Part shown: positions 1 to 64,000 of the stretch, in pieces
Layout: each line of letters begins with the position of its first letter
How positions within the stretch are numbered: the first letter of the stretch is position 1
Assembly: GCF_001548675.1 (NCBI RefSeq)
Contig: NZ_CP010834.1
Location: 903,501 to 967,500, forward strand
Length of the DNA: 64,000 nt
Source of the DNA: Methanobrevibacter sp. YE315
GTDB taxonomy: Archaea > Methanobacteriota > Methanobacteria > Methanobacteriales > Methanobacteriaceae
Reading direction: 5' to 3'
The notes under the pieces: generated by a model
What the model was told of the DNA's origin: nothing
Databases searched by the model: none
Seen by the model: only the letters and a program-made list of their open reading frames with translations
Position numbers and translations under genes: made by a program

Positions 1-1
1 T

Positions 2-3000
2 CTCAGCTACGGTTCTCCAGATGTAAAAATTATAGGAAATCAATTCATCAACCATACTCGTGTTGGAGACGTATTGGACGTTAGGGTAGCAACAGGATCC
101 ACCGCAGAAATCAGGGATAACTATTATTATAACAATTCATTGGTATATCAAAAGCTCAAACTTACCGCTGATGATCCAGTCAATGGAATAGTAACTTTCC
201 ATTTGGATGCTGCATTGAAAAATCCTACATCCTTTGATGCGGACATTTTAGATAAATCTACATATGATGTTTATGTAAATGGAGTGTATAATACAACTGT
301 TTCCAGTAGGGATTTTGAATTAAATCTTGGAAAAGGCAATACTGCTCGAGTTTATGTAATGCCATCTATATCAAACAGTAAAAGTAACGAGGTTTCTGCA
401 GGTATTGCAAAAACATTCATTTTTGTATCACAAAAAAATGGTAATGATGCAAATAATGGGTTGACTAGAAGCAAAGCAGTTAAGACATTATCTAAAGCAA
501 TCGAACTTGCAACCGCAACCGAAAATATTGTTCTCATAGATGGAACATTTGGCGAAGCCAATTTAGTAATCAACTACAATTTGACAATTGTTGCTGAAAA
601 CAATGCAGCCATAACTGTCACAGGAAATGCATTCAAAATCACTAACGGTGATGTCAAGTTTGAAAATGTTACCTTTAAAAATTCCAAATACGGATCAAGT
701 TCTAAAAATAGACTTATCAATCAGTCAAGTTCAGGATTTTTAATATTTGATGGATGTACATTTGAAAATAATCAATATAAGGCACACATTGAAGCTGATG
801 GTATTGTAGAAGGTGAAAATCTAATATTCAATAATAATAAGGAAGGTTCATTCATTATAGCCAATTCAATTTCCATTAAGTCTTCAATTTTCACCAATAA
901 TATAGCAACATATACTTTATATGGCAGTATATTGAAGTATAAGACTCAAACAACAAAGTTTGAGGTTGAAAACTTAATTTTCATTAACAACACTGTTTAT
1001 AATGGTTGTATAGATGTTAAGAAGAATAAGGCAAATATTATAGACTGTACATTCATTGGAAATAAACAGACAAATAGGGCTTCAGGAATATATACGGAAG
1101 ATAGTTGTAGTGTAGCCATTCAATCTTGTAAATTCATTAACAATACAGATACGGGCAAATATGCCTCAGTTATTTATATTAGTTCAGGTTCATTGTTGGT
1201 CAGAGATTCAATCTTCTTAAATAATTCATATGAAAACGATAATCATGTAATCATTAATGGTGGTGATTCCCATCTTAAAAAATTGACTGCCAATAATAAT
1301 TGGTGGGGAAACACTCCTGATAACTTGACCAAACCTGCTTTAAAGGTATATCCTAAGTCAAATCAATTGCCGAATGGTTGGGATCCTGCAAAAACATGGC
1401 TGATATTAAATGTATCATCTTTAAGCAATGAAGCTGAACTTAATAAAGCCGTCCCAGTCCAGTTCTCATTCACTCAAATAGATAATGAAGGAAATATAAC
1501 AAATTATGATGGTGTAAATTTACCAAGCTTTGATTTGGATTTAACTGCAGTAAATGGAGTCTGTTCTGATAACAAAGTCACAGTTGAAAATGGAATGGCT
1601 CTTGTTTATTATACCTTAAATAGCAGAGATGGTGGCTCTCTTACAGGGTCTTTCAATGGAAAAAGCGCTACAATCAACTTTACATTTGCCAAATCCACAC
1701 CTGAAATGTCAATCGATGCACAAGACATTACCGTGGGAAGCAACGCAAGGATTGTCGTAAATGTCAACTCTGGAGTTACAGGTCAAATTAGGCTTAAGGT
1801 AGGAAATGTTACCCAAACAAAAGCAATTTCAAACTCAAAAGCGATATTTGCAATTTCAGGTCTTGCAGCAGGCAATTATACTATAGAAGCTAATTACACA
1901 GGTGATGATAATTACAAATCCACTTTAAAAACAGCTAATATGACTGTAAATAAAATTGATTCAACAATTGAAATATCTGCAGGAGATATTGTCTTAAATA
2001 ATGATGTCACATTTACATTCACTGTGCCTAACGATGCAACAGGAACTATTGATGTTTATGTCAATGATGTAAAGAAAGCCACAATCGATGTCAATGACAA
2101 TTATGTAATCAGCAAAATAAAAAGAGGCGATTATGTAATTAAAGCTGTTTATAATGGTGATGCGAAATACCTGCCTAGCGAAGACGAATTCTCATTTGAA
2201 GTTGGTAAACTGACACCTGCCTTAACAATTACAGTTTCAGACATTACCTATGGTGAGGACACTGTCGTTAATGTAAGGTCAAACACAGCAACCACAGGTA
2301 ATGTGACAGTAACAATTGATGGAATAACTGCAACAGGTGAATTGGCTAGTGGAAGAACAACAGTTACAATCCCTGGAGTAAGTGCAGGCAATAACAAACT
2401 CGTAGAAGTATATTACCCAGGAGATAACAATTATAAAAACGCTTCAGGCAACACAACATATAATGTTGCTAAAGCAAACCTTGACTTTACAATTGATGTT
2501 AATAATATCAAAGTAGGAAGAGATGCAATAGCTGAAATCAGGCTTCCTGCAAGAAGTGGAGGAACATTAACAATCATAGGCATCAGGTCTGAAACCAAAA
2601 ATGTTCCATCTTCAGGATTGGTCACATTAACATACTCTGATTTAGCTGTTGGAACTTATACAATTAAAGCAAAATACACAGGAAACAATTATGTAACAAC
2701 CACAAGGTCAGCTACATTCGAGGTATCCGATTGGAATGCTCCTCAATGGGCAAATGAAGGTGGAGATTTAAGTCATACAGGTAAATCACCTTATGAAACT
2801 ACAACAAACGGTAAAATCAAATGGTCTGCATCAGTTGATGAAATCAGTGGAAATCTGGCAATTGACAGTGAAGGAAATGTTTATGTTACAACAGTTGACG
2901 GAATATACTCCTTTAAGAGCAACGGACAGGGCAGATGGAATTACATATCAGATGACGCCGGTGCGAACTTTTCAGGAATAGCCATCAGTCGTGATGTAAT

Positions 3001-6000
3001 CATTTCACCAAAATCCGAAGATACACTATATTTCATCAATCAAACTACCGGTCAAAGATACGGTCATGCAAATCTCTATCAAGGATCAAGCCTGTTTGCA
3101 CCGATTGTTGATGCAGATGGAAACATCTACATCTCTGGTGAGGAACAAGGTGGATCCTACTTGGTAATTATTCCATATAATATATGGGAAAACGGTGGAA
3201 ATCCAATATTAATTCCGTTAGGTTCAACTCCATCAGCAGCACCTACATTAATCAGTGATGATTTGGTTGCTGTTCCATGTTATGATTCAATCAAGATAGT
3301 TGATGTTTCATCAAGAACTGTTCAATCTTCAAAATCCGGAACAATAAACGGTGGAAATTCAGTAGTAGGTGATGGAAATGTCATATTTACATTCTTGTCC
3401 AATTCCATTGTTGCATTGAATGATGATGGCAGTCAGTTATGGTCCACTAGGGTTACTGGAGGTGTCGGCAGTCAATTGTTCTTGGACACGGAAATCGGTT
3501 TATATTCTGTTAATGCAAAAGGCGTATTATATCGTTATGACATTTTGGACGGCAGTGAAACTAAATTCACGGATTTAACCGTTACTTCAGGATTATTAAT
3601 AGGAGAAGACAATAAGGTCTACTTTGCTTCAGGCAATGTATTCTACGCATTGGATAGTGAAGGAGACATCTTATGGAAAGCTAATTTGAATAATAATATT
3701 GTTGGAACTCCTGTTATGGATAGCCAAGGTACAATCTATGTCAATAGCCTAGATAAAGTTTATGCATTAACAAATGCAAATCTGAAAAATCCTTCATTAA
3801 GCATTAACGTTAATGATATCCATGTGGGTGATGATGAAGTCATTACTGTTTCATTGAATGAAAATGCTACCGGAGCCGTCAACATTGTTGTCAATGGCGA
3901 AACCTATTCAGTTGATGTCAATGATGGCGTTGCAACTCAAAGAATTTCCAATCTGCCTGCTGATGATTATACTGTCAACGTAATCTATCCGGGCGATATG
4001 AGATATACAACAGCAGTCAAAAATGCCGAGTTCAGCGTTTCCAAATACAATCCATACATGAATGTGACTAATTCAAACATTAACTATGGTCAAAAAGCTA
4101 CATTTAATGCGGTTTTACCTTCTGATGCTACAGGTACTGTAACCGTTGATGTCGGCGGTAAAAGGGGCACAGCTAGTGTAAGTAATGGTAGGGCCACTGT
4201 CAGCATTTCTGGTTTAAAACGTGGAAATTACAATGCAACCATCAGTTACTCAGGAAACTTGAAATATGATGCTGATAGTAAAGTTAACGCCCTTTCTGTC
4301 GGTATGAATCTGACTACTTTCACAGTCAATATCGCCGATATTAATGTTGGTGATGATGCTGTCTTTAACATTGCCAGTCTGCCTAGCGATGCTTCAGGTA
4401 ACATTTACGTTAATTTGGAAAACAACATTTATTCTTCAAGTGTGGTTAACGGCAAGGCAATTATTGTGGTTTCAGGATTATCAAGCGGCAGCAAAACCGC
4501 AACTGTCAGCTATTCAGATGATGATAACTATATGGCAAATTCAAAAACCGTTAAATTCAATGTAAACAAAATTAAAACAACAATGACCATTCCTCTGCAG
4601 AACATTAATGTAGGGGATACTGCTGTATTCAATATCACATTTTCAAAAAATGATGCTACAGGCACTGTAGAACTTACTATAAATAATGAAACCTACTCCT
4701 CTAATGTGGTTAAAGGCAGAACAACAATTTCCGTTCCTGATTTAGCTGCAGGCAGAAAATCTGCAGTATTTTCCTATTCAGGTGATGAAAAATACCTGCC
4801 GATTTCATATACAAAAATCTTTACCGTAAACAAAATCACTCCTAAATTAACTGTCAATTTCAATGATGAAGTTTGTGTTGGAGACTCAGTGGACTTTAAT
4901 GTAGTGGCCAATTCAGATGCAACAGGAACAGTCACTGTCACATGTGATGGCAAAACTGCAACTGCAGATCTTGTTAAGGGTAAGGCAACTGTCAGGATCG
5001 CCAGTTTCACTTATGGCGATAAAACTGTAGTGGTTTCATATTCTGGAGATGGTAAGTATAATTCCAAGGAGATTTCATCTAACTTCAATGTAATTAAAGC
5101 ATCTCCAAGGATTACAGTTTCAGCAGACAATATCCTATATGAAGAAAACGCCACAATTTCGGTCAGTATGGCCAATGACGCTATCAGTAACGTTAAAATT
5201 ACTGTAGATAGTGCTGTTTACACTGTTAAAATCAGTTCAGGCAAAGCCACTTTTGTTGTTCCAGGCTTAAAGTCCGGTAGTCATAGTGTAACCGCAACTT
5301 ATGGAGGGGATTCCAAATATGTTTCAGAATCAGCTTCCACTACTTTCAAAGTGAATAAGCATACTTTGAACATAAAGGTCACTGCCAATGACATATTATA
5401 TGGTGAAAATGAGGTTATTACTGTTAATGTGCCTAGTGATGTTCCGGGTAACATCAATTTTGCTATTGATGGCAGTTCCCAAAAGTCTAAAATTACTTCT
5501 GGTAAGGCTGTTTTGAGTGTTGCCGGTTTGAAATCTGGTACTCATAGTGTTGTTGTAAGCTATGCGGGTAATGTCAAGTATAATGCGGGTTCTGCATCTA
5601 CTAGCTTTATTGTATCAAAACATGATTTGAATATTAATGTAAAAGCGCAGGATATCATGTATGGTGAGAATGAGGTTATTACTGTTAATGTGCCTAGTGA
5701 TGTTCCGGGTAACATCAATTTTGCTATTGATGGCAGTTCCCAAAAGTCTAAAATTACTTCTGGTAAGGCTGTTTTGAGTGTTGCCGGTTTGAAATCTGGT
5801 ACTCATAGTGTTGTTGTAAGCTATGCGGGTAATGTCAAGTATAATGCGGCTTCCGCTTCTACTAGCTTTATTGTATCAAAACATGATTTGAATATTAATG
5901 TAAAAGCGCAGGATATCATGTATGGTGAGAATGAGGTTATTACTGTTAATGTGCCTAGTGATGTTCCGGGTAACATCAATTTTGCTATTGATGGCAGTTC

Positions 6001-6925
6001 CCAAAAGTCTAAAATTACTTCTGGTAAGGCTGTTTTGAGTGTTGCCGGTTTGAAATCTGGTACTCATAGTGTTGTTGTAAGCTATGCGGGTAATGTCAAG
6101 TATAATGCGGCTTCTGCATCTACTAGCTTTATTGTATCAAAACATGATTTGGATATGACTGTTAGTGTTCCTGATGTCAAATATGGTGAAAATGTAGTCA
6201 TCACAGTTAATGTGCCTAGTGATGTTCCTGGTAACATCAAGTTTGTGATTGGTGGATCCATTTACCGTTCCAAAATCGTTTCAGGTGAGGCCGTTTCAAT
6301 TTTGACTGGCTTAAGCGAAGGTACCTATGAGGTTACCGTGAGCTATGCGGGTAATGTCAAGTATAATCCAGCTTCCATATCCACTACATTTAATGTAGGT
6401 AGAAATTCATTGAATATTACTCCGATAGTCAGTGATATCTATTATGGTGAGAATGCTACAATTTCAGTAAATCTGCCTAGTGATGTTCCTGGAAACGTCA
6501 GGTTCATCGTTGATGGAACAACTTACATTGCAAAACTTGCTTCAGGAAAGGCCAGCGTTTCAATTCCAAATCTGAAATCAGGCCTTCACAACGTTACTGC
6601 AAAATATGCTGGAAATGTCAAGTATGCTCCGTCAATAGCCACAACAACTTTCAATGTCAACAAGCTCTCACCTGGATTGTCAGTTACTGCTGGAAATATT
6701 AAATACGGAAAAGATGCTTTGATTTCCGTTAGTATAGCTAAGGATGCTCCGGGTAATGTAAGAATCTATGTTGACGGTGTTGAGCATCGTGAAAAAATCA
6801 ATTCTGGTAAGGTATCTCTTAGCATTTCCGGTTTACAAAAAGGCACTCACAAGGTGGTTGTAACATATGCGGGCAACATTAAATATACTAATGCCACAAC
6901 AACCACTAGCTTTAAGGTAAGTTAA
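2..6925 (+). CDS. Adhesin-like surface protein, 5' end outside window
   Basis: The frame is open from the first bases, so the true start and signal peptide lie upstream; about 2,307 residues are visible. The order is: the end of a beta-helix; a second right-handed beta-helix (visible residues about 140-435) ending in an NNWWGN motif; four Ig-like domains; a PQQ-type beta-propeller (about 912-1255); then about twelve Ig-like domains to the C-terminus. Each Ig-like unit is about 87 residues and has the pattern YGEN-(x)n-G-(x)n-YAGNVKY. Such proteins are thought to be exported and to bind other cells or host glycans. No C-terminal membrane segment or sortase-like signal is visible, so attachment is unexplained. 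The internal TTG at position 74 is not a credible start because the frame and fold continue upstream. The family call is firm; the ligand is unknown. Confidence 0.9.
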   Translation, partial: LSYGSPDVKIIGNQFINHTRVGDVLDVRVATGSTAEIRDNYYYNNSLVYQKLKLTADDPVNGIVTFHLDAALKNPTSFDADILDKSTYDVYVNGVYNTTVSSRDFELNLGKGNTARVYVMPSISNSKSNEVSAGIAKTFIFVSQKNGNDANNGLTRSKAVKTLSKAIELATATENIVLIDGTFGEANLVINYNLTIVAENNAAITVTGNAFKITNGDVKFENVTFKNSKYGSSSKNRLINQSSSGFLIFDGCTFENNQYKAHIEADGIVEGENLIFNNNKEGSFIIANSISIKSSIFTNNIATYTLYGSILKYKTQTTKFEVENLIFINNTVYNGCIDVKKNKANIIDCTFIGNKQTNRASGIYTEDSCSVAIQSCKFINNTDTGKYASVIYISSGSLLVRDSIFLNNSYENDNHVIINGGDSHLKKLTANNNWWGNTPDNLTKPALKVYPKSNQLPNGWDPAKTWLILNVSSLSNEAELNKAVPVQFSFTQIDNEGNITNYDGVNLPSFDLDLTAVNGVCSDNKVTVENGMALVYYTLNSRDGGSLTGSFNGKSATINFTFAKSTPEMSIDAQDITVGSNARIVVNVNSGVTGQIRLKVGNVTQTKAISNSKAIFAISGLAAGNYTIEANYTGDDNYKSTLKTANMTVNKIDSTIEISAGDIVLNNDVTFTFTVPNDATGTIDVYVNDVKKATIDVNDNYVISKIKRGDYVIKAVYNGDAKYLPSEDEFSFEVGKLTPALTITVSDITYGEDTVVNVRSNTATTGNVTVTIDGITATGELASGRTTVTIPGVSAGNNKLVEVYYPGDNNYKNASGNTTYNVAKANLDFTIDVNNIKVGRDAIAEIRLPARSGGTLTIIGIRSETKNVPSSGLVTLTYSDLAVGTYTIKAKYTGNNYVTTTRSATFEVSDWNAPQWANEGGDLSHTGKSPYETTTNGKIKWSASVDEISGNLAIDSEGNVYVTTVDGIYSFKSNGQGRWNYISDDAGANFSGIAISRDVIISPKSEDTLYFINQTTGQRYGHANLYQGSSLFAPIVDADGNIYISGEEQGGSYLVIIPYNIWENGGNPILIPLGSTPSAAPTLISDDLVAVPCYDSIKIVDVSSRTVQSSKSGTINGGNSVVGDGNVIFTFLSNSIVALNDDGSQLWSTRVTGGVGSQLFLDTEIGLYSVNAKGVLYRYDILDGSETKFTDLTVTSGLLIGEDNKVYFASGNVFYALDSEGDILWKANLNNNIVGTPVMDSQGTIYVNSLDKVYALTNANLKNPSLSINVNDIHVGDDEVITVSLNENATGAVNIVVNGETYSVDVNDGVATQRISNLPADDYTVNVIYPGDMRYTTAVKNAEFSVSKYNPYMNVTNSNINYGQKATFNAVLPSDATGTVTVDVGGKRGTASVSNGRATVSISGLKRGNYNATISYSGNLKYDADSKVNALSVGMNLTTFTVNIADINVGDDAVFNIASLPSDASGNIYVNLENNIYSSSVVNGKAIIVVSGLSSGSKTATVSYSDDDNYMANSKTVKFNVNKIKTTMTIPLQNINVGDTAVFNITFSKNDATGTVELTINNETYSSNVVKGRTTISVPDLAAGRKSAVFSYSGDEKYLPISYTKIFTVNKITPKLTVNFNDEVCVGDSVDFNVVANSDATGTVTVTCDGKTATADLVKGKATVRIASFTYGDKTVVVSYSGDGKYNSKEISSNFNVIKASPRITVSADNILYEENATISVSMANDAISNVKITVDSAVYTVKISSGKATFVVPGLKSGSHSVTATYGGDSKYVSESASTTFKVNKHTLNIKVTANDILYGENEVITVNVPSDVPGNINFAIDGSSQKSKITSGKAVLSVAGLKSGTHSVVVSYAGNVKYNAGSASTSFIVSKHDLNINVKAQDIMYGENEVITVNVPSDVPGNINFAIDGSSQKSKITSGKAVLSVAGLKSGTHSVVVSYAGNVKYNAASASTSFIVSKHDLNINVKAQDIMYGENEVITVNVPSDVPGNINFAIDGSSQKSKITSGKAVLSVAGLKSGTHSVVVSYAGNVKYNAASASTSFIVSKHDLDMTVSVPDVKYGENVVITVNVPSDVPGNIKFVIGGSIYRSKIVSGEAVSILTGLSEGTYEVTVSYAGNVKYNPASISTTFNVGRNSLNITPIVSDIYYGENATISVNLPSDVPGNVRFIVDGTTYIAKLASGKASVSIPNLKSGLHNVTAKYAGNVKYAPSIATTTFNVNKLSPGLSVTAGNIKYGKDALISVSIAKDAPGNVRIYVDGVEHREKINSGKVSLSISGLQKGTHKVVVTYAGNIKYTNATTTTSFKVS
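5357..6139 (+). repeat. Three tandem 261-bp coding repeats (Ig-like domains)
   Basis: Three consecutive 261-bp units each encode one 87-residue Ig-like domain. Units two and three are nearly identical, and unit one differs mainly in its first 40 bases. Neighbouring domains in the same protein are far more diverged, so this block is a recent tandem expansion or a product of gene conversion. Confidence 0.9.
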
Positions 6926-6929
6926 AATT

Positions 6930-6965
6930 ATAGAGATTAATTTCTCTATTTTTTCTTATTTTTTT
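6930..6965 (+). terminator. Hairpin and T-run after first adhesin gene
   Basis: A 7-bp inverted repeat (ATAGAGA / TCTCTAT) starts just after the stop codon and is followed by several T-runs. This is a likely 3' end for the upstream transcript; archaeal termination mainly needs the T-runs. Confidence 0.5.
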
Positions 6966-7020
6966 TAATCATTTTTTTGAACTTTTTTTTCATTTTTTTA
7001 CTTATCAAATTTCACTGAAT

Positions 7021-7050
7021 AATTATAAATATTACTTTATAATATATATA
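7021..7050 (+). promoter_or_regulatory. TATA-box region for the 3,451-residue adhesin gene
   Basis: An AT-only stretch containing CTTTATAATATATATA lies about 56-85 nt before the start codon, as expected for an archaeal box A with a short leader. The exact box is not resolved because several overlapping TATA-like words occur. Confidence 0.45.
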
Positions 7051-7105
7051 GGAATATTATTCATGTTTTATTGAATATGCTAATTAAATTATTAGGTGTA
7101 TACTT

Positions 7106-10100
7106 TTGAAATTTAATAAAATTTTATTGGTCAGCATGATCCTGCTGGCTGTCTTAACTTTAGGTGCCGCAAGTGCGGCGGATAATACGGCTGTCGATGA
7201 TATGGCAGTTGCACAAGACAGTGGAGATTTAAAATTTGCTTCTCCACTTGACGATGGACTAATCACGGATGGTGCTATCACAACTGAAGATGTTGCTGTC
7301 GGTGAAAATGTAACCAAGCTTAAATCTTCTAATCAGGAAATTTTAAGCGAGGATAGTGCAGTAATTACTAAAGATACCTTTTATAACTATTTTAATGATG
7401 AAGGTAAGTTGTTAGATACCGTTACTGCAGATGAATTGATATTACGCGGTGAATTTTCTGATTTGACTGAATATTTAGTCTTTGATAGGTCTGTTGATGT
7501 CACTGGTGATGGTGCTGTCTTAAACGATATGGGAATTACCATTTCTGCCGGTGATGTTAGTCTAAAAGATTTGACTTTAATAGCTGATGATGTCGAATTC
7601 GATGATAATGATGGAGCTCTTATATATGTAAGTGGCGAAAATACTGTTCTTGACGGGTTGACAATTGACTATGCACCAGGCGACAGCTATGATGCATATG
7701 CCATTTATATGAATGGGGCAATTAATTTCCAAATTTTGAACTGTGATGTCAATTTCACAGGATCAAGCCTTGAAGAGAATTATGAATATGCAATGAAAAT
7801 AATCGATTCTCAGGAAGGTCTTGTTGAAGGAAACGTTATCAGGGCAAACTTGCCTATACTTAACGTTGATTATGGTAAAGGAAATCCTGGTCTTGATACT
7901 GATTTGGTATTGAATACAGGAATAAAAGATTCCAGTGAAATCGATATCATTAACAATACATTCATTGCAAATGTAATTGACCGTAATGGTGATCGTCCTA
8001 CATTAGATTGTGTAATGATTGAAAGCTGTGAAGGTTTAAATATCATTGGCAATACATTCAACGAAACTGATTTTGTAATTGGTGTAGGTGAAGCAAATTA
8101 CCTTAATGTATTGGACATGTACTACTCAAATTCCGTTTTGGTGCAATACAATAAAATCAGTGTCGAAACTGACGGTGGTGCTGAAAATGCAGGTACTTCA
8201 TATCCTATCCAACTCACAGGACCTTATGAAGATGTTGTGATTGATGGAAATGATTTATATTCTAACTGTGCAGGCCCTGCATTAGGTATCTTTTCCCAAA
8301 ACTATTTTGGGGATACTGAAATAACCGTTCAAAACAATAACATTGACATAACAGGCCTTCCAACTTCAGATAATTGGGGTTTGGTTTCAGGCATTGAATT
8401 GCAGGACAATGTGGCAAGGGTATATAACAATACCATCAAAACAAGATCAATAACCGGAACATATGTGGAAGGAGATAATGTTTATGGTATCAGCTATGCA
8501 CAGGGTTTAAGAGATAATCATTGCTATGATATTCAAAATAACACTGTTGAAACTGAAGGTAAATACACAATCTATATACTAAAAGCACAGGATACTACAA
8601 TCACCGGCAATTCATTGGCATCTTCTTTATTGGAGGGTGATGAGTCAGTATACATTGTGGATGCAAGTGGAAATACAATCATTGAAGATAATACTGGCAT
8701 TGACACTTCTGATAATATTGTAACTCCAGAAAACTTCTTCGATTTCTTTGATGAAGACGGTTTCTTACTTGATTCAGTCACTTTCGATGAATTGATATTC
8801 CAAGGTGAATTCAGCAATCTTGTTGATAGAATAAATCTTGAAAGCCCAATTACCATTACAGGTGATGGTGCTGTATTAAATGATATGGCCATAACTATTC
8901 TTTCCAGTGAAGTAACTTTAAATGATTTAACATTCATTGCAAATAGTGCTTTAGGTAGTTTAATTTATGCTTATGATGCAGATGAAATTAGTTTAACTAA
9001 TCTAAACATATTTTATGAAGCTCCTGCAGGTGAAGAAGCTATTGCAATTGATTTATATCAAGTAAACAGTGCAGAAATTTTAGATAACATAATATACTTT
9101 GAAAGTCATGTAACTTCAGATGAGGTGAAAGGTATAGCAATTCAGCTTGTTGACACTAATGATGTTGTTGTCGACAACAATAATATTACAACAAAATTGC
9201 CATGTGTTTATGTAAATACTTATGATGAGGATTATTATATGATGGGTTCAAACAATGTAAACCCAGTAAGGCTCAAAGACTGCGGCAATCTTATGTTTAC
9301 TAACAATATGATTAATTCAACAACAAATAACTATTCTGCAGCGTTCCCTACAATCCAATCAATCTTCATCATAGGCTGCCACGATTCATTAATTGACAAT
9401 AATTTCATCCTTATGATTGATGAAATGACCCCTGAAGGAGTGGACAATTACCTGTATGGAATCGACTTCGGATACAATACTAATGTAACATTCACAAACA
9501 ATTTCTTCAATATGTCCACTAAAGGTGGTAAAGATGCCGCCGGAACAGCATATGCATTCCAAGGCGTTGAATCAGAAGTAATCATTAAAGGAAACAACAT
9601 TACAAGCATATCCCATGGTCCGAACTTAGGAATTTATGTTGCAAGTATGTTCGGTGGGAATTCAGTGCTTTTTATTGAAGACAACTTCATCAATGTAACC
9701 GGATCAGCATCTGAATCTGGTTCTTGGGCATTGGTATCAGGTATTGAAATCCAGAACGGTGATGCAAAAATCTACAACAACACCATTTATACATATAATG
9801 TAAATGATTATGGAGATGCAAATTACATGTACGGCATAAGCTATGCCCAATGGATGTATGGTGACCGTTCATTTGATATTCAAAACAATACCGTTTATAC
9901 AGAAGGTAAATACACAATTTCTGTAATTGATGCAGATTATTTAATTGCTAATGGAAATACATTATACGCTCATGATTTGGTTGGTGATGATTCTATTAAT
10001 CCTGGTGATTGTGAAGATGTAGAGATTGGGGATAATTTCCCACCATCTAGTTTAAATATTGTAACCAAGGATAATTTCTTTGATTTCTTCGATGAATACG

Positions 10101-13100
10101 GCAACCTGTTGGATTCAGTTGAATTTGATGAGTTAATATTCCAAGGCGATTTCACATCTGATTTGGCATCTTTCATTTGCATTGACAGACCTTTAACAAT
10201 CACTGGCGATAATGCCGTGTTAAATGACATTGGATTCATTATTGCGGGCAGTGATGTTACTTTAGATGCTATGACTTTAGTTGCAAATAGCAATCTAGGT
10301 AATTTAATCGATATCGCTGGTGAAAATGCAATCATTTCAAACATGAACATTACATATGTCGTCTCTGAAGCTGCAAATGCAATTAACTTATATTCTGGTG
10401 CTAACGGCGTTCAAATCTTGAATAACGACATATACTTCGAAAGCACAGTAGATGAATACACAGTAGATGATGTGTCCAATGCGATTTGCGTAAACTCAGG
10501 CGTAAGCCTCTTTGATTATGATGCCGATCCTATTATCGGCCTTGTAATCAGCGGCAACAATATCACTGCTGTCATTCCGGCATTTTTAGCTGATATTTAT
10601 GAGCATGAATACTATGTGATGGGATTAAGCGCTGTCAATGGTATTAGAATCAATGGTGCTGAAGACTTTGAATTTACAGACAACAACCTGGATGTAACAA
10701 CCAATCACTTGGATACCACTACTCCTACTTTCCAGGCTATGTATGTTGCAAAATCCAGCGGTTTAATTGACGGCAATAACATTTCAATGATTGACACTTT
10801 CACACCTGCCAATAAGGATGTCTACATATATGCAATGGAAATTATCTATGATGAAGATTTAACAATCTCAAACAACAATTTCAACTTGTCCACTACAGGA
10901 GGTAAGGATAATGCAGGCGCAGCTTACGCCATTCAGGCTGTAGCTTCTGACTTTGAAATTATTGCAAACAACATTACTACAGTTTCCAATGGACCTAACA
11001 TTGCGATTTACTTCCCATCCAATATGGGATCACCTTGTGATGTGGGAATTATAGGCAACTTCATTAATGTAACCGGTTTGGCTACCAGTGCCTATAATAC
11101 TGGCCTTGTTTCAGGTATTGAAGTGCAGACTGGTGATGTTGTAATCGAAGACAATACAATCTACACATATAACATTGGCGATTATGCTGAAGACAACTAT
11201 ATCTTTGGTATCAGCTATGCCCAATCAGGTATAAATTCAGACTTTAAAATAACCAACAATACAATTTTCACTGAAGGTCATTATGCTGTTTCACTCAAAT
11301 CAGCAGATGATGCAGTAATCACTGAAAACTATCTTGTATCCACTGATTTAATGGGTGATGATTCCGTATACATCGGATCAGGAACTGGAAATGTTGTAAA
11401 AGATAACCTTCCAGCAAAACCTTTAGCAAATGTTACTGTAGCTGCCGATCCGGTTTGGACCGGTTCTGATGCTACTGTCACTGTAACTGTCCCTAATGCT
11501 ACAGGTACCGTTACTATTGAAGTAAACGGCAAATCTTATGAAGTCGAATTGATTGATGGTGTTTCAGTTAAAGAGATTCCTGCTGAAGACTTAGAAATTG
11601 GTGAAAATATTGTTAATGCCACCTATAATGGTCCTGATTTTGCTTCAAGTAGCAATACTGCTGTGCTGTATGTTGCTGATGGTGTTGTAACTCAAGATAC
11701 TTACTTATATTACTTCAATCAAGCTGATAATGGTAAATTATTTGATTACATCCCTGATGGAGCTACTTTAGACTTCCAAGGAAGCATAATCAATCCTGAT
11801 ACTAATATTATTGTTCAGATGAACGTTAACAAGCCTGTAAACATCATTTCAACTACTCATGATGCTTATGTTGACTTGAACACTACTGCAGGTAGTTTAC
11901 TTGGTGAAAGTCCGGGTAACAGTTTTGCTGTAACTACTGGTGGTTCAGGATCCAATGTAACCGGTATCTACTTCCACAACACTCAAGTATGGATTGCAAA
12001 TACCCATAATGTTGTTTTAGACAACATCAGTGTAGTTGTTGAAGACCAAAGAGTAGGTTCCGGAGTAGGAGCAACCAGTATCAGAGAAAACTCAACCAAT
12101 GTAATCCTCAAAAACAGTTACTTGTACACAAGAAACAACGGTGGATCAACCACTTTCACAATGTCTTGGACAACCAACTGTACTATTGACAATTGTACTG
12201 TTAAAGCTGAAGGAAACGTTGGAAACTTAATCTACTTAAACACATTCAATATTCCTGGCGCTCCTAGTGGTGTACCTTTAAACAATTACAACAAAGTTAC
12301 TAACAATAGGATTTATGGTAAAGAAGGTTCTGCTATTTCTGTGGGTCTTATGGTAGAAGGTCAATACAACTTAATTGAAAACAATACATTGTACAAATCT
12401 TCAATCAGTACTTCATTCGGCGGTACAAACCCATACAACAACACATATATTGGAAACACCATGACCGATGGTTCTGGTTTAAACGCTCAAGCCGGTTCAA
12501 TTATCTACAATAACAATGTAACTGGTGCTTTGTCTACTGGTAAAGAGTCAGTCGCTTATGATAACATTGTTGGAAAAGCAATTACTGTTGGTGCAAGTGC
12601 TGTTGCTTATAACAACACTGCTGCTTCCGCTACTATCAGCGGCGCTGGTGCTATTGCTTATGACAACACTATTGCTACTACCGCTACTATCAGTGGTAAA
12701 AATGCTGTTGTTGAAAACAACACTTTCGGTGGTGCAGTAACTATCAGTGGTGCTGGTGTTACTTTCATCGGCAATGATGTGAACGCTACTGTAACCGTTA
12801 ACTCAAATGACAATGTAATTAAAGCAAACAACATTACCACTACTGGCGATTATGCTGTGGACTTGAAAACAAAAACAGGAAACAACGTAACCGATAACTT
12901 ATTAATTGCTAGTGAGTTAAAAGGTGACAGCGCTGTTAAATCTGCTAGTGAAACCAACATTGTAGAAAACAACTATCCAATTACCTCTGATTTAGCAATC
13001 ACCGTAGAAAATATCACTTATGGTGAAGATGCTATAGTCAATGTTGAATTCAATCCTAAAGCAACTGGTACAATCGTTGTATCCATTGATGGTACTGATT

Positions 13101-16100
13101 ACACAGTAAACATTACTTCCGAAGGTCAAGGCACTGCAATCATCCCTGGTTTAGCTGCTAAAGATTACGAAGTAACTGCTACTTTCACACCTGACAGCAT
13201 TTACAGCTTAGATAGTAATGCTAATGCTCTATTCACTGTATTTAAAGCAAATACTACTATGGATGCTGTTGCAGAGTCTGTTGTAGTTGGTGATGATGTT
13301 ATCGTTAATGTAACATTTGATAAAGTGGATGTTACTGGTGATGTGTCTATCACTGTTGATGGTAATAGTTATGCTGCTGCTATTGAAGACGGTGTTGCTA
13401 CTATTGTTGTTTCTGGTTTAGTTGCTGGTGATTATTCTGCTGATGTAGTCTATGCTGGTGATGGAAACTACAATGATGCTGTTGTTAGTGTTTCATTTAC
13501 TGTATTTAAAGCAAATACTACTATGGATGCTGCTGCAGAGTCTGTTGTAGTTGGTGATGATGTTATCGTTAATGTAACATTTGATAAAGTGGATGTTACT
13601 GGTGATGTGTCTATCACTATTGATGGTAATAGTTATGCTGCTGCTATTGAAGACGGTGTTGCTACTATTGTTGTTCCTGGTTTAGTTGCTGGTGAATATT
13701 CTGCTGATGTAGTCTATGCTGGTGATGAGAAATACAATGATGCTGTTGCTAGTGTTTCATTTACTGTATTTAAAGCAAATACTACTATGGAAGCTGCTGC
13801 AGAATCCGTCAAAGTTGGTGATGATGTAATTGTCAATGTAACATTTGATAAAGTGGATGTTACTGGTGATGTGTCCATCACTATTGATGGCAATAGTTAT
13901 ACTGCTGCTATTGAGAATGGTGCTGCTACTATTGTTGTTCCTGGTTTAGTTGTTGGTGAATATTCTGCTGATGTAAGTTATGCTGGTGATGAGAAATACA
14001 ATGATGCTGTTGCTAGTGTTTCATTTGCTGTATTTAAAGCAAATACTACTATGGAAGCTGCTGCAGAATCCGTCAAAGTTGGTGATGATGTAATCGTTAA
14101 TGTAACATTTGATAGAGATGATGTTACTGGTGATGTTTCAATTACTATTGATGGCATTAGTTATACTGCTGCTATTGAAGACGGTGCTGCAACTATTGTT
14201 ATTCCTGGTTTGGTTGCTGGTGAATATTCTGCTGATGTAAGTTATGCTGGTGATGAGAAATACAATGATGCTGTTGCTAGTGTTTCATTTGCTGTATTTA
14301 AAGCAAATACTACTATGGATGCTGCTGCAGAGTCTGTTATAGTTGATGATGATGTAATTGTTAATGTAGCATTTGATAACGTGGATGTTACTGGTGATGT
14401 GTCCATCACTATTGATGGCATTAGTTATACTGCTGCTATTGAAGATGGTGCTGCAACTATTGTTGTTCCTGGTTTGATTGCTGGTGAATATTCTGCTGAT
14501 GTAATCTTTGCTGGTGATGAGAAATATAATGATGCTGTTGCTAGTGTTTCATTTACTGTATTTAAAGCAAATACTACTATGGAAGCTGCTGCAGAATCTG
14601 TCAAAGTTGGTGATGATGTTATCGTTAATGTAGCATTTGATAGAGATGATGTTACTGGTGATGTTTCAATTACTATTGATGGCATTAGTTATACTGCTGC
14701 TATTGAAGATGGTGCTGCAACTATTGTTGTTCCTGGTTTGGTTGCTGGTGAATATTCTGCTGATGTAATCTTTGCTGGTGATGAGAAATATAATGATGCT
14801 GTTGTTAGTGTTTCATTTGCTGTTGATAAGAATGCCGTGGAATTCACTAAAGCTAAAGGACACCCTGGTAGGGTTGATCAAAACGCTACTATTGATGTGA
14901 CTTTATCTGAAAGTGATGCTACTGGAACTGTTTACATTACTGTCGATGGTGTTGACTATGCTGCTGAGCTTGTTAACGGTAAAGCAGTTATCTATGCTCC
15001 ATTGTTACCTGCTGGCACATACAACTTTGATGTAATCTACAGTGGTGATGCTAAATATGAAAACAACACTGCTCCAATTACTTTCAACATAAACAAATAT
15101 TACCCAACAATGAAAGCAACTGCTGCTGATGTGCATGTTAATGAGAATGCTGTTGTAAATGTTGTTTTACCTAGTGATGCAACAGGTACTGTAAGCATTA
15201 CTGTCAACGGCGTTGACTATACTGCTGATGTAGTTGACGGAACTGCAACTGTTGAACTTCCAGTAATTTCACAAGCAGGAGCACAATCATTCACAGTATC
15301 ATACAGTGGAGATGACAAATACAGAGTACTATCTACTACTGTTAAATTCAATACTCTTAAAGTTGATGCTACTATTAAGGCTAGTGCACGTACAGTTAAA
15401 TTAGGAAATAATGTAACAGTTAATGTTGTATTGCCTAAAGATGCAACTGGTGAAGCATCAATTTCTATTAATGGTAATGTTTATACTAGTGCTGTTTCAA
15501 AAGGTGCTGCAACTATTGTTATTCCAGATTTGGTTGCTGGTGAATATGCTGCTGATGTAGTCTATGCTGGTGATGAGAAATACAATGAGGCTGTTGCTAG
15601 TGTTTCATTTGCTGTTGATAAGAATGCCGTGGAATTCACTAAAGCTAAAGGACACCCTGGTAGGGTTGATCAAAACGCTACTATTGAAGTAAGTTTATCT
15701 GAAAGTGTTGCTACTGGTACTGTTTACATTACTGTTGATGGTGTTGACTATGCTGCTGAGCTTGTTAACGGTAAAGCAGTTATCTATGCTCCATTGTTAC
15801 CTGCTGGCACATACAACTTTGATGTAATCTACAGTGGTGATGCTAAATATGAAAACAACACTGCTCCAATTACTTTCAACGTAAACAAATATTACCCAAG
15901 TATAAAAGCAACTGCTGATGATGTGCATGTTAATGAGAATGCTGTTGTAAATGTTGTTTTACCTAGTGATGCAACAGGTACTGCAAGCATTACTGTCAAC
16001 GGCGTTGACTACACTGGTGATGTAGTTGACGGAACTGCAACTGTTGAACTTCCAGTGATTTCAAAAGCAGGAGCACAATCATTCACTGTATCATACAGTG

Positions 16101-17461
16101 GAGATGACAAATACAGAGCATTGTCTACTACTGTTAAATTCAATACTCTTAAAGTTGATGCTACTATTAAGGCTAGTGCACGTACAGTTAAAGTAGGAAA
16201 TGATGTAACAGTTAATGTTGTATTGCCTAAAGATGCAACTGGTGAGGCATCCATTTCTGTTAATGGTAATGTTTATACTGGTATTGCCAAAAAAGGTGCT
16301 GCAACTATTGTTATTCCAGATTTAGGTGTTGGTCAATATGCATTGCCTGTTGAATACAGTGGGGATGGTAAATACAATTCAGGTAATACAACCGTAACAT
16401 TCAATGTCAATAAACAGACCACTACAATTAAAGCGACTGCACGTACTGTTAAAGTCGGTGATGATGTGACTGTTAATGTTGTGCTTGCTAGTGATGCTAC
16501 TGGTGAGGTTTCTATTGATGTTAATGGTGTTGTTTACACTGGTACTGTTGTTGATGGTGCTGCAAGCGTTGTTATTCCTGATTTAGGTGTTGGTCAATAT
16601 GCATTTGATGTTGTATATAGTGGAGATGACAAATATAAAACCAGAACCACTACAGTAACATTCAATGTCAATAAACAGACCACTACAATTAAAGCGACTG
16701 CACGTACTGTTAAAGTTGGTGATGATGTGACTGTTAATGTTGTGCTTGCTAGTGATGCTTCTGGTGAGGTTTCTATTGATGTTAATGGTGTTGTTTATAC
16801 TGGTGCTGTTGTTGATGGTGCTGCAAGCGTTATCATTCCAGACTTGCCATATGGAAGTTATGCATTTGATGTTGTATATGGTGGAGATGACAAATATAAA
16901 ACCAGAACCACTACAGTAACATTTAATGTAAATAAACAATCCACAACTATGAAGGCGACTGCACGTACTGTTAAAGTTGGTGATGATGCAACTGTCAATG
17001 TTGTTTTAGCAAGTGATGCTGCTGGTGAGGTTGTTATTACTATTGATGGTGTTGATTACACTGGTGCTGTTGTTGATGGTGTTGCAAGTATTGTTATTCC
17101 TGACTTGCCTGCTGGTCAATACTCCTTAGCTGTAAAATACGGTGGTGACGACAAGTACAAAAACCAATCCACAACTGTAAAATTCAACGTCAACAAATAC
17201 AACGTCAGAATGAAAGCAACAGCTAAATACTACTCAGATGGAGATTACTCAATTGTCAGTGTAACCTTATCTGATGATGCAACAGGTAGAGTTTCCACTT
17301 CAGTGAAAGGCAATAATTACAAAGCTAATATTGTAGATGGAAGTGCTTCAATTACTATTTCTAAATTGCCTGCTGGTAGTTACTCATTAGATGTTGTATA
17401 CAGTGGAGATGCAAAATACAAAAACTACACTGCTACCACAACACTTAATGTTGTAAAATAA
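7106..17461 (+). CDS. Giant adhesin-like protein, beta-helix plus Ig-like array
   Basis: A 3,451-residue secreted protein. The N-terminus is a signal peptide with probable cleavage after GAASA. Three homologous beta-helix modules begin near residues 87, 537 and 983, each opening with a D/E-x-FFDFF-DE-like element. After one Ig-like domain, a fourth helix region starts near 1526 and includes a short-period section rich in TISGAGA-like turns (about 1790-1910). About seventeen more Ig-like domains fill the rest. No C-terminal anchor or pseudomurein-binding repeat is recognisable. The start is TTG with AGGTG 7 nt upstream, and it places the signal peptide exactly. It shares its first module with the membrane-anchored protein encoded next, which suggests a common origin or partnership. 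The ligand is unknown. Confidence 0.92.
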   Translation: MKFNKILLVSMILLAVLTLGAASAADNTAVDDMAVAQDSGDLKFASPLDDGLITDGAITTEDVAVGENVTKLKSSNQEILSEDSAVITKDTFYNYFNDEGKLLDTVTADELILRGEFSDLTEYLVFDRSVDVTGDGAVLNDMGITISAGDVSLKDLTLIADDVEFDDNDGALIYVSGENTVLDGLTIDYAPGDSYDAYAIYMNGAINFQILNCDVNFTGSSLEENYEYAMKIIDSQEGLVEGNVIRANLPILNVDYGKGNPGLDTDLVLNTGIKDSSEIDIINNTFIANVIDRNGDRPTLDCVMIESCEGLNIIGNTFNETDFVIGVGEANYLNVLDMYYSNSVLVQYNKISVETDGGAENAGTSYPIQLTGPYEDVVIDGNDLYSNCAGPALGIFSQNYFGDTEITVQNNNIDITGLPTSDNWGLVSGIELQDNVARVYNNTIKTRSITGTYVEGDNVYGISYAQGLRDNHCYDIQNNTVETEGKYTIYILKAQDTTITGNSLASSLLEGDESVYIVDASGNTIIEDNTGIDTSDNIVTPENFFDFFDEDGFLLDSVTFDELIFQGEFSNLVDRINLESPITITGDGAVLNDMAITILSSEVTLNDLTFIANSALGSLIYAYDADEISLTNLNIFYEAPAGEEAIAIDLYQVNSAEILDNIIYFESHVTSDEVKGIAIQLVDTNDVVVDNNNITTKLPCVYVNTYDEDYYMMGSNNVNPVRLKDCGNLMFTNNMINSTTNNYSAAFPTIQSIFIIGCHDSLIDNNFILMIDEMTPEGVDNYLYGIDFGYNTNVTFTNNFFNMSTKGGKDAAGTAYAFQGVESEVIIKGNNITSISHGPNLGIYVASMFGGNSVLFIEDNFINVTGSASESGSWALVSGIEIQNGDAKIYNNTIYTYNVNDYGDANYMYGISYAQWMYGDRSFDIQNNTVYTEGKYTISVIDADYLIANGNTLYAHDLVGDDSINPGDCEDVEIGDNFPPSSLNIVTKDNFFDFFDEYGNLLDSVEFDELIFQGDFTSDLASFICIDRPLTITGDNAVLNDIGFIIAGSDVTLDAMTLVANSNLGNLIDIAGENAIISNMNITYVVSEAANAINLYSGANGVQILNNDIYFESTVDEYTVDDVSNAICVNSGVSLFDYDADPIIGLVISGNNITAVIPAFLADIYEHEYYVMGLSAVNGIRINGAEDFEFTDNNLDVTTNHLDTTTPTFQAMYVAKSSGLIDGNNISMIDTFTPANKDVYIYAMEIIYDEDLTISNNNFNLSTTGGKDNAGAAYAIQAVASDFEIIANNITTVSNGPNIAIYFPSNMGSPCDVGIIGNFINVTGLATSAYNTGLVSGIEVQTGDVVIEDNTIYTYNIGDYAEDNYIFGISYAQSGINSDFKITNNTIFTEGHYAVSLKSADDAVITENYLVSTDLMGDDSVYIGSGTGNVVKDNLPAKPLANVTVAADPVWTGSDATVTVTVPNATGTVTIEVNGKSYEVELIDGVSVKEIPAEDLEIGENIVNATYNGPDFASSSNTAVLYVADGVVTQDTYLYYFNQADNGKLFDYIPDGATLDFQGSIINPDTNIIVQMNVNKPVNIISTTHDAYVDLNTTAGSLLGESPGNSFAVTTGGSGSNVTGIYFHNTQVWIANTHNVVLDNISVVVEDQRVGSGVGATSIRENSTNVILKNSYLYTRNNGGSTTFTMSWTTNCTIDNCTVKAEGNVGNLIYLNTFNIPGAPSGVPLNNYNKVTNNRIYGKEGSAISVGLMVEGQYNLIENNTLYKSSISTSFGGTNPYNNTYIGNTMTDGSGLNAQAGSIIYNNNVTGALSTGKESVAYDNIVGKAITVGASAVAYNNTAASATISGAGAIAYDNTIATTATISGKNAVVENNTFGGAVTISGAGVTFIGNDVNATVTVNSNDNVIKANNITTTGDYAVDLKTKTGNNVTDNLLIASELKGDSAVKSASETNIVENNYPITSDLAITVENITYGEDAIVNVEFNPKATGTIVVSIDGTDYTVNITSEGQGTAIIPGLAAKDYEVTATFTPDSIYSLDSNANALFTVFKANTTMDAVAESVVVGDDVIVNVTFDKVDVTGDVSITVDGNSYAAAIEDGVATIVVSGLVAGDYSADVVYAGDGNYNDAVVSVSFTVFKANTTMDAAAESVVVGDDVIVNVTFDKVDVTGDVSITIDGNSYAAAIEDGVATIVVPGLVAGEYSADVVYAGDEKYNDAVASVSFTVFKANTTMEAAAESVKVGDDVIVNVTFDKVDVTGDVSITIDGNSYTAAIENGAATIVVPGLVVGEYSADVSYAGDEKYNDAVASVSFAVFKANTTMEAAAESVKVGDDVIVNVTFDRDDVTGDVSITIDGISYTAAIEDGAATIVIPGLVAGEYSADVSYAGDEKYNDAVASVSFAVFKANTTMDAAAESVIVDDDVIVNVAFDNVDVTGDVSITIDGISYTAAIEDGAATIVVPGLIAGEYSADVIFAGDEKYNDAVASVSFTVFKANTTMEAAAESVKVGDDVIVNVAFDRDDVTGDVSITIDGISYTAAIEDGAATIVVPGLVAGEYSADVIFAGDEKYNDAVVSVSFAVDKNAVEFTKAKGHPGRVDQNATIDVTLSESDATGTVYITVDGVDYAAELVNGKAVIYAPLLPAGTYNFDVIYSGDAKYENNTAPITFNINKYYPTMKATAADVHVNENAVVNVVLPSDATGTVSITVNGVDYTADVVDGTATVELPVISQAGAQSFTVSYSGDDKYRVLSTTVKFNTLKVDATIKASARTVKLGNNVTVNVVLPKDATGEASISINGNVYTSAVSKGAATIVIPDLVAGEYAADVVYAGDEKYNEAVASVSFAVDKNAVEFTKAKGHPGRVDQNATIEVSLSESVATGTVYITVDGVDYAAELVNGKAVIYAPLLPAGTYNFDVIYSGDAKYENNTAPITFNVNKYYPSIKATADDVHVNENAVVNVVLPSDATGTASITVNGVDYTGDVVDGTATVELPVISKAGAQSFTVSYSGDDKYRALSTTVKFNTLKVDATIKASARTVKVGNDVTVNVVLPKDATGEASISVNGNVYTGIAKKGAATIVIPDLGVGQYALPVEYSGDGKYNSGNTTVTFNVNKQTTTIKATARTVKVGDDVTVNVVLASDATGEVSIDVNGVVYTGTVVDGAASVVIPDLGVGQYAFDVVYSGDDKYKTRTTTVTFNVNKQTTTIKATARTVKVGDDVTVNVVLASDASGEVSIDVNGVVYTGAVVDGAASVIIPDLPYGSYAFDVVYGGDDKYKTRTTTVTFNVNKQSTTMKATARTVKVGDDATVNVVLASDAAGEVVITIDGVDYTGAVVDGVASIVIPDLPAGQYSLAVKYGGDDKYKNQSTTVKFNVNKYNVRMKATAKYYSDGDYSIVSVTLSDDATGRVSTSVKGNNYKANIVDGSASITISKLPAGSYSLDVVYSGDAKYKNYTATTTLNVVK
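13241..14824 (+). repeat. Six tandem 264-bp coding repeats (Ig-like domains)
   Basis: Six in-frame units of exactly 264 bp each start with codons for FKANTTM. They differ by scattered substitutions only, and variants such as Asn/Ile and Lys/Arg-Asp are shared by non-adjacent units. That pattern fits unequal crossing-over or gene conversion. Length variation between strains is expected here. Confidence 0.93.
14822..16405 (+). repeat. Tandem duplication of a 792-bp three-domain block
   Basis: Two adjacent blocks of 792 bp (3 x 264) each encode the same ordered set of three Ig-like domains, beginning with VDKNAVEFTKAKGHPGR. The first two domains are almost identical between copies; the third has diverged towards its end. 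This is a higher-order duplication on top of the single-domain arrays. Confidence 0.9.
16412..17194 (+). repeat. Three tandem 261-bp coding repeats (Ig-like domains)
   Basis: Three successive 87-residue units begin with KQTTTIKATARTVKVGDD or a close variant. Units one and two are nearly identical in DNA; unit three has drifted more. This is the last homogenised array before the C-terminal domain. Confidence 0.88.
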
Positions 17462-17470
17462 ATTCAAAAT

Positions 17471-17516
17471 AATAAAAGGGTGTTCAACTCTTTTATTATA
17501 ATTTTCTTTTTTTCAA
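17471..17516 (+). terminator. Hairpin and T-run after giant adhesin gene
   Basis: An 8-bp perfect inverted repeat (AATAAAAG / CTTTTATT) with an 11-nt loop starts 10 nt after the stop codon and is followed by T-rich sequence. Confidence 0.6.
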
Positions 17517-17543
17517 TATAATTTTAAAAAAAATTAAGGATAG

Positions 17544-17553
17544 CTTTATAAAC
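17544..17553 (+). promoter_or_regulatory. TATA box for anchored beta-helix protein gene
   Basis: CTTTATAAAC is a good archaeal box A. It lies about 105 nt before the annotated start, implying a leader of roughly 80 nt. Confidence 0.45.
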
Positions 17554-17657
17554 TATGTTGGACATATTATCTTCTATCTTTAAGTGATTTTCAAACGTAT
17601 TTGATTTAATAAAAAATATGTTTTTAATAATCAATTAGATAGTCATGTTCAACGGAG

Positions 17658-19901
17658 GTGGAAAATATAAGGCTAAATCGAAATTTGATATTGGGATTAA
17701 TATTACTAATCGGTATTTTCTTAATTTCTTCTGTTTCAGCAGCAGATGTTGATTGCAATAAGACATTAAAAAAATCAAACAATAGTCAAATTGAAATATT
17801 ATCTGATATAAATAATTTCAATTTTGATCTTTTTGATGATGTAGTCGTTCCCGATGTTCCGGATTTATTGGTTAATGAAACTGTATATATAACTTCTCAA
17901 AATATAGATGATTATTTTACAGATGGTGTTTTAGGTCCGCAATATTCAAATAAAACATTTATTATCTTGGAAAATTTCGAAAACTTAGGTAAATTAAATG
18001 TTAATGCTAGCAATGTGGTTATTAGTGGAACCGGATACACTTTAAAGAATACCGTATTTGAATTGAATTCAGATAATGTAACTTTAAAGGATTTAACTAT
18101 GGATTTGGACAGCGAATTTGACAATAATGATGGTGCTGGAATATTAGTTTATTCTGATAATGCAAATTTGGTTAATCTTGATATTAATTATGTGGTACCG
18201 ACAAATGTTGAGGCATACGGTATCTTAGCTGAAGGAACTTCCAATAAACCAATAAGAAACCTTAGATTAGTTAACTCTAGAATAAACTTTGAAGGTCATA
18301 ATAATGATGTAAATGTTTATAACTGTGCAGTTAAGTTATCTAATTCGAATAATGCTCTAATTGAAAATAATAACATTAGTTCAGCTTTACCTCTTAAAGA
18401 TATTATATTCGGTCCTAATGGTGCTGAATTAGCTTCTGATTTAGTATTAACAGTAGGTATTGAAAATTCCGATAATTTATCATTCATTGGAAATATACTT
18501 TTCTCAGAGGTTAATAAACGGCCCGAAAACAGATACCCTTCTCTTGATTGTATGTTGGTTTCTTCATCAGACAATGCATATATAGCGAATAATTCCATAT
18601 TCATGTCTGACTTTTTGACATACCCTGGAGTTGATAATTATCTTTATGGATTGGATATTTATAATCTAAATAATTTGACAGCAATTTACAATAATATTTC
18701 AATTATTACAACTGGAGGTAAGTTTGCTGCAGGAACTGCGTATCCTATTCAAATTACAGGCCCTATTTCCAATGTAAATATAACCAAAAATGATTTATAT
18801 TCATTTTCCAATGGACCTAATATAGGTGTTTACTCTCAAAATTTCTATGGTGGAACTTCATTGTCCATTACTAATAATAGGATTAATGTCACTGGATTGG
18901 CCGGTGAACATGAGTGGGCATTGGTGGCAGGTATTGAATCTCAGGATTCCCATTCTCAGATTTATAACAATACAATTGAAGTTCATAGCGTAGGTGCGCT
19001 TACTGAAAATGATAATCTATATGGTATCAGTTATCGTCAAAGTACAGCAGGTGACCACCAATACAATATTCAGAATAATACAGTATTCAGTGATGGTTTT
19101 TATGCTGTGAATTTATTGAGCTCTGTTGATTCAAAAATATTCAATAACCTGTTAATTTCATATAATCCTAATGCAGATCCAACAAAAAGTGGATTTAAAT
19201 ATGGTGATATTGCACAACATAAAGGTATGGAATTTTTCAACAATAGGGTTATGAGGGCATTTGATTATTTCGCATCTCTTGAGAATAATGTAGATAATGG
19301 TAATACATTCAATTATAATCCGGAAAACAATAAAGGCATATCAAATAATGTCGATGGTAGAAGGATATCAGGTGAAAAAACAAATAATCCATATGCATTT
19401 AATCCGTTGATTTCAGGAACTTCCGATAAATCCGGATCAAATGATGGAGATGATGACTGGTGGAATCCTGGTATCAGTTCTGGAGATAATAAGGGTGATA
19501 ATTCACAAGGTTCCGGAAGTGGACAAGGCACTTCTTCAGGAAATTCATCTGGTACTCATCGCACATCCTTAAGAGACCTATTGCTGGATTTCATTGAATC
19601 CAATACCGATAATGGTAATGTAAATACCACATCATATAATGGACAAAGTACCTATCGATATACAAATGAATCTGATGTAACTCCATCAGCTGAAGGTGAT
19701 GAAGGTCTTGCTAGTCAATCTAAAACCACTAAAAGTTCGGATCCTTCAAATGCAGGGGATTCATCAAGTGTAAGCAAAAAAGTTTACGAGATTGACAAGA
19801 AGAATGAAATTGATAAGTTTATTCCATCCATATTTTTCATTATTCCAATTATGGTATTGTTGTTTATTGGAGTCAAACGTAAAAAATCAAATTTAGATTA
19901 A
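17658..19901 (+). CDS. Membrane-anchored beta-helix surface protein
   Basis: A 747-residue protein with an N-terminal signal sequence, a right-handed beta-helix domain to about residue 540, a Gly/Ser-rich linker (about 590-640), and a C-terminal transmembrane segment (FIPSIFFIIPIMVLLFIGV) followed by KRKK. It should be displayed on the cell surface and anchored at the C-terminus. The helix domain closely parallels the first module of the upstream giant adhesin, but there are no Ig-like repeats. Start choice is problematic. The listed GTG overlaps a strong GGAGGTG Shine-Dalgarno sequence, whereas an in-frame ATA at 17667 sits 6 nt after it and would give a signal peptide of normal length beginning with RLNRN. 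I list the GTG by convention but consider ATA plausible. It may organise or anchor its soluble neighbours. Confidence 0.85.
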   Translation: MENIRLNRNLILGLILLIGIFLISSVSAADVDCNKTLKKSNNSQIEILSDINNFNFDLFDDVVVPDVPDLLVNETVYITSQNIDDYFTDGVLGPQYSNKTFIILENFENLGKLNVNASNVVISGTGYTLKNTVFELNSDNVTLKDLTMDLDSEFDNNDGAGILVYSDNANLVNLDINYVVPTNVEAYGILAEGTSNKPIRNLRLVNSRINFEGHNNDVNVYNCAVKLSNSNNALIENNNISSALPLKDIIFGPNGAELASDLVLTVGIENSDNLSFIGNILFSEVNKRPENRYPSLDCMLVSSSDNAYIANNSIFMSDFLTYPGVDNYLYGLDIYNLNNLTAIYNNISIITTGGKFAAGTAYPIQITGPISNVNITKNDLYSFSNGPNIGVYSQNFYGGTSLSITNNRINVTGLAGEHEWALVAGIESQDSHSQIYNNTIEVHSVGALTENDNLYGISYRQSTAGDHQYNIQNNTVFSDGFYAVNLLSSVDSKIFNNLLISYNPNADPTKSGFKYGDIAQHKGMEFFNNRVMRAFDYFASLENNVDNGNTFNYNPENNKGISNNVDGRRISGEKTNNPYAFNPLISGTSDKSGSNDGDDDWWNPGISSGDNKGDNSQGSGSGQGTSSGNSSGTHRTSLRDLLLDFIESNTDNGNVNTTSYNGQSTYRYTNESDVTPSAEGDEGLASQSKTTKSSDPSNAGDSSSVSKKVYEIDKKNEIDKFIPSIFFIIPIMVLLFIGVKRKKSNLD

Positions 19902-19935
19902 AAATTAGTCTTTGACTAATTTTAATTTTTCTCTT
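19901..19935 (+). terminator. Perfect 10-bp hairpin terminator
   Basis: AAAATTAGTC, a 3-nt loop and GACTAATTTT form a perfect stem beginning at the last base of the stop codon, followed by T-runs. Confidence 0.65.
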
Positions 19936-19958
19936 TTTTAGACTACTTTTTTAGATAC

Positions 19959-19971
19959 TTTTATATATAAT
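19959..19971 (+). promoter_or_regulatory. TATA box for 1,644-residue adhesin gene
   Basis: TTTTATATATAAT is a near-ideal archaeal box A, about 70 nt before the start codon of the downstream gene. Confidence 0.5.
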
Positions 19972-20038
19972 CTTTTTCAAACTTTAAAACATTATCGACA
20001 AATAATTGTCAAATAAATATTGTTAACGGGGTATAAAA

Positions 20039-23000
20039 TTGAAAAACAAAAAAATTATATTGATAATTTCTGTTATCCTATTAATGTTTGCAATATCAAC
20101 GGTAAATGCTAGTGATGCAGATATTAATCAAACAAATGTTCTGTCTTTGGATAATGGCAATCATCATGATGTTTTAACGATTAATCAAAAGTCCATTTAT
20201 GTTGATGATATAAATGGAGCGGATTCCAATGAAGGGTATTCTAAAGATTCCTCACTTAAAACCATCAGCAAGGCATTTTCAAAAGCCAATAACAATGATA
20301 CAATTTACTTGTCTGATGGCGTTTATTCAGGTTTAAAAAATACCAAATTGACCATTAGCAAATCTGTCAACATAATAGGTGATAAGAATACGGTCATTGA
20401 TGGGGAAAATCAAAATTACATATTCATCATTAAGGATAATGTAAAAGTAACATTAAAAAATATAAAATTCGTCAATTCCTATAAGGCACCGACATCAATC
20501 TCCAACACATATGATGGTGAGGTTTATGGTGCTGCTTTAGAAATTAAAAAAGCAACAGTCAATATCGATAACTGTTCATTTATCAATAACTGCTTGTCCT
20601 ATGGAAACTCCTACATTTATGGTGGAGCAATAAGCAATTTTGGCGATTTGACTATTACAGATTCATATTTTGAGAATAATACTGCATTTTCAACATCAGG
20701 ACTGTTCTCCTATGGTGGATCAATCTATAATAATGGAAAATTGTCAATCGACAATACAGTATTTGATAAGTCTAAAAGTGTTGATTTCGGATATGGTGCA
20801 GGAATTGCCAATGACGGTGAATTGTCATTAACAAATTCCTTAATTACCAATTCACATGCAACACGTGAGACCAAAGGTTCAGCAATCTACAATACAGGAA
20901 ACATTATCATTTTGAATTCAATCATTGAAAATAACTATATTGAACAATCCAATTTCAGATTTATTTATGGTGCAGTATACAATTCAGGTAATTTAACCGC
21001 CCGTGGAACAATATTTAGAAACAATACTGCATTTTATGAAAAAAATAAGCAGGATTATATAGGTTCTCCAAATATTTACAATAGCGGAAACTTGAATTTA
21101 ACTTATAATGCGTTTACAGATAATTCAGCTTACAAAGGCATTTATAGTGATGTTTATTTCAATGCAGGTGAAGCAATTTCACTGGATAACAATTGGTGGA
21201 GCACTAATGAAAACCCTTATGAAGCGGGTTCAATAATAAATAATGAAAATGTCAATACCTGGTTAACACTCAAAATAGCTCCGGAATATTCCATGGTAAA
21301 CATCAGCGATTTTACAAGAATAATTGTTTCATGGTCAAATAACCTAAATCAGGTGCCTGAACTTAGCTTGTTCCCGTCATTGTATGTGACCTTTGAAACA
21401 TCAACCGGCCAAAAATTAACTAGGGAATTTGTCAATGGAAAAACCAGTTACAAATTCAGTTATACTCAAAACAAAGGCCAATATTATATGACCATTACTT
21501 CAGGAAGCTTTTCAAAAGAGGTTGTCATCGATGTAGGCAAAAAGGCAACTTCCCTTAATGTTGTAAGTAATAATAATATAATCTTCAATGAAACTCTAAA
21601 AATCAATATTTCCCTTGCTGGTGAGGATAACAAAATCGTCAACGGTGCCGTCTTGGTGGAATATGATCAGCAAACCTATGAAATCAATCTGACAAATGGA
21701 AAAGCCAATCTGGAAATAAATAACTTAAAGCCGGGCAAGTACACCTTAAAGGTTACCTATGAAGGAAATGACAATTACTTCAAATCATTCTATAATAAAA
21801 AGATAACAATCAAAAAACAAACTGTAGACTTGTATTTAAGCACTCCTGACGTTAAGATTGGTGAAAATGGAGTTGCAATTGCCACATTAATGCCTAAAGG
21901 AGTTCAAGGCCAGGCAATCCTATACATTAATGGGGAACGTAAAAAGATTGTTTACCTGTATAATGGAAACACTTCCATTCCTTTGAAAAACTTTGCAGAT
22001 GGAAAATATGACGTTAAACTCCAATTTGTTGAAACCAACAAGTACTATGAGAAAAATGTGACTTCAACATTTAATGTTAATAGGTATGATTCCTCAATGA
22101 AGGTTACCGCAAAAAGCATTAAAGTTGGTTCCGATGCAATAATCAATATTAAAACCACTCCAGATGGTTTGATGGGCGAAGCAATTTTAATTGTCAACGA
22201 TTACAATGAAACAATTTACCTTGAGGCTTCTTCAACTAATGTAACATTATCTAACCTAAAAGCGGGAAGGTATAATGTCACAGTTTTGTATGACGGCCAT
22301 TCAAAATTCTATCCTGTCAAAGCATCAACTTCATTCAATGTATTGAAAACCGCTTCTAAACTAAATGTTGTTGTAACCCAAAATGACAAAGATTATAATG
22401 GAACAATAACAGTTAAAACAAGTCCTAAAGCATGTACTGGTGCTGTTGGAGTCTATATCAATTATAGGCATTACAGCTTAAACCTTACAAATGGAGTGGC
22501 CAAATTCAATGTGGAATTTGATAAAGGATCCAATCTTATCTTCGTATATTATGAAGGTGATGATTTCTATAGGGATTCCAACTGGAATACAACAATAGGT
22601 GTTGTTGACAAATTCATTTTCTTAGGTAAAAATTCAACCGGCTGGAATTATAACGATTTTGATTATGCTGTGAGATTAGTCGAAGAAAATGGTGTTCCGA
22701 TTAAGGATGCCGTTGTCACTGTTAAGTTATTGGATAAGCAATATAAGATTACAACTGACGATGGCGGTTTTGCCTATTTGACCTTGAATCTGCCTACTGG
22801 CAAATATAATGTCACATCAACTTATAACCGTGTAACTATTCAAAATACATTAACTGTAAACGATATTAAGTTTACCTTGTCTACAAAAGATATCGTTTAT
22901 GGTGATGATGAGCTAATTGAAGCCAGTTTTGAAAATGGAATAACAGGTAAAGTCAACTTTGTCATTTCAGGATTTTTAAATGAAACAGTTGATATTGTGG

Positions 23001-24973
23001 ATGGAAAGGCAGTTTATAACATGTCTAATTTAAGGGCTAAAAATTATGTGGTCAAGGCGACATATTTAAATGATAAATATACTTCAGGCATAGTTAAAAG
23101 TTCATTTGTCGTTTCAAAGGCGGATTTAAATTTAAATGTCACATGCACTGGTTTGTCTTCAAAAACAAATACAGTCATCACAGTTTCAAATCTTGAAAGG
23201 GCTACCGGTAAGATAATTTTCAATGTAAACGGCAACGAATACACTAAAACCATTAAGAATTCCCAATGCATTCTCACACTGCCAAAATTAACCGCCGGAA
23301 AGTATGATTTGACAATCCAATATGCAGGAAATGTTAATTATACAGGTGTCACCTATAATACAGCATTCTATATAAGCGAATATTCCACAACTATTCGTGT
23401 GAAAGCAAACAATGCTGTTTACGGTAGAAATGTGGCTGTTACTGCTACTCTTAATGAAAATGCAACAGGAATAGTCAGATTTGCTGTGGAAAACTTGACA
23501 TATGATGCTAAAATCAAAAATGGTGTTGCAAGTTGGAAATTCTCTTGGATTGATGTTGGAACCCATACAATTAATGCAACATACTTGGGTGACAATTATT
23601 ATGCTTCTTCAAGCAATTCCACTTCAGTCATCATATCCAAAGCGAAATCCAGCATGGTCCTGTTTACTCAGGAAGTTCTTTTAAATGAAAATATCAGAAT
23701 CTATGCAAGTTTAAGCAATTATGCCACTGGCCAGGTCTTATTCAGCATGGATGGATATTATTCTCCAAGATATAAGCCAATCCGTGAAGCATCTTCAATG
23801 TGGTACATCTCACCATTAAATACAGGTAAATATACGGTTATTGCCCAGTATGATGGTGATAAAAACTATTATGGATGCAATGCTACTCTCATATTAAAAA
23901 TAACCCAGCAAAGATCTGTATTTAAAGTGGAAGTGGATGATGTAGGAACAAATGATAAGGTTGTTGCCAATATCCAGTTGAAAACAATCGATGGCGTTGG
24001 AATTTCAGATTATATAGACTTGAAAATTGCAAGCAAATCATACAGTATTTTTGTGGATGACGGTGAGGCCACATTCGTAATGGGTAAATTGAGCGAAGGC
24101 ACATATTCATTTGAAGCTAACTATTACGGAAATGCGGAATTTTCAAAAGCTTCCTGTAGCGGAACTTTTGAAGTCAGCGATTCTCTTTTGGATGTTGTCT
24201 TAACTGCAAAAGATGTTGAAAAATATTACAGCGGCAGTGAAAAACTAGAGATTTCACTATTGACCGCTAAAGGAAAACCTGTTGTCGGTGAAACTGTCAA
24301 AATCAGAATCAACAAGGTCGACTATGAGGCTGTCACAGATAAGAATGGTAGGGCTTCAATCCCATTGAACATGAATAGCGGAAATTACACTGCAGTAATT
24401 AAATTTGAAGAAACAGACATGTATCATGCGGCTTCCACAAGAGCCTCAGTAACTATCTTAAGGACTGTTGAGGGCATTGATTTAAACAAGTTGTACGGTT
24501 CTGGAAACCAGTATTTCGCAATATTCAGTGATTCCAAAGGTAAGGTCTTAGCAAACACCGATGTCAAATTCACTATAGGAGACAAATCAATAACCGTCAA
24601 AACTATGGCTAACGGTATTGCTAGGTTGAATATAAACATTGATCAGGGTGTCTATCAGATTTCTACAGTCAATCCGGTTACTGGTGAGGCAAATACCAAC
24701 AGGCTATTTGTCTTCAACTATCTGATGGTGAATAAGGATGTAACCAAGTATTATCACGACAGCAACTATTATAAGGTGCGTGCCTTTGATGTTAATGGAA
24801 AACCTGCTGTAGGTGTAACCGTTAAAATGGAAGTTGACGGTAAAACCTATAATATCCAGACTGATGATAAGGGATTTGCCTATCTGACTGTTGATTTGAA
24901 ACCTGGCTCATACACTGTTAAGGCCACATACAATAAGTATACGGTTACAAATAAGATTACTGTTAAATCCTAA
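20039..24973 (+). CDS. Adhesin-like protein, beta-helix plus Ig-like repeats
   Basis: A 1,644-residue secreted protein with a signal peptide ending near VNASD. Residues about 50-385 form a beta-helix that opens with an IYVDDINGAD element and closes with DNNWW. From about 500 to the end are Ig-like domains. They are interleaved with carboxypeptidase-regulatory-like units near residues 900-940 and 1585-1644, marked by TDDxGFAYLT and LPTGKYNV motifs. Unlike the upstream giants the repeats are well diverged, so this array is older. The start is TTG after a GGGG element, and the signal peptide fixes it. No C-terminal anchor is visible. The likely role is extracellular adhesion; the ligand is unknown. 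Confidence 0.9.
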   Translation: MKNKKIILIISVILLMFAISTVNASDADINQTNVLSLDNGNHHDVLTINQKSIYVDDINGADSNEGYSKDSSLKTISKAFSKANNNDTIYLSDGVYSGLKNTKLTISKSVNIIGDKNTVIDGENQNYIFIIKDNVKVTLKNIKFVNSYKAPTSISNTYDGEVYGAALEIKKATVNIDNCSFINNCLSYGNSYIYGGAISNFGDLTITDSYFENNTAFSTSGLFSYGGSIYNNGKLSIDNTVFDKSKSVDFGYGAGIANDGELSLTNSLITNSHATRETKGSAIYNTGNIIILNSIIENNYIEQSNFRFIYGAVYNSGNLTARGTIFRNNTAFYEKNKQDYIGSPNIYNSGNLNLTYNAFTDNSAYKGIYSDVYFNAGEAISLDNNWWSTNENPYEAGSIINNENVNTWLTLKIAPEYSMVNISDFTRIIVSWSNNLNQVPELSLFPSLYVTFETSTGQKLTREFVNGKTSYKFSYTQNKGQYYMTITSGSFSKEVVIDVGKKATSLNVVSNNNIIFNETLKINISLAGEDNKIVNGAVLVEYDQQTYEINLTNGKANLEINNLKPGKYTLKVTYEGNDNYFKSFYNKKITIKKQTVDLYLSTPDVKIGENGVAIATLMPKGVQGQAILYINGERKKIVYLYNGNTSIPLKNFADGKYDVKLQFVETNKYYEKNVTSTFNVNRYDSSMKVTAKSIKVGSDAIINIKTTPDGLMGEAILIVNDYNETIYLEASSTNVTLSNLKAGRYNVTVLYDGHSKFYPVKASTSFNVLKTASKLNVVVTQNDKDYNGTITVKTSPKACTGAVGVYINYRHYSLNLTNGVAKFNVEFDKGSNLIFVYYEGDDFYRDSNWNTTIGVVDKFIFLGKNSTGWNYNDFDYAVRLVEENGVPIKDAVVTVKLLDKQYKITTDDGGFAYLTLNLPTGKYNVTSTYNRVTIQNTLTVNDIKFTLSTKDIVYGDDELIEASFENGITGKVNFVISGFLNETVDIVDGKAVYNMSNLRAKNYVVKATYLNDKYTSGIVKSSFVVSKADLNLNVTCTGLSSKTNTVITVSNLERATGKIIFNVNGNEYTKTIKNSQCILTLPKLTAGKYDLTIQYAGNVNYTGVTYNTAFYISEYSTTIRVKANNAVYGRNVAVTATLNENATGIVRFAVENLTYDAKIKNGVASWKFSWIDVGTHTINATYLGDNYYASSSNSTSVIISKAKSSMVLFTQEVLLNENIRIYASLSNYATGQVLFSMDGYYSPRYKPIREASSMWYISPLNTGKYTVIAQYDGDKNYYGCNATLILKITQQRSVFKVEVDDVGTNDKVVANIQLKTIDGVGISDYIDLKIASKSYSIFVDDGEATFVMGKLSEGTYSFEANYYGNAEFSKASCSGTFEVSDSLLDVVLTAKDVEKYYSGSEKLEISLLTAKGKPVVGETVKIRINKVDYEAVTDKNGRASIPLNMNSGNYTAVIKFEETDMYHAASTRASVTILRTVEGIDLNKLYGSGNQYFAIFSDSKGKVLANTDVKFTIGDKSITVKTMANGIARLNINIDQGVYQISTVNPVTGEANTNRLFVFNYLMVNKDVTKYYHDSNYYKVRAFDVNGKPAVGVTVKMEVDGKTYNIQTDDKGFAYLTVDLKPGSYTVKATYNKYTVTNKITVKS

Positions 24974-24987
24974 TTCTTTCTATTTGT

Positions 24988-25030
24988 GGAAGGTTGACAG
25001 AAAATATTCAACTTTCCTTATTTTAATTTT
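24988..25030 (+). terminator. Hairpin and T-run closing the adhesin island
   Basis: GGAAGGTTGA pairs with TCAACTTTCC (one G-U pair) around a 10-nt loop, followed by T-rich DNA. It lies 14 nt after the stop codon. Confidence 0.6.
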
Positions 25031-25202
25031 TTTCATGTAGATATCAAAACTTAAAGTAATTAATTTTTTTTATCTAAGTCATTTTTTTATATTTCCTTAT
25101 AAATATTTTAATAGTTGCACTTGATATTATTAAAATAATGTAGTGCATATTAAAGCAAATGCAATCAAAAATTATATTAATTTTTTTAACTAATTATTAA
25201 TT

Positions 25203-25616
25203 ATGATTTTCAAGATTTTGACAAAAGGCCATGAGAATGTTACATCATTTCACAAGTCAACCTTTGAAATTACCAAGGACGCTGAAATTGGCCCTACTGC
25301 AGACTGCATAATTGGTGTGGATATGGATAAATCCATGTTGGATTTTCCTAGTGAGTTTAAAAGTAAAATAGCAAATTCCAAAACCAGGGTAGTCGTAACA
25401 CTTGATACTGAAAATGGGCATGATGAAATTGTTGGATATGGTCATGAAAATCTGACTTTGACCCATCCTACTGACATTGTCTGCAGAACCAGTGAGTATA
25501 CCTGTTCCCGCACATTGATGATTAAGGCGAATAAATCTGCAAGGGATCTTGATGAAAATCTGATTGAAGATTTAAAAAATGAGAAAATTATGGAAGTTAC
25601 CATAAAATTGTGCTAA
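25203..25616 (+). CDS. DUF371 family protein
   Basis: A 137-residue cytosolic protein that matches my memory of the archaeal DUF371 family: an N-terminal GHENVTSFHKSTFEIT stretch, then ADCIIGVDMD, and later GHENLTLTHPTDIVCR. The repeated GHEN..H element is the family hallmark. No function is established. The gene stands alone between the adhesin island and tRNA-Leu. No Shine-Dalgarno sequence precedes the ATG, so the transcript may be leaderless or weakly translated. Confidence 0.85.
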   Translation: MIFKILTKGHENVTSFHKSTFEITKDAEIGPTADCIIGVDMDKSMLDFPSEFKSKIANSKTRVVVTLDTENGHDEIVGYGHENLTLTHPTDIVCRTSEYTCSRTLMIKANKSARDLDENLIEDLKNEKIMEVTIKLC

Positions 25617-25626
25617 AAATAGTTAA

Positions 25627-25637
25627 CTTTATATAAT
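25627..25637 (+). promoter_or_regulatory. TATA box for tRNA-Leu
   Basis: CTTTATATAAT lies about 40 nt upstream of the mature tRNA 5' end. It is one of the clearest box A sequences here, as expected for a stable RNA gene. Confidence 0.6.
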
Positions 25638-25675
25638 GTAAAAAATATATTTTTTTATAACTACTTTTGTTTTAT

Positions 25676-25759
<84 letters not shown>

Positions 25760-25823
25760 CTATTAATTACTAATTCTTAATTGATTTTCCTTATTTTATC
25801 GGTTTTTTGGTTTAAATTGCTAA

Positions 25824-25835
25824 TATATTTATAAT
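25824..25835 (+). promoter_or_regulatory. TATA box for galU operon
   Basis: ATATTTATAATG is located about 50 nt before the galU start and fits an archaeal box A. Confidence 0.4.
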
Positions 25836-25883
25836 GATTAAAATAAAAATCATATTTAATATAAATTTATATGGTGATAAATT

Positions 25884-26735
25884 ATGAAAGCTGTAATTCC
25901 GGCAGCAGGTTTCGGAACTAGATTTTTGCCTGCTACTAAAGCACAACCTAAGGAAATGTTGCCTGTTTATGATAAGCCTACCATCCAATATGTTATTGAA
26001 GAGGCGGTAGCTTCAGGCATTGATGATATTATAATCGTTACCGGTAGGAATAAAAGGTCTATTGAAGACCATTTTGACAAATCCTTTGAACTTGAGCAAA
26101 CTTTGCAAAGTGCCGGTAAGGATGATCGTTTAAGGCAAGTTCGTGCAATCACAGATTTGGCAGACATTTGCTATGTCAGACAAAAAGAGCAAAAAGGCCT
26201 TGGAGATGCCATATATTGTGCGAAAAAACATATTAATGACCAACCGTTTGCAGTAATGCTGGGAGATTCAATCACTAAAGGCCCGGTTCCTTGCACTAAA
26301 CAATTAATAGATGTATTTGATAAATATGAATCTTCAGCAATCTCTCTTGAAAGAGTACCAAAGGAAAAAGTTGAAAGATATGGTATTATCAAGGGTGTTG
26401 AAGTCGAAAAGGACATTTATAAAATAGACAAATTGGTTGAAAAGCCATTAATGCATCAGGCACCATCCAATTTAGCCATCATGGGACGTTATGTTTTAAC
26501 ACCGGATATTTTTGACAAGATTGATGAAACTGAACCTGGTGTTGGCGGTGAAATCCAGCTCACCGATGCATTGTCTAAACTGGATGCAATCTATGGAAAT
26601 ACCTTTGAAGGAAAAACATACGATATTGGAAATCGTTTGGAATGGTTAAAAACTTCAATCGAATTTGCAATGGATGATCCTGAATCTAAAGATAACCTGA
26701 TTCAGTACATGAAAGAAATTGTAGATGGTGAATAA
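25884..26735 (+). CDS. galU: UTP-glucose-1-phosphate uridylyltransferase
   Basis: The enzyme makes UDP-glucose from UTP and glucose-1-phosphate in the cytosol. The 283 residues match the usual GalU length. The N-terminal nucleotide-binding motif GFGTRFLPATKAQPKEMLP is intact, as are MLGDS (UTP/metal site) and VEKP further on. It starts with ATG after GGTGA. It is first in an operon with an NAD-dependent epimerase and a GT2 glycosyltransferase, so UDP-glucose is probably epimerised or used for glycan or glycolipid synthesis, perhaps for the pseudomurein wall, S-linked glycans or the adhesins upstream (inference). Confidence 0.95.
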   Translation: MKAVIPAAGFGTRFLPATKAQPKEMLPVYDKPTIQYVIEEAVASGIDDIIIVTGRNKRSIEDHFDKSFELEQTLQSAGKDDRLRQVRAITDLADICYVRQKEQKGLGDAIYCAKKHINDQPFAVMLGDSITKGPVPCTKQLIDVFDKYESSAISLERVPKEKVERYGIIKGVEVEKDIYKIDKLVEKPLMHQAPSNLAIMGRYVLTPDIFDKIDETEPGVGGEIQLTDALSKLDAIYGNTFEGKTYDIGNRLEWLKTSIEFAMDDPESKDNLIQYMKEIVDGE

Positions 26736-26736
26736 A

Positions 26737-27705
26737 ATGGAAACTCAAAGAATCCTAGTAACTGGAGGCAGTGGATTCATAGGCACTAATCTGGTAAATG
26801 AACTCCAATCAAGAGGCCATGAGGTTTTATCAGTCGATTTGTTGCATCATGAAAATGAAGCGGATTTATATTCTGATAAGTACTCCAGCTATGTAAGGGG
26901 GGACGTCAGGAATTATCGTCAAATGGAGAGAATCTTTGAAGACAACGATAAATTCGATTATGTGTATCACCTGGCTGCTGAATATGGCCGTTGGAACGGT
27001 GAAGGATACTATGAAAACCTCTGGGAAACCAATGTCATTGGCCTGAAGAATATGATACGTCTTCAGGAAAAATTGGGCTTTAGAATGATTTCATTTTCAT
27101 CCGCAGAGGTATACGGAGATTATGAAGGAATAATGAGTGAGGATGTAATGGAAAACGTTCCGATTTCTCAAACTTATCAGATGAATGATTATGCAATTTC
27201 CAAATGGGCCGGAGAATTGATGTGCATGAATTCAGCAACAATGTTCGGTACTGAAACCGTCCGCGTAAGGCCGGTAAACTGTTACGGCCCCCATGAAGCT
27301 TATTCACCATATAAAGGTTTCATACCAATTTTCATTTATAAGGCTTTACATGGCCTTCCTTATTCAGTTCATATGGGTCATAAAAGGATTATTGATTATG
27401 TTGAGGATACTGTAAGAACCTTTGCAAATATTATCGATAACTTCATTCCTGGAGAAGTATACAACGTTGGAAGTAAGCAGGAATGGGAAAGGGATATTAA
27501 GCAGTACTCTGACATGGTTCTGGATGCAGTGGGTATTGATGATTCATTGGTAACATACACACCTGCCGAAGAATTCACAACAAAAGTCAAAACAATCGAT
27601 TTTTCAAAAGCTATTCGTGATTTAAAGCATGATCCTCAGATTCCTCCGGAAGAAGGCATCAAACGAACTGTTGAATGGATGAAAGATTACTATAGAATTG
27701 AATAA
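26737..27705 (+). CDS. NAD-dependent epimerase/dehydratase (extended SDR)
   Basis: A cytosolic extended short-chain dehydrogenase acting on nucleotide sugars. It has the N-terminal Rossmann motif TGGSGFIG, FSSAEVYGD, and the catalytic YAISK pair (Tyr and Lys separated by three). The frame could begin 12 nt earlier, but GGTGA at 26727-26731 is spaced correctly for the ATG used here, giving 322 residues. The start overlaps nothing and follows the galU stop by 1 nt, so translation is probably coupled. UDP-glucose 4-epimerase or a related 4,6-dehydratase or reductase are all possible; the substrate cannot be set from sequence alone. Confidence 0.88.
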   Translation: METQRILVTGGSGFIGTNLVNELQSRGHEVLSVDLLHHENEADLYSDKYSSYVRGDVRNYRQMERIFEDNDKFDYVYHLAAEYGRWNGEGYYENLWETNVIGLKNMIRLQEKLGFRMISFSSAEVYGDYEGIMSEDVMENVPISQTYQMNDYAISKWAGELMCMNSATMFGTETVRVRPVNCYGPHEAYSPYKGFIPIFIYKALHGLPYSVHMGHKRIIDYVEDTVRTFANIIDNFIPGEVYNVGSKQEWERDIKQYSDMVLDAVGIDDSLVTYTPAEEFTTKVKTIDFSKAIRDLKHDPQIPPEEGIKRTVEWMKDYYRIE

Positions 27706-27706
27706 T

Positions 27707-28384
27707 ATGAAATCAATTGCCATTATTCCTGCATTTAACGAAGAAGCGGCTATTGAAAGTGTTGTAAAGAAATCGTTTCAATATGTAGATGATGTTTTGG
27801 TAGTTGATGATGGAAGCAGCGACAATACTTTTCAGATTGCTGAAAATTCAGGTGCAATCCTTTTGAGGCATCCCACCAATTACGGTAAAGGCATTTCCCT
27901 AAAGGATGCTTTTGCTAAAGTCAATGGTTATGATATTGTAGTGACTATTGACGGCGATGGACAACATAATCCTGATGAAATACCTTTGCTTGTTAAACCG
28001 ATTACTGATGGAAAAGCGGATTTGGTTAATGGCAGCAGATATTTGAATGGTTTTGATGAGAATACGCCGGCTTATAGGCGTGTTGGCCAAAAGGTTTTGG
28101 ATATTGCAACAAACATCACTGCAGGAACAAATGTTACAGATTCACAAAGCGGGTTTAGGGCATTTTCCGGAAATACTATTTCTTGTTATAAATTTAGGGA
28201 TCCTGGTTTCGGAATAGAAAGCGAAATGTTGGCTGATGCTGCTGAAAACAATTTAAGAATTTTGGAAGTTCCAATTACCGTAAGGTATGATGTTGAGAAT
28301 TCTTCAACCAAAGGGCCGGTGAGTCATGGCGTTGGTGTTCTACTTAAGATTTTTAAAGATAAGATTATTAGAATAATTAGATGA
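27707..28384 (+). CDS. GT2 family glycosyltransferase (DPM/Alg5-like)
   Basis: A 225-residue GT-A fold enzyme of the dolichyl-phosphate sugar synthase type. IIPAFNEEAAIESVV opens the domain, then VVDDGSSDNT, the metal-binding DGDGQH, and SQSGFRAF. No transmembrane helix follows, so it probably works at the cytosolic membrane face, moving a sugar to a polyprenyl phosphate or lipid. The ATG lies 1 nt after the epimerase stop; an in-frame TTG 9 nt earlier would overlap that gene. It is the third gene of the galU operon, so the donor is likely the UDP-sugar made upstream (inference). Confidence 0.9.
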   Translation: MKSIAIIPAFNEEAAIESVVKKSFQYVDDVLVVDDGSSDNTFQIAENSGAILLRHPTNYGKGISLKDAFAKVNGYDIVVTIDGDGQHNPDEIPLLVKPITDGKADLVNGSRYLNGFDENTPAYRRVGQKVLDIATNITAGTNVTDSQSGFRAFSGNTISCYKFRDPGFGIESEMLADAAENNLRILEVPITVRYDVENSSTKGPVSHGVGVLLKIFKDKIIRIIR

Positions 28385-29613
28385 TTATTATGCAGAATAG
28401 ATTAATTAAAAAGACTGGAGAGGAAATTTCTCCATTGGGCTTTGGAGCCATGAGGCTGCCTCTTAAAAATGGTAAGATAGACAGAGATAAGGCTAAAGAG
28501 CTAATCTATTATGCAATTGATAATGGCGTTAATTTCATCGACACAGCATATCTCTATGGTGATAGCGAATCGTTTTTAGGCGAAATATTAACTGACGAAA
28601 TCAAATCAAAGGTTAAAATCTGCACAAAGCTTCCAACAATCAATGTCAGAAAATATGATGATATGGAAAATATTTTTGAAGAACAGCTTAAAAGGTTAAG
28701 ATTGGACTGCATCGACTATTACCTTATTCATGCAGTGGACTTGAAGGCGATTAATCGATTATTCAAAAGGGATTTAATTAAATTTATTGATAAGATTAAA
28801 TCTGAGGGAAAAATCAAATATGTTGGCTTTTCATATCATGGGCCGAAAGACGAATTTGAGGCTATAATTGACAGTTATGACTGGGATGTTGTAATGGTTC
28901 AATATAACTATTTTGATGAAAATGTGCAGGCCAGTATGGAAGGGATAGAATATGCGGCTTCTAAAGGAATGGGTGTTTTTGTAATGGAACCGCTTAAGGG
29001 CGGTATCTTAGCAGGAAAAATGCCTAAAGAGGCTGAAGAAATATTTAAAAAAGCAAATCCTAATAAAAGCAATGCTCAATGGGCTTTTGAATGGGTTTTG
29101 AACAATAGGAATGTTACATGCGTATTGTCTGGAATGAATAGTTTTGAGCAACTCAATGAAAACTTGGCTATTGCAGAAAAAACCACTCCTCTTTCTATGA
29201 GCTTTGAGGATATGGAAACGGTTGAACTTGTAAAAAGGGTAATGAGGAACTCATTAAAGATTAACTGTTCAACATGCGGCTATTGCGTGCCGTGTCCTCA
29301 GGGGGTTAATATTCCCGAATGCATGAAAATATATAATGAAAAATATCTCTTTAACCATAAGGGACTCATCAACCAGTCTTTAATTGATTATTATCAATAT
29401 GTTGGAGGCATTATGGGTAATGAAGGCAGTGCAGGATTGTGCAATGGATGTGGAAAATGCTTAAGGAAATGCCCTCAAAAATTGGATATTGTCAGCGAAT
29501 TGAAAAAAGTTAAAAAGGAATTTGAATTTCCAGGTGTCAAATATATTCTTTCATTTGTCAGGCATGTCGGTTTTCCACTTTATAGGCAAGCAATAAGGAT
29601 TTTAAACCGCTGA
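28381..29613 (+). CDS. Aldo/keto reductase with C-terminal 4Fe-4S ferredoxin domain
   Basis: A 410-residue protein with a TIM-barrel aldo/keto reductase domain (residues 1-280) followed by two cysteine clusters of ferredoxin type. The barrel carries GFGAMRLP, the catalytic Asp/Tyr segment FIDTAYLYGDSE, the catalytic Lys in CTKLP and His in YLIHAVD. The C-terminus has CSTCGYCVPCP and CNGCGKCLRKCP. This fused family is common in anaerobes; its substrates are mostly unknown, and the clusters could pass electrons from ferredoxin. The start overlaps the preceding stop by 4 nt; a second ATG lies 9 nt later. It may belong to the sugar operon or be linked to the radical SAM cassette that follows. Confidence 0.9.
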   Translation: MIIMQNRLIKKTGEEISPLGFGAMRLPLKNGKIDRDKAKELIYYAIDNGVNFIDTAYLYGDSESFLGEILTDEIKSKVKICTKLPTINVRKYDDMENIFEEQLKRLRLDCIDYYLIHAVDLKAINRLFKRDLIKFIDKIKSEGKIKYVGFSYHGPKDEFEAIIDSYDWDVVMVQYNYFDENVQASMEGIEYAASKGMGVFVMEPLKGGILAGKMPKEAEEIFKKANPNKSNAQWAFEWVLNNRNVTCVLSGMNSFEQLNENLAIAEKTTPLSMSFEDMETVELVKRVMRNSLKINCSTCGYCVPCPQGVNIPECMKIYNEKYLFNHKGLINQSLIDYYQYVGGIMGNEGSAGLCNGCGKCLRKCPQKLDIVSELKKVKKEFEFPGVKYILSFVRHVGFPLYRQAIRILNR

Positions 29614-29691
29614 TTTTTTCTTATTCTATCATTTTTTTGCTATCTATAAAATTATATACTTCAAAAATACAATATTAATTAAGGTGAAAAA

Positions 29692-29901
29692 ATGAAACTT
29701 GAAGAGTTATTGGCTCCATGTCCAAAATGTGGTTCAAAAGATAAGGTGGCTAAAAGAAAATTATTGGACAATCACAGGGCACATGCAGAAATGGATGCAG
29801 TAAAATGTTCTGATTGTGGTTACATTTTCTTTGTAAATGATGATATGGACGAAGATGAGAAAAAGAAATTATTGAATGAATTAAACAAAGTTTACGGATA
29901 A
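29692..29901 (+). CDS. Small Cys-rich peptide beside radical SAM enzyme (TIGR04165-like)
   Basis: A 69-residue acidic polypeptide with two CxxC motifs (CPKC, residues 10-13, and CSDC, about 40-43) in a rubredoxin-like zinc-ribbon spacing, then an acidic DDMDEDEKKK tail. From memory, methanogens encode a Cys-rich peptide family (TIGR04165) next to a specific peptide-modifying radical SAM enzyme, and this pair fits in size, composition and position. It is the presumed substrate of the enzyme 2 nt downstream. There is no signal peptide, so the modified product is probably intracellular. The start is ATG after AAGGTG. An alternative is an ordinary zinc-ribbon protein. Confidence 0.8.
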   Translation: MKLEELLAPCPKCGSKDKVAKRKLLDNHRAHAEMDAVKCSDCGYIFFVNDDMDEDEKKKLLNELNKVYG

Positions 29902-29903
29902 AA

Positions 29904-31031
29904 ATGACATTTCACGTAATGATTATTCCAACACTCAATTGTCCATCAAATTGTAAATACTGTTGGGGATCTGAAAATAAAAAAGAAATGATGGATATTG
30001 AAATCATTGACCAGATTATTACATGGTTAGGCGATTTTAGGGATGATGATGTTCACTTCACTTTCCATGGTGGCGAACCGCTTCTTGCAGGCTATGATTT
30101 TTATGAGGAAGCTTTGGAAAAATTGTCTAAGTTGCCTAATCTGGATGGATTTTCCCTTCAGAGCAATATCTGGCTTTTGACCGAAGAGCTCATAGACTTG
30201 TTCATCAAATATGATGTTGTTGTAAGTACAAGTATTGATGGGCCGAAGGAAATCAATGATTTTCAAAGGGGAGACGGCTATTTCGATAAGACCATGACAA
30301 AATTCAGGTTAGCTAAGGATAAAGGGCTAATAATCAACTTTGTTTTGACAGTTACTGATTATTCAAAGGATTTCTCTGATGAATTGTATGATTTCTTTAA
30401 AAGCGAAAAGATGAATCTTAAGATTCATGCGGCTCTTCCATCATTAAGGGGAGACAATGCAGATCCATGGGCGCTTGACCAGGAAGAGCATGGCAAGTTG
30501 CTTGTTGACTGGTTGGACAAATACCTTTATGATTTGGATAAGTTTACCGTAATGGATTTGGACCATATCTCTAAAAGCGCACTCAGAAGAAGAGGCACAC
30601 TTTGCACATTCGCAGATTGCATCGGAACAACCCTTGCAGTAGGGTCCGACGGTTCAATATATCCATGTTACAGATTTGTTGGGATGCCTGAATATGTTTT
30701 GGGTAATGTCGCTGACAATCCAAGCTTTGATGATTTGAAAACATCTGATGCATGGGCAAAGCTCATGGAATTCAGGGATTATGTTGATGAAAACTGCAAA
30801 AAGTGCAGATATGTCAAATATTGTGAAGGAGGATGTCCTTACAATGCAATTGTGGCATATCAAACACCGAAGGCAGTTGATCCGCAATGTACAGCATATA
30901 AAATGATTTTTGGAGAAGTTTCAAAAAGAATGAATAAGGAATTCGCTAAATCCGCCTTTGGAATGGGAGCATCCGAACCAAGAAAAGAAGGTGAACCGTT
31001 CAGCATTATGGATTTGGCTATGAAACCTTAA
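29904..31031 (+). CDS. Peptide-modifying radical SAM/SPASM protein (TIGR04083-like)
   Basis: A 375-residue enzyme expected to modify a small peptide using S-adenosylmethionine. The radical SAM cluster is C13-x3-C17-x2-C20 (NCPSNCKYCW) and HGGEPLL binds the cofactor. The C-terminal SPASM region has CTFADC, YPCYR, CKKCRYVKYC and GGCPYNAI, enough cysteines for auxiliary Fe-S clusters. Overall resemblance is to anaerobic sulfatase-maturing enzymes, but no sulfatase is nearby. The start follows the Cys-rich peptide stop by 2 nt, so the two are translated together. I match it from memory to the methanogen family TIGR04083. The chemistry (thioether, epimerisation or other) cannot be inferred. Confidence 0.88.
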   Translation: MTFHVMIIPTLNCPSNCKYCWGSENKKEMMDIEIIDQIITWLGDFRDDDVHFTFHGGEPLLAGYDFYEEALEKLSKLPNLDGFSLQSNIWLLTEELIDLFIKYDVVVSTSIDGPKEINDFQRGDGYFDKTMTKFRLAKDKGLIINFVLTVTDYSKDFSDELYDFFKSEKMNLKIHAALPSLRGDNADPWALDQEEHGKLLVDWLDKYLYDLDKFTVMDLDHISKSALRRRGTLCTFADCIGTTLAVGSDGSIYPCYRFVGMPEYVLGNVADNPSFDDLKTSDAWAKLMEFRDYVDENCKKCRYVKYCEGGCPYNAIVAYQTPKAVDPQCTAYKMIFGEVSKRMNKEFAKSAFGMGASEPRKEGEPFSIMDLAMKP

Positions 31032-31047
31032 CTCTGGTTTTGATAAT

Positions 31048-31173
31048 ATGATTTGTGATGATTGCCAACATTTGGAGCTTAGAAACAAGTATAAAATTGT
31101 ATGTAAGGTTCATGAGCATCTATTATTGGATGTTAAGGAATGTCAAAACTTTAAACAGAAAGAGGATGAATAG
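31048..31173 (+). CDS. 41-residue four-cysteine ORF downstream of radical SAM gene
   Basis: This small ORF encodes 41 residues with cysteines at 3, 6, 19 and 32 and histidines at 8, 22 and 24. It opens with MICDDCQHL. It starts 16 nt after the radical SAM stop on the same strand, with no strong Shine-Dalgarno sequence. The CxxC start followed by two single Cys resembles a tiny metal-binding protein or a second substrate of the enzyme. I do not recognise a family. Support is the in-frame Cys/His pattern, charge distribution and operon position; it could still be a chance frame. Confidence 0.55.
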   Translation: MICDDCQHLELRNKYKIVCKVHEHLLLDVKECQNFKQKEDE

Positions 31174-31330
31174 TATTTCTATTCATATTATTTTTTTAAT
31201 TGATGATTTTGCAGATTGGTTATTTTCTATTTTTTCAAAGGCCAGACATGAGGAAATCTTGCCTAATGAACAGTATTCTTGATGAAGTATTTTGAATTGC
31301 AAAAAATACTTTACACTAATTTTTTCCAAA
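31174..31330. other. Non-coding gap with possible gene remnant
   Basis: No complete gene is seen. About 26 codons ending at 31282 read as DDFADWLFSIFSKARH and onward, which looks protein-like but has no plausible start. At 31285-31312 the arms AAGTATTTT and AAAATACTT form an inverted repeat related to the repeats that follow. Confidence 0.4.
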
Positions 31331-31565
31331 GTAATACTGAGTATTTAAATGAACTCAAAAAAAGTAATACTTTTATATATTATTTCTTACAAAATTACTT
31401 ATAGTAATACTGAGTATTTAAATGAACTCAAAAAAAGTAATACTTTTTGGCTGTTTGGTGGTTACTGAATTTAATTTTTTTGCATGTCTTAAAATTCTGG
31501 GAGGACTATTAAAAAATTTTTGAGTAATACTGAGTATTTAAATGAACTTAAAAAAAGTAATACTT
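31331..31565 (+). promoter_or_regulatory. Three copies of a 42-bp promoter/operator repeat
   Basis: The same 42-bp sequence occurs at 31331-31372, 31404-31445 and 31524-31565; the last copy has one C-to-T change. Each contains the palindrome AATACTGAGTATT, an adjoining TATA-like TATTTAAATG, and a second AGTAATACTT about 20 nt further on, near the expected transcription start. The third copy ends 13 nt before the ATPase ATG, so it should be the proximal promoter. The layout fits a repressor site flanking a box A, repeated three times. The metal-transport target suggests metal-responsive control (inference). Confidence 0.7.
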
Positions 31566-31578
31566 AGAGGTGTTTTAT

Positions 31579-33627
31579 ATGATTGACGAAATAACTGATT
31601 TCCTATTTGGACTAAAAATGACCATTATTTCAGGTATATTTTTATTAATAGCAGTTATTTTCATGATTTTTGGAATTGAAACTCCAATTTATTTAAATCC
31701 CGCATGGGGAACAGTAATAATAAGTGGGATTCCGATGTTGCTCCTAGCGATGACTAGGTTAATCCGTGAAAAATGGATTTCATCTGCATTACTGATTGCA
31801 ATAGCTATGGTTGCATCACTATTGATTGGTGAAATATTTGCAGCAGGTGAAGTTGCATGGATTATGGCTTTAGGTGCCCTTTTGGAAGACTGGACAGTCG
31901 AAAGGGCTAAAAAAGGTTTGAGAAATCTTATTAATTTGACTCCACAAACAGGAAGAAGAATTGTCAATGGTAAAGAAGAGGTTATTTCAGTTGATGAGAT
32001 AAAAATTGGGGATGTTTTAAGAATTCTTCCTGGTGAAAGTGTCCCTGTTGATGGTGAAATTATAAAAGGTACCTCTTCACTTGACCAGTCAATTATGACT
32101 GGTGAATCCCTGCCGATTGATAAGGAAGTGGGGGATGAGGTATTCTGCGGTACCATGAATATGTATGGTGCAATTGACGTTAAGGCAACAAGTTTGGGTG
32201 AAAACTCTTCACTTCAAAAGTTAATTGATCTTGTAAAAGCGGCTGATGAAAAGCAAGCTCCAACACAGAGAATTGCAGATAAGTGGGCCACTTGGCTGGT
32301 TCCTATCGCATTATTAATTGCAATTTTAGCTTGGTTAATGACAGGCAACATTGAAAGGGGAGTAACAGTTCTGGTAGTATTCTGTCCATGCGCATTAATT
32401 TTAGCTACACCAACCGCTATTATGGCAGCTATTGGTCAAGCAACAAAATATGGTGTTTTAATCAAATCTGGTGAAGCACTCGAAACTTTAGGAGGATTAA
32501 ATACTTTAGTATTCGATAAAACTGGTACTTTGACTTATGGTAATCTAGAAGTTTCTGATGTTATCTCTTTAAAGGATAATCTGAATGAAATGGATGTATT
32601 AAAAATTGTCGCATCTTGTGAGAAATTAAGTGAACATCCATTGGCTAAAGCTATTGTATCAAATGCAAAAGATGCTGAAATTGATATTGAAGAGCCGAAA
32701 GAATTTAAAATGTATCCTGGAAAAGGGGTTACATGTATAAATTCATATGGTAAAGTATATGCTGGAAACTCCAAATTCCTATCAGAGAATAATATCGATG
32801 TAAATATTTCAACTCAATTGGATAAGCTTAAACATGAAGGGAAAGCTTCAATCATCGTTGCATTAAATGAGGAAACAATTGGTTTAATCGGATTGTCTGA
32901 TGTAATACGTGAAGATTCTAAAGACATGATTAAAAACTTGCATGATTTAGGCACTGAAACCATATTGCTCACAGGAGATAACACAGAAACTGCCAATTAT
33001 TTTGCTTCCCAAGTTGGTATTGGAAAAGTGTATGGTAATCTTTTGCCTCAAGAGAAACTCGATTGGATTGAAAAGCTTAAAAATGAAGGTAAAAAGGTTT
33101 GTATGATTGGAGATGGTGTAAACGATGCACCTGCTTTAAAGACTGCTGATGTTAGTGTGGCAATGGGGTCTGTTGGAAGTGATGTTGCAATTGAAGCGGC
33201 AGATATTGCGCTTTTGGGTGATGATATTGGAAAAATCCCTTATCTTAAGAAACTTTCAAATTCAACATTGTTCACAATTAAAGCAAATATTGCCATGTCC
33301 ATGACAATAAATGCAGTAGCAATAATCTGTTCTGTTTTAGGACTATTGAATCCAGTAACAGGAGCTATTGTTCACAATGCAGGATCCTGCCTTGTTGTAT
33401 TGAATGCAGCATTACTCTATGATAGGCACTTTGATGATTCAATTAAGAAAATCGACACGGAAAATGTGGAACATTCCCATTATCACTTCCACAACGATGG
33501 AGAGCATTCACATTCCCATGAAGGCATTGTTATTGTTGATGAAATCCAGACAGATTATGGAATTAAGCATATGCATGCTCACAAACATGCATTAGATAGG
33601 CAAAGCTGTGAGGCTTATCACAGCTAA
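31579..33627 (+). CDS. Heavy-metal translocating P1B-type ATPase
   Basis: An ATP-driven membrane pump for a transition metal, 682 residues. It lacks an N-terminal heavy-metal-binding domain. The actuator motif MTGESLP, the metal-site CPC (C269 and C271), the phosphorylated Asp in DKTGTLT (D313), the SEHPLA nucleotide motif and GDGVNDAPAL are intact. The last membrane segment carries HNAGS rather than a typical copper or zinc signature, and the C-terminus is rich in histidine (about residues 615-670). Export of Zn, Cd, Co, Cu or Mn are all possible. ATG follows AGAGGTG well; an upstream in-frame GTG overlaps that site and is rejected. The three-copy operator upstream implies tight regulation. 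Confidence 0.92.
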   Translation: MIDEITDFLFGLKMTIISGIFLLIAVIFMIFGIETPIYLNPAWGTVIISGIPMLLLAMTRLIREKWISSALLIAIAMVASLLIGEIFAAGEVAWIMALGALLEDWTVERAKKGLRNLINLTPQTGRRIVNGKEEVISVDEIKIGDVLRILPGESVPVDGEIIKGTSSLDQSIMTGESLPIDKEVGDEVFCGTMNMYGAIDVKATSLGENSSLQKLIDLVKAADEKQAPTQRIADKWATWLVPIALLIAILAWLMTGNIERGVTVLVVFCPCALILATPTAIMAAIGQATKYGVLIKSGEALETLGGLNTLVFDKTGTLTYGNLEVSDVISLKDNLNEMDVLKIVASCEKLSEHPLAKAIVSNAKDAEIDIEEPKEFKMYPGKGVTCINSYGKVYAGNSKFLSENNIDVNISTQLDKLKHEGKASIIVALNEETIGLIGLSDVIREDSKDMIKNLHDLGTETILLTGDNTETANYFASQVGIGKVYGNLLPQEKLDWIEKLKNEGKKVCMIGDGVNDAPALKTADVSVAMGSVGSDVAIEAADIALLGDDIGKIPYLKKLSNSTLFTIKANIAMSMTINAVAIICSVLGLLNPVTGAIVHNAGSCLVVLNAALLYDRHFDDSIKKIDTENVEHSHYHFHNDGEHSHSHEGIVIVDEIQTDYGIKHMHAHKHALDRQSCEAYHS

Positions 33628-33694
33628 TTTTTTCTTTTTTTTTCATCAAAACTAATATATAGTTTAACGAATAACCTTATTTGTAGGTATTAAT

Positions 33695-34684
33695 ATGAAT
33701 GATAAGATAATTTTAGGACTTCCAAAGGGAAGTTTAAATAATGTAAAAAGAGGAAACACTCATCAATTGTTTGTTGATGCAGGTTATGAGGTTAAAGGAT
33801 ACGAACCTGGCGATGAGGCTTATGAAATTGAAATCTTAAATGACGAAGACATTATCGCATTTCTTACTCGCCCGCAATCCACTCCCGTAGAATTGAACAG
33901 GGGAATAATTGATATTGCTATTGTAGGTGAAGATTGGGTTAAAGAAGAATCAGTTTTAAGGGAAACCAATACTATTAAGATTGGAGATTTGGATTATGGG
34001 AAGACTCGTTTGATAGTTGCAGTTCCTAAAGATGCTCCATATGATAATTTATCAGAGTTATTTAGAGCAAATAAAGATAGAAAAACTCCTATTTTATGTT
34101 TCACAGAATATCCTAATTTAACTAGAAAATTCATCATGGAAAATGAAGTTTACCAAGAAATCTATGGAGATGCAGTGCCTTTTGTCCAAGTTAGAGGATT
34201 GACTGACGGTGACAATGAGATGGTGCAGGTTATTAACTCTGATGGTGCTACCGAAGTTTATATTGCTAAAGGTGCTGATTTTATTGTTGATAACACTCAA
34301 ACTGGCAGTAGCTTGAGGAAAGCTGGTTTAAAAGAAATTGAAACAATATTGCATTCATCTGCAGGTCTTTATGCGGGCGTTAGCTGCAAAGGTGAAAAAC
34401 TTGAAAAAGCAAGAATGATTTATGAGCAACTCTTAGGAGCCATTACTGCTAAAAAATATTTTGATGTTAAATTTAACATCGCTAATTCCAAAATTGAAGA
34501 AGTTTCTTCTTATTTAATTGACAACAAACTTTGTGCTGATGAACCTACAATCACTCCAGGGTCTGATTTTTCACAAATCAACGTTTTAATCCCTAAGGCC
34601 AAATTCCCGGAAATGGTTGATGCCATTAAAGGTTTTGATGCAACTTCAATTATCAGAAATGATTTAAAACAACTTGTTGAATAA
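33695..34684 (+). CDS. hisG: ATP phosphoribosyltransferase, long form
   Basis: HisG condenses ATP with PRPP in the first step of histidine synthesis. The N-terminus LGLPKGSLN and the PRPP-site region [19 protein letters not shown] are recognisable. A C-terminal ACT-like HisG_C domain (about 245-329), with [13 protein letters not shown], marks the long, self-regulated form. At 329 residues it is longer than the usual 285-300, with extra sequence near residues 110-130. It stands alone, not in a his operon, with its own TATA-like sequence. A paralogue of altered specificity cannot be excluded. Confidence 0.82.
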
Positions 34685-34720
34685 TCATTTCAACATTTCT
34701 TTTTTTTTAAAATTGTTCAA

Positions 34721-34734
34721 ATTCAAATTTGAAT
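34721..34734. promoter_or_regulatory. 14-bp perfect palindrome upstream of HTH-CBS regulator
   Basis: ATTCAAATTTGAAT is a perfect palindrome about 80 nt before the regulator start and just upstream of its TATA-rich region (34770-34800). It may be an autoregulatory operator or part of the hisG 3' end. Confidence 0.35.
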
Positions 34735-34812
34735 CATCATGATAAATAATGTAAAATTTATAAAGTATACCTTATATAAATTATATATTATATAATTTGA
34801 TGGGGATTAATC

Positions 34813-35715
34813 ATGTTAACATCTGTTCAAAAAGAAATTTTACAAACCTTAATAAATTTATACCAATCATCTAACGGTAAATCTATTAAAGGTGAAGATA
34901 TTGCTGAGGTTATGGGAAGAAATCCCGGAACAATTCGTAACCAGATGCAATCATTAAGAAGTTTAGGTTTGGTAAAGGGAGTGCCGGGGCCTAGAGGTGG
35001 ATACAAGCCAACTATCGAAGCTTATCATTCCCTAAACATATCAGTTTCAGATCAGGATTCAAAAGTACCAATCTATAAAAACGGCAAAAGAATTGAAGAT
35101 ATTTCAGTTGCAAGAATTGAATTTACAAGCGTTCCACAACCTAGCGAATGTGAAGCGGCAATTAAGGTTTTAGGAAGTATCAAAGACTTGAATTTAGGAG
35201 ATACAATAAGCATAGGCCCTACACCCGTTAACAATTTGGGAGTAATGGGTACAATTGTAGGTCGTGACGATATGGATAACATTCTTTTAGTTGATACAAA
35301 GACTATCAGAAGCATTCCTAAACAGACTGTTGGAGAAATTGCCAGTAGGGACGTAATTTCATTTTCTTTAGATTGCTCTATTAAGGAAGCTGCAAAAAGA
35401 TTAGCACTTAATGAGATTGATGGGGCTCCAGTTATGAAAGATGGAAAGGTAGTCGGAGTATTCACATTGACAGATCTTGTTAAAGCTATTGCAAATGATA
35501 GGGAAAATTTATCTGTAGGAGACTTAATGTCAACAAATGTCGTTATTGTAAATGAGGATTTGAAAATAGCTAATGCCATTGAAGTCATGCTTAAAAAAGG
35601 CATTTCTAGATTAATCGTTGCTGATAATGACCAAAACCTGCTTGGAATTGTAACAAGAACAGATTTGATTAACATAATTACCAATTTAGAACAATTTCCA
35701 ATTATTACAAACTAA
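34813..35715 (+). CDS. HTH transcriptional regulator with paired CBS domains
   Basis: A 300-residue cytosolic regulator. An N-terminal winged helix (about 1-75) contains IAEVMGRNPGTIRNQMQSLR and a basic wing GPRGGYKP. A middle domain of unknown function (80-165) follows, and then two CBS domains (about 170-295), each ending in a GVFTLTDLVKAI- or GIVTRTDLINII-like segment. CBS pairs usually sense adenosyl ligands such as AMP, ATP or SAM, so DNA binding is probably ligand-controlled. Start ATG follows GGGGATT. The neighbour 15 nt downstream is deoxyhypusine synthase, so the two may be co-transcribed; the regulon is not evident. Confidence 0.87.
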   Translation: MLTSVQKEILQTLINLYQSSNGKSIKGEDIAEVMGRNPGTIRNQMQSLRSLGLVKGVPGPRGGYKPTIEAYHSLNISVSDQDSKVPIYKNGKRIEDISVARIEFTSVPQPSECEAAIKVLGSIKDLNLGDTISIGPTPVNNLGVMGTIVGRDDMDNILLVDTKTIRSIPKQTVGEIASRDVISFSLDCSIKEAAKRLALNEIDGAPVMKDGKVVGVFTLTDLVKAIANDRENLSVGDLMSTNVVIVNEDLKIANAIEVMLKKGISRLIVADNDQNLLGIVTRTDLINIITNLEQFPIITN

Positions 35716-35730
35716 TTATAATGTGATTTA

Positions 35731-36654
35731 ATGAAAGTTAACCAGATTAATGTAGAAAGTAATATGAAAATATCCGATTTGATCAATCAATTTGATGAAT
35801 CAGGTGTGTTGGGCGCTGGCAGAGTGGCACGCGCATGCAATATCTTATCTGATATGATACAGGATGAGGATATGAGTGTCTTCATGAGTTTGGGAGGCCC
35901 TTTAATTCCCGGTGGAATGAGAAACATCGTAACTAAAATGATTGGGGAAGGCCATGTCGATTTGATTGTATCAAGCGGAGCAAATATTACACACGACCTT
36001 GTTGAAGCGTTTGGAGGAGCCCATTATCGTCATGAAGGAAAGGATGATGAAGAACTGAATGAGGAAGGAATCGGTCGTATCGCTGACATTAATGTTGGCT
36101 CTGATGATTTTACAATTTTTGAGACAAAAATCATAAAGATATTTGAAAAGATAGCTTCCAAAAAGAAGATTATCTCCATTCAGGAATTATTATATGAAAT
36201 AGGCCTTTTGGTCGAAGATGAAAACTCGTTTGTTGCAACAGCCGCAAGAAATAATGTTCCAATATTTGCACCGGGCTTAATTGATTCGATGATGGGTCTT
36301 CAGCTTTGGATTTTTACACAGGACCATGATTTTACAGTAAGCGCCGCTGGCGATATGCCTTATTTGTCAGATATAGTTTTTGAATCTGAAAAAGTCGGAG
36401 CAATCCTTTTGGGAGGAGGCCTTACAAAGCATTACACCTTGGCATCAAATGTAATTAAAGGAGGACTTGATGCAGCTATTCAGATTACTATGGATAGGCC
36501 TGAAGCGGGCAGTTTAGGCGGAGCACCTTTAGAGGAAGCGAAATCATGGGCAAAAGCAAGATGCGGATCAAGCCTTGCCAGTGTTGTCGGTGATGTTACA
36601 GTTATTTTCCCGTTGATTTATGCAGCGGCATTAGATAAAATTAACAGTGATTAG
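35731..36654 (+). CDS. dys: Deoxyhypusine synthase
   Basis: Transfers the aminobutyl group of spermidine to a lysine of aIF5A, using NAD. The 307 residues cover the whole family. Visible motifs are MSLGGPLIPGGMR near the N-terminus, SSGANITHDLVEAFGG (NAD site), and GGGLTKHYTL, whose Lys233 aligns with the catalytic enzyme-intermediate lysine; PEAGSLGGAPLEEAKSW follows. The start is the first ATG; a second in-frame Met lies 11 codons later. It sits between an HTH-CBS regulator and a membrane protein that begins at the base after its stop. Confidence 0.95.
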   Translation: MKVNQINVESNMKISDLINQFDESGVLGAGRVARACNILSDMIQDEDMSVFMSLGGPLIPGGMRNIVTKMIGEGHVDLIVSSGANITHDLVEAFGGAHYRHEGKDDEELNEEGIGRIADINVGSDDFTIFETKIIKIFEKIASKKKIISIQELLYEIGLLVEDENSFVATAARNNVPIFAPGLIDSMMGLQLWIFTQDHDFTVSAAGDMPYLSDIVFESEKVGAILLGGGLTKHYTLASNVIKGGLDAAIQITMDRPEAGSLGGAPLEEAKSWAKARCGSSLASVVGDVTVIFPLIYAAALDKINSD

Positions 36655-37182
36655 ATGAGTTATATTATTTTAGCGATTTTATTTTTACTGTCTGGATTTT
36701 TCATGAAATATTCAGATGATTTATACGATGTTAACCATGATTTGAAGTTTGCATGTGTTTTTGGTGTTTTATGTGCTATAGCCTCAGCCAGTGCATTTAT
36801 CTATAATATTGATGCAGCCTATATTTTCATAGCCATCCTTATAGGCAACTTATTGGCATTTAAAATAGATGGGATTCATCATATAATTACATTACTTGTA
36901 TTTGTAGTGATATGTGTAATCTGGGGAATTCCTGATTTAAGTTTGGTTGTTTTGCTAATCTGTATTTTAGCGGCATTTTCTGATGAAGTTGGCCATGAAT
37001 TGGTTTCTAAATTCACCAATAATAGGTTTTTGAATCTGTTTTTTGAATATAGGTTTGTAATGAAAATTGTTATTTTGATTTTAGCTATTTGTGGTGTATT
37101 TGATATTTGGATATTCCTATGCTTCATAGCATTTGAAATAGCTTATGAAACCGCAGGAATTGTTTTTGAAAAGTTCAATTAA
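36655..37182 (+). CDS. Integral membrane protein of unknown function
   Basis: A 175-residue protein, mostly hydrophobic, with about five or six transmembrane segments. Polar landmarks are KYSDDLYDVNHD near residue 20 and SDEVGHEL near 105. The DDxxD-like acidic motifs recall prenyltransferase-type membrane enzymes, but I cannot assign a family. The ATG directly follows the deoxyhypusine synthase stop codon with no gap, implying translational coupling. No function is claimed. Confidence 0.8.
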   Translation: MSYIILAILFLLSGFFMKYSDDLYDVNHDLKFACVFGVLCAIASASAFIYNIDAAYIFIAILIGNLLAFKIDGIHHIITLLVFVVICVIWGIPDLSLVVLLICILAAFSDEVGHELVSKFTNNRFLNLFFEYRFVMKIVILILAICGVFDIWIFLCFIAFEIAYETAGIVFEKFN

Positions 37183-37194
37183 AAAAAAGAAGTT

Positions 37195-37225
37195 AAAAAG
37201 GAATATGAAATTCCTTTTATTTTTT
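37195..37225. terminator. Bidirectional terminator hairpin between convergent genes
   Basis: AAAAGGAAT and ATTCCTTTT form a 9-bp stem with a 5-nt loop. An A-run on one side and a T-run on the other let it serve both the plus-strand membrane protein gene and the minus-strand DUF5654 gene. Confidence 0.65.
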
Positions 37226-37227
37226 GT

Positions 37228-37473
37228 TTATTCGTCAGTTTCTACGCCCATTTTGCCTGCAATTCTAGCAATGAGTACGGTAACGATTACTGCTATTATG
37301 GTTACAATGACAGCGTAAATTAATAAACTAGGAATAGCATCTCCAGTACCTACGAAGGATTCAATTAATTTTTGAATCGCACTGTTCCATGCTTCACCAG
37401 CTACAAATGCGAATGCAGTTGTAATCAATGCTAAAACTGTCTCCATAATCATTTTTGTTACTTCGTTTGCCAT
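37228..37473 (-). CDS. DUF5654-like small membrane protein
   Basis: An 81-residue protein with two transmembrane segments, one around residues 10-30 (METVLALITTAFAFVAGEAW) and one around 50-70. The first segment with AGEAWN and the following amphipathic stretch match my memory of the archaeal DUF5654 family. It has an ATG start with a GGGGTGA-type site just upstream. Its function is unknown. It is transcribed in the same direction as pyrF upstream, separated by 86 bp. Confidence 0.75.
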   Translation of the reverse strand: MANEVTKMIMETVLALITTAFAFVAGEAWNSAIQKLIESFVGTGDAIPSLLIYAVIVTIIAVIVTVLIARIAGKMGVETDE

Positions 37474-37559
37474 AAATTTTCACCCCATTTAAAATTTATT
37501 TAGTTCCCAGATTATAAGAACATTATTATATTTATTTCTTTTAATTTAAAAACTTTAGC

Positions 37560-38207
37560 TTATTTCAGTGATTTTATTAAATTTTCACATGCAGTTTTCG
37601 GATTGTCGGCTTCGTATATGCTTCTTCCAACAATGATTGCATCTGAGTATTCCAAGGTTTTTTTACCGTCTCCGCCTTGTTTTCCAACTCCGGGTGATAT
37701 GATATAGGCTTCACATCCAACAATATCCCTTATAGTTGATAATCTGTCAAGTCTGGTTGCTGGCGCGACATAGTTTTCAATTCCCATTTCAACTCCCATT
37801 TGAGCTATTGCCTCAGCATTCTTCTGCAGAAACATTTTGGCTCCGGGATGTGACATTTCAGTAAGCAGAAACAGTTCCTTTCCATGTTTGTTTGCCATGT
37901 CAAGGCATGCCTGTACGCTGTCTGATCCAACAAAGCCGTGGCATATGATTGCATCGGCTCCCGCTTTGAATGTTTCATCACATATCTTGGAGTTGGTTGC
38001 ATCGATATCGGCTACCTTGAAGTCGCAAATTACCTTAAATCCGAATTTGTCCTTTAACTTATTGATTATTTCAAGACCTTCGGCAAGTGCTAGTGGATAT
38101 CCTATTTTGATTGTGTCAATGTATTCCTTGATTGAGTCGCAGATTTCAATAGCTTCATTTTCACTCATTACGTCAAGTGCTAAAATTAGGTTATTTTTTA
38201 TGTTCAT
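37560..38207 (-). CDS. pyrF: Orotidine-5'-phosphate decarboxylase
   Basis: Catalyses the final step of UMP synthesis, decarboxylating OMP in the cytosol. The 215 residues are normal for archaeal enzymes. LALDVM near the N-terminus and the catalytic Asp-Lys-Asp array in CDFKVADIDAT are intact; SPGVGKQGGD and VGRSIYEADNP form the phosphate-binding end. It is divergent from cbiM, so the roughly 200-bp region between them holds both promoters. On the minus strand a TATA-like AAATTTATAATC lies about 25 nt upstream of the ATG, with a TTAGG palindrome next to it. Confidence 0.95.
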   Translation of the reverse strand: MNIKNNLILALDVMSENEAIEICDSIKEYIDTIKIGYPLALAEGLEIINKLKDKFGFKVICDFKVADIDATNSKICDETFKAGADAIICHGFVGSDSVQACLDMANKHGKELFLLTEMSHPGAKMFLQKNAEAIAQMGVEMGIENYVAPATRLDRLSTIRDIVGCEAYIISPGVGKQGGDGKKTLEYSDAIIVGRSIYEADNPKTACENLIKSLK

Positions 38208-38241
38208 GTTATCTACTTTTTTGATTTGATTATAAATTTTA

Positions 38242-38255
38242 TTAGGTTCGCCTAA
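38242..38255. promoter_or_regulatory. TTAGG-N4-CCTAA palindrome between pyrF and cbiM
   Basis: TTAGGTTCGCCTAA is a perfect 5-bp inverted repeat with a 4-bp spacer. Its half-site equals that of DtxR/IdeR-type metal-responsive repressors. It abuts the pyrF TATA region on the minus strand and lies about 30 nt upstream of the cbiM TATA box. A regulatory role is inferred. Confidence 0.45.
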
Positions 38256-38280
38256 ATTTTGTTTAAGTTATTACTAATAA

Positions 38281-38297
38281 TGTTTATATATAATAAA
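38281..38297 (+). promoter_or_regulatory. TATA box for cbiMNQO
   Basis: TGTTTATATATAATAAA is a strong box A. The ATG lies about 110 nt further on, leaving a leader of about 80 nt in which I recognise no cobalamin riboswitch. Confidence 0.5.
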
Positions 38298-38405
38298 CTA
38301 TATAATATCATTATCAATAAAACTTTATAAAATTTTAATTATAATTAAGTTTTTATTGACCATTTTATCAATTTATTTTGATAGGTTATTTGGAGGAAAT
38401 TATTT

Positions 38406-39071
38406 ATGCATATTATGGAAGGATATTTACCATTAACATGGTGTATCATATGGTTCGTCATATCACTCGCCGTTGTTGCATTTGGTATTTATCAAATCAA
38501 AAAAATCGTAGATGAAACCCCTGAATCCAAAGCTTTACTCGCAGTAAGCGGAGCATTCATGTTCATCTTATCATCTTTGAAATTACCTTCTGTTACTGGA
38601 AGTTGTTCTCACCCTTGTGGTAACGGATTAGGTGCAGCATTATTCGGTCCTGCTGTAACCGCAGTGTTAGCAACTATCGTACTTTTATTCCAAGCACTTT
38701 TACTTGCTCACGGTGGATTAACTACTTTAGGTGCAAACATATTCTCAATGGGTATTGTAGGTCCTGTAGTCGCATGGCTTGTATACAAAGGATTAACTAA
38801 AGCTAATATATCTTCTACTATTGCTATTTTCTTTGCAGCATTTTTAGGTGACTTATTAACTTATGTTGCTACTTCATTCCAATTAGCTTTTGCATTCCCG
38901 GCTCCTACTTTTGCAGGCGCATTAACAAACTTCTTAACTATCTTTGCAGTTACTCAAATTCCATTAGCTATCGGTGAAGGTATTTTAACAGTAATTATCT
39001 GGGATAGATTAAAAGCTTACAAACCAAAATTATTAGATAAACTTGGTGCATTAGCTCCAAATGAAGCATAA
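38406..39071 (+). CDS. cbiM: Cobalt ECF transporter S-component CbiM
   Basis: Membrane substrate-binding subunit for Co2+ uptake, feeding corrinoid and F430-related needs of methanogenesis. The N-terminus [13 protein letters not shown] supplies the metal site (N-terminal Met, His2), which must be exact, so the start is firm; GGAGG precedes it. About six transmembrane helices follow over 221 residues, with [15 protein letters not shown] between helices. It is the first gene of cbiM-cbiN-cbiQ-cbiO. Confidence 0.96.
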
Positions 39072-39080
39072 GGTGATTAT

Positions 39081-39368
39081 ATGAAAACATCTACTTTAAT
39101 TATTTTAGCAGTTGTATGTATTATATTGTTTGTAGCACCATTAATAATGTTTAGTGGTCATGGTGAAGATGATGGTTACTTCGGCGGAGCAGACGATGCA
39201 GCTGGTGAAGCTATCGAAAAAACCGGTTTTGAACCATGGTTTTCTTCAATATGGGAACCACCTAGTGGTGAAATAGAAAGCTTATTATTCGCTCTTCAAG
39301 CAGCTATTGGAGCAATCATTATTGGTTACTTCTTCGGTTACTGGAGAGGACAAGGTAAAGAAGAATAA
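39081..39368 (+). CDS. cbiN: Cobalt transport protein CbiN
   Basis: A 95-residue accessory membrane subunit with two transmembrane helices (residues about 5-25 and 68-88) and an extracytoplasmic loop containing FGGADDAAGEAIE. CbiN is needed for CbiM-dependent cobalt uptake. It starts 9 nt after cbiM with its own GGTGA site. A short T-rich stretch separates it from cbiQ. Confidence 0.94.
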   Translation: MKTSTLIILAVVCIILFVAPLIMFSGHGEDDGYFGGADDAAGEAIEKTGFEPWFSSIWEPPSGEIESLLFALQAAIGAIIIGYFFGYWRGQGKEE

Positions 39369-39414
39369 TTCTTCTTTATTATTTTTTTTCTTTTTTTAGA
39401 GATTAAGTGGTTTT

Positions 39415-40110
39415 ATGAAATTTGATATGGATTATATTGCGCATCATAATAATTTAACAGAAACTAATCCTTATTTTAAATTGTTTTTAACAATAATATT
39501 GTTAATTGTTACATTAGCACTCGATAATCTGTATTTTGACGTATTCATTTTTATTGTAATGTCCATTGTTATTTTAGCTATTGCTAAGATCAATTATAAA
39601 TCTTATTTGAAATTTCTGTCACTTCCAATGGCATTTCTTGTAATAACTTGTATTTTTTTAATGTTCTTCTTTGGAAAGGGGGATGTTATTTATGAAACCG
39701 GAATATGGGGTATTGTAGTTACAACAGATTCCTGGCATTATGCCGTTTATACATTTATGCGTGTAATGGGATGTCTGCCTTGTTTAGGTTTCTTAGCACT
39801 CACTACACCAATTGCAAAAATCTTAAATTGTTTAAGAACTTTAAAAGTTCCAAAAGTAATGATAGAAATTGCTCTTTTGATGTATAATACAATTTTCATA
39901 TTCTTGAATGAAATCGATACAATGCAGAAAGCTCAGGATACCAGACTAGGATATAACACCTATTGGTCTTCATTCAAATCTTTAGGAGCTCTTGCAAGTA
40001 CAATATTTTTAAGATCTCTGGATAAAAGTGAAACATTGCAGTTTGCTTTAGATTCAAGAGGTTATAATGGAGAACTTCCGGTATATGAACCAAGAAAAAA
40101 GGAGAATTGA
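39415..40110 (+). CDS. cbiQ: Cobalt ECF transporter T-component CbiQ
   Basis: A 231-residue transmembrane coupling protein linking CbiMN to the ATPase. Four to six helices are visible. The cytoplasmic coupling motifs AQDTRLG (first Ala-Arg-Gly-type motif) and ALDSRGYNG (second) are present in the C-terminal half. It ends 1 nt before the cbiO start, so the two are tightly coupled. Confidence 0.94.
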   Translation: MKFDMDYIAHHNNLTETNPYFKLFLTIILLIVTLALDNLYFDVFIFIVMSIVILAIAKINYKSYLKFLSLPMAFLVITCIFLMFFFGKGDVIYETGIWGIVVTTDSWHYAVYTFMRVMGCLPCLGFLALTTPIAKILNCLRTLKVPKVMIEIALLMYNTIFIFLNEIDTMQKAQDTRLGYNTYWSSFKSLGALASTIFLRSLDKSETLQFALDSRGYNGELPVYEPRKKEN

Positions 40111-40111
40111 A

Positions 40112-40945
40112 ATGTTAGAAGTAAAAAATGTTAAATATTCCTATAATTCTGATTATCAAGCACTTAAGGGAGTCAGCCTTAAAGTCGAAAGGGGTGAAAT
40201 GGTAGCTCTTTTAGGTAAAAATGGTGCTGGTAAATCAACTTTGTTTCTTCATTTGAATGGAATTTACAGACCGGATGAAGGCCAGGTCTTCATTGATGGT
40301 GAAGAGTTAAAATATGATAAGAAATCCCTGCTTAAATTCAGGCAGAAAGTTGGAATCGTATTTCAAAATCCTGATGACCAGATTTTTGCTCCTACAGTCG
40401 AAGAGGATGTTGCCTTTGGACCTTTGAACTTGGGTTTATCCATGGAGGAAGTTCAAGACAGAGTTGAAGAGGCTTTGGACCGTGTTGGAATGTCCGGATT
40501 CGAAAAAACAGCTCCTCATCATTTAAGTGGAGGACAAAAGAAAAGGGTGGCGATTGCAGGAATTCTTGCAATGAAACCTGAAGTGATGGTTTTGGATGAG
40601 CCTACTGCAGGTCTTGACCCGCAGGGTGTAGTCGATTTGTCAAAACTACTGAATGAGCTTAATGATGAAGGGATTACAATTATAATTTCAACACATGAAG
40701 TTGATTTAGTTCCTAATTATGCAACTAAGGTCTTTGTATTGGTTGACGGTTTGCTGATTGGCGAAGGAACTCCAAAGGAGATTTTTGCAAAGCCTGAAAT
40801 ATTGGAACAAGCTAATTTAAAGGTTCCTATTGTTACTGACTTATTCCAGCAGCTTGAGGATGAAGGCTTTGACATGCAAGGGGATTATCCTTTAACAATT
40901 GATGAAGCTAAGGATAAGTTTTTGGAATTGTTAAACAAAAACTAA
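40112..40945 (+). CDS. cbiO: Cobalt ECF transporter ATPase CbiO
   Basis: An ABC ATPase energising cobalt uptake, 278 residues. Walker A is GKNGAGKST, the Q-loop is VGIVFQNPDDQIF, the signature is LSGGQKKR, Walker B is VMVLDEPTAGLDP, and the switch His lies in STHEVD. The frame opens 45 nt earlier inside cbiQ, but GGAGA six nucleotides before this ATG makes it the real start. A T-rich stretch after the stop ends the operon. Confidence 0.95.
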   Translation: MLEVKNVKYSYNSDYQALKGVSLKVERGEMVALLGKNGAGKSTLFLHLNGIYRPDEGQVFIDGEELKYDKKSLLKFRQKVGIVFQNPDDQIFAPTVEEDVAFGPLNLGLSMEEVQDRVEEALDRVGMSGFEKTAPHHLSGGQKKRVAIAGILAMKPEVMVLDEPTAGLDPQGVVDLSKLLNELNDEGITIIISTHEVDLVPNYATKVFVLVDGLLIGEGTPKEIFAKPEILEQANLKVPIVTDLFQQLEDEGFDMQGDYPLTIDEAKDKFLELLNKN

Positions 40946-40987
40946 TTTTTTTTTTATTTCAGTAATTTTTCATAATCTCATCACTCA

Positions 40988-41010
40988 AAGTATTACTTGT
41001 GATAATACTT
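40988..41010. promoter_or_regulatory. Inverted repeat AAGTATTA-N7-TAATACTT before ribC
   Basis: Perfect 8-bp arms around a 7-nt spacer lie just upstream of the ribC TATA box (TTTTATATAAT near 41017). The half-site matches the repeated element before the metal ATPase, so both may be read by one regulator. Confidence 0.5.
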
Positions 41011-41070
41011 ATAATATTTTTATATAATTGATTAAACATTTATATTAATAAAAACATATTTTTTTTATAA

Positions 41071-41538
<468 letters not shown>

Positions 41539-41548
41539 AAGGTGAAAA

Positions 41549-42253
41549 ATGGGATTTGAAATTTCAAAGGAAGATAAGGAAGCAACATATGTCATTCTTC
41601 CGGCATATAATGAAGCAACAAGAATCCATCCTGTAATTGAAGAAATTGCAGAAAAAGGTTATAAAATGGTCATTGTTAATGATGGTTCTTCAGACAATAC
41701 CTTGGAGGTTGTTAAGGAATCTCAAAGGAAATATCCTAAAAGTATCTTCATCTACTCACATATCATTAATCGTGGTGTCGGCGTAGCTATGCAAACAGGC
41801 TTTGATGCAGTTTTGAAATACAATCCAAAATATATTGTCAATATGGATTCGGACGGTCAGCATGATGCCAATGATTTGGAAAACGTTTTGGAACCGTTGG
41901 TGACCGGCAGGGCTCAAGCGGTAATTGGAGTAAGGCCTTTAAAGGACATGCCATTAAGCAGAAACATTGCAAATGCAATCATGAATATTTTGACCAAGAT
42001 ATTTTATAAAGTGGATGTAAGCGATTCACAAACAGGTTTCAGGGCAATAACCATTGATGCTTTGAAAAAAATTGATATCAATGCCAGAGGATATCTTATT
42101 TCTTCCGAATTCATACGGGAAGTTAATGATAATAATATTCCATTTGAAGAGGTTCCAATCAGAACAATCTACACTCCTGAAACTCAAGCAAAAGGAACAA
42201 ACGTGACAGTTGCATTTAAAATTTTAATTCAAATGATTAGACATCAATTTTAG
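41549..42253 (+). CDS. GT2 family glycosyltransferase (DPM-like)
   Basis: A 234-residue GT-A enzyme: VILPAYNEATRIHPVIEEI, VIVNDGSSDNT, the DxD-type MDSDGQHD and SQTGFRAI. It is a paralogue of the enzyme in the galU operon. The next gene encodes a DUF2304 membrane protein, a frequent partner of such transferases, so it probably charges a polyprenyl phosphate at the membrane (inference). It begins 10 nt after ribC with its own AAGGTGA. Confidence 0.9.
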   Translation: MGFEISKEDKEATYVILPAYNEATRIHPVIEEIAEKGYKMVIVNDGSSDNTLEVVKESQRKYPKSIFIYSHIINRGVGVAMQTGFDAVLKYNPKYIVNMDSDGQHDANDLENVLEPLVTGRAQAVIGVRPLKDMPLSRNIANAIMNILTKIFYKVDVSDSQTGFRAITIDALKKIDINARGYLISSEFIREVNDNNIPFEEVPIRTIYTPETQAKGTNVTVAFKILIQMIRHQF

Positions 42254-42261
42254 GTGATTAA

Positions 42262-42609
42262 ATGTTATTATATTCAATTTTATTTCCAATAATAGCAATC
42301 ATAGCTATTGTATGGTTTTTAGTCAGATACTTAAAAGAGAAAAATTCTTTAGTTACAACCATATTATGGACCATTTTCTGGATTTTAGTTAGTTTATTTG
42401 CAGTTTTCCCTAACTTCAGTAATTCATTTGCTCGCTTATTTGGTATAACCCGTGGTTTGGATTTTATAATTATAATTGTTTTTGCAGTTTTAGTTTACAC
42501 AATCTTCAAGCTATACACTAAAATGGATAAACTGGAAGATGATGTTAATAAGATCGTTAAGGAAGTAGCATTAAACAATGAAATATCCCTTGATGATAAA
42601 GAGGAATAG
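42262..42609 (+). CDS. DUF2304 domain membrane protein
   Basis: A 115-residue protein with three hydrophobic helices (about 3-21, 33-50, 65-85) and a charged C-terminal coiled segment with YTKMDKLEDDVNKIV. It fits the DUF2304 family, typically encoded directly after a GT2 glycosyltransferase as here (8 nt gap). It is likely a membrane partner of that enzyme; no catalytic motif is seen. Confidence 0.85.
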   Translation: MLLYSILFPIIAIIAIVWFLVRYLKEKNSLVTTILWTIFWILVSLFAVFPNFSNSFARLFGITRGLDFIIIIVFAVLVYTIFKLYTKMDKLEDDVNKIVKEVALNNEISLDDKEE

Positions 42610-42612
42610 TCT

Positions 42613-43281
42613 ATGTTGTATTTTAGGGGTTGTACTGCACGAGAGAAATTGCCGAATATTCAGTCTGCAACAGAAAAGCTATTGAAATTGGCAGGTGTTG
42701 ATTATCATATCCTGGATGATGAAAAGTGTTGCGGATCAGTTTTGCTCAGGACAGGATTTTTAAAGGAAGCTCAAGAGCAGATTGAAAAGAATACTGAGAT
42801 TCTTGAAGGTGAAACAATCATCACTTCCTGTGCGGGATGCTATAAAACCTTAAAAGAAGATTATGAAGGATTGGATGTAGTTCATATTTCCCAATTACTT
42901 GACCAATTGATTAGGCAAGGCAAATTAAGTTTATCAAAAAATGATTTGGATGTAACCTATCATGATTCATGCCATCTGGGGCGCCATTGTGATGTGTTTG
43001 ACGAACCGAGAGATGTGATTAAGTCAGTTTCAAATCTTGTTGAAATGGAAAACATTCGCGAAAACAGTATATGCTGCGGTGCCGGTGGCGGTGTTAAGTC
43101 AGCCTATCCTGAAATTGCATCTGAAATGGCAAAATTAAGAATTAATCAGGCAAAAAAGACAGGATGCAAGACATTAATCACTCCATGCCCATTCTGCAAA
43201 CTTAATTTGGAAAATGATGATTTGGAAGTACTTGATTTAACTGAATTTTTAGTGAAATATGGTGATTTGGATGAAAGATAG
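42613..43281 (+). CDS. Fe-S protein with CCG domains (LutA/HdrB-like)
   Basis: A 222-residue protein with two cysteine-rich CCG-type domains: CCGSVLLRTG with CAGCYKTL, and CHLGRHC with CCGAGGGVKSAYPE and CPFCKLN. Such domains hold non-cubane or cubane Fe-S clusters in heterodisulfide reductase HdrB, glycolate oxidase GlpC and lactate-utilisation LutA. With the overlapping LutB-like gene it probably forms a soluble electron-transfer complex; the donor and substrate are unknown. It starts 3 nt after the DUF2304 gene. Confidence 0.87.
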   Translation: MLYFRGCTAREKLPNIQSATEKLLKLAGVDYHILDDEKCCGSVLLRTGFLKEAQEQIEKNTEILEGETIITSCAGCYKTLKEDYEGLDVVHISQLLDQLIRQGKLSLSKNDLDVTYHDSCHLGRHCDVFDEPRDVIKSVSNLVEMENIRENSICCGAGGGVKSAYPEIASEMAKLRINQAKKTGCKTLITPCPFCKLNLENDDLEVLDLTEFLVKYGDLDER

Positions 43282-44473
43282 TGAACTTGAAACAATGAGA
43301 AAATCATTCAATACAGTCAAAAGCAGATCAAACTCCATTAAGGAATCACCATCCACCCAAAGACTGATATCCAGAGTTCGTGAAATCAAGGAATACTCCA
43401 TTGAAAACAATGAAGAGCTCTTCAATCAGCTTTGCGAATCCTTTAAACGCAACGACATTGATTTCAAATTTGCCAAAACTTCCGAAGATGCTTTAAAAAT
43501 TATCGATGATTTACTTGATGAATATGGGTGCACTACTGTTGCAAAGGCCAAATCTAATACTTTAGGCGAAATCAATCTTAAAAAGCATTTGGCCGGTGAA
43601 AACATTGATGTTGTTGAAACAGACTTGGGAGACAGGATTCTGCAGCTTAAAAAAACTGACAATAAGCCAGTTCATCCAACAGGTCCTGCATCTCATTTGA
43701 ATATATCAAATATCACAGATATCGTAAACGAATCATTGGATGTTAACGTCAGTCCTGTTCCGAGGGAAATCATGGAAACCGTAAGGCATGATGTGCTAAA
43801 ACGTCTTGAAAGTGCAAATGTAGGTATAAGTGGAGCTAATGCAATGGCCTCCGAAGAGGGGTCTCTTGTAATGGTGCACAATGAGGGCAATATTTCAATA
43901 GTTTCCCTTAAAGATTTGCATATAATTGTAGCTGGAATTGATAAAATAGTGCCTACATTAGAGGACGCAATCTCAGTTGTAAAGCTTGAAACAATATTTG
44001 CCACAGGAAGCTATGTGACATCATATATGAATGTAGTTTCAGGACCTTCAAAAACAGCCGATATAGAAAAAAAGCTCTTGAAAAATATGTATGGTGCTGA
44101 AAAGGTATTTGTAATATTGTTGGATAACGGAAGAAGCAATGCAACTCCGGAATGCCTTTATTGCATAGGTTGCGGAAACTGTGTTGTCCACTGCCCGGTA
44201 TATAATGCAGTTGGAAACGAATTCGGATTCAACAATTATCTTGGAGGTAGGGGAGTTGCAATGTCAAAATTCATAGAAGATGATGAAACCTGTTTTAATT
44301 CAGGCCTTTACATGTGCACTCTATGCGGATTATGCACTTTGAACTGTCCCGTAGCCATTCCAACCAATGAAATTATCGAGAACATGAGAAAATTGTCAAC
44401 CGATGTTGGTTTCTATCCGAAGGCTCATGGTGTGATTAAGGATAATGTTTCAAAAAATGATTCACCTTATTAA
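43271..44473 (+). CDS. LutB-like LUD domain protein with two 4Fe-4S clusters
   Basis: A 400-residue protein with an N-terminal LUD domain (about 60-290), including AKSNTLGEI, GANAMASEEGSLV and GIDKIVPTLEDA. It is followed by ferredoxin motifs CIGCGNCVVHCP and CTLCGLCTLNCP. Bacterial LutB acts in lactate oxidation with LutA and LutC; in methanogens the role is unclear. The frame could start 12 nt earlier, but GGTGA is placed for this ATG. It overlaps the LutA-like gene by 11 nt, so the pair is translationally coupled. Confidence 0.88.
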   Translation: MKDSELETMRKSFNTVKSRSNSIKESPSTQRLISRVREIKEYSIENNEELFNQLCESFKRNDIDFKFAKTSEDALKIIDDLLDEYGCTTVAKAKSNTLGEINLKKHLAGENIDVVETDLGDRILQLKKTDNKPVHPTGPASHLNISNITDIVNESLDVNVSPVPREIMETVRHDVLKRLESANVGISGANAMASEEGSLVMVHNEGNISIVSLKDLHIIVAGIDKIVPTLEDAISVVKLETIFATGSYVTSYMNVVSGPSKTADIEKKLLKNMYGAEKVFVILLDNGRSNATPECLYCIGCGNCVVHCPVYNAVGNEFGFNNYLGGRGVAMSKFIEDDETCFNSGLYMCTLCGLCTLNCPVAIPTNEIIENMRKLSTDVGFYPKAHGVIKDNVSKNDSPY

Positions 44474-44509
44474 TTTTCTGTTTTTATTATTTTTTTTTAA
44501 AAATCAATA

Positions 44510-44520
44510 ATATTTATAAA
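44510..44520 (+). promoter_or_regulatory. TATA box for mfnB
   Basis: ATATTTATAAA lies about 60 nt before the mfnB start and follows the T-rich 3' end of the previous operon. Confidence 0.45.
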
Positions 44521-44575
44521 TAATAAAGAAGTAATATTATTATATTATAAAATTATATTTTATTGGAGGAAATAT

Positions 44576-45289
44576 ATGCTTCTATTAATAAGTCCTATAA
44601 ATCGTGAAGAAGCTCTTGAATCAATTAAAGGCGGAGCAGATATTGTTGATGTGAAAAATCCTAAGGAAGGTTCTTTAGGCGCTAATTTCCCATGGGTTAT
44701 TAAAGAAATTAGGGAATTAACTCCTGAAGACAAGCTTGTCAGCGCTACTTTAGGTGACGTGCCTTACAAACCGGGTACTGTTTCTCTTGCAGCAATGGGG
44801 GCTCACGTTTCCGGAGCAGACTATATCAAAGTTGGATTATATGGAACAAAAGACCATGATGAAGCTGTTGAAGTCATGGAAAATGTTGTAAAAACTGTAA
44901 AAGATGTTAGTGAAGATACTATTATTGTAGCTGCAGGTTATGCTGATGCTCACCGTGTAGGTGCAGTTGATCCTATGGAAATTCCAAAAGTGGCAAAAGA
45001 TGCTGGATGCGACTTAGCTATGCTTGATACTGCAGTCAAAGACGGTCATACATTATTTGATTATTTAGATATTGATCAATTAAAAGAATTTGTTGAAGAA
45101 GCTCACGGCTATGGTTTGTTGACTGCCCTTGCAGGTTCAGTTAAAAAAGAACAATTAAAACCATTGCATGATATCGGCTGTGATGTTGTGGGTATCAGAG
45201 GTGCCGCTTGCATTGGCGGTGACAGAAATACCGGTAAAATACACCACACTGCCGTAGCTGAGCTTAAAGAATTATGTGATTCATTCTAA
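44576..45289 (+). CDS. mfnB: (5-formylfuran-3-yl)methyl phosphate synthase
   Basis: MfnB condenses two glyceraldehyde-3-phosphates into the furan precursor of methanofuran, the C1 carrier of the first methanogenesis step. The 237-residue TIM barrel shows [16 protein letters not shown], with Lys27 in the position known as the catalytic Schiff-base lysine, and later [15 protein letters not shown] and [14 protein letters not shown]. The start is ATG after GGAGG. guaB begins 13 nt after the stop, so both may share a transcript. This gene is restricted to organisms that make methanofuran. Confidence 0.95.
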
Positions 45290-45302
45290 TCAGGTGTTAC
45301 TT

Positions 45303-46787
45303 ATGTCATTTTCAAAAAAGGTTCAAGAAGCAAGAATGTCTTATACTTTTGATGATTTTCTTTTGACTCCTAACGCAAGTTATGTGGAACCAAAGGATAT
45401 TGATATTACTGTAAAGTTAGGTAAAGGAATTAAACTGAACATCCCTGTTTTAAGTGCTGCTATGGACACTGTTACCGAAGCAGACCTTGCGATAGCTATG
45501 GCACAGGAAGGTGGTGTCGGTGTAATCCACAGAAATATCACTCAAGAAAGACAGGTTGAAGAAGTTAAGAAAGTCAAAAACGCTGAAGATTTAACTATTC
45601 GTGATGTTGTAACCATTTCTAAAGATTCTACCATTGCTGAAGTCCAAGCAAAAATGCAGGATGAATTAATCAGCGGCCTTCCAGTTGTTGAAGGTGATGA
45701 AATCATTGGTATTATATCCAAAAGGGATATCAGGCCAGTCTTAAAATCAGAACCTCATAAAACTGTAAAAGACATCATGACTTCTGATGTCGTAACTGTT
45801 GAGGAAGGCATTTCAGCTGAAGAAGCATTGAATGTCGCTTATGAAAACAAGGTGGAAAGGCTTCCTGTTGTTCATGATGGCAAATTGGTAGGAATTATTA
45901 CCATTAAAGATATTTTGAATCATGCTCAATATCCAAAAGCGGCCCGTGATAAAGACGGCAACTTTTTGGTTGCTGCTGCATGCGGACCATTTGATTTGGA
46001 CAGGGCAATGGCACTTGATCAGGCTGGTGCCGACATCATTTCAATTGACTGTGCTCATGCACATAACATGAACGTAGTTAAATTCACCGAAACAATCAAA
46101 GATAACATTGATGCTGAATTATGTGTAGGAAACATTGCAACCGCTGAAGCTGCTGAAGACTTAATTTCAATGGGTGTAGATGCACTTAAAGTAGGTATAG
46201 GTCCAGGTTCAATGTGTACCACCCGTATTGTTGCAGGTGTTGGAGTACCACAATTAACAGCTATTTCAGATGTTGCCGATGCTGCAGCAGATGCAGGAGT
46301 TCCTGTAATTGCTGACGGTGGTATCAGATATTCCGGTGATGTTGCAAAAGCTATTGGTGCCGGTGCAGATGCAGTTATGCTTGGTAACTTGCTTGCAGCT
46401 TCCTTAGAGGCTCCTGGTGATATTGTTGTAATGAATGGTAAGCAATATAAGAAATACCGTGGAATGGGTTCCATGGGTGCAATGACCAGTGAGTATGATG
46501 GTGGAGCAGACAGATACTTCCAAGGTTCCAAAAGTAAAATGAACCATACAAAGTATGTTCCTGAAGGAATTGAAGGCGCTGTACCATATAAAGGAACCAT
46601 TGCAGAAATCTTATTCCAGTTAGTTGGTGGATTGAAATCATCTATGGGATACTGCGGTGCTGAAAATATTGGTGCAATGAAGGAAAAAGCACAATTCGTT
46701 AGGATTACAAGCAGCGGTATTAAGGAATCCCACCCTCATGACTTGTTAATTACTAATGAAAGCCCTAATTATTCACCTCCTGAATAG
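45303..46787 (+). CDS. guaB: IMP dehydrogenase
   Basis: Oxidises IMP to XMP with NAD, the committed step to GTP. The 494 residues are standard length. The TIM barrel is interrupted by two CBS domains (about 95-210). The catalytic loop [10 protein letters not shown] contains Cys305, and the NAD/IMP site [13 protein letters not shown] and flap GMGSMGAM are intact. The frame extends 27 nt further upstream, but AGGTG sits correctly for this ATG. It is the second gene after mfnB. Confidence 0.95.
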
Positions 46788-46807
46788 TTAGGTTTTATTT
46801 AATATTT

Positions 46808-46875
46808 TTTTGATGAGAATCGTAATGAGGCATAATGATTTATAGGAAATTGATTTTTCTCATCAAAACTTTTAT
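46808..46875 (+). terminator. 12-bp stem with 37-nt loop downstream of guaB
   Basis: TTTTGATGAGAA and TTCTCATCAAAA form a perfect 12-bp stem, followed by T-rich DNA. It could terminate guaB, but the long loop is unusual and a small processed RNA is possible. Confidence 0.5.
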
Positions 46876-47046
46876 ATTTTATACTAATTTAGTGTTTTTT
46901 TCTTAAAATTACTTATTTTTAGCAAACCTTTAAATATTAGTTAGTATAATATTATCATATTAGATTATTTTATGATTATTAGATAATCAATGCAAATTAA
47001 ATAAATTTGCATTTTATTAAATTTTATTATTACGGAGAGAATATAA

Positions 47047-47316
47047 ATGGCAAGAACTAAAAAAGTTGGTATCACAGGAAGGTTCGGTGCAAGATACGGA
47101 AGAAAAGCAAAAAGATCTGTAAAGATTATTGAAGAAAACATGAAAAAAGACCATGTTTGTCCTAAATGTGCTAGACCTTATGTAAAAAGACAAGCTGCTG
47201 GAATTTGGAAATGCAGAAAATGTGGTGCAGTATTTACTGGTGGAGCTTACATCCCACAAACTCCTATGGCAAAATCTGCAGCACGCAGTATAAGAGACAT
47301 TAAAGTGGAGGAATAA
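47047..47316 (+). CDS. rpl37ae: Large ribosomal subunit protein L37Ae
   Basis: An 89-residue archaeal/eukaryotic zinc-ribbon ribosomal protein. [11 protein letters not shown] is near the N-terminus, and CPKC plus CRKC form the zinc site around the loop of about 15 residues. It starts at ATG after GGAGAG. It leads a conserved archaeal operon with rpoP, Brix, pcc1, prefoldin beta and DUF3194 genes. An upstream TATA-like CTTTAAATATT lies near 46929. Confidence 0.96.
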
Positions 47317-47319
47317 GCC

Positions 47320-47451
47320 TTGTACAGGTGTCCACGTTGTGGAGCAGAAGTAGACCACAAAAGCTACATGGAAAATAAATGTCCTAAATGCAGATATAGG
47401 ATTTTATTTAAAAATGTTCCAGAAACCACTAGAATAATAAAAGCAAGATAA
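47320..47451 (+). CDS. rpoP: DNA-directed RNA polymerase subunit P
   Basis: A 43-residue zinc-binding RNA polymerase subunit (eukaryotic Rpb12 homologue). It reads MYRCPRCGAEVDH from the start, then CPKCRYRILFK and ends in RIIKAR; CxxC pairs at residues 4/7 and about 21/24 bind zinc. The start is TTG with a perfect GGAGG 8 nt upstream, overlapping the end of rpl37ae. It begins 3 nt after the L37Ae stop. Confidence 0.95.
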   Translation: MYRCPRCGAEVDHKSYMENKCPKCRYRILFKNVPETTRIIKAR

Positions 47452-47491
47452 TCATCTGCTTTTACTTAATTTTTTACTATTTTTGATTTAA

Positions 47492-47977
47492 ATGTTAATT
47501 TCAACTTCTAGAAAACCTTCTCAAAAAACTAGAAAATTCTGTAAAAATTTAGCACACGCAACAGGCTCAACCTCTGTAAACAGAGGAAAAATGAACATGC
47601 GCGAGCTTTTATTGAAGGCACTGGAAGTGGATGAATTCAATTTAGCTATTGTAAACGAAATCAAGGGAAATCCTAGTAGAATTTCATTTTATTCTAATAA
47701 AGGCGAATTGTTGCTTACAGTTCTTATCGGAGCATCCGATGCAAGTGAAAAAATGAATATTGCTCCTTCCCAATTGAAAATAGTATCTGAAGTGGATGAG
47801 CTTAATGTCTTGAAGGATATTCTGGACATGGATCTAGTGGATAAAGCAGAGGACAATTATATCTTAATTTCTAAAAGCGATGATTTAGCTGCCAAAATCA
47901 ATTTTGTCAATAAGTTCGGAGATAAGATTGATTTTCAAATCAAAGTCAAAAAGATTTTAGAGGTTTCAAATGATTGA
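47492..47977 (+). CDS. Brix domain ribosome biogenesis protein (Imp4-like)
   Basis: A 161-residue protein with the N-terminal LISTSRKPSQKTRKFCKNLA that marks archaeal Brix/Imp4-family proteins; this domain assists rRNA processing by binding RNA. NRGKMNMRELL follows. The ATG lacks a clear ribosome binding site. Its 3' end overlaps pcc1 by 8 nt. It lies in the L37Ae-rpoP operon, as in other Euryarchaeota. Confidence 0.9.
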   Translation: MLISTSRKPSQKTRKFCKNLAHATGSTSVNRGKMNMRELLLKALEVDEFNLAIVNEIKGNPSRISFYSNKGELLLTVLIGASDASEKMNIAPSQLKIVSEVDELNVLKDILDMDLVDKAEDNYILISKSDDLAAKINFVNKFGDKIDFQIKVKKILEVSND

Positions 47978-48236
47978 TGAAAGCCCTCTTGAATCCGTTA
48001 AAAGCAACATCGTAATAGAATTTGACAACAGTCATCAAGCAAAGATAATTTATGATTCTATTCTTTTAGAATTCAATACTGCTCCTGATTTTAGATCATC
48101 CATGACCATTGATTTGGATGAGTCTAATATAATAATTAATATCGATGCAGAGGACTCCACTTCATTTAGAGCTTCTGTAAACTCAGCAATAAAGTGGATT
48201 AAATTAGCATTAGAAATAAATAATTTGACAAATTAA
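47970..48236 (+). CDS. pcc1: KEOPS complex subunit Pcc1
   Basis: An 88-residue subunit that dimerises the KEOPS complex for the universal t6A37 tRNA modification. The fold is indicated by IVIEFDNSHQAKIIYDSI and the C-terminal RASVNSAIKWIKLALEI helix. The start overlaps the Brix gene, with AGAGGT 5 nt ahead. The short length and gene order match archaeal Pcc1. Confidence 0.88.
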   Translation: MIDESPLESVKSNIVIEFDNSHQAKIIYDSILLEFNTAPDFRSSMTIDLDESNIIINIDAEDSTSFRASVNSAIKWIKLALEINNLTN

Positions 48237-48279
48237 TATTCATATGATTATTAAAAACTAAAAAAAATAAGGTGATAAA

Positions 48280-48627
48280 ATGGAGATTCCTGAAAACATT
48301 CAACATCAATTAAATCAGTTTCAACAATTACAACAACAAGCTCAAGCTGTAAGTTTACAAGTCCAAAATGTTGAAGTTCAAATTCAAGAAACTGAAAAAG
48401 CTTTAGAAGAACTTAAAAAAACTGACGAATCTACTGAAGTATTTAAACAAGCAGGCACTTTACTCATTAAAGTGGAATACGCTGACGCTTTAGCTGATAT
48501 GGAAGACAAATTAGAAACTCTTCAATTAAGAAAACAGACTATGACCCGCCAAGAAGAAAGAGTCATGAAAAAACTTGAAGAAATGCAAGCTACTATCCAA
48601 GCAGCTATGAATGGTATGGGCCAATAG
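48280..48627 (+). CDS. pfdB: Prefoldin subunit beta
   Basis: A 115-residue chaperone subunit that captures unfolded proteins for the thermosome. It has two long coiled-coil helices (about 5-45 and 70-110) flanking a beta hairpin near [14 protein letters not shown]. It is Gln-rich at the N-terminus, as usual. Start ATG follows AAGGTGA. It sits in the translation/transcription operon. Confidence 0.94.
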
Positions 48628-48661
48628 GCTTAATACTATTATTTTCTTTTTTTTGATTTTT

Positions 48662-48946
48662 ATGTCTAAACTCAAAACATTAACCCAAGATGATTTGGAG
48701 ACAATTTCCGATGATTTCGGTGAAATTCTTGAACGTGAAGTTTCAAAGACAATTTCCATGAAAGAGTTGGAAGATTTGGATTTGGATATTGTTCTCAGTT
48801 ATGAAAATGAGCAGTTGGATGTTGATGTTGATGTTGGAGTTCTTTTTGATGAACTGTCTGAAATCACACAAGATCAGGTAACTAATGCCATTGATGAAGC
48901 TTATTTGAAGTTTGATTCATATATTGATGAGAATTATAGGGAATAA
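48662..48946 (+). CDS. DUF3194 family protein
   Basis: A 94-residue acidic protein matching the archaeal DUF3194 family, usually encoded right after prefoldin beta. ISDDFGEILEREVSKTIS and a C-terminal ALDEAYLKFD-like helix are seen. No function is known; the conserved position hints at a link to prefoldin or KEOPS. The frame extends upstream to 48611 within pfdB, but that region reads as a hydrophobic artefact, so I use this ATG. Confidence 0.85.
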   Translation: MSKLKTLTQDDLETISDDFGEILEREVSKTISMKELEDLDLDIVLSYENEQLDVDVDVGVLFDELSEITQDQVTNAIDEAYLKFDSYIDENYRE

Positions 48947-48966
48947 TTATTTTTTTTTCATCTGTT

Positions 48967-49025
48967 GTAATACTTTTTATATTCTTTTTATTATATTAAG
49001 TAATACTTTTTTATAAAAAAGTATT
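48967..49025 (+). promoter_or_regulatory. Palindromic operator with embedded TATA box
   Basis: GTAATACT at 48967, AGTAATACT at 48999, and a 24-bp perfect palindrome at 49002-49025 with arms AATACTTTTTT / AAAAAAGTATT. The centre reads TTTATAAA, a box A, so a regulator bound to the arms would cover the promoter. The half-site matches those before the metal ATPase and ribC. It would drive a transcript starting near 49040. Confidence 0.5.
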
Positions 49026-49053
49026 TATACTATAAAGTTCAATCTTTATCTAT

Positions 49054-49141
49054 AGTTTGAAGTACGACAATTGCTTAACAAATTAGAACATTTACACAAA
49101 TACTATCTTTCAAATTCCCTCTTCTGTTTCTACTTCAAACT
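49054..49141 (+). ncRNA. Candidate structured small RNA
   Basis: AGTTTGAAGTA (49054-49064) and TACTTCAAACT (49131-49141) form a perfect 11-bp stem closing a 66-nt, C/T-rich loop. A TATA-containing palindrome sits about 40 nt upstream and a T-run follows the 3' arm, so promoter, stem and terminator line up. There is no convincing reading frame. The RNA family is not recognised. Confidence 0.4.
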
Positions 49142-49390
49142 TTTTACTTTATTTTTATCAATTTAACTTTATCAAGCAAATTTTATTATTTTTTATCTGT
49201 TTTAAAGCCTTTAAAAATGCTGGTTTTATTATTTTTATAATTTTATTCAGTTTTGTCAATATTATTATATTTAATTTGCAATATCGTTCATTAATTAAGG
49301 AATTTATTAAAAATATTTTATTCAAGTATACTTTAATTTTTCTAAATTATAGTAACATTTATATAGTATGTAAATTAACTTAATAAATAG

Positions 49391-49500
49391 AGGTTCATAA
49401 CACTCCTTGTTATTTACCGTAAATTGATCATTATTTTTTTATACTCGAGATGGGCCAAAAAACACATACGCTCATCTCACCTCCTTAAGCTTTTTTTTTT
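49391..49500 (+). ncRNA. Candidate small RNA or leader with anti-SD motifs
   Basis: Downstream of a TATA-like CATTTATATAG (49356-49366), ATAACA-CTCCT-TGTTAT makes a hairpin whose loop is CTCCT. A second stem pairs 49447-49455 with 49470-49478 (nine pairs, one G-U). This is followed by CACCTCCTTAAGC and ten T. The CTCCT and ACCTCCTT segments are complementary to Shine-Dalgarno sequences. It could be a stand-alone sRNA ending at the T-run, or an attenuating leader of the gene at 49536. Confidence 0.4.
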
Positions 49501-49535
49501 AAAATTATTAATATTTGAATATTCTAATTATAATT

Positions 49536-50225
49536 ATGATTAAGAAAATTCCTGTAATTGATCTGAAACAACACCAGGCCGTAAGCGGCAAATCTGGTAT
49601 GAGAGACACCTATCAACCATTAAGAACTGTTTTTGCATCTTCCTCCAATCCGGTTGACATTGCAAACGGATTAAGATTAAACGGTGCTGATGAAATGTAC
49701 ATTGCCGATTTGGATCTAATCGAATCCAATGGCCATAATATCAATGACGTTAAGATGGTTAACACAATATTGCATGTGATGTTTGACGGTGGAGTCAAAA
49801 ATCTTGAAGGATTTAAATTCTTCCTGGATTACGCTTATAAAATCATTGTACCAACAGAAACCATAGAAAGCCTTGAGGAAATCGAAAAGATATTCGAAAA
49901 ATATCCTAAGGAAAGAATCGTTATCAGTGTTGATGTAAAGAATAATGAGCTTCTTGCAAAAAACATGGATATAAGTCTGCATGACTTTAAGGAATTCCTT
50001 AAAAAAATAGACCCTAACGAAATAATCATTCTGGATATTAGCGGTGTGGGCACAGAAAAGGGATATAATGAAGAATTGCTTAAGGAATTTGAAGAGTTGA
50101 AAGACAAGTTGATTATTGCAGGCGGTTTGAACAAGGAATCTCTTAGTGAATTGGATTCAATAGGTATAAAAAAAGTATTGATAGGAACTAGCCTACATTC
50201 AGGTGAAGTTAAACTCCTAGACTAA
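49536..50225 (+). CDS. HisA/HisF-related TIM-barrel protein
   Basis: A 229-residue protein of the archaeal HisA/HisF-like family (I recall it as TIGR00734), distinct from true HisA and HisF. VIDLKQHQAVSG and GADEMYIADLDLIESNG match the HisA N-terminal half, FDGGVKNLEG follows, and IIAGGLNKESLSEL and VLIGTSLHSG form the C-terminal phosphate-binding half. The substrate is unknown. The frame opens at a TTG 21 nt earlier; the ATG is preferred. No Shine-Dalgarno sequence is present, and a structured leader precedes it. Confidence 0.82.
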   Translation: MIKKIPVIDLKQHQAVSGKSGMRDTYQPLRTVFASSSNPVDIANGLRLNGADEMYIADLDLIESNGHNINDVKMVNTILHVMFDGGVKNLEGFKFFLDYAYKIIVPTETIESLEEIEKIFEKYPKERIVISVDVKNNELLAKNMDISLHDFKEFLKKIDPNEIIILDISGVGTEKGYNEELLKEFEELKDKLIIAGGLNKESLSELDSIGIKKVLIGTSLHSGEVKLLD

Positions 50226-50252
50226 AAAGTTCTGAACTGCAAGTCTTTAAGA

Positions 50253-50358
50253 AGGCTTTAAACATTATGCTCTTCTGGAATTCCTATCTCATAGCTTTCC
50301 ATCACTGAGTTTTTGTCATAGACATGGATTTCGAGATGGAATGCACTGTTTAAAGCCT
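50253..50358 (-). pseudogene. Inverted-repeat-bracketed gene fragment
   Basis: The 11-bp arms AGGCTTTAAAC and GTTTAAAGCCT enclose a minus-strand open frame of 32 codons (50258-50356). It reads AFHLEIHVYDKNSVMESY and then EIGIPEEHNV before TAA, which has natural protein character, but no usable start precedes it. I treat it as a decayed gene end or small mobile remnant. The arms overlap both stop codons that bound the frame. Confidence 0.35.
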
Positions 50359-50393
50359 AAAACAACATTTTCTATTGTCTTTTTTCTATAAAT

Positions 50394-51896
50394 TCATTCA
50401 ATATAGAATCTGCTGTCATTTGGCAGATCGCTGTAATCTACTTTTTTTTCTGTTACAGGTTCAGGTTCTGAATTCCTATTGGCGTAAGCTCCAATCAGAA
50501 TAATTATCAATAGATATGCGACCAGCAAATTCGGATATAAGTATCTGTTGTCTTGTATCGGTGTTGAAAACAAAACAAGGATTATATTCAATAAGTTTGG
50601 TATATATGCAACATATATGTCCTTGGATTTGGTAATGAAGTGTATCAACACCATTAGAATTATTGCAAGATACATGTATAGTGCAGGACTGTCAAACAGT
50701 GTATCAGTAAGGAGATTATCCTTAATAGAATATGCAAAATCGTTAAGACGATCGTATTCTGGAGTTCCTGCATGTCTTGCCATCATTCCATCATATTTTG
50801 ATGCAGGAGTCACATTATTTGAATAGAAAAACCTGTTTGCATTGTTTATGTCTGTTTTATACACTGAACCTACCCAATCGCTGTCTCTGGTAATGTCCCA
50901 TACTATCGGAGAGGATTCTAAAACGTACTTTATGAAGTGTCCAGGATTTGTTATGGAATATTTGACAGCCATTCCAATATAAGCGGCCTTATTATTATCG
51001 AATATTTGTTCATTGGCGCTTCCCCATATCGGATCCGAATATGTAGGCTTATATTTTTCTTTAATTGACTTTTCGTCAATTAAGTAATGTATCATTGTCC
51101 TGTCTTCTTTGCTTATGTCAAGATTCATGTCATAATTGGCAAGCATATGTGAAACTTTTGTAAATACTGCATCCTTTTGATTGTCTTCAACATCAAATGC
51201 CACATTCAATGATGCAATCATTAATATGAAGATTACGGTTAGTACAGGTATAATTATATAGAAGTTTTGAGCTTTATTGTTCTTATAAAGATATGCTGCA
51301 ATTATAATTAACATTATTATAATGATAAAGATGCCGTTTGGTCTTAATTGAGCCACAAAAGCCATGACACCAGATAGGACAACGGCAAATCCAGTGCTTA
51401 GATTGCCCTTTCTAATCAATAATCTGTAGATTAAGAAACATAAAAACATCAGGAAATAACTGAATAGAATGTCTTTCCAAAGTGTAATTGAGTATATTGC
51501 ATTGATAGGAATTAAACTGATAGCTAATGTAACAATAACCTGCAGGATGAACTGTTTATCGAGGCCGGTATTTTTTCTTCTATTGAATCTGCAGATTATG
51601 GTCCACATTGCTGAAAATGTCAAAATCTGAAGAACGCAAATTGAGACTGGGCTTGGAAATATCTTGATGCAGACCTTTTCAATAAGTGTATGGAAAAACG
51701 GATGCCAATTTGTATAGTGCTTTGTAGCAATCTGGTGAAGTTGACTGTATGAGTCAACAGTTAAAATCCCCGGATTATAAACATGAAGATAATACAGGAA
51801 TATTACAACAGGGATTAAAAAGATTATTAAATCTTTTAAATAATTCGACTTTTTAAATGCACCAACTTTATTTGAACTATCCACATTCCTATTCAT
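50394..51896 (-). CDS. Multi-pass membrane protein, GT-C/DUF6020-like
   Basis: A 500-residue integral membrane protein with about ten to eleven transmembrane helices. The first outside loop after TM1 reads YNPGILTVDSYSQLHQIA followed by NWHPFFHTLIE; an acidic residue and WHP in this loop are typical of GT-C lipid-linked sugar transferases and DUF6020 proteins. A large extracellular domain spans about 255-400. The cytoplasmic C-terminal tail is charged. A role in surface glycosylation is plausible but not shown. It stands alone with an ATG start near an AT-rich promoter region. Confidence 0.75.
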   Translation of the reverse strand: MNRNVDSSNKVGAFKKSNYLKDLIIFLIPVVIFLYYLHVYNPGILTVDSYSQLHQIATKHYTNWHPFFHTLIEKVCIKIFPSPVSICVLQILTFSAMWTIICRFNRRKNTGLDKQFILQVIVTLAISLIPINAIYSITLWKDILFSYFLMFLCFLIYRLLIRKGNLSTGFAVVLSGVMAFVAQLRPNGIFIIIIMLIIIAAYLYKNNKAQNFYIIIPVLTVIFILMIASLNVAFDVEDNQKDAVFTKVSHMLANYDMNLDISKEDRTMIHYLIDEKSIKEKYKPTYSDPIWGSANEQIFDNNKAAYIGMAVKYSITNPGHFIKYVLESSPIVWDITRDSDWVGSVYKTDINNANRFFYSNNVTPASKYDGMMARHAGTPEYDRLNDFAYSIKDNLLTDTLFDSPALYMYLAIILMVLIHFITKSKDIYVAYIPNLLNIILVLFSTPIQDNRYLYPNLLVAYLLIIILIGAYANRNSEPEPVTEKKVDYSDLPNDSRFYIE

Positions 51897-52209
51897 ACTA
51901 TTACTTATATTTATTATTAAATAAATATTTTCTTACTTTTTAACAAGTTTTTTTAATTGAAAATAGTTCGTTTTTGATATAAATTTTATAATGTGGGATT
52001 TTGAATATTAAAACAATACAATACAACTTATTAAAACTTTAAATTTTGTTTAGATTATTTAAAAATAATATGGCCGTTTAGGAAAACAATGGTGAAAATC
52101 AGGCCAAGAGGATGTGTTCCTATTGACAGTAATGGAGATGGTAAAAGTTTATCTTTTTAATAATGGAATATTTCCACAAAATATGGGATGCCTACAGATT
52201 CAAAAACAT
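51897..52209. other. AT-rich gap with no convincing gene
   Basis: This stretch of about 310 bp contains only short frames. A 23-codon frame at 52089 with a DSNGDGKS segment was considered and not supported. The right-hand end is the 3' side of the small membrane protein gene; the left-hand end is the upstream region of the GT-C-like gene. Confidence 0.6.
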
Positions 52210-52389
52210 CTAGACTATAACGCTTAAAATAACATATGGGAAAATGCAAGCTATAAGGAATAATGCAATGCCTAATCCTAATTTGCCTTTGTCTTCTTCT
52301 AAAGACCCTGAGATAATAAATACAATTCCGAAAAATCCACAGATTACAGGAATAATATGTGAAAATATAGTAGTTCCAATTATTGCCAT
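52210..52389 (-). CDS. 59-residue two-helix membrane protein
   Basis: The frame runs ATG to TAG and encodes two hydrophobic segments: IFSHIIPVICGFFGIVFIIS (about 8-27) and GIALFLIACIFPYVILSVIV (40-59), joined by the charged turn SLEEDKGKLGLG. A GTGAT site lies 4 nt before the ATG. Composition and turn are typical of real small membrane proteins. I do not recognise the family. It faces the CDF transporter gene, 121 bp away in the opposite direction. Confidence 0.7.
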   Translation of the reverse strand: MAIIGTTIFSHIIPVICGFFGIVFIISGSLEEDKGKLGLGIALFLIACIFPYVILSVIV

Positions 52390-52510
52390 TTCAAATCACT
52401 AATATAATTTACATTTTTTAATTATATAAATATAACTTAATTGTACCTTAAAGTTTCTATTTTCTAGTTTAAATAACTTTTTTATTGTTTGAATTATATA
52501 ATTTAAAGTT

Positions 52511-53359
52511 ATGAGAATTGACATTCACAATCATCACAAGAAAGCCGGCAAAAATCTGGCATTTGTTTTTTTCATGAATTTGGCTTTCAATATTATCGTC
52601 ATTGTAGGGGGTCTGGCCACAAACAGTATGGCTATTCTTGCAGACTGCATTCATGACATGTCAGATACCATTTCAATAGCTGTAGCATGGTTTCTTGAGC
52701 ATGTCTCACAAAAGGATTCAACAGACAAATATTCCTACGGCTATCAGAGGTTTTCAATTCTTGGAGCTGTCATAACCTCAGTTTTTGTTATAATAATGGC
52801 ATTTGTCATACTTCTTGAAGCCATTCCAAGACTGTTTGCGCCTGAAGGCATTGATGCAGGTGGAATGCTTGTTGTTGCCATTGTTGGAATCATTTTTAAA
52901 TCAATCTCAGTTCACAAGCTTCATGATGGTGAAACCTTCAATGAAAAGGCCATTCTGTTCCATCAGCTTGGAGATGTTTTCGAATGGGTTGCTATCCTAA
53001 TTTTAAGTGTGGTTTTGATGTTCTGGGATGGGGCTCAATATCTAGATCCTTTCGTTTCAATAGGCATAGCCCTGTGGCTGATATTCAACCTCGGAAGGAA
53101 TTTACATAAGTCCGTTGAGGTTCTGCTTCAAAAGACACCAAATCATTTTGATGTTGAAGAGTTCAAGGAGAATGTTTTGAATATCAAAGGCGTAAATGCA
53201 ATCGATGATTTCCATGCATGGTCCCTTGACGGAATCGATTCTGTATTGACATTGAAGGTTGCAATTGACAATTGGGAAATGCAGGATGAAATTAAAAAAG
53301 AGATTTATAGAATATCATCCAAATATCATATCGTAGACATTACTATAGAATTTGACTGA
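52511..53359 (+). CDS. Cation diffusion facilitator (Zn/Co/Cd/Fe exporter)
   Basis: A 282-residue proton-antiporting metal exporter with six transmembrane helices. The intramembrane metal site is formed by ADCIHDMSD in TM2 and HQLGDVFEW in TM5. The cytoplasmic C-terminal domain (about 205-282) with AIDDFHAWSLD is the usual dimerising metal sensor. The start is ATG without a strong Shine-Dalgarno sequence. A PfkB-type kinase gene follows 12 nt later. Zinc is the most common substrate of this type, but iron or cobalt is possible. Confidence 0.93.
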   Translation: MRIDIHNHHKKAGKNLAFVFFMNLAFNIIVIVGGLATNSMAILADCIHDMSDTISIAVAWFLEHVSQKDSTDKYSYGYQRFSILGAVITSVFVIIMAFVILLEAIPRLFAPEGIDAGGMLVVAIVGIIFKSISVHKLHDGETFNEKAILFHQLGDVFEWVAILILSVVLMFWDGAQYLDPFVSIGIALWLIFNLGRNLHKSVEVLLQKTPNHFDVEEFKENVLNIKGVNAIDDFHAWSLDGIDSVLTLKVAIDNWEMQDEIKKEIYRISSKYHIVDITIEFD

Positions 53360-53371
53360 AGGAAAAGCATT

Positions 53372-54175
53372 ATGACACTGGTTGTTATTGGTCCCGTAAC
53401 CAGGGATTTGATTGTTATTGGAGAGAAGGAGTCTCATAAGATTGGCGGTGCAACATACTACCAAAGCAAAGTTTTTGAAAAATACTTTGAAGATTACCTG
53501 GCTATCGTAAACTGTGCAGATGAGAATCTGGTTGATGATTTTCCTGCAAAGGATAAGGTTAAAGTAATTCTGAAAGAGGATACTCATTTTTTTGTAAATG
53601 ATTATCCGAATCCAGATGATTTGGATGTGCGTGTGCAATCAAGCAATTTTGCAGATATTCCAATTTTAAAAAGCGATTTGGAAGATATTTTGCCTTCACA
53701 AATTGACGGGTTTGTATTGAATCCTTTAAACAGGTTTGATTTTCCACTTGAAACTATCGAATATCTGAAAAGTTTCGATGTTCCGATTTTCATTTCAATT
53801 CAGGGATTTTTAAGAGTTCCTGATGGTGAAGTAAACGGGAATTATGCAATAGGATTGTCATGTTTCGATGATTTGAGTGTTATTTTAAAAGGCGTTAAAT
53901 CAATATTTTTAGATGAGGCGGAAGCAAACATCATTGGCACAGACTTTGATGTAGATGAGATGGTAGTAACTAATGGAAGTCATGGGTCTAGAATCATTTC
54001 AGATGATGAAATAAAAATTGAAGCCGTCAAATGTGAAAACATTGTTGACACAACTGGCTGTGGCGACACTTATATGGCAGCTTACATTACTCAGCGCCTG
54101 ATGTCCAAGTCAATCAGGCAATCCGGTGATTTTGCATCGCTGATTGCAAGCAGGAAAATTAGTAACTTATTGTAA
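53372..54175 (+). CDS. PfkB family kinase
   Basis: A 267-residue ribokinase-fold enzyme that should phosphorylate a sugar, nucleoside or related alcohol. VIGPVTRDLIVIG opens the fold, KIGGATYYQSKVF is the substrate region, and the anion-hole/catalytic motif DTTGCGDTYMAAY is intact with the catalytic Asp in GCGD. It is shorter than typical ribokinases (about 300), as in several archaeal members. The substrate is not set. The CDF gene ends 12 nt upstream. Confidence 0.9.
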   Translation: MTLVVIGPVTRDLIVIGEKESHKIGGATYYQSKVFEKYFEDYLAIVNCADENLVDDFPAKDKVKVILKEDTHFFVNDYPNPDDLDVRVQSSNFADIPILKSDLEDILPSQIDGFVLNPLNRFDFPLETIEYLKSFDVPIFISIQGFLRVPDGEVNGNYAIGLSCFDDLSVILKGVKSIFLDEAEANIIGTDFDVDEMVVTNGSHGSRIISDDEIKIEAVKCENIVDTTGCGDTYMAAYITQRLMSKSIRQSGDFASLIASRKISNLL

Positions 54176-54432
54176 TGTTTATTTATTAATCTACCTTAAA
54201 TTATGTTAAAATTTGTAATTTTTTTTGAAAAAATTAAAATTATAATTTCAATCCATTTCTAAATTTTTCATTTTATACATGTCAGAATTATTATTAGTCT
54301 TATTTTATTGGGATTAATTCAGTTTTCAGCAAAAATTCAAGTTTTTTACAATTTTTAGAAAACTTTATTAATTAATAGGATTATAATTAAATATGTATTT
54401 TCTAAATTTTTTAAACACTACAAAGGGTCATC

Positions 54433-57400
54433 ATGTTAAATAAATCAGATAATATAATTGAAAGGGAGTTTAAGAATCTACGTAAGGAGCTTTTAGATTT
54501 AACATTAAGAAATCAGCTTCTTAACTTCAAATCAAGAGCTAAAACCCTCACCATAGTAAATCAGTCTCCTACAAACCTTTTCCAGACATTGGTTCTGCAG
54601 GAAAACAAAATGTATTTTGTAGCCAATAAGAAGGACAAGAAGGAAGACAAATCTTCAGTCTGGGATCATATTCCATTTGATCTGTCAATGTTTTCTGAAG
54701 GAGACAAGAAGTTAGCTACCGATTTGACCCCAAAGGAACTTCAAAAAAGATTGTATTATATAAATAACCAAGCTAAAACAATGCTTCAGGAACAGGGTTA
54801 TAATATCCTTTATCTGGCAATAGGATTCTTAGAGTGGAAGGACAAATCCAAGCCAAGACAGAAAAACAATGCCCCTTTAGTGTTGATTCCAGTTTCAATG
54901 GAAAGGAAAAAGGTTGGGGAGTCATTCAACCTTGAATGGACTGGAGAGGATATTCAGACTAACATTTCACTTAAGGCTAAATTATTGGAAGCGGGAATAG
55001 AACTTCCTAATTTTGAATTTAAAAGGTATGGTGAAGTAATCGACCATTATATTGCTAGCGTCCGCCGTGCAGTGTCACGAATGGAAGGATGGGATGTAAA
55101 CAGTAATGTGGCTTTAGGTTTCTTTAGTTTTACCAAATTTGTAATGTATAATGACTTAAACCCGGATGCATGGGCGGAAAATGTTGACTTGACCAAAAAC
55201 GAATTGATACAGGCCATCTTCAACCCTGCCAAAAACGACCAGGAAGCATTCAGGGAAGAGGACATTGATTCAAGACTGGAATACCAGAACATGTATCAGG
55301 TTCTTGACGCTGATTCCTCACAAATCGCTGCAATTCAGGATGTAAAGGCAGGGCGTAACCTTGTTGTGGAAGGACCTCCTGGAACAGGTAAGTCACAGAC
55401 AATCGTTAATTTAATTGCTGAACTTTTAGCGGAAGGAAAGTCAGTTTTATTCGTATCAGAAAAGATGGCTGCGTTGGATGTGGTAAAGGACAGATTGACT
55501 GCAGTCGGTTTGGGTAAATTCGTATTGGAGCTTCACTCCCACAAGACAAGGAGGAAAAAGTTCCTCAAGGACTTGCAGAAGGCAACAAATGTAAGGGCTC
55601 AGGAGCCTTTAAACATTGACCAGACCATCCGTAAACTGGAGACCTTGCGCCGCCAGCTTGATGATTATTCCCAAATCATTCACAAACCTGTATTTGCTGT
55701 AAACCTCTCAGCGTTCCAGTTGTATGGTATGAAGGAATCCGCTGATGATCATTTTGCAACAAAAGGCATGATAATGCCTCTGGTCAGGTTTGAAAATCCA
55801 GAATCCGTTTCCCTGAAGGATTTGGATGACATGAAAATAGCTTTGGAAAACTTGGCTGAGCTTTATCAGACAATTTCAAAGGAAAACCCTTGGAGCAAAT
55901 GCGCTCCTAAAAGTCTGCTTCCGGCTGATTTGAGGGAAATCGAAATGCTCATCAACGATACACTCTTTGCATTGGACAATTTCCTTGTTGAACGTGGAAG
56001 GGTTTATGATATCTATGGAATAAAGCAGCCTAATACATTGAATGAATTTCAAAATTCACTTTCAGCCTTTGAGATTATAAAATCCCAGAATGCAGAACTG
56101 ATTGACGGAAGCATAATCAAATCCGGTGCATGGAATACTAACAACGACGATGCATATAAATTAATATATGAGCTTGAAAAGTATCAAAAATATTCAGGAG
56201 CTTTAACCAAATTCAACCAAAGCATTTTCCAGGCAGATATTGACAGACTGATATACGAGCTAAGAAACATTTCACACAAGAAATTCAGATTCTTTAATAA
56301 CAAACAGCACATTGAACTTGTCGAAAGATATTATGCAGTGCCTGTTCCGGGCAGTGTTGATGAAATCATAAGGGATTTGCAGGAAGCAAAAGCCGTAATA
56401 AAAATCAGAAAGAACCTGGAAGCCAATGAAGCATTAGGCAAAAAATATTACGGTGGCTATTGGCACCTGAATGCAAATGTAAACGATTTGAAAGCCATTG
56501 CAAAATGGATGAGTGAATTTACAGCGCTTGTGCGTGAAGGAACATTTTCCGAAAATACAATTGACCTGATGAGCAAGGATTTATTCGATATCAAACCCGA
56601 AAGGGACCTTGCAGAATATATTGACTCCGGTGAAGAGTTTGTAAGAGTCTTATCCAAACTTAAGGATAAGCTAAACCCAAGAAGCAAATTAATCTTCAAA
56701 AGGGAAACCGGGGACGTTCCATTTGAAGCATGGCAGGAACAACTATACAACTGGAGAGGACAACTTTCCAGCCTTCACTTATGGTCCCAATATTTGAATA
56801 CCAAAAATGCGCTTAAAACATCCAATGCAAAGATGTTTGTAGATTCAATAGAAAAAAGAAACATCAAAAAAGAGGATATTGAAGCATTGGTTGAAGGAAA
56901 CTTCGCAGATTCACTTTTAAATATATTATTTGTTGAAAATCATGAACTTGCAACATTTGTAGGCGAGCTTCATGAAAACAGAATCCGAGAATTCAAAGAC
57001 CTGGACAAAAAGATTTTAGTTTTAAACAGAAAAAGGATATTCCAAAAACTCAACAGCAACATTCCAAAAATATTTGGAGGAACAGAAAATCCGCAGGCAA
57101 AGATACTCGCTGGAGAGTTTACAAGAAAAAGCGGACACATGCCTGTAAGAAAATTATTAGAAAAGGCAGGTGGAATGATAAAACAAATCAAGCCTTGTTT
57201 CATGATGTCTCCATTGTCCATTGCGCAGTATTTGGATCCGACAAATGAGGAACTGCAGTTTGATGTAGTTATCTTTGACGAAGCAAGTCAGGTAAAACCG
57301 GAAGATGCGCTCGGTGCATTCATGAGAGGAAAAACAGCAGTGGTAATGGGAGATACCCAACAACTGCCTCCGACTTCATTTTTCGACCAGATGTCTGATG

Positions 57401-60400
57401 CTGAAAGCGATGAAGAGGAAGCTACATCCCTTGATATGGAAAGTATCCTTCATTTATGTAAACTTTCATTCCCTGTAAAAATGCTCAAATGGCACTACCG
57501 TAGCCGCCACGAATCATTGATTACAGTTTCAAACAGGGAATTTTATGATGATGACTTATTGGTTTACCCTTCACCTTCACACAATGACCCTGAACTAGGT
57601 TTGAAGTTCCATTATAACCCGAACACTGCATATCACAGAGGTTCATCATCTGCAAATCCGCTGGAAGCGCAAGATGTTGCAGATGAAATATTCAACCACT
57701 TTGAAAAGTATGGGGATACTAAAAGTTTGGGTGTCGGAACATTTTCCGTTGCACAGAAAAATGCAATCCTTGAAGCACTGGAAGTAAAACGTAAGGAAAG
57801 ACCTGAATTCGAACCGTTATTCTCAGAAAATAAGGAAGAACGTTTCTTCGTTAAAAACCTTGAAACAATCCAAGGGGATGAAAGGGATGTCATTCTTATC
57901 AGTGTAGGGTACGGTTATGATGAAGACAGAAAAATGTCACTTAACTTCGGTCCGCTAAACCAAGACGGTGGTGAAAGAAGGCTGAACGTATTGATCACAC
58001 GTGCAAGGGAAAAATGTGTGGTATTTTCAAACTTTAAGGCTTATGACATGAAACTGACAGCCAATCCTCCTTATGGTGTGAAATCCTTAAGGGAATTTTT
58101 GGAATATGCTGAAAACCTGACTTTAGGGACCCAACAAGGAGAAGCATATACTCAAGAACCGTTTGAAGATGCAATTGCCAGCTTTTTGGAAGAAAACGGA
58201 TATACCGTTGACAGACAAATAGGATGTGCTGGATTTAGAGTGGACTTGGCTATAGTCGATGATGAAAATCCTGGAAAATACATTCTGGGCATAACAACTG
58301 ATGGAAAGATGTATTCATCAAGCAAAGTAGCCCGTGACAGGGACAGACTGCGTGAACAGGTGCTCACAGGATTAGGCTGGAAACTTTATCACTTATGGTC
58401 TACCGATTGGTATAGAAACAGGGATTTGGGACGTAAAAAGCTCCTGGATTCTGTTGAAAAATCCATTCGAAAAACCCGTGCAGAAGAAAAACGCAGGTCC
58501 GAAGAGGAAAAAGCGCTGGCAGAAAAAAGAAGATTGGAAGCTGAGAAAAAAGCTGAAGAATTGCGCATAGCCCGTGAAAGAGAAGAAGCTGAAAGAAAAA
58601 TGAAAGAAGAAGATTCTTCAGATGATATAAACATTGAAGATATCGGTCCTGCCAGCTTTGTTGAAGTTGAAAAGCCGGATGAGGACATACTTGAAAAACC
58701 AATTGATGTAAGTGAAATAGATCCATCAGAATTCTTTGAAGATGAGCCTAAAGGTTCCATTAATGAAGACAATATATCTAAGGAAAGTCCTTCTGAGTTC
58801 GTAAATGTTGGAAGTGAAGACACTAAGGAGGAATATAAGGAAGACCCTTCCGAATTTGTCAATGCAGAGCCTGCAAGCGATGAGGTTAAATTTGAAGAAG
58901 ATTCCTCACAATTTGTAGAAAACCCTGATGATGAAGACATTGTCAATGAAGATGTCAAAACACCAACTTCCGAAGAGCATATAACTTCTGAAAGTGAAGA
59001 TGAGTTTGAAGGTATTGTCAAAGATGATGCCAAAACACCAACTTCCGAAGAGCCTATATCTTCTGAAAGCGAAGAAGATGTTGTAGACATTGATTCTGAA
59101 GTTTGGGAATCAGATGAGGGTGTATCTCCTGAAGACAACGCTGAAGTTTGGGAAAATGAAAAGGACTATGCTGATGAAAACAATGATTCAATATCAAAAC
59201 TCATTAGTGACAAATTTAAATCAATCTTGAAATCCGTTGAAGAAGATGAAAACGAAGAAAAAGCTTCATTCTTCTCAGGACTCAAATTCACTAAGGACTT
59301 AGGTAAAAATTCAGATTTAAATCAGGATATTACTCAGACAGTCGATGATATTGATGTTGATGATGTAATCACACCTGAACCTATTGACGATGAGGAAATC
59401 GAAATTGAAAAACCTGATGATGAATATGAACCTCCAAAATCCAAAGTAAAATTCACAAGTAAAATGGATTTGGATTCCGATGATTTATCCGATGAAAGCC
59501 CTGAAAATAAAAATGTAAATGATGATTATATTGATGTAGAGCCTGAAGAGGCAGTTGAAGAAACTCCTAAAAAATCCAAATCTAAGAAAAAAGAACAGGA
59601 ACCAATAATCGAAGAGGAAAAAGTTGATTTGGGTTCTGATGATGATTATATCTATGTTGACCACAGTCATGATGACGAGCGCGTTTTGGATGATGAAACT
59701 GATTTCGCTTTCGATGAGAAAATCGACTTTGTCAGTGATGATGAAGTTGGCTCTGTTGAAGAGGAAAAAGTTGATTTGGGTTCTGATGTGAAAGCTGACT
59801 TTGTTGAAGAGGAAAAAGTTGATTTGGGTTCTGATGTGAAAGCTGACTTTGTTGAAGAGGAAAAAGTTGATTTGGGTTCTGATGATGATTACATTTATGT
59901 TGACCACAGTCATGATGATGAGCATGTTTTAGATGATGAAGAACCTGTAGAACAGGAATTTAATGATGATTCAACAAAAGAAAATGTTGAAATGGAAATT
60001 GATGAAAAACCGCAAGCCCACAGACACAAACCTAATAGAACCGGCTTTGTCAAGTCATTTATTTCTGATGTTGTTGCCGGTGAATCCAAGCTTGAAAAAG
60101 AAGAAGTCGAAACAGTTAGAGGTGAAGTAATGCAGGAAGATGAAATTCCGATATATAAACCTGCACCGAATGACGATTCTGTCGTTGAAGCTGAAATCGT
60201 CAATGGTGAAGAGGAACTGAATGCCCTCAATGATAATTTGCCTGACTGGGATAATGATGATGACCTTGAAAGGCCAGCTCCTAAAATGGATTATACAGAA
60301 GATGAGGAGCTGAATATTTTCACAGACAAAGATCTTGATTTAGGCAATGAAATCCATGATGAAGCTATGGACATTGTTGATAAGGCAATGAAGGACTTTA

Positions 60401-61770
60401 TAGATGAAGTATTCGAAAATGAGGATTTGATTAAAGAAGTTTCAAATGCCGAAAATGTCAATAAGAAATCTAAAGAACCAGTGTTTGGAAGAGAAATCTC
60501 ACCTGACGTTTATGATGAATTCGATAGGCCTAAGGTCAAAGAAGATGCCTATGAAGAGGAAGTTTATGATTTTAACAATGATTATCGTGAATCTGAAATT
60601 AAAGATGATATTTCCTATGAAGCCGAGGAGTTTGTTGAGGTTGAACCTGAAATAACTGAAGAAGAGCAAAGCCCTAAAGATGAAATCGGTGATGGGGTCA
60701 CATATTACCAAGGGTCAAATGATGCTACAAGCAAACTCAAAAAGAATAATTTCTACTATGAAGATGAAAACAGGCCTAGATCTGTCAGGGAATCCATTAA
60801 AGGATTTAAAAAGGACATGCAGTATATCAACAAGTCCTTAAAGGAAATTGAAAACCCGACACAAATAGATTATGTTTCTGTTGTCGATAGGACAGAGGAA
60901 TATGACCCTAATGATTATCTGTCAAGACCAAGTGATGATGACTCAGATAAAATCATCGAAATGGAAGAAGGATTAACATTTGCAGAAAAAGAAGAGCAGA
61001 GAATTAAAAAAGAAATGCAAAGGGAAGCGCTTGAAAAAGAAATAGCCAGTGATGAACATGTAATGGTTCCAGTTCATGAACGTGAAAGAAGAGAGGAGCT
61101 TAAAGACCGGGCTTTGGAAGATATTATTTTAAGCGCAAATGAAGATTATAAGGAAATTGAAAAGGAAAGGCATAGACAGGACAATCAGCTTAAGGCATTC
61201 GATGACCAAAAGCTTCCGGGCAAAAGAAAAATGGAAGATGAGATTATAGATTATGTTGAAGTTAATGACATCGGCTTGCACTCACAGGATGACTTATATA
61301 ACAGGCCTATTGGAGATGTGGCCAAATCAGTCAATGATATTGTCGATGTTGAAGGGCCTATTCATGTCAGTGAAGTAACAAGAAGAATCAAGGACAGCTG
61401 TGACATTAAGAGGGCAGGATCCAATTTGAAAAAACGTGTAAACTTGGCTATCGATGAAGCGGAAAAATCCGGTGACATCATAAGGATTGGAGATTTCCTA
61501 TATGACGCTTCAAACAACAATATTGTTATCAGAAAAAGGGATAAGCCGAACATCGATTTGATTTCCGATGAGGAAATTGCCAAAAATATAGAAACCGTCA
61601 TTATCCATAAGCCTAATTTGACTACCAAACAGGTTGCTAAAGAGACTTCACGTAATTTCGGATTTAAATCAACATCTAAAAAGACTGCAACAAGAATAAC
61701 CAGTGTTTTGGATTTGATGATTGCAAACAATAAAGTGAAAATTGAAAATGATATTGTTGAGCTTAAATAG
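54433..61770 (+). CDS. DUF4011-helicase-Vsr-like-DUF3320 protein (Hhe-like)
   Basis: A 2,445-residue cytosolic protein. DUF4011 occupies about 10-290. A superfamily 1 helicase follows: Walker A GPPGTGKSQT (from G314), Walker B FDEAS (near 949), GDTQQLPPTS, WHYRSRHESL and arginine-finger motif LNVLITRAR (near 1184). A Vsr/MTES_1575-like nuclease fold (1240-1345) has VDLAIVD and YHLWSTDWYRN. An acidic, repetitive linker runs from 1345 to about 2200. DUF3320 (about 2290-2345) and a winged-helix-like end (to 2445) close it. I recall this domain order as the Hhe antiviral system. In the nuclease the segment GITTDGKMY has Thr where I expect Glu (GIECDG). uvrC begins 8 nt after the stop. Confidence 0.9.
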   Translation: MLNKSDNIIEREFKNLRKELLDLTLRNQLLNFKSRAKTLTIVNQSPTNLFQTLVLQENKMYFVANKKDKKEDKSSVWDHIPFDLSMFSEGDKKLATDLTPKELQKRLYYINNQAKTMLQEQGYNILYLAIGFLEWKDKSKPRQKNNAPLVLIPVSMERKKVGESFNLEWTGEDIQTNISLKAKLLEAGIELPNFEFKRYGEVIDHYIASVRRAVSRMEGWDVNSNVALGFFSFTKFVMYNDLNPDAWAENVDLTKNELIQAIFNPAKNDQEAFREEDIDSRLEYQNMYQVLDADSSQIAAIQDVKAGRNLVVEGPPGTGKSQTIVNLIAELLAEGKSVLFVSEKMAALDVVKDRLTAVGLGKFVLELHSHKTRRKKFLKDLQKATNVRAQEPLNIDQTIRKLETLRRQLDDYSQIIHKPVFAVNLSAFQLYGMKESADDHFATKGMIMPLVRFENPESVSLKDLDDMKIALENLAELYQTISKENPWSKCAPKSLLPADLREIEMLINDTLFALDNFLVERGRVYDIYGIKQPNTLNEFQNSLSAFEIIKSQNAELIDGSIIKSGAWNTNNDDAYKLIYELEKYQKYSGALTKFNQSIFQADIDRLIYELRNISHKKFRFFNNKQHIELVERYYAVPVPGSVDEIIRDLQEAKAVIKIRKNLEANEALGKKYYGGYWHLNANVNDLKAIAKWMSEFTALVREGTFSENTIDLMSKDLFDIKPERDLAEYIDSGEEFVRVLSKLKDKLNPRSKLIFKRETGDVPFEAWQEQLYNWRGQLSSLHLWSQYLNTKNALKTSNAKMFVDSIEKRNIKKEDIEALVEGNFADSLLNILFVENHELATFVGELHENRIREFKDLDKKILVLNRKRIFQKLNSNIPKIFGGTENPQAKILAGEFTRKSGHMPVRKLLEKAGGMIKQIKPCFMMSPLSIAQYLDPTNEELQFDVVIFDEASQVKPEDALGAFMRGKTAVVMGDTQQLPPTSFFDQMSDAESDEEEATSLDMESILHLCKLSFPVKMLKWHYRSRHESLITVSNREFYDDDLLVYPSPSHNDPELGLKFHYNPNTAYHRGSSSANPLEAQDVADEIFNHFEKYGDTKSLGVGTFSVAQKNAILEALEVKRKERPEFEPLFSENKEERFFVKNLETIQGDERDVILISVGYGYDEDRKMSLNFGPLNQDGGERRLNVLITRAREKCVVFSNFKAYDMKLTANPPYGVKSLREFLEYAENLTLGTQQGEAYTQEPFEDAIASFLEENGYTVDRQIGCAGFRVDLAIVDDENPGKYILGITTDGKMYSSSKVARDRDRLREQVLTGLGWKLYHLWSTDWYRNRDLGRKKLLDSVEKSIRKTRAEEKRRSEEEKALAEKRRLEAEKKAEELRIAREREEAERKMKEEDSSDDINIEDIGPASFVEVEKPDEDILEKPIDVSEIDPSEFFEDEPKGSINEDNISKESPSEFVNVGSEDTKEEYKEDPSEFVNAEPASDEVKFEEDSSQFVENPDDEDIVNEDVKTPTSEEHITSESEDEFEGIVKDDAKTPTSEEPISSESEEDVVDIDSEVWESDEGVSPEDNAEVWENEKDYADENNDSISKLISDKFKSILKSVEEDENEEKASFFSGLKFTKDLGKNSDLNQDITQTVDDIDVDDVITPEPIDDEEIEIEKPDDEYEPPKSKVKFTSKMDLDSDDLSDESPENKNVNDDYIDVEPEEAVEETPKKSKSKKKEQEPIIEEEKVDLGSDDDYIYVDHSHDDERVLDDETDFAFDEKIDFVSDDEVGSVEEEKVDLGSDVKADFVEEEKVDLGSDVKADFVEEEKVDLGSDDDYIYVDHSHDDEHVLDDEEPVEQEFNDDSTKENVEMEIDEKPQAHRHKPNRTGFVKSFISDVVAGESKLEKEEVETVRGEVMQEDEIPIYKPAPNDDSVVEAEIVNGEEELNALNDNLPDWDNDDDLERPAPKMDYTEDEELNIFTDKDLDLGNEIHDEAMDIVDKAMKDFIDEVFENEDLIKEVSNAENVNKKSKEPVFGREISPDVYDEFDRPKVKEDAYEEEVYDFNNDYRESEIKDDISYEAEEFVEVEPEITEEEQSPKDEIGDGVTYYQGSNDATSKLKKNNFYYEDENRPRSVRESIKGFKKDMQYINKSLKEIENPTQIDYVSVVDRTEEYDPNDYLSRPSDDDSDKIIEMEEGLTFAEKEEQRIKKEMQREALEKEIASDEHVMVPVHERERREELKDRALEDIILSANEDYKEIEKERHRQDNQLKAFDDQKLPGKRKMEDEIIDYVEVNDIGLHSQDDLYNRPIGDVAKSVNDIVDVEGPIHVSEVTRRIKDSCDIKRAGSNLKKRVNLAIDEAEKSGDIIRIGDFLYDASNNNIVIRKRDKPNIDLISDEEIAKNIETVIIHKPNLTTKQVAKETSRNFGFKSTSKKTATRITSVLDLMIANNKVKIENDIVELK
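59755..59883 (+). repeat. 48-bp tandem repeats in acidic linker
   Basis: Two full copies and a partial third of a 48-bp unit encode VEEEKVDLGSDVKADF. They sit between two longer copies of a block containing DDDYIYVDHSHDDE (about 59616-59695 and 59856-59940). DNA identity is high, so the linker has expanded recently. Confidence 0.85.
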
Positions 61771-61778
61771 GTTTTTCC

Positions 61779-63530
61779 ATGTCAACTAAAGTTAAATCCC
61801 CAGACAATCTGCCGAATAAGCCTGGCGTTTATATAATGCGTGATGCTACAGACACCATTATCTACATCGGAAAGGCAAAGAATCTTATTAAGAGGGTCAA
61901 ATCTTATTTTAGGGAAAAGCTTGACAGACCTAAAACTCAAATTTTGATGAGTCATTTTGATAGCTTAGAGTATATAGTGACAAATTCAGAAAAGGAAGCG
62001 CTTATTTTAGAGGCCACTTTAATCAAAAAGCATCGTCCAAGATATAATGTCCAGCTGAAGGATGATAAGAGATATCCTTATGTCAAAATCACTGACGAGG
62101 AATTTCCAAGGCTGGTCATTACAAGAAACGTTACAAAAAACGGTGTTTATTTCGGTCCGTTTACTGATGCTGGTTCTGTAAAGCAGACAGTCAAATTCCT
62201 GAAGTCATTATTCAAGATAAGAACTTGCCGCAATATGAACGGCCCTTGCCTGAACTCCCAGATTGATTTATGCTATGCTCCATGTGATGGCAGGATAACC
62301 AAGGAGGAATATTCGAAGATAATAAATAAAATCGATCTGTTTTTCCAGGGTAAATATTCAACCATTGTAAAGAATCTTAAAAGGGAAATGATGCAAGCCG
62401 CTGAAAATGAGGAATTTGAAAAGGCGGCTGTAATTAGAGATCAGATTTCTTCAATTGAAGAGATTATGGAAAAGCAGTTCGTTGATTTGGCCGATGATGA
62501 TTTGGACCAGGATGTAATAGCTATTGCTCCAAGCAAGGATGAGGTCGTGGTCATTATAATGCCGATTCGAAACGGAAAGATTGTCGGGCGTGATGACTTT
62601 TTGATGAGCGGTGCTCAATATGAGTCATCTTCTGAAATCATGTTCGCTTTTATTCAGCAGTATTATGGTTATAATAGGCATATTCCAAAACAGATTCTCT
62701 TGGATGAGGACATTGATGAAAAGGAATTGCTTGAGGAATGGTTAAGTGATTTGAGGGGAAATAAGGTAAAGATTAAGGTTCCTCAAAAGGGTGTTAAGTT
62801 AAGGCTTGTTAAGATGGCAAAGAAAAATGCCGAAATAATCAAGCATCAAAAGAAAAAGATGGAAAGTTCATTGATAGAGCTTAAAAAATACCTTAAACTC
62901 GAAAAATTGCCCCGTGTAATTGAAGGATACGATATCAGTAACATTTCAGGCAAGTTTGCAGTAGGTTCTAAAGTGTCGTTCAAGGACGGCAAACCGGACA
63001 AGAAAAAGTATAAGCATTTCAGGATGGAAACTCCCGGACCAAACGATTTTGCGATGATGGAGGAATTGCTGACCCGCAGATTAAAAATGATTGACTCAGA
63101 TCCCGAACCTGACTTGATAGTGATTGATGGTGGTAAGGGACAGCTTGGCATGGCATGTGGTGTTTTGGAAAAACTCAATTTGACTCATATTCCAATCATT
63201 GGTCTTGCAAAGGAGTTTGAAGAAATATATCTTCCAAACACTAAACGTCCAATAATTATTCCTAAAAACAACAAGGCACTACATTTGCTTCAGCAAGTCA
63301 GGGACGAATCTCACCGTTTTGCAATAACATATCACAGAAAACTCCGTAGTAAGGATATACAATCCTCTTCTCTTGATGATATCGTTGGGATTGGTAAAAA
63401 AAGGAAAATTAATTTATTAAAAGCTTTTGGAAGCATAGATAATATAAAACAAGCCTCAATAGAGGATTTAGCTAAAATAAATGGCATGAATCAAAAAACG
63501 GCTGAAAATGTCTATAATTATTATCACTAA
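61779..63530 (+). CDS. uvrC: Excinuclease ABC subunit C
   Basis: The dual-incision nuclease of nucleotide excision repair, 583 residues. The N-terminal GIY-YIG domain is intact (PGVYIMRD, IIYIGKAKN, and catalytic residues up to about 95). The Cys-rich segment CRNMNGPCLN, a UVR domain EFEKAAVIRDQI for UvrB binding (about 210-230), the RNase H-like nuclease with EGYDISNISG (near 385), and two helix-hairpin-helix motifs at the C-terminus follow. Mesophilic methanogens acquired UvrABC from bacteria. It is probably translated from the same transcript as the large helicase gene 8 nt upstream. Confidence 0.95.
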   Translation: MSTKVKSPDNLPNKPGVYIMRDATDTIIYIGKAKNLIKRVKSYFREKLDRPKTQILMSHFDSLEYIVTNSEKEALILEATLIKKHRPRYNVQLKDDKRYPYVKITDEEFPRLVITRNVTKNGVYFGPFTDAGSVKQTVKFLKSLFKIRTCRNMNGPCLNSQIDLCYAPCDGRITKEEYSKIINKIDLFFQGKYSTIVKNLKREMMQAAENEEFEKAAVIRDQISSIEEIMEKQFVDLADDDLDQDVIAIAPSKDEVVVIIMPIRNGKIVGRDDFLMSGAQYESSSEIMFAFIQQYYGYNRHIPKQILLDEDIDEKELLEEWLSDLRGNKVKIKVPQKGVKLRLVKMAKKNAEIIKHQKKKMESSLIELKKYLKLEKLPRVIEGYDISNISGKFAVGSKVSFKDGKPDKKKYKHFRMETPGPNDFAMMEELLTRRLKMIDSDPEPDLIVIDGGKGQLGMACGVLEKLNLTHIPIIGLAKEFEEIYLPNTKRPIIIPKNNKALHLLQQVRDESHRFAITYHRKLRSKDIQSSSLDDIVGIGKKRKINLLKAFGSIDNIKQASIEDLAKINGMNQKTAENVYNYYH

Positions 63531-63631
63531 TTTTTTATCATTTTTTTTAAAAAACAGATGATTTTCCATTAAGTTTAAATATAAGTATTTTTATAAAGTT
63601 TTTATAAGTAAATTGGAATAGGTAAATATTT

Positions 63632-64000
63632 ATGGTTAGATGTCCGAGGTGTGGATATGATAATCCGTCCACAGCCGTATATTGTAATAACTGTGCATAT
63701 CTCCTTGTAGACCATGGCGGAAAAACAATAAATAATACAAGAAGGACTCCTCGTTGGAATATGGGCACAGCTAGAAAAATTGTTATCGTTTTGGGAATTA
63801 TTATTATAGCACTGTTGTTGTTTTCTTTTATTTATAATTTTAACCAGCCGTCTTATGATGAAAATCTGAATGTCATCACTGATAATGGAACCGTTCATAA
63901 ATCTGCAGCATATCCTTATCGTGCCGTGATTCAATATAACGGTAGTTGGTATGCTCAAATGGGCAATCCATCTTATCTTGTATCAGAATCAGGTGAAGGT
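63632..64000 (+). CDS. Zinc-ribbon membrane protein, 3' end outside window
   Basis: The first 123 residues are visible. An N-terminal zinc ribbon (CPRCGYDNPSTAVYCNNC, residues 4-21) is followed by a transmembrane segment near 52-72 (IVIVLGIIIIALLLFSFIY) and an extracellular part with YNGSWYAQMGNPSY. Such zinc-ribbon plus membrane-helix proteins are common in Methanobrevibacter; the extracellular domain may bind a ligand or wall polymer. The ATG has an AGGT 8 nt upstream. It is partial at the window edge. Confidence 0.85.
   Translation, partial: MVRCPRCGYDNPSTAVYCNNCAYLLVDHGGKTINNTRRTPRWNMGTARKIVIVLGIIIIALLLFSFIYNFNQPSYDENLNVITDNGTVHKSAAYPYRAVIQYNGSWYAQMGNPSYLVSESGEG

Follow-up and report, generated by a model that had tools for sequence, protein, structure and literature searches.

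The radical SAM/SPASM enzyme encoded in the window (the whole 64,000-nucleotide stretch of the Methanobrevibacter sp. YE315 genome that we analysed) is probably not the maker of a modified peptide. From sequence comparisons, the best-supported role for its family, TIGR04083, would be modification of McrA, with desaturation of Asp450 as the most likely step. We consider it fairly likely that the enzyme converts this aspartate to didehydroaspartate (dD), with the neighbouring TIGR04165 small protein as its partner in the Methanobacteriales. Methyl-coenzyme M reductase (MCR) is behind nearly all biological methane, and its dD lies close to thioglycine.

The three ORFs and the gaps between them that the initial annotation had described were all found on the plus strand, including the two CxxC motifs of the first and the four cysteines of the third (Table 1). 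Its assignment of the first two genes to TIGR04165 and TIGR04083 agreed with profile searches, in which both proteins scored above the curated cut-offs. Scores were 89.6 bits for the 69-aa protein against TIGR04165 (cut-off 60) and 594 bits for the enzyme against TIGR04083 (cut-off 300), the enzyme aligning to model positions 1–375 of 376. The ORFs flanking the cassette encode an aldo-keto reductase, a glycosyltransferase, a heavy-metal P-type ATPase and an unassigned 329-aa protein. None of them is an exporter or leader peptidase, which supports the intracellular setting that had been proposed.

Table 1. Features of the cassette and its surroundings, in window coordinates.
Feature	Position	Strand	Description
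Aldo-keto reductase	28381..29613	+	Directly upstream of the cassette; C-terminal Cys-rich ferredoxin-like tail
TIGR04165 small protein	29692..29901	+	69 aa; C10xxC13 and C39xxC42
TIGR04083 radical SAM/SPASM enzyme	29904..31031	+	375 aa; 2-nt gap after the TIGR04165 ORF
Radical SAM [4Fe-4S] motif, C13xxxC17xxC20	29940..29963	+	Invariant in 130 full-length family members
SPASM region	30603..30890	+	Cys 234, 239, 255, 298, 301, 307, 311 and 329; invariant among family members
Conserved C-terminal helix and tail	30897..31028	+	Enzyme residues 332–375; lost in the M. wolfeii gene
ORF3	31048..31173	+	41 aa; Cys 3, 6, 19 and 32; 16-nt gap after the enzyme
45-nt repeat, first copy	31330..31374		
45-nt repeat, second copy	31403..31447		
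45-nt repeat, third copy	31523..31567		

Just upstream of the heavy-metal P-type ATPase gene lie three near-identical 45-nt repeats (AGTAATACTGAGTATTTAAATGAACT...AGTAATACTTTT) with the inner palindrome AATACT-G-AGTATT, where chance would produce none. They resemble operator sites to which a metal-responsive regulator would bind, and similar stretches occur 3' of the enzyme gene in relatives (L033, L037, L043 and L028).

The predicted structure of the enzyme (pLDDT 88) has a helix at residues 329–351 and an ordered end at 368–375. Its best match in both fold and sequence was the anaerobic sulfatase-maturating enzyme (TM approximately 0.8, approximately 24% identity). In sulfatase-maturating enzymes of this anaerobic type, the third SPASM Cys is followed immediately by an Asp that acts as general base. 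Alignment with 4k37 placed an invariant YPC255-Y256-RF motif opposite the YPC-D of the sulfatase-maturating enzymes; because the general base is replaced by an invariant Tyr, the chemistry of TIGR04083 must differ in detail. We rejected the enzyme as a sulfatase maturase itself on this replacement and on its score against TIGR03942 (171 bits, below the cut-off of 349).

In profile searches of 152 genomes from the phylum of the window, 132 had an enzyme above cut-off and 136 had the peptide, so the matches of both proteins go well beyond chance; both were present in 131 and neither in 15, and the discordant cases were mostly gene fragments or incomplete genomes. The conserved gene pair recognized earlier is thus borne out: the genes are adjacent in most Methanobacteriales genomes and present or absent together in nearly all 152. 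In genus g12 they lie on separate contigs or far apart (G114, 1,578,361 versus 36,091; likewise G119, G122 and G128), and in these genomes both are present although unlinked. Given this co-occurrence even without linkage, the pair belongs together functionally in the Methanobacteriales.

Such tight pairing, in which the genes are mostly adjacent, both kept where unlinked and absent together, is what one would expect if TIGR04083 modified the TIGR04165 peptide, crosslinking or oxidizing it at its cysteines or close to them, for activity inside the cell. The peptide-modifying name that NCBIfam gives to TIGR04083 points the same way, as does the frequency with which peptides are targets of SPASM enzymes. 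We nevertheless think this reading unlikely, and the initial proposal of a self-standing system with the peptide as substrate lost ground on several counts. The enzyme family, with higher scores than in the window, occurs without TIGR04165 in all three Methanosarcinia that were checked for the peptide (M. acetivorans, Methanolobus vulcani and Methanothrix): profile searches found no TIGR04165 above cut-off in the genomes of L077 and L078, and none at E 0.001 or better in the M. acetivorans control. In that class and its relatives the enzyme is frequently encoded within the mcr operon or close to it, in places together with Mmp10. Nor did we find two features of a RiPP-type system, namely a precursor peptide present wherever the enzyme is, given these three Methanosarcinia, and an exporter and/or leader peptidase in the cluster, given the surroundings of the window cassette.

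The peptide itself also fits this reading poorly, as its four cysteines follow a zinc-ribbon pattern with no leader/core layout. It scored 33.5 bits against the Pfam Lar zinc ribbon (PF14354, gathering score 28.6), and C10, P11, C13, G14, D17, K18, C39, C42 and G43 were invariant in 83 homologues. Its structural model (pLDDT 78) comprised three strands and a C-terminal helix; a fold search with this model returned no match below E 0.5, the weak ones including NrdR, TFIIS and Rpb9-like zinc ribbons. We therefore predict that the TIGR04165 protein is a zinc ribbon. Strict co-occurrence and the predicted fold together suggest an adaptor or chaperone that partners the enzyme in the Methanobacteriales; alternatively, it could carry electrons or serve as a second substrate. 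In Methanothermobacter, a second, longer TIGR04165 homologue (frame mostly 78–84 aa; G144:C1:519871-520050 and equivalents) lies approximately 5 kb from the first copy on the opposite strand, and the longer homologue also occurs in G139–G142, elsewhere in genera g15/g16.

The third gene had been suggested as a second substrate, among other roles. No curated family matched ORF3 above threshold (Pfam DUF7140 reached E = 0.009, under its cut-off). It is a real gene, as judged from its 23 homologues, 14 aligned invariant residues including all four Cys, and a median dN/dS of 0.11, with changes concentrated at third codon positions (367, versus 176 and 65 at the other two). These properties, and its place directly 3' of the enzyme in many Methanobrevibacter, speak for a role on which the cassette depends, as second substrate or as metallochaperone. 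We judge such a role very improbable: in many other Methanobrevibacter and in every other genus examined, ORF3 is missing behind the enzyme and its place is taken by a repeat array or by different genes. The enzyme therefore does not require ORF3 as a second substrate. We propose that ORF3 is a lineage-restricted accessory or passenger gene.

In the Halobacteriota, the enzyme is associated with MCR. It was above cut-off in 152 of 238 genomes of the class of Methanolobus vulcani, with scores above that of the window enzyme, and in M. vulcani itself (L078) it lies directly behind mcrA. In an evenly drawn sample of 393 Halobacteriota genomes, McrA was present in 128 of the 132 that carry the enzyme and was not detected in the other 4; a further 96 genomes had McrA without the enzyme and 165 had neither (Fisher p 2.6e-35, for genomes that are not independent).

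Linkage to the mcr operon was found in several Halobacteriota groups. Among 68 genomes with both genes on one contig, a non-random set with readable coordinates in which relatives count separately, the enzyme lay within 2.5 kb of mcrA in 25, and in 21 it was downstream on the same strand, with gaps from 144 nt. Where genomes have no PDB tie, group names here are inferred from McrA similarity. The order mcrB-D-C-G-A-TIGR04083 was read in Methanolobus-type genomes (L078, L209–L212), in ANME-2c (L259) and in seven more Halobacteriota loci, probably Methanomicrobia (L252, L253, L255–L258 and L260); L254 reads mcrG-mcrA-TIGR04083 close to a contig end. In presumed Methanotrichaceae, the enzyme adjoins both mcrA and Mmp10, the MCR-arginine methylase, which acts on the McrA subunit too (L204, L205 and L207), or lies at mcrA with no Mmp10 in the stretch read (L206 and L208), and in ANME-2d-like genomes it lies 5 kb behind mcrA. 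It is unlinked to mcr in Methanosarcina and in the Methanobacteriales checked, including the window genome (G000), where the enzyme is at 933 kb and mcr at 1996 kb.

Two other small ORFs were seen at mcr loci. Directly behind the TIGR04083 gene of L212 (8836–9201, G288) is a 121-aa McrA-like ORF (87% over the match), an arrangement suggestive of a partial mcrA duplication flanking that gene. Directly behind mcrA in ANME-2d-like genomes (L202, 8454–8699; L203, 9935–10192) is an 81–85-aa protein with DnaJ-type CxxCxGxG zinc knuckles and weak matches to anti-TRAP/DnaJ.

The known distribution of dD agrees with that of the enzyme. According to a review table, dD occurs in both MCR I and MCR II of M. 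marburgensis and in the MCRs of M. barkeri and M. acetivorans, and is absent from M. kandleri, M. formicicus, M. wolfeii, M. thermolithotrophicus, M. shengliensis, ANME-1 and Ca. Ethanoperedens (PMC9081873). The MCRs of ANME-2c and ANME-2d carry dD (PMC12413448), and its position in M. acetivorans is Asp470 (PMC7058361). Its biosynthesis has been described as unknown (PMC8070964) and its maker left unassigned (PMC7581889).

We tied genomes to structures with a scored dD state through McrA identity. The enzyme gene was present in each dD-positive organism: M. marburgensis (G144, gene intact; McrA fits the 3pot/5a0y chain by eye), M. barkeri (G307; 100% to 1e6y over 310 aa), M. acetivorans (G303; 100% to 8gf5 over 406 aa), ANME-2c (G180; 97% to 9qm5) and the ANME-2d-like G196 (95% to 9qqt), with G198 tied likewise. 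Among dD-negative organisms, there was no TIGR04083 above cut-off in Ca. E. thermophilum (G161; McrA identical to 7b1s over 595 aa) and none in an ANME-1 genome (G465; 1289 bits over the whole of 3sqg). M. jannaschii, used as a control, also had none; its dD state was taken from its order, whose characterised MCRs are dD-negative, and among the controls only M. acetivorans matched at E 1e-60. In M. wolfeii (G151; both McrA 100% to 5a8k/5a8w) the enzyme gene contains an in-frame stop. The comparison covers eight or nine organisms and leaves out two dD-negative ones: M. shengliensis, whose McrA (7nkg) had a best identity of 76% among 238 genomes of its presumed class, and M. kandleri, seen in no genome set. 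The target Asp is present in McrA of the window genome (GFDLQDQC).

The M. wolfeii gene aligned with that of M. marburgensis over 1128 nt with no indel, and the stop arises by a TAC to TAG change at the position aligned with Tyr332 of the window enzyme, where 99% of family members have Tyr. It would remove the C-terminal 40-odd residues, corresponding to the ordered helix and end segment of the model. In this one assembly, frameshifts also interrupt several genes neighbouring the enzyme, and the stop may thus reflect an error in sequencing; as support for a dD role, we downgraded it from the strongest argument to one that is suggestive only. The M. thermautotrophicus copy (G149) carries a one-base deletion, either a genuine mutation or an error of early sequencing. 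A diverged TIGR04083 copy with an in-frame TGA (G236:C47:64335-65450; 210 bits), in a genome that bears McrA, is a possible natural loss of the enzyme.

Linkage to mcr and co-occurrence with McrA do not by themselves name an MCR residue, and organisms with a known dD state are few. The enzyme could therefore act on MCR at another residue or step (modification, assembly or repair), with the dD match a small-sample coincidence. This seems improbable to us in view of how the other modifications are distributed and made. N1-methylhistidine and thioglycine are universal or nearly so, and 6-hydroxytryptophan and methylglutamine have other distributions, so none of them matches the enzyme gene. Enzymes are already assigned to the arginine, glutamine, cysteine and thioglycine modifications of MCR, and Ca. 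Ethanoperedens has no enzyme gene yet carries most other MCR modifications. Desaturation of the McrA aspartate thus remains our preferred reading. For the Methanobacteriales, a link to MCR would rest on family membership and on the contrast between M. marburgensis and M. wolfeii; against it weigh the distance of the enzyme from mcr, its place beside TIGR04165 and the near-perfect co-occurrence of these two genes.

If the enzyme makes dD, its target would be the conserved Asp of ...GYDLQDQC... (Asp450 in M. marburgensis, Asp470 in M. acetivorans), which would lose two hydrogens. Judging from the family, the radical SAM cluster would give rise to a 5'-deoxyadenosyl radical that abstracts the beta hydrogen of the Asp, and the auxiliary SPASM cluster would take the second electron. 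Anaerobic sulfatase-maturating enzymes work by the same two-electron oxidation logic, which would here be transferred to another side chain, assisted in the Methanobacteriales by the co-encoded TIGR04165 zinc ribbon as putative adaptor or chaperone of the enzyme.

Were this correct, the maker of a patchy modification would become testable by a single gene deletion, and the uneven distribution of dD would be explained by the presence or loss of one gene. Heterologous MCR production would obtain a component it now lacks, and a function would be assigned to an uncharacterised family that is at present called peptide-modifying. For a SPASM enzyme, desaturating a protein would be unusual chemistry. 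That the product is undescribed, as originally proposed, is consistent with the function-less, hypothetical-equivalog family names and with a literature search that found nothing on TIGR04083 or TIGR04165; a search joining didehydroaspartate with MCR or radical SAM likewise found no paper naming an enzyme, and as coverage in both lacked most subscription papers and all preprints, an earlier description is possible.

Among known systems, anSMEcpe (4K37–4K39) has its cluster layout in common with TIGR04083 and carries out a two-electron oxidation of one protein residue, the logic proposed here; its Asp after the third SPASM Cys corresponds to Tyr256. Lar and other zinc-ribbon small proteins share two CPxCG-like knuckles with the TIGR04165 protein, which does not reach the NCBIfam Lar model (27.4 bits, cut-off 39.6) and, unlike Lar, shares an archaeal operon with a radical SAM gene and has no restriction system beside it. 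The NCBIfam entries TIGR04083 and TIGR04165 describe the same gene pair as in the window; the 'peptide-modifying' label finds no support in genomes in which the enzyme is found without TIGR04165, sometimes beside mcrA. Radical SAM enzymes dedicated to MCR include Mmp10/MamA (TIGR03278) and MgmA, which methylate Arg and Gln. Mmp10 is encoded next to mcr, and some Methanotrichaceae-like genomes have it immediately beside TIGR04083. Mmp10 and MgmA are methyltransferases (MgmA is B12-dependent), whereas TIGR04083 has a SPASM domain and would dehydrogenate its target.
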